Origin: Megamonas hypermegale
GTDB taxonomy: Bacteria; Bacillota; Negativicutes; Selenomonadales; Selenomonadaceae
DNA length: 64,000 bases
NCBI RefSeq assembly: GCF_900187035.1
Contig: NZ_LT906446.1
Coordinates: 372,001-436,000, forward strand
Direction of reading: 5' to 3'
In this document: one piece after another, positions 1 to 64,000 of the stretch
How the letters are laid out: every line of letters begins with the position of its first letter
How positions within the stretch are numbered: the stretch's first letter is position 1
The notes under the pieces: model-generated
The model's input: only the letters and a program-made list of their open reading frames with translations
Databases searched by the model: none
What the model was told of the DNA's origin: nothing
Position numbers and translations under genes: made by a program

Positions 1-630
1 GCTTCTATGCCACCACCAACTGAAATTGAACATATTGAAGAACCATATGTAAAAGCGACTGTCATTGTACCAAATGATTATGTTGGCCCTGTTATGGAAA
101 TTTCTCAGGATAAACGCGGTGTATTTAAGACAATGGATTATCTCGATGTGAACCGTGTAATGGTTGTATATCACATTCCGCTTAGTGAAATCATCTATGA
201 TTATTTTGATAAATTGAAATCAGCTACACGTGGATATGCTTCACTTGATTATGAATTGACTGATTATCAGCCATCAAAACTTGTTAAATTGGATATTTTG
301 CTCAACGGTGAACCAGTCGATGCACTTTCTACTATTGTACACGTTGATAGAGCTGCTAGCCGTGGTCGTCAATTAGCTGAAAAACTTAAAAATATAATTC
401 CGCGTCAAATGTTTGAAATTCCAATTCAAGCTGCGGTGGGCAATAAGATTATCGCTCGTGAAAACGTTCGCGCAATGCGTAAAGACGTATTGGCAAAATG
501 TTATGGCGGGGATATCACTCGTAAACGTAAATTGTTGGAAAAACAGAAAGAAGGTAAAAAACGCATGAAGGCAGTAGGTTCTGTAGAAGTTCCACAAGAA
601 GCTTTCATGGCGATTTTAAAAATAGACTGA
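1..630 (+). CDS. lepA: Elongation factor 4 (LepA), 5'-truncated by window edge
   Basis: The frame is open from base 1 and ends with TGA at 628-630, so the N-terminal GTPase part lies outside the window. The roughly 209 residues present are the end of the EF-G-like domain V ([20 protein letters not shown]) and the LepA-specific C-terminal domain, ending in the lysine/arginine-rich stretch [20 protein letters not shown] typical of LepA. The family is a ribosome-associated translational GTPase that acts on stalled or mis-translocated ribosomes. The stop overlaps the hemW start by one base, so the two are translationally coupled, a common lepA-hemW arrangement in Firmicutes. Confidence 0.96.
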
Positions 631-1775
631 TGAAAAATTTTGGAATGTACATTCACATTCCGTTTTGCAAACAGAAATGTTTTTATTGTGATTTTGCTTC
701 AGTTAAATCAAGTAAAGATGATAATTTACTTTATAAACAGTATATAGAAGCTCTTTGTCAGGAAATAGTTCTCTATCGGGAATTGTTTCCTGATATTTGT
801 CTTGATACAATTTATTTTGGCGGTGGAACACCTTCTATCTTGTCAGCTGATTTAATAAAAAAAGTGCTTGAAACAGTAAGTGAAAATTTTAAGTTCAATA
901 GTAATTGCGAAATCACTTTAGAAGCAAATCCAGGTACAGTTGATGGAGAAAAACTAAATTCATTAAAGCAAAACGGAATAAATAGGCTCAGTTTTGGGGT
1001 ACAAGCAGTACAAGATGAGTTATTGAAAAAAATAGGGCGTATTCATACGATAGAAGAAGCAGACTTGGCGATAGATTTAGCTAAGAAAGCTGGCTTTAAT
1101 AATATAAGTGTTGATTTGATGTATGGATTACCTAGTCAAACACTAGAGATGCTAGAGCAAAGCGTACAATGGGCTGTGCATAAAGATATACAGCATATTT
1201 CTATTTATGGTTTACAGATAGAAGATGGCACTGTTTTTGGTAATTTATACGATAAAGGAAAATTGATTTTGCCAGCAGAAGAAGACACAGAAATGATGTA
1301 TGATTATTTGACGCAGAAATTGCCTAAATATGGCTATAGAAGATATGAAATTTCTAACTTTGCTATACCGAATTTTGAAAGTAGGCATAATCTTTCTTAT
1401 TGGCAAGATAAGCCGTATCTTGGTTTAGGTGCTGGGGCGCATGGATATTATGGCGATAAAAGGGTACAAAATCCTTTTGATATAAAAATGTATATAAACA
1501 AATGTAATCAAAAAATATTCCCATATGAAGCAGAAGAAAATGTGGATAAAAAAGCGCATATGGAAGAATTTTGTTTTTTAGCCTTGAGAACTATATGGGG
1601 TATAAATAAACAAAAATTTAAGGATACATTCAATGAAGATATTCATAAAATATACAAAAATATAATATTAAAATTGATAAAAAAAGGTCTTTTAAAAGAA
1701 ACAGATGAAGCAATATATTTAACTTCAAAGGGTATGAAATTTGGAAATATAGTGTTTAGTGAATTTTTATTATAG
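630..1775 (+). CDS. hemW: Radical SAM heme chaperone HemW
   Basis: A 381-residue HemN/HemW family protein. The N-terminus carries the CX3CX2C radical-SAM cluster motif (HIPFCKQKCFYCDF), followed by the glycine-rich SAM motif YFGGGTPS and the RLSFGVQA segment. The lack of the HemN-specific N-terminal extension and the location right after lepA favour HemW, a heme-binding chaperone, over the anaerobic coproporphyrinogen III dehydrogenase HemN. The C-terminal HemN-type domain is complete. Starts ATG at 630 within the lepA stop (TGATG). A strong hairpin terminator follows at 1789. Confidence 0.93.
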   Translation: MKNFGMYIHIPFCKQKCFYCDFASVKSSKDDNLLYKQYIEALCQEIVLYRELFPDICLDTIYFGGGTPSILSADLIKKVLETVSENFKFNSNCEITLEANPGTVDGEKLNSLKQNGINRLSFGVQAVQDELLKKIGRIHTIEEADLAIDLAKKAGFNNISVDLMYGLPSQTLEMLEQSVQWAVHKDIQHISIYGLQIEDGTVFGNLYDKGKLILPAEEDTEMMYDYLTQKLPKYGYRRYEISNFAIPNFESRHNLSYWQDKPYLGLGAGAHGYYGDKRVQNPFDIKMYINKCNQKIFPYEAEENVDKKAHMEEFCFLALRTIWGINKQKFKDTFNEDIHKIYKNIILKLIKKGLLKETDEAIYLTSKGMKFGNIVFSEFLL

Positions 1776-1788
1776 TATATATGTTGTC

Positions 1789-1815
1789 AAGGGCTGGGAA
1801 ACCAGCCCTTATTCT
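1789..1815 (+). terminator. Intrinsic terminator after hemW
   Basis: Perfect 9-bp inverted repeat AAGGGCTGG / CCAGCCCTT with a GAAA tetraloop (1789-1810) followed by a T-rich tail. It closes the lepA-hemW transcript. Confidence 0.85.
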
Positions 1816-1977
1816 TTACAAAGATGGGATTTAGTTATATAATTAATTCGAAAGTGTTAAGGTTTCGGAATTTATATTTTATGAGTTGTTTTTATGGACG
1901 GAGCGTCATTTTTTAGTTAATAAATAATAGTTGAATACTATAAATATACAATAATTTAATATTTGGAGGTGCTATTT

Positions 1978-3645
1978 TTGGCAAGGGAAGTTCAAAAATT
2001 GCAAATAATTCCTTTGGGCGGACTTGGCGAAATCGGCAAAAATATGACAGTTGTACGTTATGGCGATGATATTCTAGTTATAGATGCCGGATTAATGTTC
2101 CCTGAAGAAGAAATGCTGGGTATAGACTTAGTTATTCCTGACATTACGTATTTATTAGAAAATAAAGACAAAATAAGAGCTATTGTGCTCACACATGGTC
2201 ATGAAGACCATATCGGAGCTTTGCCTTATGTTTTAAGACAAATTCCTGGCGTACCAGTATATGGTACACGTTTGACACTTGGAATTTTGGAAGGCAGACT
2301 CAGAGAAAACGGAGTAGATGCTAGTACACTCCATCCTGTACATCATGGAGATATAATCAGTGCAGGTTGCTTTACTGTTGGTTTTATTCGTGTAAATCAT
2401 AGTATTGCAGATGCATGTGGTTTATCAATAAAAACACCTATCGGTATGATTGTACATACAGGTGATTTTAAATTTGATTATACGCCAATTGATGGCAAAA
2501 TGACAGATTTTAGAGCTTTCTCTGATTTAGGTAATAGAGGTGTTCTAGCACTTTTAGCAGATAGTACAAATGCTGAACGTGAAGGCCATACACCGAGCGA
2601 ACGCACTGTAGGCATTGCGTTTGATAGAACGTTCCGCAAGGCAAAAAATCGTATTATCATCGCTACATTTTCTTCTAATGTACATCGCATTCAGCAAGTA
2701 GTCGATACAGCTGTGAAATACAATCGCCATGTAGCTATACTCGGTCGCAGTATGATAAATGTTGTCAATATTTCTATAAAATTGGGATATCTCAACATTC
2801 CAGAAGGTGTACTGATTGATGTTGATGAAATCAATAACTACCCATTAAATCAAATAGTCATTATAACTACAGGTAGCCAAGGAGAACCAATGTCAGCTTT
2901 GACTCGTATGTCTACTTCTAATCATCGCAAAGTTGGTATTTTGCCAGGTGATACGATTATAATATCAGCTACACCTATTCCAGGTAATGAAAAACTTGTT
3001 TCACGAACTATTGATAATTTGTTGAAACAAGGTGCTGATGTTGTATATGGCCGTGATGAAGGAATTCATGTATCTGGTCATGCTAGTAGAGAAGAATTAA
3101 AACTCATGCACAATTTGGTTCGTCCAAAATTCTTTATACCGGTGCATGGTGAATATCATCATATAGTAAAACATGCTAAATTAGCTGAAAGCATTGGCAT
3201 GCCAAAAGAAAACATCTTTATCAGTGAAAATGGCCAAGTGTTGGAATTCACACGCGATGAAGGTCATGTTGCTGGTAAAGTAGTTGCTGGTAAAGTTTTA
3301 ATCGATGGCTTGGGTGTTGGCGATGTAGGTAATATCGTATTGCGCGACCGTCGTCAGCTTTCTCAAGATGGTATTTTAATCGTAGTTGTTACAATGGATA
3401 AAGAACGTTGTTGCATAGCTGCTGGTCCTGATATCGTCTCACGTGGTTTCGTTTATGTTAGAGAATCTGAAGCATTGATGGAAGAAGCTAAAGAACGCGT
3501 TACAACTGCCATTGAAAATTGTTTAGCCAATAATATAACAGAATGGTCTGTGCTTAAAAATGATATTCGTGAAGCTATTGGACGTTATTTATATGAAAAA
3601 ACCCGCCGTCGTCCAATGATTTTACCGATTATCATGGAAGTTTAA
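1978..3645 (+). CDS. rnj: Ribonuclease J
   Basis: A 555-residue metallo-beta-lactamase/beta-CASP ribonuclease, an mRNA- and rRNA-processing endo/5'-exonuclease. The zinc motif HGHEDH is at about residues 73-78, and HTGDFKFD, ADSTN and the beta-CASP/RMMBL parts (GSQGEPMSAL, HVSGHAS, PVHGEYHH) follow in order. I chose the TTG at 1978 because GGAGGT at 1965-1970 is correctly spaced to it; the in-frame TTG at 1963 lies on top of that ribosome binding site. Upstream is about 170 bases of AT-rich leader containing a small imperfect hairpin near 1894-1909. No clear terminator follows; the next signal is the promoter of the downstream riboswitch. Confidence 0.95.
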   Translation: MAREVQKLQIIPLGGLGEIGKNMTVVRYGDDILVIDAGLMFPEEEMLGIDLVIPDITYLLENKDKIRAIVLTHGHEDHIGALPYVLRQIPGVPVYGTRLTLGILEGRLRENGVDASTLHPVHHGDIISAGCFTVGFIRVNHSIADACGLSIKTPIGMIVHTGDFKFDYTPIDGKMTDFRAFSDLGNRGVLALLADSTNAEREGHTPSERTVGIAFDRTFRKAKNRIIIATFSSNVHRIQQVVDTAVKYNRHVAILGRSMINVVNISIKLGYLNIPEGVLIDVDEINNYPLNQIVIITTGSQGEPMSALTRMSTSNHRKVGILPGDTIIISATPIPGNEKLVSRTIDNLLKQGADVVYGRDEGIHVSGHASREELKLMHNLVRPKFFIPVHGEYHHIVKHAKLAESIGMPKENIFISENGQVLEFTRDEGHVAGKVVAGKVLIDGLGVGDVGNIVLRDRRQLSQDGILIVVVTMDKERCCIAAGPDIVSRGFVYVRESEALMEEAKERVTTAIENCLANNITEWSVLKNDIREAIGRYLYEKTRRRPMILPIIMEV

Positions 3646-3666
3646 TAAATAAAATTAATTTTGTTG

Positions 3667-3694
3667 TTGACATGTGTTAGATATTTGTTATAAT
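3667..3694 (+). promoter_or_regulatory. Sigma-70 promoter of the ZTP riboswitch transcript
   Basis: TTGACA at 3667-3672 and TATAAT at 3689-3694 with a 16-base spacer. Transcription would begin just before the riboswitch aptamer. Confidence 0.85.
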
Positions 3695-3710
3695 AAAAGC
3701 ATAATTTAAT

Positions 3711-3820
3711 AAGCAGTGCGGGACTGACGGATTTAAAGTGGAATTAACCACGTGAACCGCAAAGCTAAAGAAAAGTCGACCGTCTGGGCAAAGAAAATTT
3801 TTGCTCAGACGGTTTTTTGT
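3711..3820 (+). ncRNA. ZTP (pfl) riboswitch with overlapping intrinsic terminator
   Basis: The 5' subdomain has P1 GCGG (3718-3721) pairing with CCGC (3757-3760), the core GGACTGACGG (3721-3730), and P2 GTGG/CCAC (3738-3741 / 3748-3751). After a linker comes CCGTCTGGGCA (3780-3790), matching the conserved 3' subdomain CCGCCUGGGC of ZTP riboswitches. That same stretch is the left arm of a terminator (CCGTCTGGGCAAA / TTTGCTCAGACGG, then T6), so aptamer folding and termination are mutually exclusive. ZTP/ZMP binding, a sign of low 10-formyl-tetrahydrofolate, should turn the downstream gene on. Identified from remembered consensus; a covariance-model search would settle it. Confidence 0.85.
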
Positions 3821-3871
3821 TTGAAGCATAAGTTTTCTTTTATGTTTAATTTTTGTAAAGGAGATTATATC

Positions 3872-5113
3872 ATGAAAAACAGATGGCTTATCGCTTTATC
3901 AGCTGTAGGAATTCATATTTGTATTGGCAGTGTATACGCTTGGAGCGTACTTACAAAGCCAATTATGGAACAAATGGGATTTAGCTTACAGGAAACGACA
4001 TGGACTTTTTCTTTAGCTATTTTATTTTTAGGTCTTTCTGCTGGATTTTTAGGAACTTTTGTTGAAAAACACGGCCCACGTGTAAGTGGTCTTACTGCGA
4101 CTACATTTTTTGGTATTGGTATGTTCGGTACAGCATTAGCACTTTATTTGCATAATTTAGTTTTGCTTTATATTTGTTATGGTGTAATTGGTGGTATTGG
4201 TCTTGGTATAGGTTATATAACACCAGTATCTACACTCGTTAAATATTTTCCAGAAAAACGTGGTTTTGCAACTGGTCTTGCTATAATGGGATTTGGTTTT
4301 GCAAGTCTTGTTGCTGGTCCTTTGATGCAACTACTCACTGCTAATTTCGGACTCGTTACTAATTTCATCATTTTAGGCTGTGCATACGTTGTGATTATGA
4401 GTGCTTCTTCTCTTTATTTAGCACCACCACCAAAACAGCCAACTAAATTAAATACAGCAAAATTATCAACAATAACTAAAGCTCCTACTGTTATTAGACA
4501 GTATACTGTTGGTGAAGCTACAAGAGATTGGAAATTCTATGCACTTTGGTGGGTTTTCTTCACAAATATCACTTGTGGTATCGGTCTTTTAGCTGTTGCT
4601 TCTCCAATGGCTCAAGAAGTTGTAAAAATGAGCCCACTTGCAGCAGCTTCTATGGTTGGTGTAATCGGTTTAATAAACGGTTTTGGTCGCATTGCTTGGT
4701 CAACTATATCTGATTATTTAGGACGCAGAAACACTTATGTATTATTTTTCTTAATTGAAATTTTTGCTTTTTACGCATTGGCAAATACAACAGAAGCGTT
4801 TTTATTCCAGGTACTTGTATTGATTATAGTATCTTGCTATGGTGGCGGTTTCTCTTGTATGCCTGCATATTTAAGCGATTTATTTGGTACAAAACAGCTC
4901 AGTGCAATTCATGGCAGAATTTTAACTGCTTGGGGCATGGCTGGTATCGCAGGTCCTTTATTATTATCTTTTATCCGTGAAACAACACAGAGCTATGCGC
5001 TTTGCTTATATGTATTTTCTGGATTGTTCATCATAAGCTTAATCATTGCAATTATTTTGAAGGTAAAAACATCACGTAAAGAAAAATTGATTTCTAATAA
5101 TATGATGGCATAA
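3872..5113 (+). CDS. OFA-family MFS transporter (oxalate/formate antiporter-like)
   Basis: A 413-residue, 12-segment major facilitator protein. The first loop pattern (GIHICIGSVYAWSVLTKPI), the KYFPEKRGFATGL motif between helices 4 and 5, and the second-half signature FGRIAWSTISDYLGRRNTY are typical of the OFA (OxlT-like) subfamily; substrates range over oxalate, formate and other small monocarboxylates. The reading frame is open further upstream through the riboswitch, but the ATG at 3872 is preceded by AAAGGAG (3858-3863), so I take that start. The gene is the only one between the ZTP riboswitch and the terminator at 5125, so the riboswitch controls this transporter alone. Formate import feeding one-carbon units is a reasonable inference, not shown. 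Confidence 0.88.
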   Translation: MKNRWLIALSAVGIHICIGSVYAWSVLTKPIMEQMGFSLQETTWTFSLAILFLGLSAGFLGTFVEKHGPRVSGLTATTFFGIGMFGTALALYLHNLVLLYICYGVIGGIGLGIGYITPVSTLVKYFPEKRGFATGLAIMGFGFASLVAGPLMQLLTANFGLVTNFIILGCAYVVIMSASSLYLAPPPKQPTKLNTAKLSTITKAPTVIRQYTVGEATRDWKFYALWWVFFTNITCGIGLLAVASPMAQEVVKMSPLAAASMVGVIGLINGFGRIAWSTISDYLGRRNTYVLFFLIEIFAFYALANTTEAFLFQVLVLIIVSCYGGGFSCMPAYLSDLFGTKQLSAIHGRILTAWGMAGIAGPLLLSFIRETTQSYALCLYVFSGLFIISLIIAIILKVKTSRKEKLISNNMMA

Positions 5114-5124
5114 ATAAAAAAAGT

Positions 5125-5176
5125 AAATGGCATTTTCGAAGGTTAGAAATAACTTTTGAAGATGCCATTTTTTATT
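5125..5176 (+). terminator. Intrinsic terminator after OFA transporter
   Basis: AAATGGCA (5125-5132) pairs with TGCCATTT (5163-5170) around a secondary hairpin, followed by TTTT. Its T-tract touches the -35 box of the next promoter (5176). Confidence 0.7.
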
Positions 5177-5204
5177 TGACAATTATATTATCTTCATTTA
5201 AAAT
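5176..5204 (+). promoter_or_regulatory. Promoter of the biotin operon
   Basis: TTGACA at 5176-5181, 17-base spacer, TAAAAT at 5199-5204. The -10 box runs into the left half of the BirA operator, so repressor binding would block polymerase. Confidence 0.75.
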
Positions 5205-5234
5205 GTTAACTAAAAATAAAATAAGGTTAACAAT
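5204..5234 (+). promoter_or_regulatory. BirA (biotin repressor) operator
   Basis: TGTTAAC (5204-5210), 15-base AT-rich spacer, GTTAACA (5226-5232). This is the Firmicute BirA/BioR-type operator pattern TGTTAAC-N15-GTTAACA with perfect half-site symmetry. It lies between the -10 box and the GTG start at 5235 and overlaps the ribosome binding region, which ties the downstream three genes to biotin status. Confidence 0.85.
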
Positions 5235-5714
5235 GTGAAGTATAAAACATCTACACTGTGTGAAATCGCTATTTTAGTAGCAATGATTTCTATATTAGGC
5301 TCTATTAAAATCCCTAATATTATTCCTGGTATAGAATTTCAATTATCTGCACCGCTTGCTGTGGCAATTTGTAGTGTATTTGGCTTTAAGAAATACATCA
5401 TCAGCGGAATTTTATCCAGTATTATTTGTTTGGCTTTAGGCACTCAAAATATATTGAATGTAGCAATTGCCATGCAATTTCGCTTAATCGTGGGCTTACT
5501 TTTATATTTGGCACAAAATCATCTTTATATGATTGTCATTGCTGGCCCTATCGCATCACTTATTGCTAGATTTAGTCTATTTTTCTTTTTAGGCAATCTA
5601 GGTGCTTTGACTTTTTCTATGCTTTTATTCACACTCCCAGGGCTTATTTTCACAGCAATAGCTTCTCCCATTTTGGTAAATATCTTAAAGAAAATAATTC
5701 ATAAAAGGAGATAA
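5235..5714 (+). CDS. Small membrane protein of the biotin operon, ECF S-component-like
   Basis: A 159-residue, very hydrophobic protein with about five or six predicted membrane segments and a basic tail (KKIIHKRR), the general build of ECF-transporter substrate-binding S components. I do not see the BioY signature clearly enough to call it BioY. The GTG start at 5235 directly abuts the BirA operator; the weak TAAGG at 5222-5226 is the only ribosome binding site. It lies 4 bases ahead of bioW, so uptake of biotin or of pimelate, the BioW substrate, is the natural guess. Confidence is high that it is a gene, moderate for the transport role. Confidence 0.75.
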   Translation: MKYKTSTLCEIAILVAMISILGSIKIPNIIPGIEFQLSAPLAVAICSVFGFKKYIISGILSSIICLALGTQNILNVAIAMQFRLIVGLLLYLAQNHLYMIVIAGPIASLIARFSLFFFLGNLGALTFSMLLFTLPGLIFTAIASPILVNILKKIIHKRR

Positions 5715-5718
5715 TATT

Positions 5719-6474
5719 ATGCTCTACAGTATCCGCATGCGTTCAGCTAAAGGTGGTGCTCATGAATATGGTGGTCATCATATTTCAGGAGCTGAACGTT
5801 TAATCACTAAACAAGACTTACAAAAAATCACTGAAACATTAATTAAGCGAGCACTAAATCATGAAAAAGGTAGAGCAGATTTTATCCGTCTTACCATTGA
5901 AGAAGTAAAGCCTAAAGATATCATAACTATTCCTATGCTTAAAATGGAAACATATAATGCTATTGATGTAAATGATGGACATAAAAATGCTTGTGATTTT
6001 TTAGCCAATGCAGGTATTTCTAAAATGGCAATAGATAATGCTATGTCTTCTTTATTATCCCTAAAAGAAAATATGCGTGGTGCTATTTTAATTGATGTTA
6101 CTACTGGAAAACGCTTGGATAATACAGGCATGAGAGGAATTCGCGTTAGTCGTATGGACTTTAAAGATACATTACAAGCTAAAAAACATTTTGATGAATT
6201 GGGATATACAGATAACCATGTTCAAGAAGCCCTTGTCTTGGCAAGTAAAGTATTATCTGCGCCTAATGTCATAGGCGAATTGTGTTGGTCCGATGACCCT
6301 AACTATATCATCGGTTATGTATCTGCTAATAATATTTATCACCGCATTACTAAAATGAAACCACTACATAGTAGTCAAGGCGGTAGAGTATTTTTTGTAA
6401 AAACACCTGTAGATATCACAGCTTTGCAAAATTATCTTGAAAGACAACCCGTACTTGTAGATATTAATTTATAA
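5719..6474 (+). CDS. bioW: 6-carboxyhexanoate-CoA ligase (pimeloyl-CoA synthetase)
   Basis: A 251-residue BioW family enzyme that activates pimelate with ATP and CoA to pimeloyl-CoA, the first committed biotin precursor. The N-terminus (YSIRMRSAKGGAHEYGGHHI) and the GAERLI element are family-typical, as is DNTGMRGIRVSRMD in the middle. Length matches the family. ATG at 5719 is preceded by AAAGGAG at 5704. Position between the BirA-controlled membrane protein and bioF gives a pimelate-to-KAPA unit. The other biotin genes (bioA/K, bioD, bioB) are not in this window. Confidence 0.93.
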   Translation: MLYSIRMRSAKGGAHEYGGHHISGAERLITKQDLQKITETLIKRALNHEKGRADFIRLTIEEVKPKDIITIPMLKMETYNAIDVNDGHKNACDFLANAGISKMAIDNAMSSLLSLKENMRGAILIDVTTGKRLDNTGMRGIRVSRMDFKDTLQAKKHFDELGYTDNHVQEALVLASKVLSAPNVIGELCWSDDPNYIIGYVSANNIYHRITKMKPLHSSQGGRVFFVKTPVDITALQNYLERQPVLVDINL

Positions 6475-6492
6475 ATTGAAATGGAGTTTATT

Positions 6493-7650
6493 ATGCAAGA
6501 TAATTTAAATAAATATTTAACTGAAATAGAATTTTTGCATCAACAGCAATTATATCGCAAGCCTATAACGTATATTCCAATTTCTGCCACTAAAGTCATA
6601 AAAGATGATGAAGAATATTTAATGATGGCTTCAAATAATTATTTAGGACTTACACATCATCCAGAGGTGAAAAAAGCGGCTATCAATGCCATTGAAAAAT
6701 ACGGCACAGGTTCTGGTGGTTCTCGCTTGATATCTGGTTCACATATTTTATTTTCAAAATTAGAACAAGCACTTGCTGAATTTAAATCTACAGAAAAAGC
6801 ATTAGTCTTTAATACTGGATATGTGGCTAATGTTGGAACTATCAGTGCATTAACTAGTTCTAATGATTACATTATAAGTGATGAATTAAATCATGCAAGT
6901 ATAATTGATGGTTGTCGTCTTAGCAAAGCCAAAACTTTAATTTATGCTCATAAAAATATGGCAGATTTGGAAAATATATTAAAAAAATTGCCGTATTCTA
7001 ATACGAAATTAATCGTTACAGATAGCGTATTTAGCATGGATGGTGATATTGCATCTTTGGATGAAATCGCATATTTAGCGCATAAATACAATGCTTTAAC
7101 TATGGTTGATGATGCACATGCCACAGGTGTTTTGGGCAAAGGTCATGGTAGTGTAGAACATTTTCATTTGCAAGGAAAGATAGACATTCAATTAGGCACT
7201 TTGAGTAAGGCATTAGCTTCAGAAGGTGGCTTTGTCGCTGGCAAGAAAATTTTAATTGAATATCTCATCAATAAAGCTCGCAGCTATATTTTTTCCACTG
7301 CACTGACACCAGCAGATATAGCAAGTAGTCTTGCAGCATTATCCTTAATCACTAACGATAATAGTTTAGTTGATAAATTATATGATAATATTTCTTATGT
7401 ACAAGATTTATTGCAGCAAAATAATATAAATATGAAATTGATGACACCTATTGTGCCTATTATTGTTCATAGTAATGAAAAAGCGTTGCAAATAGCTAAA
7501 AAACTCTATGAAAAACATATTATTTTATCGGCTATTCGCCCGCCTACAGTCCCACAAAATCAAAGTAGATTGCGTTTAACGATATCAGCTAGTCATACGA
7601 AAAATGATTTAAAATTTGTCATTACAGAATTAGCTAAACTTCTTTTTTAA
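6493..7650 (+). CDS. bioF: 8-amino-7-oxononanoate synthase
   Basis: A 385-residue alpha-oxoamine synthase of fold-type I PLP enzymes; condenses pimeloyl-CoA with alanine to give KAPA. Visible are NNYLGLTHHPEVKKAA, GTGSGGSRLISG, the cofactor aspartate segment VDDAHATGVLG, and the PLP-lysine segment LGTLSKALASEGGF. Glycine C-acetyltransferase (Kbl) is a close relative, but the bioW neighbour decides for BioF. I prefer ATG at 6493, which has GGAG at 6483-6486; the in-frame ATG at 6481 lacks a site. Last gene of the BirA operon; a promoter for tRNA-Leu follows. Confidence 0.9.
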   Translation: MQDNLNKYLTEIEFLHQQQLYRKPITYIPISATKVIKDDEEYLMMASNNYLGLTHHPEVKKAAINAIEKYGTGSGGSRLISGSHILFSKLEQALAEFKSTEKALVFNTGYVANVGTISALTSSNDYIISDELNHASIIDGCRLSKAKTLIYAHKNMADLENILKKLPYSNTKLIVTDSVFSMDGDIASLDEIAYLAHKYNALTMVDDAHATGVLGKGHGSVEHFHLQGKIDIQLGTLSKALASEGGFVAGKKILIEYLINKARSYIFSTALTPADIASSLAALSLITNDNSLVDKLYDNISYVQDLLQQNNINMKLMTPIVPIIVHSNEKALQIAKKLYEKHIILSAIRPPTVPQNQSRLRLTISASHTKNDLKFVITELAKLLF

Positions 7651-7683
7651 ATAATAATAGTAAAATATTTAAAGTGAAATATA

Positions 7684-7712
7684 TTGACAAGAAAATTCTT
7701 TGATGATATAAT
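7684..7712 (+). promoter_or_regulatory. Promoter of tRNA-Leu
   Basis: TTGACA (7684-7689) and TATAAT (7707-7712) with a 17-base spacer, both consensus, 24 bases ahead of the mature tRNA 5' end. Confidence 0.85.
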
Positions 7713-7735
7713 CTTTATTGTTGTTCATAACAAAT

Positions 7736-7822
7736 GCCGAAGTGGCGGAATTGGCAGACGCACTTGACTCAAAATCAAGCGTAGTCCCCTACGTGCCGGT
7801 TCGAGTCCGGCCTTCGGCACCA
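7736..7822 (+). tRNA. tRNA-Leu (anticodon CAA)
   Basis: An 87-base class II tRNA. The acceptor stem GCCGAAG pairs with CTTCGGC, the anticodon stem CTTGA/TCAAG encloses the loop CTCAAAA (anticodon CAA, codon UUG), a long variable arm follows, the T arm carries GGTTCGAGTCC, and CCA is encoded. Consensus promoter upstream and hairpin terminator downstream make it a single-gene transcript. Confidence 0.97.
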
Positions 7823-7829
7823 CTAGTAA

Positions 7830-7908
7830 AATCAAGGCTTTACGGAAAATCCGTAAAGCCTTTTTTGCTGTCTAAAATAAGATGAAAATACTATTTTGAT
7901 ACCATTTT
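7830..7908 (+). repeat. Direct repeat copy A, tRNA 3' flank including terminator
   Basis: The segment from ATCAAGGCTTTACGG through the T-tract and on to AAGATGAAAATACTATTTTG recurs almost unchanged at 9529-9608. It contains the tRNA-Leu terminator (arms AAGGCTTTACGG 7834-7845 / CCGTAAAGCCTT 7851-7862). The shared stretch extends about 40 bases beyond the terminator, so this is a true duplication and not just two similar hairpins. Confidence 0.85.
7834..7866 (+). terminator. Terminator of tRNA-Leu
   Basis: 12-bp perfect stem with an AAAAT loop followed by TTTTTT. Confidence 0.85.
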
Positions 7909-8029
7909 GATAACAATTTATTTTTTTCGTTTATAAGGTATCCTTTATTGAAATATTCGTTTTGTAATAATTGTTTGTAGTGATTATTTAATCGTATTTG
8001 TTTTTTATAATTTCCATAACTATATAGCT

Positions 8030-8430
8030 ATTAATAAAATCATAGAAATAATTCAAGGATATCCATACTTTTTACAAGAATATGGTAAATGGGTTTGGGA
8101 ATGTAAGCAGGAAGAAAGTATTATCGATATAAAAATAGTTGATAAAGCTTATGACAAGTTTGAACAAAGCTTAGATAAAGCCTTTTCAAAGTTAGACATG
8201 ATAGAGCAACAGCAAGAGAAATAGAATTTATGACAGCAATGGTGGCTTGTGAAAAATTACCATGTTCAACAAAAGAAATTGCAAATATTATGGGTGAATC
8301 AATACAAGCTATTTCTCCACTTAGAGCTCAATTAATTCATAAAGGTTTTATTTATGCAGCTAAACGAGGAGAGGTAGATTTTACTGTTCCGCAGTTTGAT
8401 AAATATTTAAAACGTGTTTATAACAATTAA
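8030..8430 (+). pseudogene. Remnant of an AAA ATP-binding protein (C-terminal part)
   Basis: Two frames together encode the C-terminus of a common bacterial ATP-binding protein family. The first frame (from 8030) reads QGYPYFLQEYGKWVWE and ends at TAG 8222; the family then continues in another frame as DRATAREIEFMTAMVACEKL, then SPLRAQLIHKGFIYAAKRGE, then DFTVPQFDKYLKRV to 8430. A frameshift thus lies near 8195-8200, and the P-loop N-terminal half is absent. An ATG at 8230 opens a 66-residue frame, but I regard it as a fragment. Lying in the patch beside tRNA-Leu, it looks like debris of an acquired gene. Confidence 0.7.
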
Positions 8431-8446
8431 AAATTAATGAATGAAT

Positions 8447-8479
8447 AATAGGTATAGCATTTGCTATACCTATTATTTT
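8447..8479 (+). terminator. Terminator-like hairpin after ATPase remnant
   Basis: Perfect 13-bp stem AATAGGTATAGCA / TGCTATACCTATT (8447-8459 / 8462-8474) with a minimal TT loop and a T-rich tail. Confidence 0.65.
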
Positions 8480-8529
8480 AATTATTTGCTTTAAAAATTT
8501 GATATAATATAAAGTAAGGAGTGAGTATC

Positions 8530-9402
8530 ATGGAAAATTTTAATAGATTGAATGACTTATACTTCAAAAAGCTTCTAGGAGATAAAAAAAGAAAGAATTT
8601 AACACTTAGTTTTCTAAATGGGATTTTAAATAAAGATGATAAAAATTGTTTTACGGATATAACTTTTTTAGATAAAGATAATGAACCATTAACATTAGAT
8701 GGCAAACTATCTAAGTTGGATATTAGGGCAGACTTAAACGATGGTACACAAGTAGACATTGAGGTACAAGTTTGTCCGTTTAAATTAATGGCAGAGCGGT
8801 CATTATATTATTGGTCAAAGATGTATTCAGAGCAATTAGAAAAAGGTGCTGAATATAAAAAGTTGAAGAAAGCTATAGCTATAAATCTATTAGCATTTGA
8901 TTATTTAGAAGATGAGCAAGACTGGCATAACATCTATAATCTATTAAATGCGAAATCTCATAAAAAACTTACAGACCATATAGAGATACATTTTCTAGAA
9001 TTGCCTAAATTTACTTTAAAGGATATGAGAAAAATAAGAACATCTGAAGCATGGATTGCTTATTTTTCAGGAAAATATAGTAAAGAAGAATTGGAGGAAA
9101 TAGCGATGACAACTCCAGCAATTAAAGAAGCAGTAGAATTTGAAGATACATTTCTACAGGATAAAATAGAACGTAGAGCATACGAACAAAGAGAAAAAGC
9201 AATAAGAGATTATTATTCATATATGAGTGCATTTAAAGAAGAAGGATTACAGCAGGGTTTACAAGAAGGAATACAACAAGGTTTATATCAACAAGCTATA
9301 CAAACTGCAAAAAATATGCTAAAAGATAAAGTAGATATAAAGCTTATTTCTAAATATACTAATTTAAGTATAGAAGAAATAAACAAAATAAAAGTAGAAT
9401 AG
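8530..9402 (+). CDS. Rpn family PD-(D/E)XK nuclease / transposase-like protein
   Basis: A 290-residue protein of the Rpn/PDDEXK transposase family (RecA-independent recombination-promoting nucleases). The first half has FNRLNDLYFKKLLGD, the catalytic-type segment LDIRADLNDG followed by VDIEVQV (acidic residue then E-x-Q), and RSLYYWSKMYSEQL. The tail has the family's glutamine/glycine run (EGLQQGLQEGIQQGL), then a short helix-turn-helix-like end. ATG at 8530 is chosen for the AAGGAG at 8516-8521; a GTG at 8521 overlaps that site. Promoter TATAAT lies near 8501. These genes multiply within genomes; a fragment of a second copy is at 9438. Confidence 0.85.
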   Translation: MENFNRLNDLYFKKLLGDKKRKNLTLSFLNGILNKDDKNCFTDITFLDKDNEPLTLDGKLSKLDIRADLNDGTQVDIEVQVCPFKLMAERSLYYWSKMYSEQLEKGAEYKKLKKAIAINLLAFDYLEDEQDWHNIYNLLNAKSHKKLTDHIEIHFLELPKFTLKDMRKIRTSEAWIAYFSGKYSKEELEEIAMTTPAIKEAVEFEDTFLQDKIERRAYEQREKAIRDYYSYMSAFKEEGLQQGLQEGIQQGLYQQAIQTAKNMLKDKVDIKLISKYTNLSIEEINKIKVE

Positions 9403-9761
9403 AGATTTAATTTTTATGGTTATGAATAATTTATTCGATAAGAATATCTGAAGCATGGCTTGATTATTCTTGATAGAAAAGATAATACACTTGGAGATTA
9501 TAAAATTACTTCATCATATAAGTTAATAAATCAAGGCTTTACGGGTTTTCGTAAAGCCTTTTTTTGTTGCCTAAAATAAGATGAAAATACTATTTTGATA
9601 ACATTTTAAAAGTAATTTTTATAGTTTGAACAATAAATTATTCATGTATTTTTTCATAAAGTATACTTTTGATTGAATATAAAAATATATTTAATAAAAT
9701 TAAAGCTTTACGAAAAATCCGTAAAACTTTTTGTTTTTGTATTTATTTTTGTAATAAAAGT
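9403..9761 (+). other. Intergenic patch: Rpn fragment, repeat copy B, third hairpin
   Basis: No intact gene. At 9438-9475 the sequence reads like codons of the preceding Rpn gene (ATAAGAAyATCTGAAGCATG, compare 9034-9053) and then stops in frame, so it is a shard of another Rpn copy. Direct repeat copy B follows at 9529, and a degenerate third version of its hairpin is at 9701-9733 (AAAGCTTTACG / CCGTAAAACTTT), positioned to end the minus-strand gene at 9762. Confidence 0.6.
9529..9608 (+). repeat. Direct repeat copy B of tRNA-Leu 3' flank
   Basis: Near-identical to 7830-7908: AATCAAGGCTTTACGG, a terminator stem with altered loop, then CTAAAATAAGATGAAAATAC and TATTTTGATA. Copies A and B bracket about 1.6 kb holding the ATPase remnant and the Rpn gene. 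Confidence 0.85.
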
Positions 9762-10217
9762 TTATAAACCTAAGTAATTAATTAAAAATAAGCCAGCGTT
9801 GTATGCAGGTTGTTCATAACCAAATCCTGTTATTTCTCTAAGCCCTTTGCCACCTTGATAAATATGATATCCGCTATTATTTCTTGTTATATGAATGTTA
9901 TAGAATGCATTTTTTTCGAATTGATTATCGACAGTATACGTTATATAAAGATTAACAGATACGCCACCATCAGCACGATTTTGTATATATAGTGAAGATA
10001 AATCAATGTACCAACTGCATTTACCACCGTCACGATAAAATACTCGTGGATAGTTTGCATCTCCATTCCAATATCCACTTGGTTCAAAATTTACAGCAGC
10101 TTCAGCTTGTGGATAATTTAATAATATAGATTGTCCATCAGAGTTTATAGGTGCTAATCCTAATGTTGCCATAATACCAAAAGATACTAATACTGATTTT
10201 ACTTTTCGTTTATTCAT
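9762..10217 (-). CDS. Secreted protein of unknown function
   Basis: A 151-residue protein with a signal peptide (basic start MNKRKVKS, hydrophobic core, likely cut after AEA near residue 40). The mature part is rich in aromatic residues and Asn/Gly; the stretch WYIDLSSLYIQN followed by a TVDN motif matches WYLDRSSLYVEK ... CTVDN in the divergent gene at 10593, so the two are paralogues. ATG at 10217 has AAAGGAGAG upstream. No known domain recognised. Faces a 375-base intergenic region with several palindromes. Confidence 0.8.
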   Translation of the reverse strand: MNKRKVKSVLVSFGIMATLGLAPINSDGQSILLNYPQAEAAVNFEPSGYWNGDANYPRVFYRDGGKCSWYIDLSSLYIQNRADGGVSVNLYITYTVDNQFEKNAFYNIHITRNNSGYHIYQGGKGLREITGFGYEQPAYNAGLFLINYLGL

Positions 10218-10592
10218 AAAAACTCTCCTTTGGAAATGAGATTTTTGCTTATATTAATTTATATAATATAAGCAAAATTAATATCTAAATAAATTATTAT
10301 ACATTTATTTGATTATGGCAATTCGTGACAGTGTCATAATTGATACATATAGTATCATTTTAAAAAATTTACGAAAAAATCGTTTGTAAGTAGTATTTTA
10401 AGTTTTAAATATAAAATTTAAAGAAATTAAATATATTTTATATTTTAGTTAATAAATTTTATCTATATAAGATAAAATTAGGATAATTAGGGTTATTAAT
10501 AATATCTATTGTAAAATAGTTGAGTTTTGTAACACTTATAATTATGTGTTACGATATATTATGTAATTTTAATATAAAAGGGTGTGATTTAA
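10218..10592. other. AT-rich divergent regulatory region with three palindromes
   Basis: Holds no gene. Visible dyads: TGACA-G-TGTCA (10326-10336), TGATAC-N5-GTATCA (10341-10357), and GTAACAC-N10-GTGTTAC (10529-10552). They lie between the start codons of two divergent secreted-protein genes and could be operators; I cannot assign a regulator. Confidence 0.5.
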
Positions 10593-11096
10593 TTGAAAAA
10601 AATATTTTTATTGGCAACAGTAGTATGTCTTTTTTTATTGGGAAATGTTGCTTGGGCTTCTAATCCATATCCGCAGTATTTAGGAGGTAATAATAATTTT
10701 ATTTTAGTTGATGGACATATGGGGGTAGCTTGGTATCTTGATAGAAGCTCTTTATATGTTGAAAAATATGCTCCGCCTCAATATATTATTGTGGCTAATG
10801 TTTGCACAGTAGATAACGCAGACCGTGGCAATACAACTATTTCTAAAGTACAACCGTATCGTTTCTTCTATAATTGGGATTTACGACAAATGTATATTGA
10901 CCGCAATGGTAATTCTAGTTGGGTATATTTAAAACCATTAGGTTCTTGGGCTGAATCAGGTGTATCAATGCCTGCTGGTGAAATGGCGTTTTATTTAGCT
11001 TATGGTTTGAAATTCTATGGTTCACAAAAATGGTATGATAGTTATTTAAAAGGATATTATTCAGCATTTGAGCCTTCTTTTTATGAAATTAATTAA
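10593..11096 (+). CDS. Secreted protein of unknown function, paralogue of the 9762 gene
   Basis: A 167-residue protein with a clear signal peptide (MKKIFLLATVVCLFLLGNVA, cleavage likely at AWA/S). The mature region has WYLDRSSLYVEK, a CTVDN motif, and many Trp/Tyr residues. Shares the WY(I/L)D-SSLY core with the divergent neighbour. TTG start at 10593 with AAAGGGTG upstream. No domain recognised; a cell-surface or periplasmic role is likely from the signal only. Confidence 0.78.
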   Translation: MKKIFLLATVVCLFLLGNVAWASNPYPQYLGGNNNFILVDGHMGVAWYLDRSSLYVEKYAPPQYIIVANVCTVDNADRGNTTISKVQPYRFFYNWDLRQMYIDRNGNSSWVYLKPLGSWAESGVSMPAGEMAFYLAYGLKFYGSQKWYDSYLKGYYSAFEPSFYEIN

Positions 11097-11135
11097 TAGT
11101 TAATATTATTGTTAATTTAATATTGAGATTAATAT

Positions 11136-11170
11136 AGATAGGTAGATTGTTATTCTACCTATCTTTTTTG
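11136..11170 (+). terminator. Terminator of the 10593 gene
   Basis: 11-bp stem AGATAGGTAGA (11136-11146) / TCTACCTATCT (11154-11164) followed by a T-tract. Confidence 0.85.
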
Positions 11171-11189
11171 TGTTTTTTATAGAGCTAAT

Positions 11190-11288
11190 AAAAAAAGATA
11201 GGCGGGAAAAATCCTGAACTGCACCCCAAAAGTTGTTTTTTTGTCCAACTTTTGGGGTGCAGTTTAAAAAATCCTGTCTATCTTTTTA
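11190..11288 (-). terminator. Terminator of the wecG-psd-pssA-GT2 operon, interrupted by an insertion
   Basis: Outer arms AAAAAGATAGGCGGG (left) and CCTGTCTATCTTTTT (right) pair with two wobble or mismatched positions. Removing the 52-bp palindrome and one copy of the 8-base direct repeat AAAAATCC restores one compact hairpin with flanking A/T tracts, a normal bidirectional terminator. Confidence 0.65.
11215..11266. mobile_element. 52-bp palindromic mini-insertion with IS3-like ends
   Basis: Two near-perfect arms (TGAACTGCACCCCAAAAGTTG and its inverse) joined by a short T-rich centre. The ends resemble terminal inverted repeats of IS3/IS150-group elements as I remember them. Immediate flanks are the identical 8-mers AAAAATCC (11207-11214 and 11267-11274), like a target duplication; IS3 elements usually make 3-4 base duplications, so part of the match may be chance. 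Confidence 0.6.
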
Positions 11289-11293
11289 ATTTA

Positions 11294-12523
11294 TTAACGT
11301 GTCAATTCATCATAACTAACTGCACGTGTATGTTTTGTATGAGACCATTCATGGTCATTGCGGTGTAGAAAACCTAAGAATACAATTGGTATCCAGCTGT
11401 AAATAAAGATTGGATATAATATTAAATAAAACCATGCTTTCCATTTAACACGGATTTTAGCAAGTATGATTATTGGTAAAATATACTGTCCCATAGTGAT
11501 TACTGTAAGCAAATTGGACGGTATGAATTGGTAAATATTAGTAAACAGTGGATAACCTGTTCCCATTTGTACGTAGGATAAGATAACGTAGAATGTGGAT
11601 ATAAGTAGAAAATGCGGTTGAAGGAGATGTAAGCAGCCATCTAAAATTCTGATATCGTGACGGCGAATACCTTCTTTGAGCATTTTTGGAATGAAGCGAT
11701 GTGCTACATCAAATTGACCTTGTGCCCAGCGTTTACGTTGGTTCCAAGACTGTTTAAAAGTCAATGGTTTTTCATCGTAAACAATGGCATCATGTGCCCA
11801 TGTAGTTTTAATGCCTTCTACTAAGGATTTCATGGTAAATTCCATATCTTCTGTAAGACAAGTAGCACCCCAACCGTGTCTTTTTAGTACATCGGTTGTG
11901 ATACACATACCAGTACCACCGAGTACGGAGGAAAGACCGATATTTGTTTTAGCTAAATGCCAGATATGGTCAATAACCCAGAAAGCAATGGAGAATGTAC
12001 CTGATACCCAAGTATCATAAGGGTTTTTAGAATCGAGGTATCCTTGAATGAGTTTATCGCCTTTGCAAAGACGATTGTTCATTTCTAACAAGAAACGTTT
12101 ATCTACTAAGTTATCCGCATCAAAGATGGCAACTGCATCATATTGGCGAGGCATTTCGAATAATTTAGCAAACATCCATTCTAAAGCAAACCCTTTACCT
12201 TTTTCTTTATCATTAAAACGTTCACAGACTATTGCTCCGCAATTTTTAGCGATTTGAGCTGTATCATCACTACAATTATCTGCGATAACAAAGATATCAT
12301 ATAATTCTTTTGGATAATCTAACTCTCTAAGATTATCTACAAGTTGTCCAATTACTGCCGATTCGTTATGTGCCGCTACAATTACAGCAAAAGTTTTTTG
12401 CGGTGTTAATATTTTCTTTTCTTTGCGGCGCCATAAACCATTTATACCTATTAAAAAATAATAGACGGTAAATAGAAAAATTATTACCTGTATCGGCACC
12501 ATAATCCAGTCGAGAATAAGCAT
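11294..12523 (-). CDS. Membrane glycosyltransferase, GT2 family
   Basis: A 409-residue inverting glycosyltransferase with an N-terminal membrane anchor (residues ~5-27) and a C-terminal group of about three membrane segments. GT2 landmarks in order: VIVAAHNESAVIG, the DxD-type FDADN, the acceptor-base region LTEDMEF, and the QRKRWAQGQ (QxxRW) motif of processive, cellulose-synthase-like enzymes. It makes or extends a polysaccharide or glycolipid from a nucleotide sugar at the inner membrane; substrate unknown. Last gene of a minus-strand operon after pssA. Confidence 0.85.
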   Translation of the reverse strand: MLILDWIMVPIQVIIFLFTVYYFLIGINGLWRRKEKKILTPQKTFAVIVAAHNESAVIGQLVDNLRELDYPKELYDIFVIADNCSDDTAQIAKNCGAIVCERFNDKEKGKGFALEWMFAKLFEMPRQYDAVAIFDADNLVDKRFLLEMNNRLCKGDKLIQGYLDSKNPYDTWVSGTFSIAFWVIDHIWHLAKTNIGLSSVLGGTGMCITTDVLKRHGWGATCLTEDMEFTMKSLVEGIKTTWAHDAIVYDEKPLTFKQSWNQRKRWAQGQFDVAHRFIPKMLKEGIRRHDIRILDGCLHLLQPHFLLISTFYVILSYVQMGTGYPLFTNIYQFIPSNLLTVITMGQYILPIIILAKIRVKWKAWFYLILYPIFIYSWIPIVFLGFLHRNDHEWSHTKHTRAVSYDELTR

Positions 12524-12549
12524 AGAAATCCCTTTTAGCTCCTTTTTTA

Positions 12550-13266
12550 TTAATTACGGCCGAAGAAAGTAAATAAGGTATTTAAAATACCAAGCAACGC
12601 ATAAGAAATGAAAATATCAAATAATATTGCGTAGCCAATGGCATCACGACCAAAATATAATACACAAATGGCAAATATAGCCACAATAATTAAAGCCAGT
12701 TTGCTGATTTTTTCGCCTTTACCTTTAAAATCAGGATATTTGAAAGTACTAACAAGTAAGTATCCATCTATTAAAATTAGTATTGGTAAACCATAACCTA
12801 AAGTTTCTAGTTGAATTTGTGGTGTGATATTCATTGCTGTGGAGAAAAGTATCCATGTAGCAATTAAACATCCACCTGCTGGAATAGGTACTCCCATGAA
12901 ATAGCCATGAATAACAGAGGCATTTACATTAAAGCGAGCTAAACGCCACATACCGCATACGGCATAAATAATTACACTAATCCAACCAATAAGTCCAAAA
13001 TTATGCAAAACAAAGGCATATGCCAAAAATCCTGGAGCGGCGCCAAAAGAAACGCAGTCACAAAGTGAATCCATTTCTTTACCCATTTCACTACTTACAC
13101 CAAAAAAACGAGCTGTTCGTCCATCTAAGCCGTCTGCAAATAGCGCTAATAGAATAAACACCGCTCCAAAAGTTAGATTTCCACTGTAAGTGGAAATAAT
13201 TGAACACATACCAAATACCAAATTTGCTGATGTGAACATATTTGGTATAATCACTCTATAATTCAT
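12550..13266 (-). CDS. pssA: CDP-diacylglycerol--serine O-phosphatidyltransferase
   Basis: A 238-residue integral-membrane CDP-alcohol phosphatidyltransferase. The catalytic motif is present (DGLDGRTARFFGVSSEMGKE then MDSLCD), with the three aspartates and the arginine in place, followed by CVSFGAAPG typical of the serine enzyme. Makes phosphatidylserine, the substrate of the adjacent Psd. ATG overlaps the psd stop by one base (TAATG), with GGGAGG upstream, so the two are coupled. Confidence 0.94.
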   Translation of the reverse strand: MNYRVIIPNMFTSANLVFGMCSIISTYSGNLTFGAVFILLALFADGLDGRTARFFGVSSEMGKEMDSLCDCVSFGAAPGFLAYAFVLHNFGLIGWISVIIYAVCGMWRLARFNVNASVIHGYFMGVPIPAGGCLIATWILFSTAMNITPQIQLETLGYGLPILILIDGYLLVSTFKYPDFKGKGEKISKLALIIVAIFAICVLYFGRDAIGYAILFDIFISYALLGILNTLFTFFGRN

Positions 13267-13904
13267 TAATTTTTAATCCTCCCGATAATTGTTTCCCCAC
13301 CGATGACTTTATCACCTTTTTTCACCAGTAGTTCTACATTTTTCGGCACGACAACTTCCGTACATGAACCAAATTTTATCATACCATATAGTTCACCTTT
13401 TGTTAGACCATCATTGAGTGTAACCCAAGAAACAATTCTGCGTGCCAATATACCTGCAATTTGAGTTACAGTAATACGTAAATTTCCATTTTCAATGCCA
13501 ATCATATGGCGTTCATTTTCAAAGCCTACATCTTTTTTATATGCAGGGTCAAATTTGCCGCAACTATATTGCTGACATTTTATTTCACCTGCCATCGGAC
13601 TGCGATTTACATGTACATTGAATACTGATAAAAATATTACAACTTTGCGAGCCGGTGCTTTGATAAAATCATCATTGTCTACATCAGAAATTTCCATTAC
13701 AGTTCCATCAGCAGGAGATACTAAAACATTTTTTTCCTGCGGAATATTGCGGCGTGGATTGCGGAAGAAATACGTAAAAAACGCCGTTAATACTGCTGGG
13801 AAAGCAGCAATTACAGGATGCACAAAATAACCCAAAAGAAAGGTAACTATTAAACCTATCCCAATAAAAGGAAACCCTTCTTTAACAATGGGCAATCTTA
13901 ACAC
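13266..13904 (-). CDS. psd: Phosphatidylserine decarboxylase proenzyme (short, archaeal-type)
   Basis: A 212-residue pyruvoyl-dependent enzyme converting phosphatidylserine to phosphatidylethanolamine. The self-cleavage site is FGSCTEV near the C-terminus, where the serine after glycine becomes the pyruvoyl group. VSPADGTVMEI and SVFNVHVNRSPMAG are conserved. An N-terminal hydrophobic stretch anchors it in the membrane. GTG start at 13904 with AGGAGG seven bases upstream. Together with pssA it forms the complete PE branch, as expected for a diderm Firmicute. Confidence 0.93.
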   Translation of the reverse strand: MLRLPIVKEGFPFIGIGLIVTFLLGYFVHPVIAAFPAVLTAFFTYFFRNPRRNIPQEKNVLVSPADGTVMEISDVDNDDFIKAPARKVVIFLSVFNVHVNRSPMAGEIKCQQYSCGKFDPAYKKDVGFENERHMIGIENGNLRITVTQIAGILARRIVSWVTLNDGLTKGELYGMIKFGSCTEVVVPKNVELLVKKGDKVIGGETIIGRIKN

Positions 13905-13980
13905 TCCAACCCCTCCTATAAAATATTAGATTTTTAATACAATCCTTTACACCAATTATATTCTAGCCCTAAATGTTTGT

Positions 13981-14736
13981 CTACCCATTTACAGCTTTTT
14001 TATCAGTCATTTTTTTATATGATTTTACCGCCATGACAAAACGAGGAAGTGCCATTAATCTGCCGATACGTTTCGGTTGAAGCATACCGCGGAAAAGCCA
14101 TTCAAGTTTTGCTTTTTGCATCCATAGCGGTGCTCGTTTCATCACCCCTGCCATAACATCAAATGTGCCACCTACACCAATGGATAAAGGGCAACCAAGT
14201 TCTTTCATATGAGTATTGAGCCATTTTTCTTGTTTTGGTACGCCGAGTGCAGCCAAAAGTAAATCTGGTTTTGCTTGTTTTATTTGTTCAATGATTTCAG
14301 CTTCATCTTTTTGGCTAAAATAACCATTTCGCACACCGACGATATTAATTCCTGGGAAATCTTTTTCTGCTTTGGCTTTTGCTTTTTCAGCTACGCCAGG
14401 TGCTGAACCGAAGAAGAAAATCCTTCTTTTTTTAGCTGGAGCATTAGCAAAGAGATTTTGCACTAAATCAAATCCAGCAACGCGTTCTGGCATATCGACT
14501 CCGAGGTAATTTGAAGCCCAAACTGTTCCAGCACCATCTGGTACTACTAAATCTGCTGTATTTAAAATATTTTTTAATTCTTCGTCATGTGTAGCATTCA
14601 TAATCATTTCGGCATTAGCCGTGGCAATTAAATGCGGTGTCTTGCTGTCCATAAATGCTTCGGCTGTAGAAACTGCTTCTTGCATAGTCAAAGAAGACAC
14701 TTCAACGCCTAAAATATTGACCTTACGAAAATTCAA
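13981..14736 (-). CDS. WecG/TagA/CpsF family glycosyltransferase
   Basis: A 251-residue GT26 enzyme that adds a second sugar (for example ManNAc or ManNAcA) to a lipid-linked GlcNAc carrier in teichoic acid, ECA or capsule assembly. Landmarks: TANAEMIMNA near the N-terminus, VVPDGAGTVWA, RVAGFDLVQN, FFFGSAPGVAEKA, ALGVPKQEKW, GVGGTFDVMAGVMKRAPLWM. TTG at 14736 has GGAAGGGAAG upstream and fits the family length; the frame is open to ATG 14787 but without a site. First gene of the wecG-psd-pssA-GT2 minus-strand cluster, 76 bases ahead of psd. Confidence 0.88.
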   Translation of the reverse strand: MNFRKVNILGVEVSSLTMQEAVSTAEAFMDSKTPHLIATANAEMIMNATHDEELKNILNTADLVVPDGAGTVWASNYLGVDMPERVAGFDLVQNLFANAPAKKRRIFFFGSAPGVAEKAKAKAEKDFPGINIVGVRNGYFSQKDEAEIIEQIKQAKPDLLLAALGVPKQEKWLNTHMKELGCPLSIGVGGTFDVMAGVMKRAPLWMQKAKLEWLFRGMLQPKRIGRLMALPRFVMAVKSYKKMTDKKAVNG

Positions 14737-15027
14737 GAAAATTCTTCCCTTCCATAATAAAGATATAAAAACCATAATTAAATTCATAATTCATAGATAT
14801 ATATTCTAACACAAAGCCCTACGTTCAGCAATTAAATACACTTGCATTTTCTTTCCTATTTATATTATACTACAAAATGCTATACTATTTACAAATCTGT
14901 ATTTTTTTGGTATGTTTAGACCCATAGGATATTTTTATTTTATGTATTGTGCTGCTAAAAGATATTTTCTGTTGAAATATTTATTTTATGGCACAATTTG
15001 TTTATTTTATAATAAGGTAGGAATACA

Positions 15028-16311
15028 ATGCAATTTATTGACAGAACAAAAATTATTGTAAAAGCTGGCGATGGCGGACACGGAAAATCTGCTTTTCGTC
15101 GTGAAAAATTTGTACCAAAAGGTGGCCCAAGTGGCGGTGATGGTGGCCGTGGTGCAGATGTTATTTTAAAAGTAGAACGCAATATGAATACATTATTAGA
15201 TTTTCGTTATCATCGTAAATTCGTAGGTAAAAATGGTGGTAATGGCGATATTAAAAATCAGTACGGCAAAAATGCACCACATTGCATCATAAAAGTTCCA
15301 GCAGGTACTCTCGTTAAAGATGCTGAAACAGGTGAAGTATTGGCTGACCTCGTGCATGAAGGTGATGAAGCTGTTGTAGCTAAAGGCGGTCGTGGTGGAC
15401 GTGGTAATGCTAAATTTGCTACAAGTGCAAATCGTGCACCAACTTTTGCTGAACTCGGTGAACCAGGTGAAGGTCGCACATTATTATTAGAATTAAAATT
15501 ATTGGCTGATGTCGGTCTTGTCGGTTATCCTAGTGTAGGTAAATCCAGTATCATTGCGAGTGTTTCAGCAGCTCGCCCTGAAATTGCAGATTATCACTTC
15601 ACTACAATAACACCAGTTTTAGGCGTGGTAAGCCTTGGCGATACACAAAACTTTGTCATGGCAGATATTCCAGGTCTTATTGAAGGGGCTTCAGAAGGTA
15701 TCGGTTTAGGTCATGATTTCTTGCGCCATATTGAACGTACAAAAGTCATTATTCATGTGCTCGACGCTTCTGGCATTGAAGGCCGTGACCCAGTAGAAGA
15801 TTTTTATAAAATCAACAAGGAATTAGAACTTTATAGCTCTAAACTTGCAAAACGTCGCCAAGTAATTGCAGCAAATAAAATAGATTTACCACAATCTGAA
15901 GAAAATTTAAAACGCATTGAAGAAATGGCACAAAAAGAAGGGTTAAAAGTATTCCCTGTTTCTGCTGCTACTAAAGAAGGTTTAAACGATTTAATGCGTT
16001 ATGTTTATCAGATGCTTCAAGAATATGTGGAAGAACCAGAAGAAGAAAATCCAGAAAAAGTTTATACAGCTGAAGAAGATAATGCTGATGAAATCACAAT
16101 CAAACGTGATATGTCTGGTAATGGCTTCATTATTTCTGGTAAATCTTTGGAAAAACTCGTTGCAATGACAAACTTTGGTAATGATGAAGCAATTCGCCGT
16201 TTCCAATATATTTGGAGACTTAAAGGCATTGATGAAAAACTGCGTGAAAAAGGTATTAAAGAGGGCGATAGTGTATTCATCGGTGAAATGGAATTTGAAT
16301 ATAAAAATTAA
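15028..16311 (+). CDS. obg: GTPase Obg
   Basis: A 427-residue Obg with all three domains: the glycine-rich Obg fold (residues 1-158, VKAGDGGHGKSAFRREKFVP), the GTPase domain with P-loop GYPSVGKSS at 166-174, DIPGLIEGA and NKID, and the C-terminal OCT domain. Acts in late 50S ribosome assembly and stress control. ATG at 15028 with a GTAGG site. Heads the obg-yhbY-proB-proA run. Confidence 0.96.
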   Translation: MQFIDRTKIIVKAGDGGHGKSAFRREKFVPKGGPSGGDGGRGADVILKVERNMNTLLDFRYHRKFVGKNGGNGDIKNQYGKNAPHCIIKVPAGTLVKDAETGEVLADLVHEGDEAVVAKGGRGGRGNAKFATSANRAPTFAELGEPGEGRTLLLELKLLADVGLVGYPSVGKSSIIASVSAARPEIADYHFTTITPVLGVVSLGDTQNFVMADIPGLIEGASEGIGLGHDFLRHIERTKVIIHVLDASGIEGRDPVEDFYKINKELELYSSKLAKRRQVIAANKIDLPQSEENLKRIEEMAQKEGLKVFPVSAATKEGLNDLMRYVYQMLQEYVEEPEEENPEKVYTAEEDNADEITIKRDMSGNGFIISGKSLEKLVAMTNFGNDEAIRRFQYIWRLKGIDEKLREKGIKEGDSVFIGEMEFEYKN

Positions 16312-16345
16312 TTAATAGACATTAATAAAAATAGGAGGTTTTTTC

Positions 16346-16651
16346 TTGATAAAGAATTCACTTACAGGTAAACAAAAAAGATATTTACGTTCTTTAGGTA
16401 TGACACTTGAACCAGTTGTACCAATCGGCAAAGATGGCGTTACTCCAGCTGTAGTAAATAGCGCTGATGAAGCTGTAGAAAAACGTGAACTTATAAAAGT
16501 TCGTGTATTACAAAATTGCCCTGAAGATGTTGAAATGGCAGTTTTCACTTTAGCTGAACGCACAAATTGCGATATCGTTCAGATTATCGGACGTAATGGT
16601 CTTTTATGGCGTCGTAATTTTAAAAAGCCAAAAATCGAATTTCCAAAATAA
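16346..16651 (+). CDS. yhbY: YhbY family CRM-domain RNA-binding protein
   Basis: A 101-residue single CRM domain (KQKRYLRSLGMTLEPVVPIG, then IGRNGLLWRRN), a pre-50S-associated RNA-binding protein. TTG start at 16346 behind AGGAGG (16333-16338). Lies 34 bases after obg, a common pairing in ribosome assembly. Confidence 0.93.
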   Translation: MIKNSLTGKQKRYLRSLGMTLEPVVPIGKDGVTPAVVNSADEAVEKRELIKVRVLQNCPEDVEMAVFTLAERTNCDIVQIIGRNGLLWRRNFKKPKIEFPK

Positions 16652-16674
16652 TATAAGAGAAATGAGGAATAAAT

Positions 16675-17808
16675 ATGTCCTCTCGTGAACAATTACAACA
16701 AGCAAAACGCATAATTGTCAAAGTGGGTACTAGTACTTTAAATTATGCTACAGGTAAATTAAATATTGAAAAAATCGAATTACTTGTCCGTGAACTATCT
16801 GATTTGGCAAACCAAGGACGAGAAATCATCTTAGTATCATCAGGAGCTGTCGGTGCTGGTCTTGAACGCATGAAGATGAAAGAGCGTCCAAAGACAATTC
16901 CAGAAAAACAGGCACTAGCAGCCGTAGGTCAAGGCATATTGATGCATTTATATGAAAAACTATTTGCTGAATACGGTCAGACAGTAGCACAGGTATTGTT
17001 GACAAAGGAAAATTCTCGACAATATTCGCAATTTATTAACTCGCGTAATGCACTATTGACACTTTTAAATATGGGTGTTATACCTATTATCAATGAAAAT
17101 GACGCCGTTGCTGTCGATGAATTAAAAATAGGTGACAATGATACTTTATCAGCTACAGTAGCGACACTTGTCGATGCTGATACACTTATAATTCTTTCAG
17201 ATATAGATGGGCTTTACACGGCAAATCCAGCAAAGGACAAAAATGCGCGCCTTCTCGATGAAGTGACTCATATTACAGCTGAAATTGAAAAAATGGCTGG
17301 TGGTGCAGGTACTTCGATGGGAACTGGGGGCATGAGTACAAAAATAAAAGCAGCTAAAATTGCTGTAAATTCAGGTACTACAATGGTGATTGCTTCGGGA
17401 GCACAACGCAATATTTTGCGTCGTTTGCTTTCAGGTGAAGTATTAGGTACGATTTTTCCAGCGAAAGAAGTTCATCTTAAACGTCGTAAATCATGGTTAG
17501 CTTTTGGTAAACCAATATCTGGTGATATTATTATTGATGAAGGTTGTAAAAAAGCTGTATTAGCAGGTTCAAGTTTATTGGCGGTAGGTGTAAAAGCTGT
17601 CAGTGGCAACTTTGATATCGGAAATACAGTGCGTATTATAACTGAAGATGGTAGTGAAATTGCCCGCGGTAGTGTAAATTATTCATCAGTAGCAATACAA
17701 ACAATAAAAGGTCATCATACAAGCGAATTTAAAACACTTCTGGTTAATGCAAATTATCCACTTTCAGAAGAAGTTGTTCATCGTGATAATATGGTTATTA
17801 TGATTTAA
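16675..17808 (+). CDS. proB: Glutamate 5-kinase
   Basis: A 377-residue enzyme with an amino-acid-kinase domain (VKVGTSTLNYATGKL, VSSGAVGAGLERM, INENDAVAV, GMSTKIKAAKIA) and a C-terminal PUA domain from about residue 275. Phosphorylates glutamate, the first step of proline synthesis. ATG at 16675 with GAGGAA upstream. Followed by proA after 21 bases; proC is distant at 59.6 kb. Confidence 0.95.
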   Translation: MSSREQLQQAKRIIVKVGTSTLNYATGKLNIEKIELLVRELSDLANQGREIILVSSGAVGAGLERMKMKERPKTIPEKQALAAVGQGILMHLYEKLFAEYGQTVAQVLLTKENSRQYSQFINSRNALLTLLNMGVIPIINENDAVAVDELKIGDNDTLSATVATLVDADTLIILSDIDGLYTANPAKDKNARLLDEVTHITAEIEKMAGGAGTSMGTGGMSTKIKAAKIAVNSGTTMVIASGAQRNILRRLLSGEVLGTIFPAKEVHLKRRKSWLAFGKPISGDIIIDEGCKKAVLAGSSLLAVGVKAVSGNFDIGNTVRIITEDGSEIARGSVNYSSVAIQTIKGHHTSEFKTLLVNANYPLSEEVVHRDNMVIMI

Positions 17809-17829
17809 TTTGTTAATGAAGGTGATTTT

Positions 17830-19089
17830 ATGGATTTAGATATTAATACAATCGTTACAGAGCAGGCAAAAGCCGCTAAAAAAGCTTCTAAAAAATTAGC
17901 ATTGCTTTCTTCTGCTGAAAAAAATAAAGCACTTTATGCCATGGCTCATGCACTAGAAACAAAAACACCAATAATCTTAAAAGCTAATATGCTTGACATG
18001 GAAGATGGTCGTCAAAAAGGATTATCCGCTGCCATGTTAGATAGATTGCTTTTAACAACGGAACGTATTGCTCAAATGGCAGATGGACTGCGCCAAATAG
18101 CAAGTCTTGATGACCCTATTGGCAATGGTATAATGTCACATCGTCGTCCTAATGGGCTTGATATACGTTGTATTCGCGTGCCACTTGGATTAATTGGCAT
18201 TATTTATGAAGCAAGACCGAATGTTACAGCTGATGCTATTGGTCTTTGCTTAAAATCTGGCAATGCTGTTATTTTGCGTGGTGGTTCGGAAGCAATAAAA
18301 TCGAATACTATTTTAGCGTCAATCTTAGCAGAAGCAGCACATAGTGCTGGAATTCCAGAAGGTGCTGTTCAATTTGTAAAAATCACTGACCACAGTGCAG
18401 TTGATGTGATGATGCGTTTAAACAAATATATTGATGTTATAATTCCACGTGGCGGAGCAGGCTTAATAAAAAGAGTTGTAGAAAATAGTATAGTGCCTGT
18501 TATTGAAACAGGTGTTGGTATTTGTCATATTTATGTAGATGATAAGGCAAATATGGATATGGCAACTAAAATCATCATCAATGCAAAAACTACTCGTCCT
18601 GCTGTTTGTAATGCTGTTGAAACGGTATTAATTCATCAGGGTATAGCAAATGAATTTCTTCCATTATTATGTGAAAAATTAAAATCGTATAAAGTGGAAA
18701 TTCGCGGTTGTGAAAAATGCTGTCAAATTTGTCCAGATTTAAAATTAGCTACAGATGAAGATTGGGCAACAGAATATGGCGATTTAATTCTTTCAGTAAA
18801 AATTGTTACAGATATGGATGAAGCAATTGACCATATTAATAATTTTGGCAGTGGTCATTCAGAAGCAATTATCACAGATTGCTATACAAATGCATTGAAA
18901 TTCCAAAAAAATGTAGATGCAGCCGCAGTTTATGTAAATGCCTCTACTCGTTTTACTGATGGCAATGAATTTGGTTTTGGTGCAGAAATTGGCATAAGTA
19001 CCCAAAAATTACATGCTAGAGGACCAATGGGACTTGAAGCACTTACTACTATGAAATATTTAATCTATGGTGAAGGTCAAGTCCGTTGA
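17830..19089 (+). CDS. proA: Glutamate-5-semialdehyde dehydrogenase (gamma-glutamyl phosphate reductase)
   Basis: A 419-residue NADPH-dependent reductase. Conserved segments: RVPLGLIGIIYEARPNVTAD, KSGNAVILRGGSEA, IPRGGAGLI, and the catalytic cysteine in RPAVCNAVET. Second step of proline synthesis after ProB. ATG at 17830 with AAGGTGA upstream. The stop TGA (19087-19089) overlaps the TTG of a small downstream membrane protein. Confidence 0.95.
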   Translation: MDLDINTIVTEQAKAAKKASKKLALLSSAEKNKALYAMAHALETKTPIILKANMLDMEDGRQKGLSAAMLDRLLLTTERIAQMADGLRQIASLDDPIGNGIMSHRRPNGLDIRCIRVPLGLIGIIYEARPNVTADAIGLCLKSGNAVILRGGSEAIKSNTILASILAEAAHSAGIPEGAVQFVKITDHSAVDVMMRLNKYIDVIIPRGGAGLIKRVVENSIVPVIETGVGICHIYVDDKANMDMATKIIINAKTTRPAVCNAVETVLIHQGIANEFLPLLCEKLKSYKVEIRGCEKCCQICPDLKLATDEDWATEYGDLILSVKIVTDMDEAIDHINNFGSGHSEAIITDCYTNALKFQKNVDAAAVYVNASTRFTDGNEFGFGAEIGISTQKLHARGPMGLEALTTMKYLIYGEGQVR

Positions 19090-19235
19090 AATTTCGTTCC
19101 TATTTAAGATTATTTAAAGATTATTATGCTACACCTAAGGGTAGACATGATATTAATGATTATTTAAGAGCTTTTTTATTGTTTATTATCGTGTCTACTA
19201 TAGCTGCATTGATTTTACTATATTTTGTTTTATAA
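19086..19235 (+). CDS. Small membrane protein (49 residues), unknown function
   Basis: TTG at 19086 overlaps the proA stop; GAAGG at about 19073 could serve as ribosome binding site. The frame encodes an N-terminal amphipathic basic part (KFRSYLRLFKDYYATPKGRH) and a C-terminal membrane helix (AFLLFIIVSTIAALILLYFV), then TAA. The sharp hydrophilic/hydrophobic split and tight spacing between proA and nadD suggest a real small gene, but only conservation in relatives can prove it. Confidence 0.5.
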   Translation: MKFRSYLRLFKDYYATPKGRHDINDYLRAFLLFIIVSTIAALILLYFVL

Positions 19236-19260
19236 TATTTTATAATATATGGAGTAAGAT

Positions 19261-19851
19261 ATGAAAAAAATCGGTATTATGGGTGGCACTTTTGACCCTA
19301 TTCACGTAGGGCATTTGATGATAGCTGAAGCGGTATGGGATGAATATAATTTAGAAAAGGTCATATTCATTCCATCGGCCAATCCGCCGCATAAGCATGA
19401 TGTGCTGACTTCAGCTAAACATCGTTTTAATATGACATTGCTTGCCACATGTTCTAATCCACATTTTGAAGTATCAACCATTGAAATGGATAGAGTTGGT
19501 CCATCGTATACTATTGATACTATAAAAGCTTTGAAAAAAATGTATGGCGATGATACAGATTTTTACTTTATCATTGGAGCTGATTGTATTCACGAATTGC
19601 CTACTTGGCACAAGATTGATGAACTTTTAAAAATCTGTAAATTTATCGCGACTAAACGACCAAGTTATGAATTTGATTTAAGTATTATTGAAAAAGAATT
19701 CAGTGATTATAATATTCAATTATTGGAAACACCAGAGCTGGAAATTTCTTCTACAGATATTCGACAGCGTATAAAAAAAGGCTATTCTATCCAGTACATA
19801 ACCACCGAACAAGTTCAACAATATATTCGTAAAGAAGAGCTTTATTTATAA
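19261..19851 (+). CDS. nadD: Nicotinate-nucleotide adenylyltransferase
   Basis: A 196-residue nucleotidyltransferase of NAD synthesis. Signature GGTFDPIHVGHL at the N-terminus, IPSANPPHK, and the C-terminal SSTDIRQRI motif. ATG at 19261 with GGAG upstream. In many relatives yqeK follows directly; here yqeK is at 41.5 kb. Confidence 0.95.
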   Translation: MKKIGIMGGTFDPIHVGHLMIAEAVWDEYNLEKVIFIPSANPPHKHDVLTSAKHRFNMTLLATCSNPHFEVSTIEMDRVGPSYTIDTIKALKKMYGDDTDFYFIIGADCIHELPTWHKIDELLKICKFIATKRPSYEFDLSIIEKEFSDYNIQLLETPELEISSTDIRQRIKKGYSIQYITTEQVQQYIRKEELYL

Positions 19852-19997
19852 ACTGGCTTATTGTATAATTGTTTGTAAAGTTATTAGGCATACTGCAATA
19901 TTTTAATATTTGTTAGTATGAATAATATTTATTAATATAATCACCGGCTTCAAAACCGGAAATATATGTCATATTTAGATAAAAGAAGGAGAACATA

Positions 19998-20993
19998 ATG
20001 TTAGGGGATTTATTACGCAAAACGCGTGAACAAAAAAATTTATCATTAGAAGATGCTGAAAAAGGGACTAATATCCGCAAATTATATATCAAAGCCATCG
20101 AAGATGGAAATTATGACAAACTTCCGGGTGAAGTTTTCTTAAAAGGCTTTATGAAAACTTATGCTAAGTTCTTAGGATTAGATGGACAGAAAATCATTGA
20201 ACAGTATAAAGCAGAAAAAAGTGGTGTAAAGCTTTTGCCTAATAATGATGAAAAAACTATTGAGGCAGAACCAAGTCAACCAACTGAAAAAACAACAGTT
20301 GAAGCTGATTTGAAAAAAGAAGAAAAAGTAGAAAAACAACCAGAAAAAGCAACTGCTGATAAACCAGCTACAAAACCTGTTCCAAATATTGATAATTTCA
20401 ATGAAAGCAAAAAATATTTGGAAACAAAGAATTCTAGTGGCAGCAAGAAAAATGTTTTTATCATCGTTATTATCATTATTCTCATTATTGTTGGTGCTGT
20501 TGCTTTCTTATCTAATCAAGGTTCTGATAGTCAACCAGCAGCGGATACTCAGCCAACAACAGAACAGACTCAGCCACAGCAACAACAAGCACAGCAGCCA
20601 GCACCTGCACCAGCTCCTGTAAGTGGTAGCGATGTCACTGCAACATTTAGTCAAGATTGCTGGACTGAAGTAAAAGTAGATGGTAATACAGTATTGTCTG
20701 AAACAGTTAAAGCTGGTTCATCTTTGAATTGGAAAGGTAATAATCAAGTTGAAGTAACTGTTGGTAATGCCGGCGCTGTTGATATTACTTTCAATGGTCA
20801 GCCACAAGGCAAAATGGGTGATGTTGGTGCAGTTGTAACAAAAGCATTTGTAGCACCAAATGCACAACCACAACAGCCACAGCAACAACAACAGCAAGCT
20901 CAAGCACCTGCTCCAGCACAACAACAGGCAGCACAGCCTGCACCAGCTGCTAATGCTCAGCCTCAACAAGCAGCTCAGCCACAACAAAAATAA
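19998..20993 (+). CDS. rodZ: RodZ-like cytoskeletal membrane protein
   Basis: A 331-residue protein: N-terminal helix-turn-helix (LLRKTREQKNLSLEDAEKGT ... YIKAIEDGNYDKLPG, residues 1-75), acidic/proline linker, one membrane helix near 150-171, then a DUF4115-type beta domain (~210-285) and a Gln/Pro/Ala-rich tail. RodZ links MreB filaments to the membrane and cell-wall synthesis. The low-complexity repeats around the DUF4115 domain (CAACAA/CAGCAG) are prone to slippage. AAGGAG precedes ATG 19998. A small GC hairpin (ACCGG/CCGGA near 19944-19959) lies upstream. Confidence 0.85.
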   Translation: MLGDLLRKTREQKNLSLEDAEKGTNIRKLYIKAIEDGNYDKLPGEVFLKGFMKTYAKFLGLDGQKIIEQYKAEKSGVKLLPNNDEKTIEAEPSQPTEKTTVEADLKKEEKVEKQPEKATADKPATKPVPNIDNFNESKKYLETKNSSGSKKNVFIIVIIIILIIVGAVAFLSNQGSDSQPAADTQPTTEQTQPQQQQAQQPAPAPAPVSGSDVTATFSQDCWTEVKVDGNTVLSETVKAGSSLNWKGNNQVEVTVGNAGAVDITFNGQPQGKMGDVGAVVTKAFVAPNAQPQQPQQQQQQAQAPAPAQQQAAQPAPAANAQPQQAAQPQQK

Positions 20994-21023
20994 TAATTTA
21001 TGAATTAGAAGGTGAATGATTTT

Positions 21024-21491
21024 ATGAAATGTCCATTCTGTGCAGCTCCCGACAGCCGTGTAGTAGATTCTCGTACTATTGATGATGGTAATTCTATAAG
21101 ACGACGCCGTGAATGTACAGTTTGCGGCAAACGGTTCACCACCTATGAAGCTGTTGAAAAAGTGCCTTTAATGGTTATAAAAAATGATGGCCGTCGCGCT
21201 GTCTTTGATAAAGAAAAATTATTAAAAGGCATTATTCGTTCTTGTTATAAAAGAGATATTCCTGCGGAAAAGATAATAAAATTAGCTGATGAAATTGAAA
21301 AAGAACTCAGAAATATGATGAAGCATGAAATTTCAAGTAAAACCATTGGCGAAGTTGTTATGAAGTATCTTAAAACTTTTGATAAAGTTGCGTATATCCG
21401 CTTTGCATCTGTTTACCGCAAGTTTTCAGATATTGATAATTTTAAGCAGGAATTAGAAAATCTTAATGCAACTAATAAAGACAAAAGTTAA
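21024..21491 (+). CDS. nrdR: Transcriptional repressor NrdR
   Basis: A 155-residue zinc-ribbon/ATP-cone regulator of ribonucleotide reductase genes. Zn ligands in [12 protein letters not shown] and [10 protein letters not shown]; the ATP-cone is V(I)[21 protein letters not shown] 21024 begins the usual MKCPFC and has AGAAGGTGA upstream; the GTG at 21012 sits in that site. Hairpin terminator follows. Confidence 0.95.
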
Positions 21492-21496
21492 ATTAA

Positions 21497-21520
21497 AGGC
21501 TCACTTCGGTGAGCTTTTTT
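21497..21520 (+). terminator. Intrinsic terminator after nrdR
   Basis: GCTCAC (21499-21504), TTCG tetraloop, GTGAGC (21509-21514), then TTTTTT. Confidence 0.9.
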
Positions 21521-21554
21521 CTTATTAAATAATATTATTGGAGGAACATATTTT

Positions 21555-23282
21555 TTGACTTGGAAATTAAAACAGAACTTACAAAAAATATTAGAAACTG
21601 AACAGGGTTATTATCTTTTTCCACAAGGCGCACGTACACCATTTGCGCTTTTATATCCAAATTCATATTTTGTCGGTATGTCTAATCTCGGTTTTCATAT
21701 AATTTATGAACAGATAAATAAACGCACAGATAGTGCTTGTGAACGCTTTTTCTTGCCGGATAAGACTGATTTAGTAGAATATGAACGAACTGATACGCCA
21801 CTTATGAGCATTGAAAATCAAATACCATTGTATGAATTTCCATTGATTGGTTTTGCTATTTCCTTTGAAATGGATTATTTTAATGTGCTTAAAATGCTCA
21901 GCATGGGCAAAGTGGAACTTTTAGCTGAGAATAGAACGGAAAAAGACCCAATCGTCATTGCTGGTGGCCCATGTTCTACATTTAATCCTGAACCATTATC
22001 TGCATTCATTGATGCGTTTATAATCGGCGAAGGTGAAGAAACGATAAATAGATTTCTTGATGTATATCATCAACCAGAAAATAAAGATTTGTCGCGCGAA
22101 CAATTATTGTTAAAATTAGCACAAATACCTGGTGTTTATGTACCACGTTTTTATGAACACGTATATGATGAAGAAAATAAATTAGTAGCTATTAAAGCAG
22201 ATAGTCGTGTGCCAGCTAAAGTTGTACGCCAATGGATACACAATTTAGATGATTATGAAGCAAAGACAGTCATCACTACACAAAATACGGAATTTAATTT
22301 ATTTTTGATTGAAACTTCACGCGGTTGTGGTCGTCATTGTCGTTTTTGTATGGCTGGATATTGCTTTAGAAAACCGCGTCATCGCAGTTTGGAAAAATTA
22401 ATAAAATTATTGCCTGAAGCGATGAAAATGAATAAAAAAGTGGGACTTATGGGGCCTGCCATTTCTGATTATCCGCAGATAAATGAATTATGTCATGAAA
22501 TTCGCGAATTGAATATGCCGATGTCTGTTGCATCTTTCCGCGCTGATTCTGTAACAGAGGAACTCGTAGAAGCTTTGGCGCAAAGCGGTCAGCGTACATT
22601 GACTTTAGCACCAGAAGCGGGCAGCATAAAAATTCGCAATGTAATTAACAAAGGTATAGAAGAAGAGCATTTATTTAAAGCAATTGAGATGGGAATAAAT
22701 GCAGGTGTAAAAAATTATCGCTTGTATATCATGGTAGGATTGCCAAAAGAAACGCAAGAAGATATTGATGCTATAATAGATATGACAATCCGATTGAAAA
22801 AATACATGGAAGAGCTAGGTTCTAAAGGAACGCTTACACTTAGTATCAATCCATTCATTGCTAAACCGTGCACGCCATTTCAATGGTTGCCTATGGCAGA
22901 TTTAAAACAAACAGAAAAATATTTTAAACAGATAAAGACTTCTTTGAAAAAATATAAAAATATTGAAGTGCAATTTGAGTCTACGAAAGAAACGTATATT
23001 CAAGGCGTTTTAGCGCGTGGCGATAGGAAAGTGGCAAAAGCTTTGCTTCAAGCTCATTTAGATGGAGGCAGTAAAGCATTTAAACGTTCATTGAAACAAC
23101 TTGGCTTAAATGCTGATATGTATTTATACCGCCAGCGTGATAAAGATGAAGTTTTGCCATGGGACAGTTTAGATATGGGCTTTACAAAGGATTATCTTTG
23201 GAAAGAATTAGATATGGCTATGCAAGAAAAGCATACTATACAGTGTTTTGATGGTTGCAAGCGTTGCGGTGTTTGCAAATAA
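21555..23282 (+). CDS. B12-binding-type radical SAM protein (TIGR03960 family)
   Basis: A 575-residue radical-SAM protein. The N-terminal part resembles the B12-binding-like domain of this group (FALLYPNSYFVGMSNLGFHI, AGGPCSTFNPEPLS, IIGEGEE); the cluster motif is RGCGRHCRFCMAGY, followed by LAPEAGS and YIMVGLPKET. It ends with several cysteines (CFDGCKRCGVCK). Function in this family is unassigned; members often sit near rodZ, rplU or ribosome-related genes. TTG start at 21555 with GGAGGAA upstream. Confidence 0.88.
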   Translation: MTWKLKQNLQKILETEQGYYLFPQGARTPFALLYPNSYFVGMSNLGFHIIYEQINKRTDSACERFFLPDKTDLVEYERTDTPLMSIENQIPLYEFPLIGFAISFEMDYFNVLKMLSMGKVELLAENRTEKDPIVIAGGPCSTFNPEPLSAFIDAFIIGEGEETINRFLDVYHQPENKDLSREQLLLKLAQIPGVYVPRFYEHVYDEENKLVAIKADSRVPAKVVRQWIHNLDDYEAKTVITTQNTEFNLFLIETSRGCGRHCRFCMAGYCFRKPRHRSLEKLIKLLPEAMKMNKKVGLMGPAISDYPQINELCHEIRELNMPMSVASFRADSVTEELVEALAQSGQRTLTLAPEAGSIKIRNVINKGIEEEHLFKAIEMGINAGVKNYRLYIMVGLPKETQEDIDAIIDMTIRLKKYMEELGSKGTLTLSINPFIAKPCTPFQWLPMADLKQTEKYFKQIKTSLKKYKNIEVQFESTKETYIQGVLARGDRKVAKALLQAHLDGGSKAFKRSLKQLGLNADMYLYRQRDKDEVLPWDSLDMGFTKDYLWKELDMAMQEKHTIQCFDGCKRCGVCK

Positions 23283-23291
23283 GGAGGAAAT

Positions 23292-24113
23292 ATGTTTTCT
23301 TTATATCATGGTTCAAATAATCTTTGGTATGGCAGATTTTCTGTTTTTCCCGAAGATAAAGTCATTAATGCGATTTCAACTCGTTTTAATGGTACGAGTG
23401 CGGTACCATTTGATGGCTTAAATTTAGCATTACATGTTGACGACAATTCAGAAGATGTCGTAGCAAATCGCAAATTGTTTTGTGAAGGCTTAGGACTTGA
23501 TTTAGCTAAAATGACTACATGCCAGCAAGTTCATGGAAATAATGTTGTTTGTGTAACCGATGAAAATAGCGGTGCTGGCTCTATCAGTTTAGATGATACG
23601 ATAGCAGATACAGATGCACTGATAACAAATTTACCGAATGTAGCATTGACTTTATTTTTTGCCGATTGTACGCCGATTATGCTTTATGACCCAGTGCATA
23701 ATGTAGTAGGGGCAGCGCATGGCGGTTGGCGTGGCACAGAGGGAGAAATATCTTTGCATACTTTGGAATTAATGCAAGAAAAATTTGCTACAAATCCAGC
23801 TGATTGTGTGGCTTCTATTGGACCTAATATCGGCGTATGCTGTTATGAAATAGGCGAAGAAGTTGCTGATAAATTTAAGCGATTATATGGTAAAGACAGC
23901 GATTTGATTTTAAAATGGGATAAAACAGCACAGAAATATCATTTAAATTTACAAAAAGCAAATGCACTCACTTTGCAAAAAGCGGGATTAAAGATGCAAA
24001 ATATTGATATGGCTGATGTTTGCACTGCTTGTAATAGTGAGATTTTCTTCTCTTATCGTGCTGATAGTGGTAAAACTGGCCGTATTGCTTGCACTATAGC
24101 TTTAAAGAAATAA
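23292..24113 (+). CDS. pgeF: Peptidoglycan editing factor PgeF (laccase-domain, YfiH)
   Basis: A 273-residue Cu/Zn-oxidoreductase-fold protein. Metal and active-site residues appear in QQVHGNNV, FADCTPIMLYD, GAAHGGWRGT and IGPNIGVCCYEIG. In E. coli this family removes mis-incorporated amino acids from peptidoglycan precursors; older annotation calls it polyphenol oxidase. ATG 23292 with AAGGAGG nine bases after the previous stop. Confidence 0.92.
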   Translation: MFSLYHGSNNLWYGRFSVFPEDKVINAISTRFNGTSAVPFDGLNLALHVDDNSEDVVANRKLFCEGLGLDLAKMTTCQQVHGNNVVCVTDENSGAGSISLDDTIADTDALITNLPNVALTLFFADCTPIMLYDPVHNVVGAAHGGWRGTEGEISLHTLELMQEKFATNPADCVASIGPNIGVCCYEIGEEVADKFKRLYGKDSDLILKWDKTAQKYHLNLQKANALTLQKAGLKMQNIDMADVCTACNSEIFFSYRADSGKTGRIACTIALKK

Positions 24114-24199
24114 TTTAATAAAATTTTTATAGCTATGGATAAATTTTGCTAAATATTATATTATAAAATAGACTATAAGTTCAGGAGATGACCTCCATT

Positions 24200-24889
24200 A
24201 TGATAGTGGAAAATTTAAAAACCGTACAAAATAATATTCAAGAAAGTATAAAGAAACGTCACAATATCATCAGTCAAGAAGTTCAACTCGTTGCAGTTAC
24301 TAAAAATCATGATGTAGAAGCTATGCGCGAAGCTATTGATGCAGGTGCTGTTGTCATCGGTGAAAACCGCGTGCAGGAAGCACAAAAAAAATATGAAACA
24401 TTAGACCGCGATGTAACATGGCATCTAATTGGTCATTTGCAGACAAATAAAGTAAAACACGCTGTAAAGATTTTTGATATGATAGAGTCTGTAGATAGCG
24501 TAAAATTAGCTGAAGCAATCAATAAAGAAGCTATGAAACTTGGCAAAGTTCAAAAAATACTTGTTCAAGTAAATCTTGTAAAAGAAGCTTCTAAAACAGG
24601 TGTTTATCTTGAAGATTTAGATGAACTCTTAAAGAGCATTGATACTATGGAAAATTTAAAACTCATGGGACTTATGTTTATCGCTCCAATCGTAGAAAAT
24701 CTAGAAGATGTTCGTCCTATGTTCAATCAAATGTATCAGTTATTTACTAAGGTGCAAAAAATACCATTTAAAAATGCTGATATAAAATATTTATCCATGG
24801 GCATGACGCATGATTATCAAATAGCCATTGAAGAAGGTGCAAATATCGTGCGCGTTGGCACTGCTATTTTTGGACCTCGTCAATATTAA
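24200..24889 (+). CDS. yggS: YggS/PROSC family PLP homeostasis protein
   Basis: A 229-residue single-domain PLP-binding TIM-barrel protein. Conserved: VAVTKNHDVE (PLP lysine), IGENRVQEAQ, WHLIGHLQTNK, LMGLMFIAP, LSMGMTHDYQIAIEEGANIV. Acts in intracellular PLP balance and lies next to sepF as usual in Firmicutes. ATG at 24200 is chosen because AGGAG (24183-24187) abuts the other in-frame ATG at 24188. Confidence 0.93.
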   Translation: MIVENLKTVQNNIQESIKKRHNIISQEVQLVAVTKNHDVEAMREAIDAGAVVIGENRVQEAQKKYETLDRDVTWHLIGHLQTNKVKHAVKIFDMIESVDSVKLAEAINKEAMKLGKVQKILVQVNLVKEASKTGVYLEDLDELLKSIDTMENLKLMGLMFIAPIVENLEDVRPMFNQMYQLFTKVQKIPFKNADIKYLSMGMTHDYQIAIEEGANIVRVGTAIFGPRQY

Positions 24890-24916
24890 TTCATTAATTA
24901 ATAAGGAGTTTTTAAA

Positions 24917-25363
24917 ATGAGTATTGTAGATAAAATTCGCAACAAAATGGGTGCAAATCAGGATACTGAGGAGTATGTAGAAGAGCCAGCAGCTCCTGTA
25001 CAGGAAGAAGAACCAGAAGAAAATCGTCAGCAAGCTGATAATGTAGTGGATTTTAAAAATAAAGCTAAAACAGCTAGTCAGATGAAAGTAATGGTAATTG
25101 AACCTGTTTCTTTTGATGATGCCCAGCAAGTAGCTGACCATATTAGAAATCATAAACCAGTCGTTGTAAATTTTGAAAATACAAATGGTGATATTGCTAA
25201 ACGTATTATTGATTTTATCAGTGGTACAACATACGCTTTATCAGGTGATATTAAAAAAGTTGGCAAAAATGTATTCATGTGCGCACCTGATAATGTTAGT
25301 GTAAATTTCTCAGAAGAAACGAAAAAACAACCGCAAAACACCACTATGCCGTGGGAAGATTAA
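24917..25363 (+). CDS. sepF: Cell division protein SepF
   Basis: A 148-residue protein: short membrane-binding amphipathic N-terminus (MSIVDKIRNKMG), acidic linker, and a C-terminal SepF core (VVVNFENTNGDIAKRIIDFI, SGTTYALSG, FMCAPDNV). SepF anchors FtsZ and organises the septum. RBS AAGGAG. Part of the yggS-sepF-ylmH-lspA-rluD-pyrR run. Confidence 0.95.
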   Translation: MSIVDKIRNKMGANQDTEEYVEEPAAPVQEEEPEENRQQADNVVDFKNKAKTASQMKVMVIEPVSFDDAQQVADHIRNHKPVVVNFENTNGDIAKRIIDFISGTTYALSGDIKKVGKNVFMCAPDNVSVNFSEETKKQPQNTTMPWED

Positions 25364-25399
25364 TTATACAACAATAAAATAAAGGAATGATTAGACATA

Positions 25400-26185
25400 A
25401 TGGCTGACCGTGAAAAAATAATTCGTTTTTATAAAGGAACAGAAGGCGAAGAAATCGTCATAAGATTGGTTGATGCTATTGAAGCCGTTAATAAAACGCG
25501 CAAATTCCGTATTACTGACTTTTTAGACCCTTACGGCTGTGAAATAGCAGAAACTGTTGCTGCTCATTATGAAAATATATCCGTTAATTTCAATGGTGGC
25601 TATATGGGAGCTGAAAGACAATGTGCCTGCTTTGTTCATGATGATTTCATGGGAAAAGTATCTTATCCTATAGCCGTTGTAAAAGCTGTATGGAATGATA
25701 AATTTTATCGTCTGTCACATCGTGATGTGCTTGGAGCATTGATGGGGCTTGGTATAAAGCGCAGCCAAATCGGCGATTTGCTTATAACACTTGGCAGTGT
25801 AAAAATCATTTGCACTGAAAAATTAGCAGATTTTATTTTGCAGAATTTGACTCAAATCGGTGCAGCAAATGTGAGCTGTGAAATGGATAGCCTTGATTCA
25901 ATTGCACCAAGAGAAGAGCGTTGCAAAGAGATAACTGCTACCGTTGCATCACTTCGCATTGACTCCATCTCCGCTGCTGGGTTTGGTTCTTCACGCAGTA
26001 AAATGGCAACTAATATCGATACAGATAAATTGAAATTGAATTGGCAGTCAGTGAAAAATGCTTCGCAAACTGTAAAAGAAGGAGATGTCATTTCCATAAG
26101 AGGTCGCGGCCGTTTGGAAGTTGCAGAAATTCGTGGCAAGACGAAAAAAGGACGCACTGTAGTTTTATTAAAACGTTATATCTAA
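25400..26185 (+). CDS. ylmH: YlmH family S4-domain RNA-binding protein
   Basis: A 261-residue protein with the YlmH N-terminal region (FLDPYGCEIAETVA, then FNGGYMGAERQCA), the middle HRDVLGALMGLGIKRSQIGD, and a C-terminal S4 domain (VKNASQTVKEGDVISIRGRG). Linked to division and to release of obstructed nascent chains in Bacillus. Complete length. Confidence 0.93.
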   Translation: MADREKIIRFYKGTEGEEIVIRLVDAIEAVNKTRKFRITDFLDPYGCEIAETVAAHYENISVNFNGGYMGAERQCACFVHDDFMGKVSYPIAVVKAVWNDKFYRLSHRDVLGALMGLGIKRSQIGDLLITLGSVKIICTEKLADFILQNLTQIGAANVSCEMDSLDSIAPREERCKEITATVASLRIDSISAAGFGSSRSKMATNIDTDKLKLNWQSVKNASQTVKEGDVISIRGRGRLEVAEIRGKTKKGRTVVLLKRYI

Positions 26186-26197
26186 GAGGGACACATT

Positions 26198-26641
26198 TTG
26201 TTTTTGTTAGCTTTACTTATTATCGTATTAGACCAAGTTATAAAATATTATATTTCAAGTAGTATGTTTGTAGGACAGAGTATTCCTATCGTACCGCAAA
26301 TTTTTCATTTAACTTATATTTTAAATCCAGGAGCAGCTTTTGGCATTTTAGAAAATCAACAGTGGCTGTTCATTCTAATTGCAATAGCATTAATAGTAGT
26401 TGTAATTTATTTTTATAAACGCATTAAATGCTTGGCTAAATTGTTTCAAGTGGGAATTGCTCTGTTATTTGGTGGAGCTATAGGTAATATGATTGACCGT
26501 ATTTTCATTGGTAAAGTGGTCGATTATATGGATTTTCGCATTTGGCCAGTATTTAATTTAGCTGATGTAGCTATTGTTTTAGGCTGCGTAATCGTTGCTT
26601 TTTATTTATTATTTTGCACAGAAAGAGGTGATAAGGCATGA
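26198..26641 (+). CDS. lspA: Lipoprotein signal peptidase (SPase II)
   Basis: A 147-residue, four-helix inner-membrane aspartic protease that removes lipoprotein signal peptides. Catalytic aspartates are in GNMIDR and FNLADVAI; NPGAAFG is conserved. TTG start at 26198 with AGAGGGA upstream, 12 bases after ylmH. Stop overlaps the next ATG by 4 bases (ATGA). Confidence 0.95.
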   Translation: MFLLALLIIVLDQVIKYYISSSMFVGQSIPIVPQIFHLTYILNPGAAFGILENQQWLFILIAIALIVVVIYFYKRIKCLAKLFQVGIALLFGGAIGNMIDRIFIGKVVDYMDFRIWPVFNLADVAIVLGCVIVAFYLLFCTERGDKA

Positions 26642-27555
26642 ATAAAGAATATACTGTTACAGATGATGAAGTGGGAACACGTTTAGATGTTTTTTTATCT
26701 AATCAGCCAGATAATCCATCTCGTTCTAGCATACAGAAAATGATTACAGATGGGGCTGTGTCAGTTAACGGTCAGACAAAACGCGCTAATTATAAATTGC
26801 GCTTATCAGATAATATTGTCATGACTTATCAACCTTTGCAAGAAATAGAAGTTCAGCCTGAAAATATTCCGCTGGATATTTTATATGAAGATAAGGATAT
26901 CATTGTCATCAATAAAGCTAGAGGAATGATGGTTCATCCAGCAACAGGCGTTTATACTGGTACACTTGTCAATGCGCTTTTATACCATTGCCATGGTGAA
27001 TTATCTGGTATAAATGGTAAAATTCGCCCAGGCATTGTACATCGCCTTGATAAAGATACTTCTGGTGTTATGGTGGTTGCTAAAAACGATTTTGCTCATA
27101 ATAGTTTAGCTGAACAAATTGGCAGTAAAACAGCTATTAAAGAATACGTAGCACTCGTTCATGGCAATATCACAGAAGAAAAAGGTATCATCAATGCAAA
27201 TATTGGAAGACATCCTGTTGACCGTAAAAAAATGGCAGTAGTTACTTCCGGTGGCAAATCGGCGACGACAGTTTTTCACGTTTTAGAACGATTTAAAAAT
27301 TGTACATACGTTAAATGCCGTCTGCTCACAGGTCGTACCCATCAAATTCGTGTTCATATGGCTTATATTGGACATCCATTGATTGGAGACCCGAAGTATT
27401 GCAATAGTAAAAATAAATTCAATATCGAAGGACAAGCACTTCATTCGTTGAATTTAACATTAAATCATCCTAGAACAAATCAGCAGATGACATTTACAGC
27501 ACCAATTCCTCAGGATATGCAAAATCTGCTAAATTATTTTCGTCAAACAATTTGA
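26638..27555 (+). CDS. RluD-like pseudouridine synthase
   Basis: A 305-residue RluA-family enzyme: N-terminal S4 domain (SRSSIQKMITDGAVSVNGQ), catalytic aspartate in HRLDKDTSGVMVVAK, and GRTHQIRVHMAYIGHPLIGD. Modifies uridines of 23S rRNA or tRNA; exact site not predictable. Overlaps lspA by 4 bases. Confidence 0.93.
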   Translation: MNKEYTVTDDEVGTRLDVFLSNQPDNPSRSSIQKMITDGAVSVNGQTKRANYKLRLSDNIVMTYQPLQEIEVQPENIPLDILYEDKDIIVINKARGMMVHPATGVYTGTLVNALLYHCHGELSGINGKIRPGIVHRLDKDTSGVMVVAKNDFAHNSLAEQIGSKTAIKEYVALVHGNITEEKGIINANIGRHPVDRKKMAVVTSGGKSATTVFHVLERFKNCTYVKCRLLTGRTHQIRVHMAYIGHPLIGDPKYCNSKNKFNIEGQALHSLNLTLNHPRTNQQMTFTAPIPQDMQNLLNYFRQTI

Positions 27556-27586
27556 TATGTAATAAACAAAGAAAGGACGTGATTTT

Positions 27587-28138
27587 ATGGCACAATTAAT
27601 TGAAAAAACCGTTGTTATGGATGCTCAAGCTATTCAAAGAGCACTTACACGTATCGCACATGAAATTGTAGAAAAAAATAAAGGTACAAAAGATTTGATT
27701 ATCGTCGGCATTAGAAGACGCGGTGTACCACTTGCTGAACGTTTATCTAAGATAATCAATGATATCGAAGGTGTTAAAGTTCCTATCGGTATTTTGGATA
27801 TCACTTTATACCGTGATGATTTATCTCATATGTCATATCAACCGCTCATTCAAGAAACACAGATTTCAGAAGATATCACTAATAAAACACTCGTACTCGT
27901 CGACGATGTTTTATACACAGGCAGAACAATCCGCGCAGCACTCGATGCACTTATCGACCTTGGCAGACCAAAAAAAATTCAATTAGCTGTATTGATTGAC
28001 CGCGGTCATCGCGAATTGCCAATCAGAGCTGATTATGTAGGTAAAAATGTACCGACAGCAACACGTGAAGCCATTGAAGTACGACTTCTTGATACTGATG
28101 ATTGTGAAAAAGTATTCATTGGTGAATACACAAAATAA
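27587..28138 (+). CDS. pyrR: Bifunctional pyr operon regulator / uracil phosphoribosyltransferase PyrR
   Basis: A 183-residue PRTase-fold protein with the PRPP motif [18 protein letters not shown] and [13 protein letters not shown]. Binds pyr mRNA leaders in response to UMP. AAGGACG precedes ATG 27587. No pyrimidine genes follow here and I see no PyrR-binding hairpin next to it; the transcript stops at the terminator at 28146. Confidence 0.94.
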
Positions 28139-28145
28139 TATATAA

Positions 28146-28190
28146 AAAACTGCACTTAAATCTGTTTTTACAGTTAAGTGCAGTTTTTTT
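28146..28190 (+). terminator. Bidirectional terminator between pyrR and selD
   Basis: AAAACTGCACTTAA (28146-28159) / TTAAGTGCAGTTTT (28174-28187) with A- and T-tracts on both sides, serving the convergent genes. Confidence 0.88.
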
Positions 28191-28219
28191 ATTGCTTGAT
28201 ATGCAAAATAATAAATGGA

Positions 28220-29260
28220 TTATTTTTCAAGATAAATCCAATTATCTTCTTTTTGTGTTACATAACCGACAATAGCTACGTTAGGAATTTGAGCTTGAAG
28301 TTCAGCAAATAATGCCATTCCTTCTTTTTCAGGGACAGAGATTAAAAGTCCTCCGCTCGTCTGTGGGTCGTAGAGAATATCTTGCATGGTACGAGATATA
28401 TTGTCTTTTACTAATACGCCTTTTTGTGCGTATTCGCGATTGCGATATGCACCGGCTGGAATAAATCCCATATCGGCAAATTCCCAAGCTTCTTTATGGT
28501 ATAATACTTTTTCTGTTTGAATGTGCAAAGTGCAATTACTGCCTTGTGCCATTTCAAAGCTATGTCCAAGCAGTGCAAAACCTGTGACATCAGTACAGCT
28601 ATTTATAGGATATTTCACCATGATATCGCGCGCTTTTTTATTCAATGTTGCCATTTGAGTGTAAATTCGTTTTAAAATATCATCGGATACTAAATCAGCT
28701 TTAGCTGCAGTTGTCAAAATTCCAATACCAAGTGGTTTTGTTAAGATTAATATGTCGCCTGGTTTTGCTCCGCTATTGGTTAATACTTTTTGTGGATGAA
28801 CGAAACCAGAAACGGCTAAACCATAAATCGGTTCAGCACCATGAATAGTGTGACCGCCCGTGATGATAGCGCCTGCTTCATACGCTTTATCATAACCACC
28901 GCGCAAGATTTCTTGTACATCAGCAGAATTCATTTTATCTGGTATGCACATGATGTTTAAAGCTAATTTTGGTTCACCGCCCATTGCATATACATCGCTT
29001 AAAGCATTTGTAGCGGCAATCTGTCCATATAAAAAAGGGTCATCAACGATTGGCGGGAAAAAATCTGTAGTTTGAATTAAAGCCCTATTTTCATCTAATA
29101 CATATACACTGGCATCATCGCTTTTATCATAGCCTACGATTAAATTCGGGTCGCTGTGTGTGCGAAATCCTTTTAACATATGAACCAATGTTCCCGCGCC
29201 TACTTTTGCACCGCAACCAGCGCAACTAGCAAGTTTCGTCAATTTTACTTCAGTTTCCAT
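28220..29260 (-). CDS. selD: Selenide, water dikinase (selenophosphate synthetase)
   Basis: A 346-residue SelD making selenophosphate from selenide and ATP. The N-terminal redox site reads ASCAGCGAKVG, a cysteine version (no selenocysteine) with the conserved lysine three residues on. DDASVY, GGHTIHGAEP and the C-terminal DPQTSGGLL segment are present. ATG at 29260 has AAAGGAG upstream; the frame opens earlier but without a site. No selA or selB in the window. A hairpin separates it from the upstream DUF3343 gene. Confidence 0.94.
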   Translation of the reverse strand: METEVKLTKLASCAGCGAKVGAGTLVHMLKGFRTHSDPNLIVGYDKSDDASVYVLDENRALIQTTDFFPPIVDDPFLYGQIAATNALSDVYAMGGEPKLALNIMCIPDKMNSADVQEILRGGYDKAYEAGAIITGGHTIHGAEPIYGLAVSGFVHPQKVLTNSGAKPGDILILTKPLGIGILTTAAKADLVSDDILKRIYTQMATLNKKARDIMVKYPINSCTDVTGFALLGHSFEMAQGSNCTLHIQTEKVLYHKEAWEFADMGFIPAGAYRNREYAQKGVLVKDNISRTMQDILYDPQTSGGLLISVPEKEGMALFAELQAQIPNVAIVGYVTQKEDNWIYLEK

Positions 29261-29301
29261 AAAAAGCTCCTTTCTATGAGTATAAATAAATGTAGATATA
29301 G

Positions 29302-29328
29302 AAAAACACAGCATGAAGCTGTGTTTTT
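29302..29328 (-). terminator. Hairpin between the DUF3343 gene and selD
   Basis: AAAAACACAGC / GCTGTGTTTTT around ATGAA. On the minus strand it is followed by TTTTC, so it may stop or damp read-through from the yedE operon into selD. Confidence 0.6.
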
Positions 29329-29331
29329 ATT

Positions 29332-29577
29332 TTAGCTGTTTTCTGCTTTATAGATAATTCGATAACCAGTATCTATTATTTCAACAATCTGTTCTATCTC
29401 ATCTTCATGAATATCTGATTGTGCGATTAAATCGCCTTCACATTTAACGCAAGTACCGCAACTACTGCTTAAATCGCGTGGCACTGGCATGACTTTAGCC
29501 GTGATATTTTGTGCATCGCAGAGTCTTTTGAAGCGAATTGCACCGAAATGAGAGTAAAAAGTAGCGATGTATTTCAT
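29332..29577 (-). CDS. DUF3343 domain protein, selenium/sulfur carrier-like
   Basis: An 81-residue protein of the small family that accompanies YedE and TusA-like proteins in selenium-using bacteria. N-terminal YIATFYSHFGAIRFKRLC and a cysteine pair in the middle (SCGTCVKCEGD) could carry a persulfide or perselenide. One base separates it from the tusA-like stop. Carrier role is inferred from context. Confidence 0.8.
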   Translation of the reverse strand: MKYIATFYSHFGAIRFKRLCDAQNITAKVMPVPRDLSSSCGTCVKCEGDLIAQSDIHEDEIEQIVEIIDTGYRIIYKAENS

Positions 29578-29578
29578 T

Positions 29579-29785
29579 TTATTTTTGGAATGTCAAAGTA
29601 TATTCGCCGTCTTTTTCAGTTATAGTTGTTTTATAACCTTGATGTTCAGCGTAGCGAGTAGTATTTTCTTTAGAAGCATGGTTATCTACGATTATTTGAT
29701 AAGCAGATTCTTTTGACATCATTGCTTGACGCAACATGATGACAGGTTCAGGACAGGAAAGTCCTCTTGCATCTATGATTTTCAT
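29579..29785 (-). CDS. TusA/YedF-like sulfurtransferase
   Basis: A 68-residue SirA/TusA fold protein with the signature DARGLSCPEPVIMLRQA, the cysteine being the persulfide (or perselenide) carrier. Sits between the YedE transporter and DUF3343, so likely passes Se or S towards SelD. AAGGAG precedes ATG 29785. Confidence 0.88.
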   Translation of the reverse strand: MKIIDARGLSCPEPVIMLRQAMMSKESAYQIIVDNHASKENTTRYAEHQGYKTTITEKDGEYTLTFQK

Positions 29786-29798
29786 GCTAAAATCTCCT

Positions 29799-30887
29799 TT
29801 ATTGTTTTTTTGCTTGCATTGTGTTTACGAAAGCAATAACAGTTATGACGATGATACCGATGATAACAGCTATTTTACCATTTAAAGTAGGGCCATCACC
29901 GCTAGAAGCTAAGCCGAAGTTATGCGCAAAAGCTGCACCGATAATTAAGCCGATTACGGTAATAGCGCTATCTGTATTTCCTTCACCAGAAAGAACGAGC
30001 TGACGAAGTGGGCAACCGCCGAGTAAAACACAGCCAAAGCCAGCTAAAAACATGCCGAGGAAGTTCCAAAGACCGTCTGTATGAGCGATTGGTTGACCTG
30101 CAAAGCCGAAGTTGAAATATGTTCCTGCTGTAACTGATGTGAGAATTAAATTGCAGACAAAAGCGCTGATTAAAATAGCGATAAAACCGAGTAAGAGTTT
30201 ATTTTCACGGAATAAAATCATATCGCGGATACCGCCAACCATGCATAAGCGAGTGCGTTGAGCTAAAATGCCGACGATTAAACCAGCGCCAAGGCTGATA
30301 GCGATAGCAGCGTGTTTTGCACCTGGAGCGTTATCAGCTGTAGAGAAATGAATGAATGCAGGTGCTGCGATTAATAAAACGAGTAAAGCTACTTCGATTA
30401 CTGGTAAAACAAAACCTTCTAAGCGAGGTAATTTATATGTGCGTTTTAATGTATAGCCTCTATTTAAGAAGAATACACCAGCGGATATACCAACGATGAA
30501 GCCAACTAAACCGAACAGTGCATTTAAATCACCGCCAGCAATACGCAAAATCATGCGGAATGGGCAACCTAAGAACATCAAGCAACCAATCATTACAAAA
30601 AAGCCTAAAATAAAGCGAGTCAGTGGTGAACTGCCACCTTTAGCGTTAAATTCATTTTTGCTAAGGGCAACGATGAAGCTACCGAGAATAAGACCGATGA
30701 TTTCAGGGCGAATGTATTGCACGGGTGCTGCAGAATGAAGTCCGAGACCTCCAGCAGTATCACGCAAAAAGCAAGCAATACAGAAACCCATATTAGCAGG
30801 ATTTCCAAAGAAAACAAGAAGAGAAGCTATTATACCGATGATAATTCCTGCTAAAATAATTGTAAATTTTTCATTTTGTAAAGACAA
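29799..30887 (-). CDS. yedE: YedE family selenium-associated membrane transporter
   Basis: A 362-residue YeeE/YedE integral-membrane protein with about nine or ten hydrophobic segments. Two copies of the family's cysteine-glycine pore element are visible (FLGCPFRMILRIAGGDLNAL and LLGGCPLRQLVLSGEGNTDS), plus NMGFCIACFLRDT. TTG at 30887 has AAGGAG at proper distance; an ATG at 30926 lacks one. Family members with TusA/DUF3343/SelD neighbours are thought to import a selenium compound. Confidence 0.88.
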   Translation of the reverse strand: MSLQNEKFTIILAGIIIGIIASLLVFFGNPANMGFCIACFLRDTAGGLGLHSAAPVQYIRPEIIGLILGSFIVALSKNEFNAKGGSSPLTRFILGFFVMIGCLMFLGCPFRMILRIAGGDLNALFGLVGFIVGISAGVFFLNRGYTLKRTYKLPRLEGFVLPVIEVALLVLLIAAPAFIHFSTADNAPGAKHAAIAISLGAGLIVGILAQRTRLCMVGGIRDMILFRENKLLLGFIAILISAFVCNLILTSVTAGTYFNFGFAGQPIAHTDGLWNFLGMFLAGFGCVLLGGCPLRQLVLSGEGNTDSAITVIGLIIGAAFAHNFGLASSGDGPTLNGKIAVIIGIIVITVIAFVNTMQAKKQ

Positions 30888-31105
30888 AACAATATCTCCT
30901 TCCATAAATATTATCAATGTTTTCATGATAACACCAGCTAAAAAACCTGTCTAATTAAAATTATTAATATTTTTTTAGTATTTATTTAAAATATAAATAA
31001 ATAATTGATATAATATAGAGGGATTGCGTTTTAACAAATAAATTAAAGTGAGATTTAATAAATTTTTATATGATATAAAATGAAGAATTGAAAGACGGTG
31101 ATTTT

Positions 31106-32266
31106 TTGAGAAAGATTTATCTCGATAATGCTAGTACGACATTTCCAAAACCTAAACAGGTGGCTGAGGCAATGTATCAATATATGACGCAAGTTGGCAG
31201 TAATATTTCACGCGGTGGCTACAGTAGCGCTTATCGCACTGAAGAACTTGTCTATGAAACGCGCCAAAATTTAGCTGATTTATTCAATGCAACTGATTGT
31301 AAGAATGTTATTTTCACTAAAAATATAACGGAAAGCTTGAATGTAATTTTAAAGGGATTTTTAAAACCAGGCGACCATGTGATTACTTCTTCTATGGAAC
31401 ACAATGCTGTGATGCGACCGCTGGTGCAATTGCAAGAAAAGGGCGTTTCATTTACGCGCGTGCCTTGCAATGTAGATGGAACGATGGATATAAAAAAATT
31501 AGAGCCGTGTTTACAGCAAAATACTAAGATGATTGTCATAACGAATGCTAGTAATGTCTGCGGGACTGTTTTACCGATAAAAGAAGTGGGGAGATTTTGC
31601 CATGAGCGTGATTTAAAATTCGTAGTGGATACGGCTCAAACGGCAGGTGTAAATGCCGTTGATATGCAGGAGATGTATATAGATGCTTTGGCATTCACTG
31701 GACATAAAGGATTACTTGCTCCACAGGGAATTGGCGGATTTATATTGCAAGAAAATATGATAGATAAGATTGAACCGCTTATTTCTGGCGGAACAGGCAG
31801 TATAAGCCATACGGAACAAGTACCGCGTTTTATGCCAGATAGATTTGAGGCAGGAACTATGAATTTGCCAGGAATAATCGGGCTTAATGCGGGGCTTAAT
31901 TGGTTAAAAGATATCACCATGGAAAAAATCAAAGAGCATGAACTCAATTTGACAAAATATTTTATAGATGGAATAATTTCGCTTGATGATGAAAATATTC
32001 AAATCGCTGGTAAAAAAGATATTTCTGGGCGTATGGGCGTTGTATCTATATTCATCAAAAATAAGGAAATGGCACAGATTGCTTATGAATTAGATGAAAA
32101 ATATGGCATAATGACGAGAGTTGGATTGCATTGTGCGCCGTCTGCCCATAAAACGCTTGGCACTTATCCTAAAGGAACTATTCGCTTTTCTTTTGGTTGG
32201 TGGAATACAAAAGAAGATATTGATGTAGCGATAGACGCATTAGCTAATTTGACAAAGGATAAATAA
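31106..32266 (+). CDS. Cysteine desulfurase-like class V aminotransferase
   Basis: A 386-residue PLP enzyme of the NifS/SufS group: IYLDNASTTFPKPKQVAEAM, SSMEHNAVMRPL, VDTAQTAGV, PLP lysine in TGHKGLLAPQG, and a conserved cysteine in VGLHCAPSAHKTLG. Likely supplies selenium or sulfur from (seleno)cysteine to the divergent carrier genes. TTG at 31106 starts MRKIYLDNA; an upstream in-frame TTG at 31088 is the alternative, as both have weak sites. Stop abuts the LysR start. Confidence 0.88.
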   Translation: MRKIYLDNASTTFPKPKQVAEAMYQYMTQVGSNISRGGYSSAYRTEELVYETRQNLADLFNATDCKNVIFTKNITESLNVILKGFLKPGDHVITSSMEHNAVMRPLVQLQEKGVSFTRVPCNVDGTMDIKKLEPCLQQNTKMIVITNASNVCGTVLPIKEVGRFCHERDLKFVVDTAQTAGVNAVDMQEMYIDALAFTGHKGLLAPQGIGGFILQENMIDKIEPLISGGTGSISHTEQVPRFMPDRFEAGTMNLPGIIGLNAGLNWLKDITMEKIKEHELNLTKYFIDGIISLDDENIQIAGKKDISGRMGVVSIFIKNKEMAQIAYELDEKYGIMTRVGLHCAPSAHKTLGTYPKGTIRFSFGWWNTKEDIDVAIDALANLTKDK

Positions 32267-33163
32267 ATGGAATTAAGACAATTACAATCTTTGATGGCAG
32301 TAGTGGAATACAAGAGTTTTTCTAAAGCGGCAGAAAAATTATTTATTTCTCAGCCGACAATCAGCACGCATATTCGCATGTTAGAAGAAGAGCTGAATTC
32401 TCGCTTAATCATTCGCACGACAAAAAGCATAGAAGTTACAATGCACGGCAGAGAATTATACGAGTGTGCACATCAGATTTTTTCATTAAAGGATAATTTA
32501 GTACAGCGTTGGGCGGAGGAAAACAAGAAGATAATTCGAGTGGGAGCTTCAACCATACCAGCCGATTATATTTTGCCAGAAATATTGCCTGTATTTAGGA
32601 AGCACGAGCCGGATATAAAATTTTATATTCATCAAAATGATAGCCAAAATATCATCAGTGGATTATTAAATGGCAATTTCTCATTGGGCATGGTAGGCAT
32701 GAAACAACAGGAAAAAATGATTTCTTTCGTGTCGTTTTATCAAGATGAAATGGTCATGATAACGCCGAAAAAAGAGCGTTTTTTAAATATAAATAAGGAT
32801 AGCTTTTCATTAAAAGACATAATTTTTAATGAACCGATTATTTTGCGCGAACAAGGCAGTGGCAGTAAAAAATCGATAGAAACGTATTTTGAAAAAATGA
32901 ATATAAATGAAGAAGATTTGCAGATAATAGCGCGATTAAATGACCAAGAGTCGATAAAAAAATTAGTGGCAAGTGGGCTAGGAATATCGTTTATTTCAGA
33001 AAAAGCTGTCGAAGATAGTGCAAAAGAAAAATTATTAGTTTTTAAACTGCCGAATTATTCAACGAAGCGCAATCTGTATTTTGCCTACCGCAAGGATTAT
33101 ATTTTGCAAGAACACATCGTTCGATTTATAAAATTCGTGCAGGATTTTTACGCTATTTTTTGA
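32267..33163 (+). CDS. LysR-type regulator, selenium-metabolism associated
   Basis: A 298-residue LysR regulator: N-terminal winged HTH (MAVVEYKSFSKAAEKLFISQ, then PTISTHIRMLEEEL) and a periplasmic-binding-like effector domain (VGASTIPADYILPEILPVF). ATG directly follows the TAA of the desulfurase, so they are one operon. Divergent placement from yedE-tusA-DUF3343 makes it the probable local regulator; the effector is unknown. Confidence 0.88.
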   Translation: MELRQLQSLMAVVEYKSFSKAAEKLFISQPTISTHIRMLEEELNSRLIIRTTKSIEVTMHGRELYECAHQIFSLKDNLVQRWAEENKKIIRVGASTIPADYILPEILPVFRKHEPDIKFYIHQNDSQNIISGLLNGNFSLGMVGMKQQEKMISFVSFYQDEMVMITPKKERFLNINKDSFSLKDIIFNEPIILREQGSGSKKSIETYFEKMNINEEDLQIIARLNDQESIKKLVASGLGISFISEKAVEDSAKEKLLVFKLPNYSTKRNLYFAYRKDYILQEHIVRFIKFVQDFYAIF

Positions 33164-33327
33164 GATTAGATGCGCAATGTACATTATAATTATTGCCAAT
33201 AAAGGATTTTGTGTGCTATACTCTAAAAAGATGTCTTCTTACTATATAGATATAGTGATGAAGAATACAAAGCCTTTATAGGTACATAAATTTTTATATT
33301 AATTAATAACTAAGGAGTGCATAATAG

Positions 33328-34059
33328 ATGTCAGGACATTCTAAATGGGCCAATATTAAAAGAAAAAAAGGCGCAAACGATGCTATCCGCGCTAAATTAA
33401 CTACTAAAATTGGCCGTGAAATTACTGTAGCAGTACGCATGGGAGGTGCTGACCCTACAGGTAATATGCGTCTTAAATTAGCTTTAAGCAAAGCTAAATC
33501 AAATAACATTCCAAAAGATAATATCAACCGTGCTATCCAAAAAGGTCTTGGTGCTTCTGATGGTAGCAATTATGAAGAACTCGTATACGAAGGCTACGGC
33601 CCAGCTGGTAGCGCTGTTATGCTCGATATCATGACTGATAACCGCAATCGTACAGCAGCAGATATTCGTCATTTATTCTCTAAATATGGCGGAAACCTCG
33701 GTGAAACTGGTTGCGTAGGTTGGATGTTCCATAAAAAAGCCATCTTCGTTGTAGATAAAGAAACTTATAGCGATGAAGACGGTTTAATGACAATCGCTCT
33801 TGAAGCTGGCGCAGAAGACTTTACTGCTAATGATGATACTTTTGAAATCACAGCAGCTCCAGAAGATTTTGACGCAATTTCTCAAGCTTTAGAAGAAAAC
33901 AAAATTGAAACAGTTGAAGCTGAAATCACTATGATACCAGATACTACTGTTAAGCTTGAAGGCAAAGATGCTGAAAAAATGCAGACTCTCATGGATATGT
34001 TGGAAGAACATGATGATGTTCAAAACGTATATTCCAACTACGAAATTGAAGAAGAATAA
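33328..34059 (+). CDS. yebC: YebC/PmpR family regulator
   Basis: A 243-residue YebC protein of normal length: MSGHSKWANIKRKKGANDA at the N-terminus, GLGASDGSNYEELVYEGYGP, GGNLGETGCVGWMF. Members act as DNA-binding regulators or, as shown for the YebC2 type, in translation of proline stretches. AAGGAG precedes the ATG. Promoter candidate: TTGCCA and TATACT around 33195-33225. Confidence 0.95.
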   Translation: MSGHSKWANIKRKKGANDAIRAKLTTKIGREITVAVRMGGADPTGNMRLKLALSKAKSNNIPKDNINRAIQKGLGASDGSNYEELVYEGYGPAGSAVMLDIMTDNRNRTAADIRHLFSKYGGNLGETGCVGWMFHKKAIFVVDKETYSDEDGLMTIALEAGAEDFTANDDTFEITAAPEDFDAISQALEENKIETVEAEITMIPDTTVKLEGKDAEKMQTLMDMLEEHDDVQNVYSNYEIEEE

Positions 34060-34075
34060 TCTATATAGTATTATG

Positions 34076-34104
34076 CAGACGCAGTTTATGCTGCGTCTGT
34101 TTTT
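34076..34104 (+). terminator. Intrinsic terminator after yebC
   Basis: CAGACGCAG / CTGCGTCTG stem (34076-34084, 34091-34099) and TTTTTA. Confidence 0.85.
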
Positions 34105-34119
34105 ATATGAGGTGAAAAT

Positions 34120-34722
34120 ATGAATACAGAATTTGTACACGCTGCTAGCAAACGCCGTAGTATTTATTTTTTAGGTTGCAGTGATGAAATATCACAAAAA
34201 CAAGTGAAAGAGATAATTAATGATTGCATTAAATACACACCTAGCGCTTTTAACATGGCTACAACAAATTTAATTGTAGCTTTTGGTGAAAAACATCATC
34301 AAATTTGGCAGATAGCTAGAGATGTATTAACTGAAAAACTGCAAAAGAAAGAAGATACTTTAAAGCTTGCACTTGAAAAAATTGACCGTTTCGATAACGC
34401 TATGGGAACAATTTTATACTATGAAGATAGAGATATGATAAATGAATTGAAAGATACGTATGCTATGTACGCTGATAGTTTCTCTGTTTGGTCTATGCAA
34501 GCAAGCGGTATGTTGCAATACGCTATTTGGACAGCACTGGCAGATAATGATATAGGTGCTAATTTACAGCATTATAATCCACTTATCGATGACAAAGTAA
34601 AAGAACTCTTTTCCGTACCAGATACTTGGAAGCTAATCGCACAGATGCCATTTGGTTCAATTGAAAAACAGCCGAGCGAAAAATATTTTGAAGAAATCGA
34701 TAATCGTGTTAAATACTATTAA
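34120..34722 (+). CDS. Nitroreductase family protein
   Basis: A 200-residue FMN-dependent nitroreductase-fold protein of the HBN1/Frm2-like subgroup: KRRSIYFLG at the N-terminus, CIKYTPSAFNMATTN, FYEDRD-like acidic loop, SVWSMQASGMLQYAIWTALA, DKVKELFSVPDTWKLIAQMP. Probably reduces nitro compounds or lipids/flavins; substrate unknown. Close behind the yebC terminator, with GAGGTGA at the start. Confidence 0.88.
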   Translation: MNTEFVHAASKRRSIYFLGCSDEISQKQVKEIINDCIKYTPSAFNMATTNLIVAFGEKHHQIWQIARDVLTEKLQKKEDTLKLALEKIDRFDNAMGTILYYEDRDMINELKDTYAMYADSFSVWSMQASGMLQYAIWTALADNDIGANLQHYNPLIDDKVKELFSVPDTWKLIAQMPFGSIEKQPSEKYFEEIDNRVKYY

Positions 34723-34730
34723 AATAAAGA

Positions 34731-34762
34731 AAGAACTGATTGTATAATCAGTTCTTTTCTTT
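34731..34762. terminator. Bidirectional terminator, nitroreductase / LRAT gene
   Basis: AAGAACTGAT (34731-34740) / ATCAGTTCTT (34747-34756) with flanking A- and T-rich tracts, between two convergent genes. Confidence 0.85.
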
Positions 34763-34774
34763 TAGCTTAAAAAA

Positions 34775-36034
34775 TTAATTTTTTTCTTGGGGTTTTTCTG
34801 TCAATGCTAATTTTTTATCGTTTGGCAAACTAATTTTTGCTTGTTTATCATCTAAAATAAATTTACTTAATTGAGTTTTATCTTCTAAGCTTAAATTATC
34901 TTTGATTAAATTTGTTATTATATTTTGCGTTAAATTGCCTGTTTGTTCTAATATTTTATCTTTGCTATTAATGAAACCACTTATAATTTGCTGTTGTCTA
35001 ATCTCTAAAGACTTTAACTGCATATCATGATGTTTCATTTGAGCATTCATATCATTTTGGATTTGTTGGAAATATAATTTATGTGCTGGTGTTCCTTCAG
35101 GATATTTTTCTAATATAGATAATAAATTTGGCAATTTTTCTGTATTATATTTATCATTATCAGCTACTATCCTATCATTTAATTCTTTATACATATTTTC
35201 AATATCTTTTACGATAGGCAATGAAGCTCTTTCGATTATTTCAATTCTATTGTTAGTAATCTGCGTCAATTGTTCTTGCATTGCTATGATTGTCTGTGCC
35301 ATTACAGTGAAGCCTTTTGCCTTCGCTTCTTCTACTAAAATTTTAGCTTCTGCTTCATCTCTTAATAATTCCATTTGAGCCTGTTTTATCAGTTCTACGC
35401 GTTCCGTTTCCATTTCTGATAAGCGGATTTTGGTTTCTGCTTCAATTTGTGCTATTTTCACTTTATCTGGTTCATAATTATAATTAGTAGTAGTACGACT
35501 GCCACTACTAGAACCACCAAACCAGCTCTTTATTGTAGACCATATACCCATAAAATCATTCTCCTTGCGCTTAGTAAAAACTTTTTCTACTTGATGACTG
35601 CGAAATCTTCCCAAAGTACATACATTAGCAAAATGCTCGCAGTTATTAAAAATCAGATTATAGCCCTTATCGCCTAAACAAGCTCTAGCATAAATTACTA
35701 TTTGTTCAGGTGAGTATAAATCAGCAAATTCCTCATCAGTATATTCTTTTACTTCTAATATACCACCTTTTAGAAAGTAAGCTAAATCAGTCTGTATAAC
35801 TTCTGGTTTTGACCAGTCCAATATACTGTCATCATCTTTCCCTGTAAAGTGAATTACTTCTTCATCAGATACATAAATTCCATGATGAGCGTATAAGCCA
35901 TTCATTCTTTGTACACGGATATGGTCGCCTTTTTGGGGCATTTTTTGTACCCATATTTCTTCTTCTTCTTCTGGTATGCAAGGCACTTCATAATTAGGAA
36001 AGACATTTGTACTCATTAAATCGAATTTGTTCAT
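34775..36034 (-). CDS. LRAT/NlpC-P60-fold domain protein with long coiled-coil tail
   Basis: A 419-residue cytosolic-looking protein. Residues ~33-150 form an LRAT-type domain with an apparently intact active site: His51 in AHHGIYVSD, His62 in VIHFTG, Cys132 in FNNCEHFANVC, matching the H-H-C arrangement of lecithin:retinol acyltransferase/HRASLS enzymes (acyl transfer or hydrolysis on lipids, or peptide/amide hydrolysis). A Trp-rich amphipathic segment (MGIWSTIKSWFGG, ~162-174) follows, then a glutamate/lysine-rich coiled coil (~190-380). No signal peptide. The ATG overlaps the stop of the upstream coiled-coil gene (TAATG), so the pair is coupled. Function unknown. Confidence 0.8.
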   Translation of the reverse strand: MNKFDLMSTNVFPNYEVPCIPEEEEEIWVQKMPQKGDHIRVQRMNGLYAHHGIYVSDEEVIHFTGKDDDSILDWSKPEVIQTDLAYFLKGGILEVKEYTDEEFADLYSPEQIVIYARACLGDKGYNLIFNNCEHFANVCTLGRFRSHQVEKVFTKRKENDFMGIWSTIKSWFGGSSSGSRTTTNYNYEPDKVKIAQIEAETKIRLSEMETERVELIKQAQMELLRDEAEAKILVEEAKAKGFTVMAQTIIAMQEQLTQITNNRIEIIERASLPIVKDIENMYKELNDRIVADNDKYNTEKLPNLLSILEKYPEGTPAHKLYFQQIQNDMNAQMKHHDMQLKSLEIRQQQIISGFINSKDKILEQTGNLTQNIITNLIKDNLSLEDKTQLSKFILDDKQAKISLPNDKKLALTEKPQEKN

Positions 36035-38106
36035 TATTTTTTCATTAAACCTTTACGCATTTTGAAAATCAATGAATTATACGCTTTTTCTCGATTAGCT
36101 TGTTCTTGGCTATACGCTTTGATATCTGCTAAATACATATAGTAATTTTTCTGCTTTAATTTAGCAAATTCATTCAATACTTCTTGTGAAATCTGCTCTA
36201 AATTATTATCCGCTACAAATTGTATGATTTCATTGATTTGAATGTCGATTAAATTATCAATCCAACGCAAGATAAAAATTTTATCTGCTTCTTTTTTACA
36301 ATTAAAGATGATATTCTGCAATGCTTTTTGTAAATTCATGGTGCGAGCATAGAGCTCTTTTTCCACTTCAAATTTTTCTTGCAAGTCACCACAATTTTGG
36401 AATACGTATTGTTGATAGATATTTTTGCGTTCTTCAAGATAAAAATTATCAACAGCGATTTTATAATCATTTAAAACGTAAATTGCCTGCATGATAATAG
36501 GTGTTTCTTGTTCTTCTTTTGCTTCGATATCGCCTTTTAATCCTCTTGCTATCATTGGCTGAAGTTTTTCTTCAATGGTGAAACGCAATTTCTGCCAATC
36601 TTCATACCATTTTTGCCAAATTTCTGCTTCGATATCATCTTCTTCACAGATGTGTTTTAATTCTTCATATTGTTTAGTCTTAAATACCTTGTAGTCTTCA
36701 TTCCATTTAGACCATACTTCAACTGCTTTGACGATAAAATCGCGATTATGTTCAAAGAAATCTATTTTTTGCAATGCTTTATTCACTATTTTAGCCGTAT
36801 TTTCAGCTATTAATGCAAAACTTGCACGTCCTTTTTTCTCCAACTGTGCTAATTTATAAATAACATTACTGCCATCATCGATTTCATTGATAGTGTATTC
36901 AATATCATCAGCTTCTTGTCTTATTTCTAATAAATTCGCTTGTACTTTATCCATGCCCAAAGCTAATTTATCTTTAAAATAATATTGGCGATTTTTCAAT
37001 AATTCGTTTTCTGCCTCTGTTAAATTGCTATCATCTTTATACGTTGTTGATAATTGCAAACTGATTTGATTGCAGTCTTGAATGACATTTTCTTTTTGCT
37101 GTTCAAAATCAGCTAAGTATTCCATTAGTTCATCTATCCATTGTTGTACAGCTTCATAATATTTGATAATGGATTTATCAATAGACGCGATATCGTATTT
37201 ATTTAATAATGTCTTATAATCAAAATTAGCAGTTATAGTCTTCACTTCTTCGCACTGTGCTAACTGCGTTTCTACTTCGATCAATGCTTGCAATAATCTA
37301 GGCTTTTCAAAATAAATTTTCTTATATAAATCAGTGATTTCAGCATCATCAAATATAGGTAAAAATTCATTTTCTCTAAATAAATCCAAAGTAAATTGCA
37401 ATCTTTCTTTTTCTGTATACAATGGATTATCTTCCGATACATTTTTTTCATATTCACTATCTTGTATTAAATAATAACTACAAGATATTAACCAACCTTT
37501 ACACGTGCATGGATTACAATCATCTAAGTCAACGCTATTATTTGATGAATTATTTACATTACAACACCAATAATCTTTTCCTCTTATTCGCCAATTATTA
37601 CCTTGTTGAAAGGGAAAAGTCTTATCGTATATCATATGTTTAAATACTTCTAAGGTTGGTATTTGCCAATTATCTATACCATCTACATTATAATTATTTA
37701 CTAAAGATTTTGCTTCATTTAAAGTATACGTAGTATTATTTTCTTTTCTATAAGGAAAATAATCTAAATTAGCCCATAGTATACCTGTTGTTTTATCCAT
37801 TAATATATGTTGTTTATTTTTAAAGAAATACCAACGTTGATTTTTTATCGCCTCGAGAATTTTATCTATTGCTGTTGAAGATAATTTATCTATTTCGCTA
37901 TTGATAGTCTTTAATTTTTCTTGCACTGATTGCAATTGTTGTTTTAAATTATTTTGATTGCCCATCAATTGAGCTTGCACTTTATTTAATTCTTGTATTT
38001 TTTGAGCATTATGTTTATTTTCGATGCCTTCATATTGTTCGCCTATTTCTTGAATTTTATCTAATAGTTCTTGCTGTCTTGATTTTAAATTTTCTAATTC
38101 ACTCAT
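36034..38106 (-). CDS. Large coiled-coil protein with an Lcl/DUF1566-like domain
   Basis: A 690-residue protein without signal peptide. Residues 1-80 are a coiled coil; ~100-215 read like an Lcl/DUF1566 domain (MDKTTGILWANLDYFPY, TLNEAKSLVNNYN, GIDNWQIPTLEVFKHMI, with cysteines in DYWCCNV and CNPCTCKGW); the remaining ~470 residues are mostly helical and charged. Lcl domains are usually on surface proteins, so a cytosolic copy embedded in coils is odd. AAGGAG precedes ATG 38106; candidate -10 TATAAT near 38148-38153. First gene of a two-gene unit with the LRAT protein. Confidence 0.78.
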   Translation of the reverse strand: MSELENLKSRQQELLDKIQEIGEQYEGIENKHNAQKIQELNKVQAQLMGNQNNLKQQLQSVQEKLKTINSEIDKLSSTAIDKILEAIKNQRWYFFKNKQHILMDKTTGILWANLDYFPYRKENNTTYTLNEAKSLVNNYNVDGIDNWQIPTLEVFKHMIYDKTFPFQQGNNWRIRGKDYWCCNVNNSSNNSVDLDDCNPCTCKGWLISCSYYLIQDSEYEKNVSEDNPLYTEKERLQFTLDLFRENEFLPIFDDAEITDLYKKIYFEKPRLLQALIEVETQLAQCEEVKTITANFDYKTLLNKYDIASIDKSIIKYYEAVQQWIDELMEYLADFEQQKENVIQDCNQISLQLSTTYKDDSNLTEAENELLKNRQYYFKDKLALGMDKVQANLLEIRQEADDIEYTINEIDDGSNVIYKLAQLEKKGRASFALIAENTAKIVNKALQKIDFFEHNRDFIVKAVEVWSKWNEDYKVFKTKQYEELKHICEEDDIEAEIWQKWYEDWQKLRFTIEEKLQPMIARGLKGDIEAKEEQETPIIMQAIYVLNDYKIAVDNFYLEERKNIYQQYVFQNCGDLQEKFEVEKELYARTMNLQKALQNIIFNCKKEADKIFILRWIDNLIDIQINEIIQFVADNNLEQISQEVLNEFAKLKQKNYYMYLADIKAYSQEQANREKAYNSLIFKMRKGLMKK

Positions 38107-38301
38107 TTTATTGCTCCTTTTATGTATTATTACTTAATGTTTTTATATAATATTATATCCCCCTAGATATATTTAGTATACATATTTTTATATATTTTTA
38201 CATAAAACTACAAAATCCCTTTTATTTTATTTTTTTTCTTATCATGATATAATGTGAACTGCACATTTTTGTTAAATTTGGTATACTAAGAGGAGATTTA
38301 A

Positions 38302-38796
38302 ATGCTTGCTTTAGGAATTGACCCAGGAACTGCTATTTGTGGTTATGGCTTAGTGGATATGCAAGGCAGTCATTTAAAAGCCGTGGAATATGGGGCAATA
38401 CTCACCAGCCCTAAAATGCAACCACAAGATAGATTGTTAAAAATTCATACAGAACTTACAGATATTATTAAAAAATATAAACCCGATGTCATGGGTGTAG
38501 AACAGCTTTTTTTTAATCGCAATGTGACGACAGCTATACCAGTTGGACAGGCGCGTGGCATTGTTCTTTTGACAGCAGCTCAAAATAATATTGAACTTGT
38601 AGAGCGTACACCGTTGCAGATAAAGCAATCTGTAGTGGGGTATGGCAGAGCTTCAAAGGAGCAAATAATTTATATGGTGACGAAAATACTGCATTTGCCA
38701 GAGCCACCGAAACCCGATGATGTTGCTGATGCTTTGGCTGTTGCTATCTGTACAACTCATTGTATGAATAGCCTAACATGGCGCAATAGATTGTAA
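38302..38796 (+). CDS. ruvC: Holliday junction endonuclease RuvC
   Basis: A 164-residue resolvase with the acidic catalytic residues in LGIDPGTA, MGVEQLFF and KPDDVADALAVA. Cleaves Holliday junctions with RuvAB. AGAGGAG precedes ATG. TATACT at 38280 is a plausible -10. Confidence 0.95.
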   Translation: MLALGIDPGTAICGYGLVDMQGSHLKAVEYGAILTSPKMQPQDRLLKIHTELTDIIKKYKPDVMGVEQLFFNRNVTTAIPVGQARGIVLLTAAQNNIELVERTPLQIKQSVVGYGRASKEQIIYMVTKILHLPEPPKPDDVADALAVAICTTHCMNSLTWRNRL

Positions 38797-38835
38797 AATA
38801 TGTTTTTATCAGCGTAATAAATAAGGAAGAATATA

Positions 38836-39447
38836 ATGATAGGATATTTACATGGTAAAATTACTTTTTTAGCCATTGATTTTTGTTTTATTGATGTAAA
38901 CGGCGTAGGTTATCGCGTTTTCATCACTTCGCAAGCTCGCAGTAAATTGAGTTTAAATCAAGAAGTAACATTATATACGTATTTGAGCGTGCGCGAAGAT
39001 GCCATGTTATTATATGGATTTTTAAATCAAATGGAATACAATGTTTTTTGTAAATTGATTTCTGTATCAAAAATAGGGCCAAAAGCTGGCATGGGGCTTT
39101 TATCCGCACTTCCAGCAGAAAAATTAGTTTGGGCAATTCAAAATAAACAAGCTTCATTACTTACAAATGCGCCAGGCATTGGCAAGAAAACAGCTGAGAG
39201 AATTGTCCTTGAATTAAAAGATAAGTTGACAGATTTAAATATATCTGCTGAAATATTTAATGAACCTATTTTGATTGATGAACCGATAGAAAATACTGCT
39301 ACAGATAAATTTGCAGAAGCTGGCGAAGCTTTATCTGCTTTGGGTTATACGAAAGCAGAAATCAATGCAGTATTGAAAAAATGTACGGGAATTTCATCAA
39401 CGGAAGAAATCATAAAATTTGCGTTAAAAGAATTATCTTTAAAATAA
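38836..39447 (+). CDS. ruvA: Holliday junction helicase subunit RuvA
   Basis: A 203-residue RuvA: N-terminal OB fold (MIGYLHGKI), helix-hairpin-helix region with GIGKKTAERIVLELKDKL, and a C-terminal domain III (AEAGEALSALGYTKAEINAV). The usual downstream ruvB is absent; a TrkA-type gene follows 17 bases later. Confidence 0.95.
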   Translation: MIGYLHGKITFLAIDFCFIDVNGVGYRVFITSQARSKLSLNQEVTLYTYLSVREDAMLLYGFLNQMEYNVFCKLISVSKIGPKAGMGLLSALPAEKLVWAIQNKQASLLTNAPGIGKKTAERIVLELKDKLTDLNISAEIFNEPILIDEPIENTATDKFAEAGEALSALGYTKAEINAVLKKCTGISSTEEIIKFALKELSLK

Positions 39448-39463
39448 AAGGAAGTGTTGTATA

Positions 39464-40138
39464 GTGAATTGGTCTCCGCAAAATGAACGTCAATTTGCTG
39501 TTATTGGTTTGGGTAGATTTGGCAGAAACATCGCTAAAGCACTTTATGATATGGGCTATGATGTATTAGCCATTGATAAAGATATGGAACGAGTGCAAGA
39601 ATTTAGCAATGAAGTAACACACGTTGTACAAGCCGATAGTACAGATGAAGATGCATTGCGTTCTTTAGGTATTTTGAATTTTGATGTAGTCATTGTAGCT
39701 ATCGGTAAAGATACAGAAGCAAATATCATGACTACATTACAGCTTAAAGAAATCGGCGTGCCATACATTGTTGCTATTGCGCGCACTGTTTTGCAGATAA
39801 AAGTTTTGGAAAAAATCGGAGCAGACCGCGTCGTTGCACCAGAACGAGATATGGCAAGACGCGTTGCCTATAACTTGGCTTCTACTAATATCATGGATTA
39901 CATTGAATTATCGCCTAAATTTAGTATTGTAGAAATTGCTATTCCAAAATTATTGCGCAATAAAACTTTGCGTGAATCAAATATCCGTGCTAAATACGGC
40001 TTAAACGTTGTAGCTATTAAGCGCCATGATAATTTGATAATTTCCCCACTTCCTACAGAAGTTTTGCTCGAAAATGATATTGCCATTGTAGTTGGTAGCA
40101 ATGAAAGCATCAATGGACTGGAGGAATTAGAAAAATAA
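39464..40138 (+). CDS. TrkA/KtrA-type potassium channel regulatory subunit (RCK)
   Basis: A 224-residue cytosolic protein with RCK_N (FAVIGLGRFGRNIAKALYDM, DADEDALRSLGI-like segment, LQLKEIGVPYIVA) and RCK_C domains. Binds NAD(H)/ATP or c-di-AMP and gates a Ktr/Trk potassium channel. GTG start at 39464 with AAGGAAG. The membrane partner (KtrB/TrkH) is not next to it. Stop overlaps the next ATG (TAATG). Confidence 0.9.
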   Translation: MNWSPQNERQFAVIGLGRFGRNIAKALYDMGYDVLAIDKDMERVQEFSNEVTHVVQADSTDEDALRSLGILNFDVVIVAIGKDTEANIMTTLQLKEIGVPYIVAIARTVLQIKVLEKIGADRVVAPERDMARRVAYNLASTNIMDYIELSPKFSIVEIAIPKLLRNKTLRESNIRAKYGLNVVAIKRHDNLIISPLPTEVLLENDIAIVVGSNESINGLEELEK

Positions 40139-40929
40139 TGGAGCAAATAAATAGCTTATCAAATGCTAAAGTGAAATTAGCTGTTAGCTTACAGCAGAAA
40201 AAATACAGAGATAAGTATAATTTGTTCTTATTAGAAGGGCTTCGCAATGTAGAAATGGCGGTTTTTTCTGATGTGAAGATTGATATGTGTTTTTATACGC
40301 CTGAGATTTTGCAAAATCCACGTGCAGAAAAACTCATCGAAAAAATCAATTGCCCTGTATATGAAATATCAGAACATATTTATACAAAGATAAGCGATAC
40401 GAAATCACCGCAAGGCATAATGTTAGTCGTGCAAAAAAATAATTGTGCTTTAAGTGATTTAAATATAAATGAAGAAAGTTTTGTCGTTATTTTAGATAGA
40501 TTGCAAGACCCAGGAAATATCGGAACCTTAATCCGCACTTCTGATGCCATGGGTGCTACTGCTATCATTTGCTTAAATGGTACCGTCGATATCTTTGCTC
40601 CAAAAGTAGTGCGTTCAGCCATGGGTTCAATGTTTAATGTGCCTTTTGTAGTGAAAGTAAATAAAGAGGATTTATTATCTTTTTGCCAAGAGAATGATTT
40701 AAAATTATACGCTACAGCACTTGATAAACAAGCCAAAGCCGTTTGGAATGTTGATTACAAATGCAAATGTGGTATAATTTTAGGCAATGAAGCAAATGGT
40801 ATTTCAGATAATTTACTAAGTGCTACATCTAAAATATACATTCCAATGATGGGCAATGCTGAGTCATTAAATGTAGCTGTTGCCGGTTCAATGGTTATGT
40901 ACGAAAGACAAAGACAAATTAATTTTTGA
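40138..40929 (+). CDS. TrmH/SpoU family RNA 2'-O-methyltransferase
   Basis: A 263-residue SPOUT methylase. N-terminal substrate-binding part (LSNAKVKLAVSLQQKKYRDK), then motif 1 DRLQDPGNIGTLIRTSDAMG, motif 2 ILGNEANGIS and motif 3 IPMMGNAESLNVAVAGSM. Probably methylates 23S rRNA or tRNA; target not predictable. Starts within the stop of the TrkA gene. Confidence 0.93.
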   Translation: MEQINSLSNAKVKLAVSLQQKKYRDKYNLFLLEGLRNVEMAVFSDVKIDMCFYTPEILQNPRAEKLIEKINCPVYEISEHIYTKISDTKSPQGIMLVVQKNNCALSDLNINEESFVVILDRLQDPGNIGTLIRTSDAMGATAIICLNGTVDIFAPKVVRSAMGSMFNVPFVVKVNKEDLLSFCQENDLKLYATALDKQAKAVWNVDYKCKCGIILGNEANGISDNLLSATSKIYIPMMGNAESLNVAVAGSMVMYERQRQINF

Positions 40930-41013
40930 TTAAATAATAGCCTAGTGATAGTATTAATGCGTAACATATGTTAAAATAAATATGGATATCAAATAATATT
41001 TGTATCTGTAGAA

Positions 41014-41043
41014 TTGACACAATTCGATTTTAAATGCTATAAT
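41014..41043 (+). promoter_or_regulatory. Promoter of rnpB
   Basis: TTGACA (41014-41019) and TATAAT (41038-41043), spacer 18, about 15 bases ahead of the RNA. Confidence 0.85.
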
Positions 41044-41055
41044 TTAATGGCTAAA

Positions 41056-41414
41056 AGTCATGAGTATGAAAGATAATCGCGGATACTTTGCGTATCTGAG
41101 GAAAGTCCGGGCTCCACAGGGCAATGTGCTGGATAACGTCCAGCGAGGGTGACCTCAGGGAAAGTGCTATAGAAACTTAAACCGCCTACGAAAGTGGGTA
41201 AGGGTGGAAAGGTGCGGTAAGAGCGCACCAGCGTGCAGGTGACTGTACGGCTAGGTAAACCCCACATGGAGCAAGACCGAATAGGGAAGGGATGAAGTGG
41301 CCCGCAGATCCTTCCGGGTTGTGTCGCTCGAGCTTATAGGTAACTATAATGCCAAGATAAATGATTATCACCACGCAAGTGGAACAAAACTCGGCTTATT
41401 GATTACTCATAACT
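41056..41414 (+). ncRNA. rnpB: RNase P RNA, type A
   Basis: The conserved cores are present: GAGGAAAGTCCGGGCTCCAC near the 5' end, GATAACGTCCAG, GAAAGTGG, and the 3' core CACGCAAGTGGAACAAAACT-like region. Ends pair by AGTCATGAGTA (41056-41066) with TACTCATAACT (41404-41414). The architecture is the ancestral type A. Exact ends are my estimate from that pairing. Confidence 0.95.
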
Positions 41415-41426
41415 TTTGTAAAAAAT

Positions 41427-41450
41427 ACTGCCGTTAAGGCAGTTTTTTTG
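41427..41450 (+). terminator. Terminator of rnpB
   Basis: ACTGCC / GGCAGT with GTTAA loop and T7. A further small palindrome ATGAAC-GTAA-GTTCAT (41468-41483) lies before yqeK and has no clear role. Confidence 0.85.
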
Positions 41451-41509
41451 TTGAATAAAAAAATAAAATGAACGTAAGTTCATAAGCAACCAAAAAGAAG
41501 GAGTTTACT

Positions 41510-42082
41510 GTGGATATTAATGAAATGCAGTCCTTGTTGCAGACTAAATTAAAACCGCAACGTTATGCTCATTGTATTGGAGTAATGGAAACAGCAATTG
41601 AGCTGGCAAAAAGATTTAATGTAGATGAAGAAAAAGCAGCTATTGCTGGACTTTTACACGATTGTGCTCGTGAATTTGAAACGAGTCATCTTATCGAAGA
41701 GTCTGAAAAACGCCATTTATTCATTACAGATATTGACAGACAATTACCGATTTTAATGCATGCTCCACTCGGTACAGCTATTGCAAAAGAAGAATATGGC
41801 ATAAATGATACAGCTATATTAAAGGCAATTGCTTCACATACAGTTGGAGGAGCATATATGTCTGATTTAGATAAAATTATTTATTTAGCAGATATGATTG
41901 AACCGCATCGCAAATATGATGGAGTGGAAAAACTTCGTCAATTAGCAGCAACAACAGACCTTGATACAGTTATGATAAGTGCTTTTGACCAATCCATAAC
42001 TTTCATTATGCGCAAAGGCCATACAATACACCCGTATACAGTTGCCGCTCGTAATGAAATTCTTTTAACTAAAGAATTATAA
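41510..42082 (+). CDS. yqeK: YqeK family HD-domain Ap4A hydrolase
   Basis: A 190-residue HD phosphohydrolase: YAHCIGVMETAIELAKRFNV, AGLLHDCAREF, HAPLGTAIAKEEYG, IYLADMIEPHRKYDG. The family cleaves diadenosine tetraphosphate symmetrically. GTG start at 41510 with AAGGAG (41498-41503). Heads yqeK-LCP-rsfS-cvfB. Confidence 0.92.
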   Translation: MDINEMQSLLQTKLKPQRYAHCIGVMETAIELAKRFNVDEEKAAIAGLLHDCAREFETSHLIEESEKRHLFITDIDRQLPILMHAPLGTAIAKEEYGINDTAILKAIASHTVGGAYMSDLDKIIYLADMIEPHRKYDGVEKLRQLAATTDLDTVMISAFDQSITFIMRKGHTIHPYTVAARNEILLTKEL

Positions 42083-42087
42083 TTGTA

Positions 42088-43125
42088 ATGGCAGAAAAAA
42101 AGAAGCCTACGCCTAATACGAATAGAACAGTTAGAAGAGTTAGGCGAAAAAAGAAGCCACTTATCAAACGTATAAGATTTGACAGACTGATTTTGCTATT
42201 GATATTGTTATCTGGCATTATTTACGGTGCATATGTTGCAGTATCAGAAGTATATAATTTTGCAAGTTTAAAGTATGCACAGTACAGAGAAACACATCCC
42301 AGTAAACCGATAAAACCACCGATTGCTCCACAAATTGTTGATAAAAAATTTGAAAACTACACTAATATTCTTTTAATCGGTATAGATGACCAGCCTGTCG
42401 AAGGAATTGGCGAATCTGGTCGTTATGCAGATGCGCTTATGCTCGTTAGTATGGATAACGAAACGGGTCAAGTTCGTTTTTTATCTTTGCCACGTAATAT
42501 TAAAACGACAATTCCAGGCAGAAAAGACGAAGATTATTTGAGTTTTACGTATTATTATGGTGGTTCACCACTTACCGTAAATACAGTATCACAATTATTG
42601 AATATCCCTATTACAGAATATATTGCACTTGATAGAAAAGCTTTGAGTAAATTCATTGATACAATTGGCGGTGTAAATATATATGTAGAAAGAGATATGG
42701 ATTATGAAGACCCAGAAAGTGGCACCTCTATTCATTTAAAAAGAGGATATCAACATTTAACAGGTGATATGTCACAGCAATATTTGCGTTTCCGCAATGA
42801 TGATTTAGGTGATATTGGTAGAGTACATCGTCAACAGAAATTTGCTGAAGCTTTATTTGAAAAAATGATATCAATAGAAACATTGCCAGCATTGCCTACG
42901 ATAATTACTATTTTCAATGACAATCTGGATACAAATATAAATATAACAGATGTTTCTAATGTAATAGATATAATAAATACCTTATATACAAATGAAATAG
43001 ATATACAAATATTGCCAGGCAATTTAGGTAGTGCAGGTGAGTGGATACCAGATAAGGCAAGAGTTCAACAGATGATAGATGAGATGTTTCCGCCAGTATC
43101 GGAAGAGGAGACATCTTCTGAATGA
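42088..43125 (+). CDS. LytR-CpsA-Psr (LCP) family protein
   Basis: A 345-residue protein with a basic cytosolic tail, a membrane helix (~residues 34-55), and an extracytoplasmic LCP domain (NILLIGIDDQ, RYADALMLVSMD, FLSLPRNIK, IDTIGGVNIYVERDM, YLRFRNDDLGDIGRVHRQQ). LCP enzymes attach undecaprenyl-linked polymers to peptidoglycan; the conserved arginines and aspartates are present. Five bases after yqeK. Confidence 0.92.
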   Translation: MAEKKKPTPNTNRTVRRVRRKKKPLIKRIRFDRLILLLILLSGIIYGAYVAVSEVYNFASLKYAQYRETHPSKPIKPPIAPQIVDKKFENYTNILLIGIDDQPVEGIGESGRYADALMLVSMDNETGQVRFLSLPRNIKTTIPGRKDEDYLSFTYYYGGSPLTVNTVSQLLNIPITEYIALDRKALSKFIDTIGGVNIYVERDMDYEDPESGTSIHLKRGYQHLTGDMSQQYLRFRNDDLGDIGRVHRQQKFAEALFEKMISIETLPALPTIITIFNDNLDTNINITDVSNVIDIINTLYTNEIDIQILPGNLGSAGEWIPDKARVQQMIDEMFPPVSEEETSSE

Positions 43126-43162
43126 TTTATAGATTAATTTTTATGAAAAGGCAAGTGATTAA

Positions 43163-43513
43163 ATGACATTAACAGCAGAAGAAAAAAGTAAATTAATAGC
43201 TAAAGCTGCAAGTGATAAAAAAGCTTTAGATATTGTGATTATGAATATGCATGATTTAACGACTACTACAGATTATTTTGTTGTGTGCAGTGCTACAAGC
43301 TCTACACAAATTCGTGCTATTGCTGATAATATTGAAGAAGAAATGAGTAATGCAGGCGAAGAATTCTTACACAAAGAAGGTTATAGAAACGCTGAATGGA
43401 TATTGCTTGATTTTGGCAATTGTATTGTACATGTTTTCACAGAAGAAGCTCGCCGTTTCTATGGATTGGAAAGTCTTTGGGGAGAAGCTCCGATTGAGCA
43501 TTATGAAGATTAA
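43163..43513 (+). CDS. rsfS: Ribosome silencing factor RsfS
   Basis: A 116-residue RsfS/YbeB: ADLTTTTDYFVVCSA-like core (DLTTTTDYFVVCSATSSTQI) and GNCIVHVFTEEARRFYGLE. Binds L14 and blocks subunit joining in starvation. Classic neighbour of yqeK. Confidence 0.94.
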   Translation: MTLTAEEKSKLIAKAASDKKALDIVIMNMHDLTTTTDYFVVCSATSSTQIRAIADNIEEEMSNAGEEFLHKEGYRNAEWILLDFGNCIVHVFTEEARRFYGLESLWGEAPIEHYED

Positions 43514-43531
43514 TGTGAGGTTAATTTATAA

Positions 43532-44398
43532 TTGATTAAAGAAGAAACATTAAAATATCAGCCAAGTACGGTAGTGACAATGAAAGTTGCACGTATTAAT
43601 GATATGGGTGCTTTTTTGGACGCACAGACGGGAAATACAAGTGATGATATTTTACTACACAAGATGCAACAGACTGTGCCAGTAAAAGTCGGTGAAAAAG
43701 TACGAGTATTTCTTTATAAAGACCCGCATGGCAGACTCACTGCTAGTATGCGAGTGCCTAAAATGCGCGAAGGACAGATTGCTCGCTTAAAAGTAATTAA
43801 TACAAGTAAAGATGGTGCATTCTTAGATGTAGGAGCTGAACGCGGTATTTTCATGCCGTATGCAGGAATGCGCGGTAAGCTTCAAGTCGGTGAAATTGTT
43901 TGGGCAAAATTATATACAGATAAATCGGGTAGATTGGCTATGACGATGAAAGTTGAAGATGAAATGCGTAGAGCCTCTCGCCCAGCCGAAGATGTAAAAA
44001 TAGGCGATATGGTTACAGGTTCTGTATATAATTTGACGGAACAAGGTGCATTTATTTTTACAGAAAAACGATATATTGCTTTTTTATCTAAAAAAGAGAT
44101 GACAGATAAACCGCGTGTCGGACAGACTTTATCAACGCGTGTCACCTTTATACGTGAAGATGGGCGAATTAATGTTTCCATGCGTCCAGCAAAAGAAAAA
44201 GCCATTGATATAGATGCAAATATGGTACTTGAAGTATTAGAAAATCGTGGTGGAAAAATGCCGTATTGCGATGATACTTCTTCAGAAGTTATTCGAGAAA
44301 GATTTGGCATCAGCAAAGCGGCTTTTAAAAGAGCGTTAGGTCATCTTATGAAAGAGGGCAAAGTAAAGCAACAAGATGGCTGGACTTATTTAAAATAA
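43532..44398 (+). CDS. cvfB: S1-like RNA-binding protein, CvfB family
   Basis: A 288-residue protein of three S1-type folds (MKVARINDMGAFLDAQTGNT; RLKVINTSKDGAFLDVGAER; GSVYNLTEQGAFIFTEKRYI) and a C-terminal winged helix (VIRERFGISKAAFKRALGHL). CvfB-type proteins bind RNA and affect virulence or stress genes. TTG start at 43532 with GTGAGGT upstream. Confidence 0.9.
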   Translation: MIKEETLKYQPSTVVTMKVARINDMGAFLDAQTGNTSDDILLHKMQQTVPVKVGEKVRVFLYKDPHGRLTASMRVPKMREGQIARLKVINTSKDGAFLDVGAERGIFMPYAGMRGKLQVGEIVWAKLYTDKSGRLAMTMKVEDEMRRASRPAEDVKIGDMVTGSVYNLTEQGAFIFTEKRYIAFLSKKEMTDKPRVGQTLSTRVTFIREDGRINVSMRPAKEKAIDIDANMVLEVLENRGGKMPYCDDTSSEVIRERFGISKAAFKRALGHLMKEGKVKQQDGWTYLK

Positions 44399-44408
44399 AA
44401 TTCAGCTT

Positions 44409-44446
44409 AAAGCTATCTGACAATATTTGCCGGATAGCTTTTTTAT
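44409..44446 (+). terminator. Intrinsic terminator after cvfB
   Basis: AAGCTATC (44410-44417) / GATAGCTT (44433-44440) then TTTT. Confidence 0.8.
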
Positions 44447-44464
44447 TAAGAAAGGGGAGCTAAT

Positions 44465-45259
44465 GTGCTTACAATTAAAGAGTTTAGAAAAGTACAATCT
44501 TTAGAAGAAGCATATGAATTGAACCAAAAGAAGACAAATCGCATTATCGGTGGTATGTTATGGATGAAAATGCAAACAGGTAATGTGAATATCGCCATTG
44601 ATTTATCAGGTTTAGGACTTGATACGATAGAAGAAACTGATGAAGAATTTTCTATCGGAGCTATGGTTACATTGCGCGATTTGGAAACGAATAAAAGTTT
44701 AAATGAATATACAAATAACGCTATGCGTGAAGCTATGCGTCATATTGTCGGCGTACAATTCCGCAACTTAGCTACAGTTGGCGGTAGTATTTTTGGTAGA
44801 TATGGTTTTTCTGATGTATTAACTATGTTCATGGCACTCGATAGCTATGTACAGCTTCATCATGCTGGTATTGTACCGATGAGTGAATTTGCTAAAATGC
44901 CATATGATAATGATGTATTGGTGCGCATTATTGTAAAAAAAGTACCTCTTAAATGTGCATATTTATCACATCGTCAAACTAAGACAGATTTCCCTACATT
45001 AGCTGTTGCAGTCAGTCATCACCATGATAAATGGCAAGCTGTATTAGGTGCAACACCTCATCGTGCTGTGACTATCGCTGATGAAAATAATTTATTGAAT
45101 AGTGATTTTAACACGGAAAATATAGAAAAATTTGCTGAATATGTAAAAGATACGGTTAAGACAGATTCCAATATCAGAGGTTCTGCGCTTTATCGCAAAC
45201 ATTTAGCATATGTTTTAGTAAAACGTGCTTTATTATCTATAAGGGGGATTGACGCATGA
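44465..45259 (+). CDS. Molybdenum hydroxylase, FAD-binding subunit
   Basis: A 264-residue xanthine-dehydrogenase medium subunit: IIGGMLWMKMQ, a flavin-binding FRNLATVGGSIFGRYGFSDV, and the CO_deh_flav C-terminal domain. Passes electrons from the 2Fe-2S subunit to its acceptor. GTG start at 44465 with AGGGGAG. Overlaps the next gene by 4 bases. Confidence 0.9.
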   Translation: MLTIKEFRKVQSLEEAYELNQKKTNRIIGGMLWMKMQTGNVNIAIDLSGLGLDTIEETDEEFSIGAMVTLRDLETNKSLNEYTNNAMREAMRHIVGVQFRNLATVGGSIFGRYGFSDVLTMFMALDSYVQLHHAGIVPMSEFAKMPYDNDVLVRIIVKKVPLKCAYLSHRQTKTDFPTLAVAVSHHHDKWQAVLGATPHRAVTIADENNLLNSDFNTENIEKFAEYVKDTVKTDSNIRGSALYRKHLAYVLVKRALLSIRGIDA

Positions 45260-45723
45260 TTTTAAATTTATGGCTTAATGGCAAACGCTTATCAGAAGAA
45301 ATCAGTGCTGATACACTGCTCATAGATTTTGTACGTGCTCATGATTGTAAGAGCGTTAAAAGAGGTTGCGATACTTCTAATTGTGGTCTTTGCACTGTAT
45401 TTGTTGAAGATAAACCAGTATTGTCTTGTTCAATGCTTGCGGCTCGTGTTGATGGGAAGCATGTCACGACATTAGAAGGTTTGCAAGAAGAAGCAAAAGA
45501 ATTTGGCACATTTATCGCTAATCAAGGTGCTGAACAATGCGGTTTTTGTAATCCTGGTTTTATCATGAACGCTATCGCATTATTTAGAGAAAATCCAAAT
45601 CCAAGTGATGAGGAAATTTTAGAATATCTAGCAGGTAATTTATGTCGTTGCTCTGGCTATGAAGGACAACTCCGCGGCATTCGCGCTTTTCTCGATTATA
45701 AAAATGGAGGTGCCAAAGCATGA
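45256..45723 (+). CDS. Molybdenum hydroxylase, 2Fe-2S subunit
   Basis: A 155-residue iron-sulfur subunit with both clusters: the plant-ferredoxin set (KRGCDTSNCGLCTVFVEDKP, ... VLSC) and the all-helical set (QCGFCNPGFIMN ... LCRCSGYEGQLR). Overlaps both neighbours by 4 bases, so the three subunits are tightly coupled. Confidence 0.94.
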   Translation: MILNLWLNGKRLSEEISADTLLIDFVRAHDCKSVKRGCDTSNCGLCTVFVEDKPVLSCSMLAARVDGKHVTTLEGLQEEAKEFGTFIANQGAEQCGFCNPGFIMNAIALFRENPNPSDEEILEYLAGNLCRCSGYEGQLRGIRAFLDYKNGGAKA

Positions 45724-47996
45724 AATATGTAAATCAACCAATTATGAAATCTGATGCAATGGCACTCGTTACAGGTAAGCCTGTTTATCTCGATGATATC
45801 GCGCCAGAAGATTGCCTCATCGTTAAAGTTTTGCGTAGCCCGCATGCAAATGCCATTATTGAAAATATTAATACGGCTATAGCTTCTAAAGTTCCAGGCA
45901 TTGTAGGCGTCTATACGTATAATGATGTCAGTCAAAAGCGTTTTACTATGGCAGGGCAGACTTATCCAGAACCTAGCCCATATGATAGATTGATTTTAGA
46001 TAAACATGTTCGTTATGTAGGCGACCCTGTAGCTATCGTAGCTGGTGAGACAGAACAAGCAGTAGATAGAGCTTTAAAAATGATAAAAGTAAAATATCAA
46101 GTTTTAGAGCCACTGCTTGATTTTCGCAAAGCGAAAGACAATGCAAATTTAGTTCATCCAGAAGATAATTGGCGTTCACTCGTGCCAGTTGGCGCGGACA
46201 ATAAGCGCAACCTTTGCTGTAGCGGTTGCGAAAGTGAAGGCGATGTAGATGAAGTTTTAAAAAAATGTGATGTAGTCGTTGAAGGCGTATACCATACAAA
46301 AGCATGTCAACAGGCTATGATGGAACCATTTTGTACGTATTGCTACATGGATACTTATGGCAAATTAAATGTAATCAGTTCCACACAGATTGTTTATCAT
46401 GTACGCCGTATTGTAGCTCATGCGCTCGACATTCCTCAATCTAAAATAAGAGTGACAAAACCGCGTATCGGTGGTGGTTTTGGTGCAAAACAGACTGTCG
46501 TTGCTGAAGTTTTCCCTGCATTTGTAACGTATAAAACAGGTAGACCATCGAAGATGATATTCACGCGTACAGAATGTCAAATCGCTTCATCGCCACGTCA
46601 TGAAATGGAAGTTTCTGTGCGAGTTGGTGCAACAAAAGATGGTAAGATTGAAGCAATTGATGTATATACTTTATCCAATACAGGCGCATATGGTGAACAC
46701 GGTCCAACGACTGTAGGTCTTTCTGGTCATAAATCCATTCCACTTTATCGTGGATTAAAAGCATTTAAATTTGAATATGATGTAGTTTATACAAATAAAA
46801 TGAGTGCTGGTGCTTATCGTGGTTACGGTGCTACACAAGGTATCTTTGCTGTAGAGTCTGCTGTAAATGAATTGGCGGCTAAACTCAATATTGACCCGAT
46901 TAAATTGCGTGAAATGAATATGGTACAAGAAGGCGACCATATGCCAGCTTACTATGGTGAAACAGCTACAAGTTGCGCACTAAATCGCTGTGTAGAACGT
47001 TGCAAACAGATGATTGGCTGGGATGAAAAATATCCAGTGCGCGATATGGGCAATGGCAAAGTTAGAAGTGTTGGTATCGCCATGGCAATGCAAGGCTCTG
47101 GTATTACAAATGTCGATGTTGGTTCTGCAAGTATAAAATTAAATGATGAAGGAAATTATACTTTATCCTTTAGTTCTGCTGATATGGGAACAGGCTGTGA
47201 TACAATATTGGCACAGATTGCTGCTGAAACATTGATGTGCGATATGGAAGATATCGGCGTTTGTGCTGCTGATACGGCTGCTACACCGTATGATTCTGGT
47301 TCATACGCTTCTAGTACAACATACGTAACAGGCAAAGCGACAGAAAAAGCTGCATTAGGGTTAATTGAAAAAATTAAAGCATTCGGTGCTAAAATGTTAA
47401 AATGTGATGTTGCTGATACTGATTTTGATGGAAAAGCAGTTCAAAATAGACAAAATGGAGAAAGCGTATCACTTAGTGATATTGCTGTAGCTTCTATGTG
47501 CGGTAACTGTGATGAACTTGTCAACACCGTTACAAACAGTATGCCATCATCTCCACCACCATTTATGGCTGGCGCTGTAGAAATCGAATTGGATAAAGAA
47601 ACAGGCCATGTGGAAATTCTCGATTATTATGCTGCTGTAGATTGTGGTACACCAATAAATCCAAACCTTGCACGAGTACAGACAGAAGGCGGTATTGTAC
47701 AAGGTATTGGTATGGCATTGTATGAAGATGTAACTTACAACGATAAAGGCGTTTTAGCTGAAAACTCTTTAATGCAATATAAAATTCCTACACGTATGGA
47801 TATGGGGAAATTACACGTTGTTTTTGAAAACAGCTATGAACAATCTGGCCCATATGGAGCAAAATCCATCGGTGAAATTGTAATAAATACACCATCACCG
47901 GCATTGGCTCATGCTATTTACAATGCGACTGGCGTTTGGTTTAAAGAATTGCCAATCACAAGTGAAAAAATAGCTATGGCTTTGCTTAATAAATAA
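45720..47996 (+). CDS. Molybdenum hydroxylase, molybdopterin-binding subunit
   Basis: A 758-residue xanthine dehydrogenase-family large subunit. GKPVYLDDIAPEDCL at the start, MEPFCTYCYMD, the glycine motif RIGGGFGAKQ, AGAYRGYGATQGIFAVE, and the catalytic glutamate in GAKSIGEIVINTP near the C-terminus. Hydroxylates a purine, nicotinate-like or aldehyde substrate; I cannot tell which. Selenium-supply genes lie 12 kb away, so a selenium-containing hydroxylase is possible. Confidence 0.92.
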   Translation: MKYVNQPIMKSDAMALVTGKPVYLDDIAPEDCLIVKVLRSPHANAIIENINTAIASKVPGIVGVYTYNDVSQKRFTMAGQTYPEPSPYDRLILDKHVRYVGDPVAIVAGETEQAVDRALKMIKVKYQVLEPLLDFRKAKDNANLVHPEDNWRSLVPVGADNKRNLCCSGCESEGDVDEVLKKCDVVVEGVYHTKACQQAMMEPFCTYCYMDTYGKLNVISSTQIVYHVRRIVAHALDIPQSKIRVTKPRIGGGFGAKQTVVAEVFPAFVTYKTGRPSKMIFTRTECQIASSPRHEMEVSVRVGATKDGKIEAIDVYTLSNTGAYGEHGPTTVGLSGHKSIPLYRGLKAFKFEYDVVYTNKMSAGAYRGYGATQGIFAVESAVNELAAKLNIDPIKLREMNMVQEGDHMPAYYGETATSCALNRCVERCKQMIGWDEKYPVRDMGNGKVRSVGIAMAMQGSGITNVDVGSASIKLNDEGNYTLSFSSADMGTGCDTILAQIAAETLMCDMEDIGVCAADTAATPYDSGSYASSTTYVTGKATEKAALGLIEKIKAFGAKMLKCDVADTDFDGKAVQNRQNGESVSLSDIAVASMCGNCDELVNTVTNSMPSSPPPFMAGAVEIELDKETGHVEILDYYAAVDCGTPINPNLARVQTEGGIVQGIGMALYEDVTYNDKGVLAENSLMQYKIPTRMDMGKLHVVFENSYEQSGPYGAKSIGEIVINTPSPALAHAIYNATGVWFKELPITSEKIAMALLNK

Positions 47997-48002
47997 AAGA
48001 TA

Positions 48003-48043
48003 AAAGGAGATTTATCGTATCTTTGATAAATCTTCTTTTTTAT
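48003..48043 (+). terminator. Terminator after the molybdenum hydroxylase operon
   Basis: GGAGATTTATC / GATAAATCTTC stem with TTTTT tail. Confidence 0.7.
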
Positions 48044-48059
48044 TAGTAGGTGAGATTTT

Positions 48060-49487
48060 ATGGATATTACGAAGAAAAAAATCGCTTTTGCCATTTTGAT
48101 TGCTATTTTTCTTAGTGCTTTTGAAGGCGTTGTCGTTTCTACAGCAGCACCTGTGATTGTAAAAAGCCTGCATAATTTTGAGATGATTAGCTGGATTTTC
48201 TCATTGTATTTATTGGCTAGTGCGATTTCTACGCCGATTTATGGCAAATTAGCCGATTTATATGGCAGAAAACGCATGTTCATCATCGGTATAATAATTT
48301 TTCTAATCGGTAGCTCATTATGTGGAATGGCACAGAGTATGCATCAACTCGTCTTCTTTCGCATGGTACAAGGTATGGGTGCCGGCGCTATCTTAACCAT
48401 AGGTTTTACGATAATAGGCGATATATTCACTTTAGAAGAGCGTTCCATTGTGCAAGGCGGTATCAGTACGGTTTGGGGTGTAGCTGGACTTATCGGCCCT
48501 TTGCTCGGCGGATTTTTAATCGATTATTTATCATGGCATTGGATATTTTTTGTCAATATTCCATTTGGCATTTTCTGCATTTATATTTTAGGAAAATATG
48601 TGCATGAGCCTGAATTGACGAAACATCCCACTATTGATTATATCGGTGCATTGTTACTTTCTATAACAATCGGTTCATTTTTATATGGAGTAATGATTAT
48701 TGGTGAAAATTTTAAAATGGCAATGATTTTATTTGCTATAACGATTATTGTAGGCATTTTGTTTTATTTTCAAGAAACGAAGACGAAAGAACCGATTGTT
48801 CCGCTATTTATTTTGAATAAAGGTTTAGTAATAGTAAATTTAATCACGTTTGGGATTTCTTTTATTTTAATTGCTAACAGCGTTTATCTGCCTTTGCACA
48901 TTCAATCTATAATGGGATATAGTGCAACGATTGCGGGCGTTTCTTTGATTGGGACTTCTGTAGCATGGTTTTTAAGTTCCATATCTTTAGCTACGCTCAT
49001 GAAAAAGTTTGAAGCTAAATACATTGTAATGTGTGCTTGCGCTATTTTGATTTTTAGTTGTTATTTGATAAGTTCATTGACGATTAATTCAGAGCTTTGG
49101 CAAATGGCGATTTATGTATTTTTCTTTGGCTTTGGTTTTTCGGGTACGCTCAACACACTCACTTTTATCGTGCAAGACTCTGTTTCATACGACAGGCGCG
49201 GTGCGGCAGTAGGGCTTAATATGCTGACGCGCACGCTTTCCCAGACAGTCGGCGTTACGATACTCGGTGCCGTTATAAATATTTATGCCGACAGTTTTAT
49301 TTCGGCAAACGGTTTGTCCGGCATTACCATGCAGGATTTTTATGACAATACTGCGCCACTGTATCATGAACTGTTGCGGGAAGCTCTGTTTTTTGCCTTA
49401 AGTCATGTATATTCAATCAGTACGGCTGTAGCGGTTATCTGTTTCGTTCTGGCTTATTTCGTTCCCAAATATCAACAGCAGAAATAA
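48060..49487 (+). CDS. MFS multidrug efflux transporter (DHA2, 14 segments), composition chimera
   Basis: A 475-residue drug:H+ antiporter: FLSAFEGVVVSTAAPVIVKS (motif D1-like), YGKLADLYGRKRMFIIG (motif A), VQGMGAGAILTIGFTII (motif B), GISTVWGVAGLIGPLLGGFL (motif C). The first ~1.1 kb has the AT-rich codon use of the neighbourhood; from about 49140 to the end the bases switch to visibly more G+C (GGCGCGGTGCGGCAGTAGGG). The frame is intact, so recombination appears to have replaced the 3' end with homologous sequence from a richer donor. Confidence 0.88.
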   Translation: MDITKKKIAFAILIAIFLSAFEGVVVSTAAPVIVKSLHNFEMISWIFSLYLLASAISTPIYGKLADLYGRKRMFIIGIIIFLIGSSLCGMAQSMHQLVFFRMVQGMGAGAILTIGFTIIGDIFTLEERSIVQGGISTVWGVAGLIGPLLGGFLIDYLSWHWIFFVNIPFGIFCIYILGKYVHEPELTKHPTIDYIGALLLSITIGSFLYGVMIIGENFKMAMILFAITIIVGILFYFQETKTKEPIVPLFILNKGLVIVNLITFGISFILIANSVYLPLHIQSIMGYSATIAGVSLIGTSVAWFLSSISLATLMKKFEAKYIVMCACAILIFSCYLISSLTINSELWQMAIYVFFFGFGFSGTLNTLTFIVQDSVSYDRRGAAVGLNMLTRTLSQTVGVTILGAVINIYADSFISANGLSGITMQDFYDNTAPLYHELLREALFFALSHVYSISTAVAVICFVLAYFVPKYQQQK

Positions 49488-49538
49488 TATTTGGAAGGAA
49501 ATTTATTTGGCTTATAAGCTGAATTAAGACAAAACAAA

Positions 49539-49566
49539 AAAGGACTAGAAAAAATCTAGTCCTTTA
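49539..49566. terminator. Hairpin between the MFS gene and the Abi pseudogene
   Basis: AGGACTAGA / TCTAGTCCT with an A5 loop. The better T-tract is on the minus strand, though no minus gene reads into it, so it may be a bidirectional terminator retained by rearrangement. Confidence 0.55.
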
Positions 49567-49589
49567 AATTGTAAGGAAAGATTGATTTT

Positions 49590-50509
49590 ATGAATAAAAA
49601 ATTATTAACAAGTGATGAACTAATTAAACATATGAAACAAAAAGGTATCACTTTCAATGTAGTTGATGAAAAAAAGCTAAAAATTTCTTATAAGAGCATA
49701 ATTATTATTTCAAATTAGCATCTTATCGTAAAAACTATAATAAAATCTCTTTAGGTGAACGGAGTGGACAATATATAGATTTAGATTTTGCATATTTAAA
49801 AGATTTATCAACGATAGATTGTCATTTAAGATATTTAATTCTTCAAATGTGTTTAGATATAGAACATGCTTTAAAAATAATGTTATTGCATGATATAGAA
49901 GAAAATCCCATTGAAAATGGATATCATATAGTCAATTTATGGGATAGTGCTAATCGACACAGAGATAAAATTTATAAACATTTAAATACTTCATATTGTA
50001 AAGAGTTGATAAATAAATATCATCCTGATTATCCGGTTTGGGTGTTAGTAGAATTAATATCCTTTGGTGAGCTATGTAAATTTATTGAGTTTTATAATAA
50101 AATTTATCCTAAACGCTTATCTTTTGATGCAAAATTATTATTTCTTGTTCGTGATTTAAGAAACGCTTGTGCTCATAATAATTGTCTTATACATAATTTA
50201 CGAGCGGATTATCATTCAAAGTCTAATCCCACGTTATTAAGACAAATACAAACTATACAAACTATTAGCAAGCGCGTACGAAATGCTAAATTGAAGAATA
50301 AGCCCGTACATGATTTCGTTTGCTTATTGTTAGTATATCCTTTGATTGTTAAAAGTGAACACTTAAAGAAGATGCGAAAGGATGAGTTAATAATGCTTAT
50401 ACGAAAACGCATGATGAAACATGCAAATTACTATAATAAAAATGATGCTATAAAAACAACATATATGTTTATAAGAAAAGTACTATTTAAATTTATCAAA
50501 AACTATTGA
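49590..50509 (+). pseudogene. Abi (Abi_2/AbiD-F) family abortive-infection protein, broken
   Basis: ATG 49590 (with AAGGAAAG) starts MNKKLLTSDELIKHMKQKGI, the usual Abi_2 opening. The frame then slips in an A7 run near 49669-49675; the family continues in another frame with AKNFL, a TAA at 49691-49693, [15 protein letters not shown], and runs on to 50509 ([40 protein letters not shown]). Thus one frameshift plus one nonsense codon separate the two parts. An internal ATG at 49847 could still give a 220-residue C-terminal product with the RNxxxHN HEPN-like motif. Confidence 0.75.
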
Positions 50510-50534
50510 CGTAAAAGTTATTTACATGTATAAT
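50506..50534 (+). promoter_or_regulatory. Promoter of plus-strand candidate sRNA
   Basis: TTGACG (50506-50511), 17-base spacer, TATAAT (50529-50534), overlapping the last codons of the Abi pseudogene. Confidence 0.7.
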
Positions 50535-50540
50535 TTAGCT

Positions 50541-50608
50541 ACTAGCAAAACCGTAAGGTTTTATCGAGCGCGCGTTATTTATTTGACAAGCGCTTTAATT
50601 TTTTTTTG
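50541..50608 (+). ncRNA. Candidate small RNA, plus strand
   Basis: After the promoter come hairpin AAAACC-GTAA-GGTTTT (50547-50562) and hairpin AGCGC...GCGCT (50567-50571 / 50590-50594) followed by a T-rich tract at 50599-50607. No start codon with a ribosome site is visible, so a roughly 70-base RNA is the simplest reading. Identity unknown. Confidence 0.45.
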
Positions 50609-50617
50609 GATGATACA

Positions 50618-50750
50618 TCAAAAGCTCTACAGTTTGTCTGTAGAGCTTTTTTTATAACAAAATAAGTCAACCCCAGGGGCAAAGGAATTCTAAGCAAATG
50701 CCTACTCCCATTCGGGAACCCAGCCGTATCCTTCACAAGTTGACTTTGTA
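50618..50750 (-). ncRNA. Candidate structured small RNA, minus strand
   Basis: Promoter on the minus strand: TTGACA (50783-50778) and TATAAT (50761-50756), spacer 16. The transcript begins near 50750; AAGTCAAC pairs with GTTGACTT to close an 83-base domain (50664-50746) that holds a GC-rich core including TCCC-GAAT-GGGA, unusual in this AT-rich region. It ends at the shared hairpin. I do not recognise it; 6S RNA was considered but the match is not convincing. Confidence 0.55.
50620..50657. terminator. Shared terminator of the two convergent candidate sRNAs
   Basis: 13-bp perfect stem AAAAGCTCTACAG / CTGTAGAGCTTTT. T7 on the plus side; on the minus side four T then GATG, so it is stronger for plus-strand transcription. 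Confidence 0.8.
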
Positions 50751-51164
50751 CTTTCATTATAATAAAATTTTTCTAAATGTCAATTTTTCTAACATATCAA
50801 GGATTAATTATTAGACCTTTTAAAAATTAATATTAGTTCGATTTCTTAAATAAATTTAGAAGGTTGCAAGTGATATTGTGGCAACATAGGGAAAATTCGT
50901 GTTTATAAAAGAAAAAACTTAGGTAAACAAAGAGTGATGAAAAGTAGATTTAAAACAGTTAAAGGAGTGCATGTTGCTGTTCAGTCTGTTTTTAATAAGT
51001 TGCTGCTTGGTAAAAATGTAATTGAGAGTAATGTTCTTTTGCTGAATATGCACAAATATAGTTAAATGAATATAAATCATCAATAAAAAAATCGATTTTT
51101 AGAAATGCAACGTATATAATACATTTGGTATGTAAATATTTCGGACAGAAGCCATTGAAAAATA

Positions 51165-51309
51165 CTTGCTGAAGCCGGTATTTTTTTAGAAGTTATCAAG
51201 GAAAGATTAGGATATTCAGACCAAATTAACGCCAGATATATATTTGCATATTATATCAACAATAAAAGAAAATGCTGTTAAAATATTTGAAAAGTATACG
51301 TTCGTGTAA
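51165..51309 (+). pseudogene. Tyrosine recombinase (integrase) C-terminal remnant
   Basis: One frame reads LAEAGIFLEVIKERLGYSDQ, the family's box-II surroundings, then a shift gives IYLHIISTIKENAVKIFEKY and a stop at 51309. Only the last ~50 residues survive. Marks a former mobile element in this patch. Confidence 0.65.
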
Positions 51310-51377
51310 AAATGGCAATAAATTATTCATTTTTTTAACATATAGCATAAAATTATTTAATTAATAGGAGGTTTTCT

Positions 51378-52262
51378 ATGATACAGTTATTGCCTGTTTT
51401 GTCCGGCATTATGTGGGGTTCTGCCGGTATCTTTGTAAGAATTTTAACTGAATACGGTATGGACAGTATAACCATTGTGGAAAGCAGGGTTGTTCCCGCC
51501 GTAGTTATCCTGTTGTGCGGTCTGTTCATTACGGACAAAAATCTGCTTAAAATAAAATTGAAAGATGTGTGGATTTTTCTGTGTACCGGCGTTTTGAGTA
51601 TGCTGGGTTTAAATCTCTGTTACAACGAAGCCATAAAAGAGCTGACACTGTCACTGGCGGCGGTGCTTTTATGTCTGTCTCCCGTTTTTGTGCTGGGGCT
51701 GGCGGCTGTTATTTTTAAAGAAAAACTTACGAAGCAGAAAATATTCTGTGCCGTTTTGGCATTAATCGGCTGTGTTTTATCGAGCGGCGTTCTGGAGGAA
51801 ATCGGCAGTGTGAAATGGACAGTATTCGGAATTTTCATCGGTGTACTGAGTGCGTTTTTTTATGCACTGTACAGTATATTCTCCAAAGTCGGCATGATGA
51901 AGAACTACCATTCGCTGACGATTACGGCATACAGTTTGCTGGCCATATGTATTGCACTTATACCGCTTGCCGACTGGCGTACAATGGGCGGCATTATAGA
52001 AGCTTCGCCTTTGCCGATGAGCGGTTTTTTTCTGCTTCAGTCGCTCATAACCTCAATATTGCCGTACGTACTGTTCACCGTGGCGCTGAATTATGTTGAA
52101 GCGGGCAAAGTGGCGATACTGGCTTCCAGTGAACCGGTGGCGGCTCTGTTTTTCGGTATAGTTTTCTACAATGAAATACCGACCGTGCTGTCATTTTGCG
52201 GGCTGGTACTGGTATTGGTGGCTTTGGGATTGCTGTCCGTTCCTTTTAAACGGAAAAAATGA
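51378..52262 (+). CDS. EamA/DMT superfamily transporter, foreign-looking composition
   Basis: A 294-residue, ten-helix drug/metabolite transporter with two EamA repeats (PVLSGIMWGSAGIFVRILTE; second repeat begins GIFIGVLSAFFYALYSIFSK) and the late SSEPVAALFFGIVFYNE motif. Exporter or importer of small metabolites. Base use is clearly richer in G+C than flanking core genes. AGGAGG precedes ATG 51378. Lies right after an integrase remnant. Confidence 0.88.
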   Translation: MIQLLPVLSGIMWGSAGIFVRILTEYGMDSITIVESRVVPAVVILLCGLFITDKNLLKIKLKDVWIFLCTGVLSMLGLNLCYNEAIKELTLSLAAVLLCLSPVFVLGLAAVIFKEKLTKQKIFCAVLALIGCVLSSGVLEEIGSVKWTVFGIFIGVLSAFFYALYSIFSKVGMMKNYHSLTITAYSLLAICIALIPLADWRTMGGIIEASPLPMSGFFLLQSLITSILPYVLFTVALNYVEAGKVAILASSEPVAALFFGIVFYNEIPTVLSFCGLVLVLVALGLLSVPFKRKK

Positions 52263-52360
52263 TATGCCTGTCTACATTTGATAAGGCGCATTATTGACAA
52301 AATAAAATTGATGATATAGAATGAAAAACCAAAAGAATATTTTGCTTGTCTTAGCTTTGT

Positions 52361-52414
52361 AAGGACTATAAATTTTTCTGTTTCTGAACATAACAGGGTT
52401 TATAGTCCTTTTTT
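52361..52414 (+). terminator. Intrinsic terminator before the YczE-like gene
   Basis: AAGGACTATAAA (52361-52372) / TTTATAGTCCTT (52399-52410) and T-tract. Confidence 0.8.
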
Positions 52415-52442
52415 GTTATGGAATGTTAAGGAGGAAGATGTT

Positions 52443-53027
52443 TTGAGTATATTTTTTAAGATTGCAGTAATTATTCTGGGTTCTATTATAGCGGCGTACG
52501 GAATAACGCTGGCGATAGGAGCGGGTTTTGGCGGGGCGACGCTGGCTGTTTTATGGGAGGGCGTGGCGTATACTTTTGATATTACTATAGGGACGGCTTC
52601 ATTTGCCGTTGCTTTGCTGATGATAGCGTTTGCTTTGATATATGATAAAAAACAGATATATATAGGCACGATTATCAATCAGATTTTTTACAGTTATTTC
52701 ATTGACGTTTTTACGCAGCTTCATCAGTATCCGGAAAATTTTTATCTGCAACTGTGCATTATGCTGCTCGGTATTGTGCTTTTTGCCGTAGGTACGGGTA
52801 TTTATGCTTTTGTCGACTGGGGACGCGGCTCTTATGAAGCTGTAACGTTTGCCATAGTTGAAAGAAAACATTTTCAGATAAAGACGGTACGAATGGCACT
52901 TGACGCGGCAGTAGTTATAATAGGTATGCTTTTAGGTGGACAGTTCGGTATCTGTACGATATTGACCATTCTGCTTTCAGGACCGATAATTCAGCTGACA
53001 ATAAAGGCGTTGAAGAGATGTTTGTGA
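52443..53027 (+). CDS. YczE/YitT-like integral membrane protein
   Basis: A 194-residue protein with about five membrane segments: FKIAVIILGSIIAAYGITLA, TIGTASFAVALLMIAFALIY, LQLCIMLLGIVLFAVGTGIY, and a final hydrophobic pair. Resembles YczE/YitT-type proteins of unknown role. TTG at 52443 follows AAGGAGGA (52428-52435); an earlier in-frame TTG at 52413 lies in the terminator. G+C-rich codons as in the preceding gene. Confidence 0.75.
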   Translation: MSIFFKIAVIILGSIIAAYGITLAIGAGFGGATLAVLWEGVAYTFDITIGTASFAVALLMIAFALIYDKKQIYIGTIINQIFYSYFIDVFTQLHQYPENFYLQLCIMLLGIVLFAVGTGIYAFVDWGRGSYEAVTFAIVERKHFQIKTVRMALDAAVVIIGMLLGGQFGICTILTILLSGPIIQLTIKALKRCL

Positions 53028-53096
53028 GATGATATTTCAGCCTGATATAATGTTATGGTATACTAATATTGATTATGAAAATAACTGGAGGATAAA

Positions 53097-53981
53097 ATGA
53101 AAGATCATTTAGTAAAAGCTATTGCTGACGGTGTACGCGTTTATGCAGCCGTTACAACAAATTTGGTAAATGAAGGAATTAGACGTCATGAATGCTACCC
53201 AGTTGCTTCTGCAGCTTTAGGTCGCACTATGACAGGTGCGCTTTTATTAGCGGCTAATCTTAAAAATAAAGAATGTATAACAGTAAAATTTTGCGGTGAT
53301 GGCCCACTTGGTAATGTAGTGGCTGATGCTACACCAGAAGGTTTTGTGCGCGGTTATGTGCAACATCCGCATGTTGATTTGCCATTAAATAGTAAAGGAA
53401 AATTAGATGTTGGTGGCGGTATCGGTGCAGGTATCGTATCTGTAACTCGTTTTACAGGGCTTAAAGACCCAATTACAGGCAGTTGTGAAATCGTAACTGG
53501 TGAAATTGCAGAAGATTTGACTTCTTATTTATACGTATCAGAACAGACTCCATCTAGTGTGGGACTCGGTGTACTCGTTGATACGGATTTAAAAGCGGCT
53601 GCTGCTGGCGGTTTCATCATTCAGCCATTACCTGATGCAAGTGATGAAACGATTACAAAATTGGAAGAAAATCTTAAAAAGATAAAACCAGTATCCACTA
53701 TGGTACATGAAGGATTAGATGCGCGTGGCATTATCGCTAAACTCTTAGATGGATTTGATATAGAATATTTGACAACAACTGATTTAGCGTTTAAATGCCA
53801 ATGCTCTAAACAGCGCATTGAAGATATGCTCATGACACTCAATAAGCACGATTTACAATCTTTAATTGATGATGGTCATGCTGAAGTTTGCTGTCATTTC
53901 TGCGGTGAAAAATATCAATTCACTAAAGAGGAATTAATCGCTTTATTGCATGTTTCAGAAAAGTTAAATTCAAATAAATAA
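53097..53981 (+). CDS. hslO: Redox-regulated chaperone Hsp33
   Basis: A 294-residue Hsp33: the substrate-binding core (KFCGDGPLGNVVADATPEGF) and the C-terminal zinc redox switch FKCQCSKQRI ... CCHFCGEKYQF (CxC and CxxC). Activated by oxidation to hold unfolding proteins. TGGAGG precedes ATG. Returns to the usual AT-rich composition. Confidence 0.95.
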   Translation: MKDHLVKAIADGVRVYAAVTTNLVNEGIRRHECYPVASAALGRTMTGALLLAANLKNKECITVKFCGDGPLGNVVADATPEGFVRGYVQHPHVDLPLNSKGKLDVGGGIGAGIVSVTRFTGLKDPITGSCEIVTGEIAEDLTSYLYVSEQTPSSVGLGVLVDTDLKAAAAGGFIIQPLPDASDETITKLEENLKKIKPVSTMVHEGLDARGIIAKLLDGFDIEYLTTTDLAFKCQCSKQRIEDMLMTLNKHDLQSLIDDGHAEVCCHFCGEKYQFTKEELIALLHVSEKLNSNK

Positions 53982-54064
53982 GAAGAGATTAGATAAGCTA
54001 ATATTGAATGAATAATTTTTATGATATAATTTTGATGTTAGGAAATAAATAAGGAGGAATTTTT

Positions 54065-54442
54065 TTGTTCGAGTTGGTAGTTAACGGAGCTTTTGAAGCA
54101 GCTCATCGTTTAGTGGATTATCCAGGAAAATGCAACAGATTACACGGTCATAGCTGGACTGTAGAAATGTCTGTTATTGGCAATAAACTAGATAAAATAG
54201 GCATGGTAGCAGATTTTAAAACTTTAAAAGCAATGCTCATGGAAGTTTTAGATGATATGGACCATCAATATTTAAATGAATTAGAAGCATTTAAAGAAAT
54301 CAATCCAACAGCAGAAAATTTAGCTCAATATATATACAATACATTGAAACAAAATGAAATTTTCAATGGTACTGTAAAACTCAATTATATTAAAGTTTGG
54401 GAATCACCAAAATCTGCTGTTATTTATAGAGAGGACGTATAA
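54065..54442 (+). CDS. queD: 6-carboxy-5,6,7,8-tetrahydropterin synthase
   Basis: A 125-residue PTPS-fold enzyme of queuosine/preQ0 synthesis. FEAAHRLVDYPGKCNRLHGH contains the catalytic cysteine and zinc histidines; VWESPKSAVIYRE ends it. TTG start at 54065 with AAGGAGG. One base before queE. Confidence 0.94.
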   Translation: MFELVVNGAFEAAHRLVDYPGKCNRLHGHSWTVEMSVIGNKLDKIGMVADFKTLKAMLMEVLDDMDHQYLNELEAFKEINPTAENLAQYIYNTLKQNEIFNGTVKLNYIKVWESPKSAVIYREDV

Positions 54443-54443
54443 A

Positions 54444-55184
54444 GTGCAAGCTGGAGTTTCAGAAATTTTTTCTTCTATTCAAGGAGAGGGAAAATATGTT
54501 GGTTGTCGTCAATTATTTATTCGCTTAATCGGTTGCAATATGAATTGTCCGTATTGTGATACGAATGATGTAGCACATGATAAGACAGTACCTTGCATAT
54601 TAGAAAAAGCAGCTGGCTATCAGGGCGATTTAAAACTCGATAATCCTGTAGATATAGAAGACTTAATGCCTTATATAAATTATCGCTTGCAAAGTCCGCA
54701 TCATTCGATAAGCATAACAGGTGGAGAACCGCTTTTATTCACAGATTTTATACGTGATTTAGCTCAAAAAGTAAAACAATTTAATGTACCATTATTCTTA
54801 GAAACGAATGGTACTTTGCCACAGCAGTTGGAAAAGGTAATAGATATCATAGATATTATTAGTATGGATATGAAATTGCCTAGCGATGTACAAAAAGCGT
54901 ATTGGCAAGAACATGAACAATTCTTGCAAGTGGCTAAACAAAAAGATGTTTATGTAAAAATCGTAGTTTCTGCTGAATCAACAGAAGAAGATTTTGTTAA
55001 AGCATTGGATATAATAAAAAATGTAGATGAAAATATTCTATTAGTTTTACAGCCGATAACTCCGATGGGGGGATTGCATGAAGCGCCTCCACAAAAAATG
55101 CTCGATTGGCAGAGTAAGGCAATGCAGGTATTAAAAAATGTGCGTGTAATACCGCAAACACATAAAATGATGAACCAATTATAA
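54444..55184 (+). CDS. queE: 7-carboxy-7-deazaguanine synthase
   Basis: A 246-residue radical-SAM enzyme: SIQGEGKYVGCRQLFIRLIG then CNMNCPYCDT (CX3CX2C) and SITGGEPLL. Converts the QueD product to CDG. GTG at 54444 with AGAGAGG upstream. queC and queF are not here. Confidence 0.93.
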   Translation: MQAGVSEIFSSIQGEGKYVGCRQLFIRLIGCNMNCPYCDTNDVAHDKTVPCILEKAAGYQGDLKLDNPVDIEDLMPYINYRLQSPHHSISITGGEPLLFTDFIRDLAQKVKQFNVPLFLETNGTLPQQLEKVIDIIDIISMDMKLPSDVQKAYWQEHEQFLQVAKQKDVYVKIVVSAESTEEDFVKALDIIKNVDENILLVLQPITPMGGLHEAPPQKMLDWQSKAMQVLKNVRVIPQTHKMMNQL

Positions 55185-55242
55185 GCTTATGAAGCGATTT
55201 TATAAGTTATAAAATAAAAAATCGTTGCAAGGAAGTGTTTAA

Positions 55243-55986
55243 TTGCGAATTTTATTGGTTAATGATGATGGTATTTTTGCTGAAGGCATAAACATTTTAG
55301 CAAAAGAATTGACAAAAAATCATGAAGTATATATCTGTGCTCCAAAAGGTGAACAAAGTGGCATGTCTCAAGCTTTATCAGTTGGAATACCGCTCAGAGT
55401 AAAAGTAGAGAATTTGCCTATATCTGTAAAAAAAGCTTTTAGTATTGATGGAAGACCAGCAGATTGTACTAAATTAGCGCTGGAAGTATTGTTAAAAGAT
55501 GAACAGATAGACATGGTTATCTCGGGCATAAATAAAGGTGCAAATCTTGGTACAGATGTGCTTTATTCTGGTACAGTAGGCGCAGCACTTGAAGGGTATA
55601 ATCATAAAGTGCGTTCTTTAGCGGTGTCTGTTTCGAGTAAATCAGAAATTTCTTTTGAACAGATAGCTAAAATTGTGGCAAGTAAATTAGATGATTTTTG
55701 TAAAACAGATAATTTATTTATGTATAATATAAATTTTCCTATTGAATTAAATAGTGGTAAAATAGAATTTGTGTTTACAAAACAAGGTTTTCGTCGTTAT
55801 GAAAATGAATTTGATACTGTTGTTTTAGATGATGGCAGTATTGCTTATAAAATGCAAGGTAGAGCAAAAGATATTGGCAATGATGAATTTACAGACATTG
55901 CTACAGTAAATCGAGGCTGTATTTCTGTAACACCATTAACCTTGGAACGTACAGATTTTATAAAGCTAAATAAATTAAACAGTTAA
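55243..55986 (+). CDS. surE: 5'/3'-nucleotidase SurE
   Basis: A 247-residue SurE phosphatase: ILLVNDDGIFAEGI with the metal-binding aspartates, APKGEQSGMSQALSV, SGINKGANLGTDVLYSGTVG. Acts on nucleoside monophosphates and survival under stress. TTG start at 55243 with AAGGAAG. Confidence 0.95.
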   Translation: MRILLVNDDGIFAEGINILAKELTKNHEVYICAPKGEQSGMSQALSVGIPLRVKVENLPISVKKAFSIDGRPADCTKLALEVLLKDEQIDMVISGINKGANLGTDVLYSGTVGAALEGYNHKVRSLAVSVSSKSEISFEQIAKIVASKLDDFCKTDNLFMYNINFPIELNSGKIEFVFTKQGFRRYENEFDTVVLDDGSIAYKMQGRAKDIGNDEFTDIATVNRGCISVTPLTLERTDFIKLNKLNS

Positions 55987-56007
55987 ATAATTTGGAGGTC
56001 TTAGTTG

Positions 56008-57252
56008 ATGAAATCTATAATTAAAGATATTACATTGGCACCATCTGGTCATGACAAAATTGCATGGGTAAAAAACTTTATGCCTGTACTTCGCCATATC
56101 GACGAAGAATATTCCAAAACAAAACCATTTTCAGGTAAACGCATGGTTATGACTATGCATCTTGAAGCAAAAACAGCTTATTTGGCATTAGTATTAAAAA
56201 ATGCTGGCGCAGAAGTAATTGCAACAGGCAGTAATCCTCTTTCTACACAAGATGATGTAGTAGCAGCTTTAGTAGAAGATGGTATCACTGTATTTGCAAA
56301 ATACGATTGCACACCAGAAGAATATGATGCTTATATTGATATGGCACTTGCTACAAAACCAGATATGATTATGGATGATGGCGGTGATTTAGTATATCGT
56401 ATTCACAACCAACACCCAGAACTCATTCCTAATATCATCGGTGGTAGTGAAGAAACAACAACTGGTGTTATTCGCGATAAAGCACTCGCTAATGAAGGAA
56501 AATTAAAATTCCCAATGCTCGCAGCAAACGATGCTTATTGCAAATATTTATTTGATAATAGATACGGTACTGGTCAATCCACTTGGGATGGTATCATGCG
56601 CACGACTAACCTCGTTGTTGCTGGTAAAACAGTAGTAATCGCAGGTTATGGCTGGTGCGGTAAAGGTGGCGCTATGCGTGCTAAAGGTCTTGGTGCAAAC
56701 GTAGTAATCACTGAAGTAGACCCAATCAAAGCTATTGAAGCTGTATTTGATGGTTTCCGCGTAATGCCAATGAATGAAGCTGCTAAAATCGGTGATATCT
56801 TCCTCACTTTAACTGGTGATGTAAATGTTATCGATGGTGAAGACTTCGCTGTAATGAAAGACGGCGCAGTTTTAGCTAACTCCGGTCATTTTGATGTAGA
56901 AATTAACAAAAATGATTTACTTGCTTCTTCCGTATCTCATCGTGTTGTTCGTAAAAACATTGAAGAATACGTACAAAAAGACGGCCGTAAATTATATCTC
57001 TTAGCTGAAGGTAGACTTGTAAACCTCGCAGCAGGTGATGGACATCCAGCTGAAATCATGGATTTATCCTTCGCTGTACAATTCTTCTCTGCACTCCATG
57101 TTGTAAATCATCATGAAGAACTTGAAAATAAAGTTTACGTTATGCCAGAAGAAATCAATACAGAAATCGCTAAAATTAAATTGAAAGCTTTAGGCGTTTC
57201 CATTGATGAACTCACTAAAGAACAATATGATTATTTAAATAAAGCTAACTAA
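56008..57252 (+). CDS. ahcY: Adenosylhomocysteinase
   Basis: A 414-residue NAD-dependent enzyme that splits S-adenosylhomocysteine into adenosine and homocysteine. MHLEAKTAYLALVLKNAGAE, MDDGGDLVYRIH, EETTTGVIRD, and NAD motif GYGWCGKGGAMRAKGLG. ATG at 56008 after GGAGGT. Only the short bacterial/archaeal form without the long insertion. Confidence 0.95.
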   Translation: MKSIIKDITLAPSGHDKIAWVKNFMPVLRHIDEEYSKTKPFSGKRMVMTMHLEAKTAYLALVLKNAGAEVIATGSNPLSTQDDVVAALVEDGITVFAKYDCTPEEYDAYIDMALATKPDMIMDDGGDLVYRIHNQHPELIPNIIGGSEETTTGVIRDKALANEGKLKFPMLAANDAYCKYLFDNRYGTGQSTWDGIMRTTNLVVAGKTVVIAGYGWCGKGGAMRAKGLGANVVITEVDPIKAIEAVFDGFRVMPMNEAAKIGDIFLTLTGDVNVIDGEDFAVMKDGAVLANSGHFDVEINKNDLLASSVSHRVVRKNIEEYVQKDGRKLYLLAEGRLVNLAAGDGHPAEIMDLSFAVQFFSALHVVNHHEELENKVYVMPEEINTEIAKIKLKALGVSIDELTKEQYDYLNKAN

Positions 57253-57270
57253 AAATAAATTTAGAAATGC

Positions 57271-57328
57271 AAGCTTTAGCGCAATATAAGAAAGTTTTTC
57301 TATGTATTGCGCTAGGCGCTTTTTTTTA
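57271..57328 (+). terminator. Intrinsic terminator after ahcY
   Basis: TAGCGCAATA (57277-57286) / TATTGCGCTA (57305-57314), extended by AAGC/GCTT, then T8. Confidence 0.8.
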
Positions 57329-57375
57329 GATTAAATTCTTAAGTAATATATAAATTATTTTTATGAGGAACGATA

Positions 57376-58653
57376 ATGAATATTTTAATTAAAGATGCAA
57401 AGGTAATTTTACCAGAAGGCATTGTAAAAGAAGCAAATATTGCTATTAAAGATAATATGATTGTAGCTGTTGGCGAAGTTCCAGAAGGTTTTGTCGCTGA
57501 TAAAATTATAAATGGTAAAGATAAATTAGCAACAGCAGGTTTTGTCAATGCACATACACATGTTTCCATGACACTTTTGCGCAGTTATGCAGATGATATG
57601 CAACTCATGGATTGGTTGGAAAATAAAATTTGGCCGATTGAAGCTAAGATGAAAAAAGAAGACATCTACTGGGGCGCAATGCTTGGTATCGCTGAAATGC
57701 TTAAAGGTGGTACTACAACATTTGCTGATATGTATGGTGATATGGAACAAGTAGCACAAGCTTGTATCGATACAGATATCAGAGCTGTGCTTTCTCGTGG
57801 CATGATTGGTGCTGCACCAAATGGCATGCAGGCACTTGAAGAAAATAAGGAATTATTCCGTGATTTCAACAATGCTAATAACGGCAAAATCACAGTAATG
57901 TTTGGTCCTCATGCACCGTATACTTGCCCACCAGATTTCTTGCGCAAAGTCGTAGCTGTCAGCGAAGAATACAATGCGGAAATTCACATTCATTTAGCTG
58001 AAACAAAAGGCGAAGTAGAAAATTGCTTAAAAGATTACGGCAAGACACCGATTGCTTTAATGGAAGAAGTTGGCATTTTAAGCCGTGGCGTATTAGCAGC
58101 TCATTGTGTTTATTTAACTGATGAAGATATCGCACTTATGAAAAAATACAATGTACGTGTAGCACACAATCCAGGAAGCAATATGAAACTTGCTAGCGGT
58201 GTAGCTCCAGTACCAAAACTTTTAAAAGCAGGCGTTTGCGTAGGTTTAGGCACAGATGGTGCTTCTAGCAATAACAACCTTGATATGCTTGAAGAAATCA
58301 ATTTAGCTACACTCTTACACAAAGTACACAATTTAGACCCACTTGCTGTACCAGCATTTAAAGGCGTACAGATGGGTACAGAATACGGTGCTAAAGCTGT
58401 TGGCTTAAAAGATGTAGGTTTAATTAAAGAAGGATATAAAGCAGATGTTGTATTGTTCGATTTAAATGAACCACAGTGTTATCCACGCCATGATTTGATT
58501 TCACTTTTAGCTTATAGCATGAATTCTTCTATGGTAAATACTGTACTCGTTGATGGTAAAGTTGTATTGGAAAATAAACAATTCACAACAATTGATGAAG
58601 AAAAAATCAAATATGAAGCAAATCGTTGCACAATGAATTTGTTAAATAGATAA
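57376..58653 (+). CDS. mtaD: 5-methylthioadenosine/S-adenosylhomocysteine deaminase
   Basis: A 425-residue amidohydrolase: NAHTHVSMTLLRSYADDMQL with the zinc HxH, GPHAPYTC, IHIHLAETKGEVE, VAHNPGSNMKLASGVAPV, GLGTDGASSNNNLDM. Deaminates SAH, MTA and related adenosyl compounds. With ahcY it gives two outlets for SAH. ATG at 57376 with TGAGGAA. Confidence 0.93.
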   Translation: MNILIKDAKVILPEGIVKEANIAIKDNMIVAVGEVPEGFVADKIINGKDKLATAGFVNAHTHVSMTLLRSYADDMQLMDWLENKIWPIEAKMKKEDIYWGAMLGIAEMLKGGTTTFADMYGDMEQVAQACIDTDIRAVLSRGMIGAAPNGMQALEENKELFRDFNNANNGKITVMFGPHAPYTCPPDFLRKVVAVSEEYNAEIHIHLAETKGEVENCLKDYGKTPIALMEEVGILSRGVLAAHCVYLTDEDIALMKKYNVRVAHNPGSNMKLASGVAPVPKLLKAGVCVGLGTDGASSNNNLDMLEEINLATLLHKVHNLDPLAVPAFKGVQMGTEYGAKAVGLKDVGLIKEGYKADVVLFDLNEPQCYPRHDLISLLAYSMNSSMVNTVLVDGKVVLENKQFTTIDEEKIKYEANRCTMNLLNR

Positions 58654-58656
58654 AAG

Positions 58657-58699
58657 AAAACCTTCGATAATCGGCAAATTAATTATCGAAGGTTTTTTA
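58657..58699. terminator. Bidirectional terminator, mtaD / CMD gene
   Basis: 15-bp perfect stem AAAACCTTCGATAAT (58657-58671) / ATTATCGAAGGTTTT (58682-58696) between convergent genes. Confidence 0.9.
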
Positions 58700-59407
58700 T
58701 TATTTGCGAGCAGTTAAAACTTTATCTAAAATAGGTTGAGCATCAGTTGCTATTTGAGGATTAACTTCTGTACTTAATACATTTACGATATCTTGTAATT
58801 GTGCAGGGGTTAAGCCTACGTTTAGTCCGCAATTTAAATGAGCTTGAAATTGGCTTTGCGTTCCACTCATGCTAGCAAGAGCAGAAATAGTCGCTATTTC
58901 TCTTTGCGTAAAGCTCAATACATCGCGTGCAAATAAATCGCCAAAAAGATGAGTTTTTAAATATTCATCAATAGCTGGAGATAAAGCTGTTAAATCCACT
59001 GGTGCGCCAGAAACTTTTGTTTGGACATCTGTGCCCACTTTTAAGATATCCGTATCAGCTGGAATAGGTGTAGCTTCTTTACCCATGACATCATTTATAC
59101 CATTTGCTTGACGTTCTTCTAAAACTTCATTTACAGCGCTAAGTCCATTTAAAGCGCGAGGAAAACCACAATATGCGTATAAATGAACGATTATTTCTTT
59201 TGTTTCATTGACTGTAAGACCGCTATCTAAGCCTTTATTTACAGCTGTTTTTAAATTGGTAATATCACCTGTTGCCATAAAAGAAGCAATAGGTACAATT
59301 GCTTTTTCTTTTTCGCTCAGTGAACTATCTTTAGCATTTGCAAAAGATACTCCTGTAGTGCCTAATATGAAGCATACCATGGCAAATAAACAAAGTAATT
59401 TTTTCAT
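58700..59407 (-). CDS. Secreted carboxymuconolactone decarboxylase-like protein
   Basis: A 235-residue protein with a signal peptide (MKKLLCLFAMVCFILGTTG, cut after SFA) and two CMD/AhpD-like helical modules (residues ~35-110 and ~145-230; YAYCGFPRALNGLSAVNEVL, and TQREIATISALASMSGTQSQ followed by HLNCGLNVGLTP). The CxxC pair of AhpD is not present; single cysteines remain. ATG 59407 has AAGGAG upstream. Expression is likely governed by the MerR-type promoter just upstream. Confidence 0.85.
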   Translation of the reverse strand: MKKLLCLFAMVCFILGTTGVSFANAKDSSLSEKEKAIVPIASFMATGDITNLKTAVNKGLDSGLTVNETKEIIVHLYAYCGFPRALNGLSAVNEVLEERQANGINDVMGKEATPIPADTDILKVGTDVQTKVSGAPVDLTALSPAIDEYLKTHLFGDLFARDVLSFTQREIATISALASMSGTQSQFQAHLNCGLNVGLTPAQLQDIVNVLSTEVNPQIATDAQPILDKVLTARK

Positions 59408-59447
59408 CGTGAAACACTCCTTTAATGTACTAAAGTTATTTGCTTTT

Positions 59448-59478
59448 ATGCTATCACTTAAAGTCGACTTCAAGTCAA
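59448..59478 (-). promoter_or_regulatory. MerR-type promoter with 19-base spacer and central dyad
   Basis: On the minus strand: -35 TTGACT (59478-59473), 19-base spacer, -10 TAGCAT (59453-59448). Within the spacer is the dyad ACTTGAAGT-CGACTTTAAGT. The overlong spacer with a dyad is the hallmark of MerR-family activators such as NmlR/AdhR that untwist the promoter. No merR gene is adjacent. Confidence 0.7.
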
Positions 59479-59616
59479 GTTTAAATATGGAACAGATGAG
59501 TAAAACAGTATATACTATAATACATAATGCATTTATCAATGAATTTATTGTATTGAAATATTGAATGCAATAAACAGATTAATGTGCAAATAATTTTGAG
59601 AGAAGGTTTGTTTTGT

Positions 59617-60408
59617 ATGTTTAACGATTTAAAATTAGGCATCATCGGTTTTGGCAATATGGGCAGTGCTATTGCAACTGGTTTAATTCGCCAAGGAGCA
59701 CTTAGCGGTAATCAAATTTATGCTTGTGCTAAAAATTGGGATAAACTTTGCAAAAACACTCAAAGCAAAGGTATTAATCCTTGCAAAACAGCTAAAGAAG
59801 TTGTAGATAATGTCGATATGGTCATCATCGCTGTAAAACCGTATATGATTGAAGAAGTCATCACACCGATAAAACAGGAATTACAACAAAAAACAGTGAT
59901 TTCCATAGCGGCAAATTTCCCATTTGCTAAATATGAAGAAATTTTATTGCCAGGTACACACCATTTAAGCACAATACCAAATACACCTGTATCAATTGGC
60001 GAAGGTATTTTTATCTGTGAAAATACTAATTCATTGAGCGAAGCAGAATTAAAATTATTCACAGAACTGTTTTCAACTATCTCTGTAGTGCAATTTGTGG
60101 ATACGAAACAACTTTCTATCGGTGGAACAGTTGCTGGCTGTGGCCCTGCCTTTGCTAGTATGTTCATTGAAGCATTGGCTGATGCCGGTGTAATGCATGG
60201 CTTATCCCGTCAAATAGCGTATAGATTGGCAAGTCAAATGGTAGTGGGAACTGGTAAATTGCAATTAGAAACAGGCGCTCATCCTGGTGCTATGAAAGAT
60301 GTTGTATGTTCTCCAGCTGGCACAACTATTGTCGGCGTTGCTACATTAGAACGCAAAGGCTTTAGAAGTGCTGTAATCGATGCCATTGATGCCATTGAAA
60401 GCAAATAA
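59617..60408 (+). CDS. proC: Pyrroline-5-carboxylate reductase
   Basis: A 263-residue NAD(P)H-dependent reductase, last step of proline synthesis: LGIIGFGNMGSAIATGL, VIIAVKPYMIEEV, and CGPAFASMFIEALADAGVMHG. ATG 59617 is preferred (AGAAGG at 59601-59606); a GTG at 59584 has no site. Distant from proBA. Confidence 0.93.
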   Translation: MFNDLKLGIIGFGNMGSAIATGLIRQGALSGNQIYACAKNWDKLCKNTQSKGINPCKTAKEVVDNVDMVIIAVKPYMIEEVITPIKQELQQKTVISIAANFPFAKYEEILLPGTHHLSTIPNTPVSIGEGIFICENTNSLSEAELKLFTELFSTISVVQFVDTKQLSIGGTVAGCGPAFASMFIEALADAGVMHGLSRQIAYRLASQMVVGTGKLQLETGAHPGAMKDVVCSPAGTTIVGVATLERKGFRSAVIDAIDAIESK

Positions 60409-60421
60409 TATATTAGAAAAT

Positions 60422-60533
60422 AAAAAAAGGCTGTCATTTCTGACAGCCCCATTTGAGACGGCGTACTTACTATACGCTTAATGCTATTCATCGCACCTCA
60501 AATGTAAACAGTGTACCGAGTCTTAATACCTGT
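60422..60533 (-). ncRNA. Candidate orphan small RNA downstream of proC
   Basis: Minus strand, about 112 bases. Starts after a good promoter and ends in the hairpin GGCTGTCA-N4-TGACAGCC (60429-60448) with T7. Inside, CATTTGAG pairs with CTCAAAT(G) (60497-60503 with 60451-60457) and encloses GCGTA-N7-TACGC (60461-60477). No ribosome site plus start is evident. It lies antisense-free between proC and the DUF3800 gene. I do not recognise the family. Confidence 0.6.
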
Positions 60534-60539
60534 AATTAA

Positions 60540-60568
60540 ATTATATAAATGCCTTAGGGAAAAGTCAA
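60540..60568 (-). promoter_or_regulatory. Promoter of the orphan small RNA
   Basis: TTGACT (60568-60563), 17-base spacer, TATAAT (60545-60540) on the minus strand. The -35 box overlaps the last codons of the upstream DUF3800 gene. Confidence 0.8.
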
Positions 60569-61246
60569 GCAAAGATGATTGGGTATATCACGCAATGTAT
60601 TTTTTTTATATTTATATGAACAAAAAATACGATTGGCAAGAATATCACAGGCTTGTATCATGTAATTTACTTTTGAATCACAATAAGACAGATGTACATT
60701 TACTTCACTTTTAAATATTGAATTTTGTATTTTACTGTAATTGTAATTAAAAATACCAAATTGCATTTCTTCTTTTAATGCTTCACGTAAACCGTAAATG
60801 CCATCAGTCGTTGCGAATTGTTCATCAATGTAAATATAGATAGAAATATCTTCATAAGGATTTAAAGTATTTGCTTCAATCAATTTGTCAATTTCAGTTT
60901 GAATTGCTATTTTTAAAATATAATCTTTATAGCGACAAATAGAATGAGAAGAATAGAGTATTTTATCATACGTTTTAGAAATATCGACAACTAGGGCAAT
61001 ACTATTTTCTTTGCGCAGTACATTGTATAAAGCACGTTTATATTTTGGTCGCAGATTACAAGCTTTGAGTTCACGCGTGGTTTTTAGTGTTTTTTGAATT
61101 TGTTTTACTAGATTAGTATAGCGAACTCGCGCGCTATCAATGTCTTTGCGCGAAGTAAATACAAAGCCAGCATAGACAAATTTTCCGATATCATTAGAAA
61201 TATGCAGTGTGCCTGAATCATCAAAAAAGAAAAAAAGATTTTGCAT
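60554..61246 (-). CDS. DUF3800 domain protein
   Basis: A 230-residue protein with the DUF3800 hallmarks: FFFFDDSGTLH near the N-terminus, ELKACNLRPKYKRAL, IYIYIDEQ and CDSKVNYMIQACDILANRIF at the end. The DDSG and D-x-AD-like acidic residues suggest an RNase H-like nuclease fold, reported around mobile and defence loci, but the function is unknown. ATG 61246 with AAAGGA upstream. Follows a small membrane protein gene by 15 bases. Confidence 0.85.
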   Translation of the reverse strand: MQNLFFFFDDSGTLHISNDIGKFVYAGFVFTSRKDIDSARVRYTNLVKQIQKTLKTTRELKACNLRPKYKRALYNVLRKENSIALVVDISKTYDKILYSSHSICRYKDYILKIAIQTEIDKLIEANTLNPYEDISIYIYIDEQFATTDGIYGLREALKEEMQFGIFNYNYSKIQNSIFKSEVNVHLSYCDSKVNYMIQACDILANRIFCSYKYKKNTLRDIPNHLCLTFP

Positions 61247-61261
61247 AGTATGCAAGTCCTT

Positions 61262-61426
61262 TTATAGATATTGTTGACGACAAACGCTGATTATAGCGAT
61301 AGCGATAATCCAAAATAAAAATACGAATGAAGCTAGGAAAAATCTTTTTTTTCGCCAAAAGTATTTTCCTGTAAACCAAGCAATCCATGTGATGACAACG
61401 GCTAAAACTAGAAATAGGGTACTCAT
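61262..61426 (-). CDS. Small membrane protein (54 residues), unknown function
   Basis: ATG at 61426 opens a frame to TAA 61262-61264. It encodes two hydrophobic segments (STLFLVLAVVITWIAWF and FFLASFVFLFWIIAIAIISV) joined by a basic turn (GKYFWRKKR), a classic two-helix hairpin. Fifteen bases separate it from the DUF3800 start, so they form one unit. Ribosome site is weak (TGAGTTGAT), hence moderate confidence. Confidence 0.5.
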   Translation of the reverse strand: MSTLFLVLAVVITWIAWFTGKYFWRKKRFFLASFVFLFWIIAIAIISVCRQQYL

Positions 61427-61520
61427 AGAAAATCAACTCATTTCTTAAAAATTCGACGTAATAGATATGATATTATTTCTATCTTATAAAAGAAAAAACC
61501 TGCAAATTGTTATATAAATA

Positions 61521-61560
61521 AAAAAAGCTTATCTGTTTTTAATAGCAGATAAGCTTTTTT
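61521..61560. terminator. Terminator after lrgB
   Basis: 15-bp stem AAAAAAGCTTATCTG / CAGATAAGCTTTTTT (61521-61535, 61546-61560), bidirectional. Confidence 0.88.
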
Positions 61561-61572
61561 ACATTCATTCAT

Positions 61573-62268
61573 TTATAATAAAGTAGCATAGAAAGATACA
61601 GCAACAACAGTTACGATACCAGCAACAGCAATAGTTAAACTACTGATAGCAGCCTCAATCGGTCCCATTTCAATAGCTTTAGCTGTACCCATGGCATGTG
61701 CAGAAGAACCAATAGCAACACCGCGAGCAATCGGTTCATTGATTTTAAATACCTTGCAGACAAATTCTGCTGTCATATTACCGAAAATACCAGTGATGAT
61801 GATAACAGCAACTGTGATGGTAACTATACCGCCAAGTTCTTCAGAAATACCAATACCTATAGCAGTTGTAATGGATTTTGGCAATATTGTAACGTATTCA
61901 GTATGTGAGAAATTAAAGATTATAGACAATGCTAAAATAGAACTCATACTTGTGATTACACCAGATATAATACCTGCCATAATTGCTTTCACGTTCTTTT
62001 TAAGTATTTCTAACTGTTCATATAATGGAACGGCTAAGCACATTGTAGCCGGTGTCAATAAATAACCTAAATATTTTGCGCCATTATTGTATTCTTCATA
62101 ATCGATATCAAAGACAAGTAACACGGCAATGATTAAAACTATGGAAATGAGCAATGGATTAAATATTGCTAATTTTAATTTTGCCTTTATGCGTAAACCA
62201 ATTTCATAAGCAACTAAACTTAAAATTAATCCAAACAGTGCAGAATTGAATATTAAATCCTGTAACAT
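61573..62268 (-). CDS. lrgB: LrgB/CidB family membrane protein
   Basis: A 231-residue protein with about six to eight hydrophobic segments: YLLTPATMCLAVPLYEQL, LPKSITTAIGIGISEELGGI, ARGVAIGSSAHAMGTAKAIE. LrgAB/CidAB work together in pyruvate uptake and in lysis control. Start overlaps the lrgA stop by one base. Confidence 0.93.
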   Translation of the reverse strand: MLQDLIFNSALFGLILSLVAYEIGLRIKAKLKLAIFNPLLISIVLIIAVLLVFDIDYEEYNNGAKYLGYLLTPATMCLAVPLYEQLEILKKNVKAIMAGIISGVITSMSSILALSIIFNFSHTEYVTILPKSITTAIGIGISEELGGIVTITVAVIIITGIFGNMTAEFVCKVFKINEPIARGVAIGSSAHAMGTAKAIEMGPIEAAISSLTIAVAGIVTVVAVSFYATLL

Positions 62269-62630
62269 TATTGAACCTCTTTTCTTCTACTGAAATTGAT
62301 AACGAATTGAGTGATATGTCCTGAAATAACCATAACGATAACGGTAGACAAGCTGACAACGAGTGTGAGCGGAATAAGCAATGAACGAATTACATCCCAT
62401 GTATTTAAAAGCCCAACAGCGGCTGGAATAAACATGATAGGCATTGTTTCTAATAAAAATTTGCTAGCGTGTTTTACAGAAATGATAGGAATTATTTTTA
62501 ATTTTAATAAAGTGAGCATCAATATAAGTCCATAAATACTAGCAGGGATAGGTAACGGAATAAGCTCCTTAACTGTTTCTACGATAAAAGTCAATGTCAA
62601 AATAATACCAAATTGTTCAAGCAATCTCAT
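62268..62630 (-). CDS. lrgA: LrgA/CidA family holin-like membrane protein
   Basis: A 120-residue, four-helix protein: LIPLPIPASIYGLILMLTLL and LLETMPIMFIPAAVGLLNTW are the conserved segments. Partner of LrgB. ATG 62630 directly follows the gntR stop; the site GAGG lies inside gntR. Confidence 0.92.
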   Translation of the reverse strand: MRLLEQFGIILTLTFIVETVKELIPLPIPASIYGLILMLTLLKLKIIPIISVKHASKFLLETMPIMFIPAAVGLLNTWDVIRSLLIPLTLVVSLSTVIVMVISGHITQFVINFSRRKEVQ

Positions 62631-63308
62631 TTAAAGAACCTCTTTCCATCTACAAATTTCTTTGTCAACTAAATCATAGTGTTCATTTACAGCGGTATAG
62701 CCTGCAAGTTCATCACGATTAACAATACTTTCAATGATTTGTTTATGTGAATTGACAATTCTTTTCAGTGTTTCTTGATTAGAAAGTTTAAATAAATTAT
62801 CAATTAAATCTTCGCAAATCACAGAAAGTGCATTCATTATACTAATCATAAGTTTATTGTTAGAAATTCTAAGAATGATATTATGAAATAATTTATCGTA
62901 ATGACCTTGACGGTGTTTTTGATGCATTTTTTCAACAACTTTTTTTAACAGACGAATATCACGCGGTGTGCATTTATGAAAGATATTGCGAAAGCATTCT
63001 AGAGCAATGGCTCGTCTAATTTGATTTATTTCTAGGTAATTAGACTGTTCCAGCAGTAACATAAAATCAACCGTTGCTGAGATATTGCGACTGATTTTAT
63101 TAGATAGATAATTGCCAGAACCTTGACGGCTCTCAACAAGTCCCATACTGCTCATGATACGAATGGCATCACGAACTGTATTGCGACTCAGTGATAATGT
63201 TTCAGATAAATGACGTTCTGTAGGCAATTTATCACCAATATTTAATTCACCTTGAATAATGAGTGCTTTTATGTATTGCAGAACTGCAAAGTATTCTCTG
63301 TTTTCCAC
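62631..63308 (-). CDS. GntR-family (FadR-type) transcriptional regulator
   Basis: A 225-residue regulator with an N-terminal winged helix (GDKLPTERHLSETLSLSRNT, then VRDAIRIMSSMGLVESRQGS) and a C-terminal all-helical FCD effector domain with metal-binding-type histidines (FHNIILRISNN). GTG start at 63308 with AGAAGG. It is the first gene of the lrgAB operon and likely its autoregulated controller. Confidence 0.9.
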   Translation of the reverse strand: MENREYFAVLQYIKALIIQGELNIGDKLPTERHLSETLSLSRNTVRDAIRIMSSMGLVESRQGSGNYLSNKISRNISATVDFMLLLEQSNYLEINQIRRAIALECFRNIFHKCTPRDIRLLKKVVEKMHQKHRQGHYDKLFHNIILRISNNKLMISIMNALSVICEDLIDNLFKLSNQETLKRIVNSHKQIIESIVNRDELAGYTAVNEHYDLVDKEICRWKEVL

Positions 63309-63330
63309 TTAGACACCTTCTGATTTATAT

Positions 63331-63376
63331 AATTGGTAGTACCAATTATTATACATTTATTTATAACAAAGTCAAG
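63331..63376 (-). promoter_or_regulatory. gntR-lrgAB promoter and GntR operator
   Basis: Minus strand: -35 TTGACT (63375-63370 region), spacer ~16, -10 TATAAT (63353-63348). Immediately downstream is the perfect 17-base palindrome AATTGGTA-G-TACCAATT (63331-63347), fitting the FadR/GntR pattern TGGTnnnACCA. Binding there would block transcription from the start site. Confidence 0.75.
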
Positions 63377-63391
63377 CAATAAAACAAAAAA

Positions 63392-63418
63392 AGCAATAAG
63401 AAAATATCTTATTGCTCT
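63392..63418 (-). terminator. Terminator of the Crp/Fnr gene
   Basis: AGCAATAAG / CTTATTGCT hairpin, followed on the minus strand by TTTTTTT. Confidence 0.8.
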
Positions 63419-63423
63419 ATAAG

Positions 63424-64000
63424 CTAAAAATCAGCTTCTTTATTTAAGGTAAATTTATTTTTATTATAATCGATTAGTCCATCTTTATGCATGCGTGAAA
63501 GTTCTGCTGACATGGCACTTCTATCTACAGATAAAAAATCAGCTAGTTCTTGGCGGTTAAAAGGGATAGTGAAATTATGACTATTTTGTTTAATGGCTTC
63601 AGTGGATAAATAAGATAAAATTTTATCACGTGTAGTTTTTTGTGTTAAATGCTCAATTTTAGTCGTCAGCATGATATTTTTTTGTGCCATTAACTTCAAC
63701 ATATTTTTAATTATCTTTGTATGAAAATTGCAAGCAAATTGGCATGGTGAAGTTATTTTTTCGTAATTGATGAACATGATTTTTGATTTTTCAGCAGCTA
63801 CTACGCTAAAAATATTGTACTGTGTTTTAGCACAAGCAAATGCTTCGCCGAATAGTTCACCTGTTTTTAATGTAGTTAAGATACTGCGATTACCCCAATA
63901 GTCTTCTTTGATAATATTAATTCTGCCCTCTAAAACGATGCCTACATCTAATAGCGTGTGTGAAGCTTTAACGATGTATTCATTTTTATTGTAAGTTTTG
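63424..64000 (-). CDS. Crp/Fnr family transcriptional regulator, 5' end beyond the window
   Basis: The minus-strand frame is open to the window edge, so about 191 C-terminal residues are present. A cNMP-binding beta-barrel (VLEGRINIIKEDYWGNRSIL, GELFGEAFACAKT) is followed by a long dimer helix and a C-terminal HTH (NRQELADFLSVDRSAMSAEL, SRMHKDGLIDY). It lacks visible FNR-type cysteine cluster in this part; ligand unknown. Confidence 0.88.
   Translation of the reverse strand, partial: KTYNKNEYIVKASHTLLDVGIVLEGRINIIKEDYWGNRSILTTLKTGELFGEAFACAKTQYNIFSVVAAEKSKIMFINYEKITSPCQFACNFHTKIIKNMLKLMAQKNIMLTTKIEHLTQKTTRDKILSYLSTEAIKQNSHNFTIPFNRQELADFLSVDRSAMSAELSRMHKDGLIDYNKNKFTLNKEADF

Follow-up and report, generated by a model that had tools for sequence, protein, structure and literature searches.

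A ZTP riboswitch stands ahead of a predicted formate importer in Megamonas hypermegale and other Negativicutes

A ZTP riboswitch in the window, by which we mean the whole 64,000-nucleotide stretch of Megamonas hypermegale DNA that was analyzed, is very probably a transcriptional ON-switch that drives expression of a formate importer. The RNA, its overlap with a terminator, the regulon to which it belongs and the conservation of the arrangement were computed, and we infer the ligand response of the RNA, the substrate of the transporter and the direction of transport. The usual view of the ZTP alarmone is that it signals a need for more purine and folate enzymes. The arrangement described here suggests that it further prompts uptake of the one-carbon unit, by way of the predicted formate importer.

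The unit begins, as the initial annotation held, with a consensus promoter. This sigma-70 promoter (TTGACA-N16-TATAAT with an extended -10 TG; positions 3667 to 3694, + strand) agrees with the consensus at 12 of 12 positions and is predicted from this match of sequence. Downstream of it lie the ZMP/ZTP riboswitch aptamer (3710 to 3796, +), an intrinsic terminator that forms the predicted expression platform (3778 to 3822, +; 17-bp terminator hairpin at 3778 to 3814, with a T run), a ribosome-binding site, AAAGGAG (3857 to 3863, +), 8 nt ahead of the ATG, and a gene for an MFS monocarboxylate-type transporter of 413 amino acids that we predict to be a formate importer (3872 to 5113, +; stop codon at 5111 to 5113). 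The GTG start at position 3752 that had been assigned mechanically to this open reading frame falls inside the aptamer, and the gene starts at the ATG at position 3872. A single gene followed by a terminator had been described, and this is what we find: one coding sequence and then a strong hairpin terminator of 20 pairs with a T run (5125 to 5170, +). The description of the riboswitch as the sole controller of the gene holds in part, in that the aptamer is present and no other control element was found at the locus, while the claim of exclusivity is left unsupported. An RNase J gene lies upstream of the unit, and a group consisting of a small membrane protein gene, bioW and bioF, with a promoter-like site of its own, lies downstream. 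The membrane protein, which has 159 amino acids and is encoded directly ahead of bioW-bioF (5235 to 5711, +), has no match in Pfam or NCBIfam. It looks like a BioY-like ECF S-component, and its substrate is perhaps a biotin precursor such as pimelate.

The presence of a ZTP/pfl aptamer, for which a covariance-model search had been suggested as a check, is borne out by that search. The RF01750 model matches positions 3710 to 3796 (+) over its full length (model positions 1 to 86), scoring 57.4 bits where the gathering score is 39, with an E-value of 1.1e-6 for the whole 64-kb window. The match comprises P1 (TGCGG/CCGCA), P2 (GTGG/CCAC), P3 and the pseudoknot (GACGG/CCGTC). When 37 transporter-associated relatives are aligned, 96.6% of the pair cells hold standard pairs, and 11 pairs, including pairs in P1, P2 and the pseudoknot, have changed on both sides. 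The resulting covariation score is 0.350, compared with 0.121 in shuffles, none of 500 of which scored as high, and shifting the pair partners by 1 to 3 columns abolishes the signal. The pseudoknot between J1/2 and the P3 loop is conserved in all 37 sequences, two of which, both from locus L077, carry the compensated form GGCGG/CCGCC. The minimum free energy fold of the aptamer alone is not better than those of shuffled sequences (z = -0.69), as would be expected for a pseudoknotted fold that is held by its ligand. The riboswitch assignment therefore rests on the covariance model and the covariation. The aptamer itself is unremarkable for its class, which is already known.

The 3' half of the aptamer was also claimed to double as the left arm of the terminator, and we find the overlap at positions 3780 to 3790, where the terminator and the P3/pseudoknot portion of the aptamer have the strand CCGTCTGGGCA in common. 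The terminator hairpin alone has a folding energy of -25.0 kcal/mol (z = -6.9), and none of 200 shuffles is as stable. A loose terminator scan matched 22 control positions, so a strict test was used instead, and by this test a terminator overlapping P3 is present in 52 of 66 relatives, compared with 0.18 expected from shuffled downstream sequence. Because the left arm of the terminator reuses the CCGTC and P3 strand, the terminator and the ligand-bound fold are mutually exclusive. The RNA in the window thus has in common with the ZMP/ZTP (pfl) class all of the consensus helices, the pseudoknot and the terminator that overlaps the 3' half (PMC2864571, PMC7337938), the last of which is a common but non-universal trait of the class. 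By the mechanism known for the class, the riboswitch is predicted to be a transcriptional ON-switch (PMC2864571, PMC7337938).

The pairing of aptamer and transporter is not the oddity of a single genome that it first appeared to be, but a standing part of a regulon. Among 80 homologous loci from public genomes, which were searched for aptamers with a purpose-built covariance model, every one of the 65 with upstream DNA that come from outside the Bacilli and Chloroflexi has the aptamer directly ahead of the gene, at 48 to 162 nt from the start codon and with 27.5 bits for the weakest example (L104). These 65 loci come from Negativicutes, including Phascolarctobacterium, Megasphaera, Dialister, Allisonella, Veillonella, Selenomonas, Pectinatus and Anaerovibrio, except for L077, which is merely related: it is labelled only "Bacillota bacterium" and branches beside the Negativicutes rows. 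The same model found no aptamer ahead of the homologue in any of the 14 loci from Bacilli and Chloroflexi. Likewise, in a survey of 151 genomes from the family to which the window belongs, the aptamer precedes 70 of the 72 copies of the transporter gene, 64 of them by Rfam (47 to 162 nt upstream) and 6 by the purpose-built model, and the two remaining copies are divergent paralogues of 59 to 60% identity. The transporter gene is the target of 64 of the 150 ZTP aptamers listed for the family. The Negativicutes transporters form one clade in a quick maximum-likelihood tree, with an SH-aLRT value of 97, or 100 when L077 is included, and since the ZTP-linked proteins fall into one group, a single acquisition suffices to explain the link. 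As a separate observation, the L077 locus, from a Bacillota metagenome-assembled genome, carries a tandem pair of complete ZTP aptamers upstream of the transporter gene (L077:2716-2926; 70.6 and 78.8 bits), an arrangement that would yield a steeper or two-step response.

Two further ZTP aptamers are present in the M. hypermegale genome. One (249319 to 249406, -) precedes fhs, which encodes formate-tetrahydrofolate ligase (247577 to 249238, -), and the third precedes a gene for a stand-alone AICAR transformylase (PRK07106). In a second genome of the genus (G007), a ZTP-fhs unit and a ZTP-transporter unit lie within 5 kb of one another; elsewhere in the family, the ZTP-transporter unit is directly preceded by fhs in G060 and is followed within 8 kb by a folD-like open reading frame and fhs in G063. 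Other ZTP aptamers of the family precede genes for AICAR transformylase or the pyruvate formate-lyase gene pflB (TIGR01255). One locus (L001) considered as a case of ZTP-controlled folD was rejected, as folD ends where the aptamer begins and the downstream gene is fhs. In one Selenomonas-type genus, a ZTP aptamer precedes xpt-pbuX (L256:101-2181, which was read, and L255), encoding xanthine phosphoribosyltransferase and a xanthine permease, which puts purine salvage under the same alarmone. Another aptamer (L254:101-6546, genome G048) has tatC-like and ubiD-like genes as its first clear same-strand neighbors, with fhs about 4.6 kb beyond.

The initial annotation placed the transporter in the OFA family, and this placement does not hold. 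Both curated OFA models fall below their cut-offs (TIGR00890, 187.1 against 374.85; TIGR04259, 148.9 against 335), the OFA residue signature is missing, and the protein is nearer to SfMCT, the L-lactate:H+ symporter of Syntrophobacter fumaroxidans. It exceeds the cut-off of NCBIfam model NF049980, the SfMCT "L-lactate MFS transporter" equivalog, with 392.9 bits against 320, and its best solved relatives are SfMCT first and OxlT, the oxalate:formate antiporter of Oxalobacter formigenes, second. The predicted structure (pLDDT 88.7) gives MCT1 (Z 44.3) and OxlT (Z 44.0) as its top fold matches and the SfMCT entries at Z 37 to 38. The modeled protein would thus be an MFS monocarboxylate transporter, with a 12-helix fold nearest to MCT, OxlT and SfMCT and with R273 as the arginine of TM8.

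Residues were mapped onto the solved relatives, and every reference residue agreed with its published letter. The carboxylate-binding arginine is kept (R273, which is R280 of SfMCT and R272 of OxlT), as are its asparagine partner N269 and Y115. SfMCT (PDB 6g9x) has the same fold as the window protein, and its residues R280, N276, Y119, Y331, F335 and Y383 correspond to the identical R273, N269, Y115, Y323, F327 and Y375. In contrast, L28, L145, F359 and C362 of the SfMCT lactate pocket are replaced by V21, F141, L351 and W354, and the proton-site residue H250 is replaced by V242. With OxlT (PDB 8hpk), an OFA protein, the window protein has in common the fold and the residues R272 and N268, whereas K355, the other basic residue by which OxlT holds oxalate, corresponds to W354, and V21, S25, I50, L53 and L351 stand in place of Q34, T38, Q63, Q66 and W352. 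The residues conserved in the OFA family are R272, K355, Q34 and T38 (PMC10070484), and only the first of these is kept. These pocket residues do not vary among the 81 homologues of the first set, whether linked to ZTP or not, and hardly vary in 39 further Bacilli proteins of at least 52% identity. A pocket that is invariant with or without ZTP control argues for one substrate. With its single positive charge and its bulky residues, this conserved pocket would suit a small monocarboxylate, given the pocket size that we infer.

Relatives of the transporter that lack the ZTP aptamer are found beside genes for the use of formate. Five Bacilli proteins (L085, L092, L098, L101 and L102) form the sister rows of the ZTP-linked clade, and in all five a purT-like open reading frame, for a formate-dependent GAR transformylase, lies directly upstream; TIGR01142 confirms purT over its cut-off in L085, L092 and L098, and L101 and L102 were assigned by sequence. 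A survey of 199 Bacilli genomes of one order examined 60 homologues together with 4 kb of DNA on either side. Of the 39 homologues with at least 52% identity, 34 have formate dehydrogenase genes inside these flanks, compared with 8 of the 21 more distant paralogues, several by a weak 34 to 35% match only (Fisher p = 2e-4). These neighbors are of the FdhF/YdeP type or are Fdh alpha, with FdhD, and their families were checked by curated models on examples. These neighboring genes are formate genes, in contrast to the lactate assignment of SfMCT, and the name "L-lactate" that NF049980 gives to this clade is probably wrong, the lactate pocket being replaced and the context being one of formate.

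A sister genus (g21) offers further evidence. Its 11 genomes that have the transporter each have a single listed ZTP aptamer ahead of the transporter gene, and in three genomes without the transporter (G093, G099 and G118) the ZTP aptamer lies 61 to 63 nt ahead of a gene for an FNT formate/nitrite channel (PF01226, 99 to 100 bits). The swapped-in protein is short and falls under the cut-off of the curated TIGR00790 model, though it is over that of Pfam. An unrelated formate-type channel gene occupies the same regulatory place where the MFS gene is missing. The FocA/NirC (FNT) formate channels are unrelated to the transporter in fold and family, and their job is predicted to be the same. The M. 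hypermegale genome lacks an FNT channel. Across the family, the presence of the transporter is not associated with the absence of either FNT (p = 0.35) or pyruvate formate-lyase (p = 0.26), which weighs against the formate reading; the idea that the transporter and either of these exclude one another family-wide was dropped, and the ZTP-linked swap in one genus is what stands.

These results suggest the following sequence of events. When 10-formyl-THF is short, AICAR transformylase stalls and ZMP/ZTP accumulates, as is established for the class. By analogy with the class, ZTP would bind the nascent aptamer and hold the GACGG/CCGTC pseudoknot and P3, the strand GACCGTCTGGGC would thus be unavailable to the terminator, and polymerase would continue into the transporter gene. 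The transporter would bind a monocarboxylate via Arg273, Asn269 and Tyr115 and, judging from gene context, would bring formate into the cell. Fhs, behind the second ZTP aptamer, would ligate this formate to THF, and the resulting 10-formyl-THF would feed the AICAR transformylase behind the third. A pyruvate formate-lyase-like gene is present in the M. hypermegale genome, so the cell can make formate itself, which counts against formate import. With this gene present and no purT over cut-off in the same genome, formate taken up would be used by way of Fhs and would supplement the cell's own.

Gene context makes formate the most likely substrate. The neighborhood is silent on the direction of transport, and the inward direction is suggested by the logic of the signal together with fhs, purT and formate dehydrogenase as users of formate. 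The proposal, made from the single locus, that the cell responds to ZTP by importing formate gains support, with substrate and direction still predicted, from the control by ZTP throughout the Negativicutes and the ZTP-fhs unit of the same genome, and further from the FNT swap in the sister genus, the purT neighbors and the formate dehydrogenase genes beside the Bacilli loci. We think it likely that the members of this clade, now named L-lactate or oxalate/formate transporters, are carriers dedicated to formate import, that their small-acid pocket is invariant (R273, N269, Y115, F141, L351 and W354) and that they are tied to ZTP riboswitches in the Negativicutes and, in the Bacilli, to purT or formate dehydrogenase.

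Other readings of the locus were weighed against formate import. The score against the SfMCT L-lactate equivalog, the pyruvate formate-lyase-like gene of this genome and the ZTP aptamers ahead of pflB (TIGR01255) elsewhere in the family would all suit a carrier of L-lactate or pyruvate, with ZTP control supplying pyruvate from which pyruvate formate-lyase would make formate. However, the pocket differs from that of SfMCT by L28V, L145F, F359L and C362W, and the F359A and L145A substitutions reduce lactate transport by SfMCT (PMC6573034). Moreover, Bacilli homologues with the same pocket adjoin purT and formate dehydrogenase, which are users of formate and not of lactate, and pyruvate formate-lyase was not found in 28 of the 70 family genomes that have the transporter. 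We therefore regard transport of lactate or pyruvate as unlikely. An OxlT-like exchange of oxalate for formate would agree with the weak TIGR00890 and TIGR04259 matches and with OxlT, which ranks second among the solved relatives and is one of the top fold matches. Against it, all six of the OxlT residues listed above other than R272 and N268 are replaced, the replacements are invariant in the 81 homologues, and K355, one of the replaced residues, is essential for oxalate along with R272 (PMC10070484). Oxalyl-CoA decarboxylase was found in none of the 151 family genomes. On these residues and this absence, oxalate exchange was rejected, and we give it almost no credence.

Export of formate or another weak acid, easing the acid load, deserves mention because weak-acid MFS carriers can run both ways and many of these genomes have pyruvate formate-lyase. 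Yet expelling a one-carbon donor while 10-formyl-THF is short would deepen the shortage, ZTP also controls fhs, whose product consumes formate, and the purT and formate dehydrogenase neighbors need formate inside the cell; export thus seems quite improbable. The retained monocarboxylate-binding Arg, Asn and Tyr, a signal of folate shortage and the aromatic substrates of MCT relatives such as MCT10 could also fit import of another monocarboxylate of relevance to folate, for example p-aminobenzoate. The Bacilli neighbors, however, are formate genes rather than folate biosynthesis genes, and the bulky Phe141 and Trp354 likely narrow the pocket, which makes a substrate of this kind very improbable.

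The published targets of the riboswitch class are purH, fhs, pfl, glyA, folD and other genes for purine and THF enzymes (PMC2864571). A transporter as a class-wide ZTP target was not found in the literature searched, although the supplements of the 2015 class paper may list it. So far as that literature shows, what is new is such a class-wide transporter target, together with the predicted assignment to formate of a carrier clade that is neither OFA nor FNT. If this assignment is true, the clade imports formate by a route other than FNT and does so at the command of the folate alarmone, and formate exchanged among gut bacteria may reach purine synthesis through a step that a riboswitch controls. 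The evidence likewise proposes a substrate and a residue signature for a widespread MFS clade that a curated model would label as an L-lactate transporter. Elsewhere in the window, a DUF3800-I RNA (RF02969, 81.5 bits; 60418 to 60540, -) lies directly behind a DUF3800 gene (60554 to 61255, -).

Follow-up and report, generated by a model that had tools for sequence, protein, structure and literature searches.

The window, a stretch of 64,000 nucleotides from a complete genome of 2.23 Mb (G000), contains an adjacent gene pair, here termed A and B, which raises two questions: what the pair does, and whether it belongs to a system that is already known. An earlier note, made from the letters alone, had described the pair as a two-gene module inserted between core genes. 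We consider it most likely, with a rough probability of 0.6, that A and B form a two-gene sensor-effector conflict module, probably acting in abortive anti-phage defence. The features of the locus are as follows.

34723..38301, no strand: putative accessory insertion from the nitroreductase gene to ruvC; the equivalent gap in the sister species (G001) is 135 bp.
36034..38106, minus strand: gene B, open reading frame of 690 aa, candidate sensor/scaffold; relatives with the same layout occur in three other lineages.
37882..38106, minus strand: N-terminal coiled coil of B (residues 1-75), helical in the model and supported by alignment.
37417..37881, minus strand: putative DUF1566/Lcl_C-type domain of B (residues 76-230), from a weak Pfam match, a homologue over the cut-off and alignment.
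37462..37749, minus strand: segment of B (residues 120-215) that is hypervariable among relatives; the window B has no close relative.
36037..37236, minus strand: helical Bcore (residues 291-690), modelled mostly at pLDDT 75-94 and conserved in all paired B proteins.
34775..36034, minus strand: gene A, open reading frame of 419 aa, candidate membrane effector; its core occurs only with B upstream.
35606..35938, minus strand: LRAT/PLAAT domain of A (residues 33-143) with H50, H62 and C132; PF04970, PLAAT2 structure match at 2.9e-11.
35516..35551, minus strand: amphipathic segment of A, MGIWSTIKSWFG (residues 162-173), helical moment 0.53, similar in relatives with and without LRAT.
34865..35473, minus strand: coiled Acore of A (residues 188-390), long helices in a low-confidence model, conserved alongside B.

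B precedes A, and the two reading frames, present with the lengths given in the earlier note, share 1 nt at their junction (TAATG). The pair is flanked by a nitroreductase-family gene and by a gene which, from its sequence, we take to be ruvC. The claim of an insertion between core genes is borne out by the sister species, in which the flanks are 74-80% identical, the gap between these two genes is just 135 bp and the pair is absent; the pair appears to be an accessory insertion in the window genome, or else was lost from G001. Its G+C content is 29%, vs. 34% for the window.

The presence of an LRAT-type domain in A is well supported, since PF04970 matches residues 33-143 (6.9e-25) at 88.1 bits, far over the curated cut-off of 24.3. 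A profile of nine A relatives retrieves the structures of PLAAT2, PLAAT3 and PLAAT4 (2.9e-11 to 4e-8), and in the alignment H50, H62 and C132 of A fall on the catalytic residues of PLAAT2 and PLAAT3, whose roles are general knowledge for this family. The His-His-Cys residues, previously noted as intact, are indeed conserved, but the PLAAT-type set comprises H50, H62 and C132, as the invariant H51 lies opposite a Trp in PLAAT2. Conservation among homologues, which had been left to be checked, is complete for H50, H51, H62 and C132 in the B-linked LRAT domains (16/16), including a divergent second copy in Delongbacteria. Six LRAT proteins free of B retain C132 and carry Ala or Ser instead of His at position 62. 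These proteins, approximately 195-216 aa long (L183:9462-10052, L184:9173-9751 and L185:9308-9901, plus L186, L188 and L189), have H50 as well and may represent relatives that are altered or inactive. We infer that A is a PLAAT-like phospholipase/acyltransferase. As in the PLAAT/HRASLS proteins (PF04970), a hydrophobic or amphipathic membrane segment follows the catalytic domain; A differs from them in its long coiled core and obligate operon partner.

The enzyme domain brings in two further explanations. Metabolic acyltransferases occur among LRAT proteins and their relatives (PMC12994826), and A could accordingly be a housekeeping enzyme that adds acyl groups to a lipid or lipoprotein, or removes them, with B serving as its scaffold; this is very unlikely for an insertion that is rare and accessory, in which the LRAT domain is optional and the B relatives carry a hypervariable segment. 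Alternatively, A could be a secreted interbacterial effector with B as an immunity or adaptor partner, by analogy with Tox-Act1, a permuted NlpC/P60 toxin related to the LRAT clade that acts as a T6SS phospholipase effector cleaving PG and PE (PMC12994826). A shares with Tox-Act1 and related effectors a permuted papain-like superfamily directed against bacterial phospholipids, but Tox-Act1 is secreted and accompanied by an immunity gene, whereas A is seemingly intracellular and paired with B. Secretion-associated domains were found in neither protein and secretion genes were not recognised near the pair, which makes a secreted effector highly improbable.

Beyond its enzyme domain, A contains both the amphipathic Trp segment and the coiled coil noted earlier, in a different order: the segment (~162-173) lies between LRAT and the coil of about 200 residues rather than after the coil. 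The predicted structure of A was too poor for fold comparison. Six relatives with a single A gene lack the LRAT domain, and the three LRAT-less proteins that were inspected start right at the amphipathic segment, which makes anchor and coils the constant part of A and the enzyme an add-on. These forms imply that the coil complex may have its own role or that other effectors may join it. In one Delongbacteria cluster (L039:77-7557), B is present twice, together with several A-type genes, among them one separate LRAT gene and two LRAT-less A-core genes.

The anchor and coils, retained in the LRAT-less versions, are also what would be expected of an envelope-stress or membrane-maintenance module, in which A would be a peripheral protein with PspA-like logic remodelling phospholipids and B would organise it on an endogenous ligand. 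Defence and envelope stress had both been named in the earlier note as possible roles, with no choice between them; defence is favoured here. The pair is sporadic and missing in the sister species, and further evidence on this alternative comes from the variable segment of B and from gene neighbourhoods, considered below.

Relatives were sought in the class (380 genomes) and in 84,980 species genomes, and their neighbourhoods were then read. In every one of the approximately 20 A-core loci found, a B-core gene precedes A on the same strand, either immediately or, where Delongbacteria have extra A copies, farther upstream within that cluster. The overlap at the B/A junction is 4 nt in 12 relatives. 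The pair, whose co-occurrence elsewhere had been open in the earlier note, is thus present in other lineages too. The pairing is one-directional, B without A being common, and the parts are shuffled: A may be without LRAT and B may bear other N-termini. A tight operon with the partner gene leading and a lipase-type domain in A would also suit a toxin-antitoxin or addiction pair, with A as a membrane-lipid toxin restrained by B and the locus maintained without sensing of invaders. We regard this as unlikely: B is frequently found alone, the enzyme domain is frequently missing from A, and a pure antitoxin leaves both the hypervariable DUF1566 segment and the alternative N-termini of B unexplained.

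The pair is rare. A search of another 398 genomes from the Neobacillus class found no relative, and only weak matches limited to the DUF1566 part were obtained in 1 of 391 genomes of the G780 class and in 1 of 12 other genomes from the phylum of Delongbacteria. Most relatives come from metagenome-assembled genomes. A phage or plasmid origin was rejected, since B has no match in phages or plasmids, A has only LRAT-domain matches there, and two scans of viral_contigs yielded no relatives. Phages do carry the domain itself, as LRAT-type ("NC domain") proteins are present in two Acinetobacter phage records (H21 and H22).

The Lcl/DUF1566-like domain proposed earlier for B was recovered with a qualification. 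The window B itself matches DUF1566/Lcl_C (PF07603) at 4.3e-4 and 21 bits, under the cut-off of 34.9, so the assignment rests on homologues, in particular L173, which scores 44.1 bits and is 38% identical to the window B across the domain. In the Legionella collagen-like protein Lcl, the C-terminal DUF1566 domain is used for ligand recognition, as proposed for B; that protein, however, is secreted, carries collagen repeats and keeps its domain conserved, whereas B is seemingly cytosolic and its domain is hypervariable among relatives. The Bcore yielded no Foldseek match at E<=0.001 in PDB or BFVD, and its best VIA-align Z of 9.4 is within the chance range of helical bundles, so no fold was assigned. 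B-cores in other proteins carry different N-termini, IF2_N-like in several cases and unassigned domains in L145 and L153. In the B proteins of L146, L147 and L156 (and similarly L149-L152 and L155), the Bcore follows a small IF2_N-like domain at the N-terminus in place of DUF1566, often without A; these N-termini are possible alternative sensors. A distant B-core relative with IF2_N, about 450-520 aa long (L175:8623-10197; many genomes in genus g10 have similar ORFs), is possibly a resident paralogue and the source of the module.

Variation within the DUF1566 domain is concentrated in one segment. Among 27 B-type proteins, the mean entropy per 10-residue block is 1.7-2.5 bits over residues 121-200, vs. 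0.9-1.2 bits over residues 81-120. Close relatives show this more plainly. L158_7 and L166_10, two B proteins with a divergent, shortened C-terminus instead of the full core, share 99% identity in the coil, 89% and 94% in the stretches flanking the segment and 97% at the C-terminus, and only 17% over residues 120-215. Their DNA is mostly 93-100% identical from 1.5 kb upstream, drops to 20-43% over ~300 bp and then returns to 93-100%. Canonical B proteins behave in the same way, with 91, 26, 89 and 85% identity before the segment, within it, after it and in the core for L135/L138, and 100, 48, 96 and 91% for L135/L137. All these values describe relatives, the window B having none close enough for such a comparison. 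As a change of this kind is expected from an arms race, the ligand of the segment would be encoded by an invader; an endogenous ligand, as in the envelope-stress explanation, is not expected to drive segment replacement between near-identical relatives.

DUF1566 is a frequent target domain of diversity-generating retroelements (DGRs; PMC4159848). Lectin-like variable domains are also the proposed sensors of DGR-diversified conflict systems (Dore et al., PMC10907252), which differ from the present pair in having NACHT or ternary components rather than an LRAT effector. A DGR origin of the segment was rejected for the window: G000 has no reverse transcriptase (no RVT_1 match) and no template repeat, the pair DNA and the DUF1566 profile each matching the genome once only. 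Reverse transcriptase matches are absent from the genome holding L158 (G168) and several are present in that holding L166 (G151). The divergence between these two loci is wholesale, unlike adenine-specific mutagenesis, and whole-segment replacement by recombination appears to fit the hypervariability better than a DGR. Directly downstream of A in L141, a 957-aa protein (L141:11239-14112) combines endonuclease/exonuclease/phosphatase, reverse transcriptase and group II maturase domains; found at one locus only, it was not counted as a part of the module.

Beyond the family of the window the pair occurs in three lineages, and in each it adjoins a recognised defence system; this proportion is suggestive and does not represent a measured enrichment. 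In G340, type III-D genes (Cas6, Cas10, Cas5/Cas7 and Cas7 matches) start 213 bp past A, with Cas6 nearest. In Neobacillus sp. OS1-33, the pair is followed by an integrase and, 2.9 kb off, by BrxA, BrxB and BrxC (BREX), and in a Delongbacteria genome a gene matching type IIG restriction-methyltransferases comes next, 72 bp away. The Selenomonadaceae loci sit amid housekeeping genes, outside defence islands, and a scan of 73 neighbours gave no more than single matches to models of the AAA and GTPase types, which we read as housekeeping proteins. The housekeeping setting favours the envelope-stress explanation and the defence neighbours of other lineages speak against it; we consider that explanation possible but doubtful. 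Some further details of gene order were also recorded: a gene for a TerD plus TerF-type vWA protein lies convergently beside B or the pair, by a serS-like gene (L143:11200-12579; relatives occur in L139 and L160), and genus g10 has, at a number of distinct sites, a PTS EIIA-like gene, recognised by eye, directly upstream of B (L136:7319-8131, L138:274-807, L148:7538-8059, L154:5012-5521 and L133:7204-7959).

The defence reading of the pair is favoured by the constant association of the A-core with an upstream B-core, usually with a 4-nt overlap; by catalytic residues that are invariant in B-linked LRAT domains, with H62 missing in the six B-free ones; by the alignment with PLAAT phospholipases and the hypervariable segment between near-identical flanks; and by the adjoining defence systems in G340, Neobacillus and Delongbacteria together with the absence from the sister species. 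It is weakened by the Selenomonadaceae setting, the frequent occurrence of B without A, the occasional lack of LRAT in A, and the absence of a PADLOC match. The sensor-effector resemblance drawn earlier thus gains from modular swapping, segment hypervariability and three defence neighbours, and loses from the location of the Selenomonadaceae loci.

Under the defence reading, B would be a cytosolic scaffold whose DUF1566-type domain offers a fast-evolving binding surface for an invader-encoded ligand, and A would be kept near the membrane by its amphipathic segment and joined to B via the coiled cores. Ligand binding to B would release, activate or cluster A at the inner membrane, where A would deacylate phospholipids; the inner membrane would be damaged, and the infected cell would die or stall. 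Such activation at the membrane is proposed from the cleavage of PG and PE by Tox-Act1 and from the effect of recruiting a PLAAT3 fragment to mitochondria, which causes their deformation and potential loss in a catalysis-dependent manner (PMC9338259). Membrane phospholipids would be degraded and the infection would be abortive, a predicted outcome that resembles that of CBASS phospholipase effectors, although no cyclase or signalling nucleotide gene lies beside the pair and the lipase domain is unrelated.

As to novelty, no family of PADLOC-DB 2.0.0 matches A or B up to E = 1, and a known anti-phage defence system was rejected on this basis; NCBIfam gave nothing over cut-off for either protein. 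The literature covered, which included few subscription papers, yielded no published description of the pair, and the search for a known function, suggested earlier, found none on record. Each part comes from a known family, and the coupling of a variable sensor to an enzyme that attacks membranes is a principle already known in outline. These results suggest that the pair is undescribed as a bacterial self-defence module, probably directed against phages. More tentatively, it may represent an undescribed class of immunity: a lectin-like DUF1566 recognition segment inside the cell would vary through exchange of segments, with no retroelement involved, and would exert direct control over a PLAAT-type phospholipase attacking the membrane of its own cell. 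If so, PLAAT-type lipases would join the bacterial immune effectors, which would connect phage defence with a family known chiefly from vertebrates, and a hypervariable recognition domain would be seen to change through segment replacement and not through a diversity-generating retroelement. A direct test would then be open: whether phage specificity follows the recognition segment when it is swapped between alleles.
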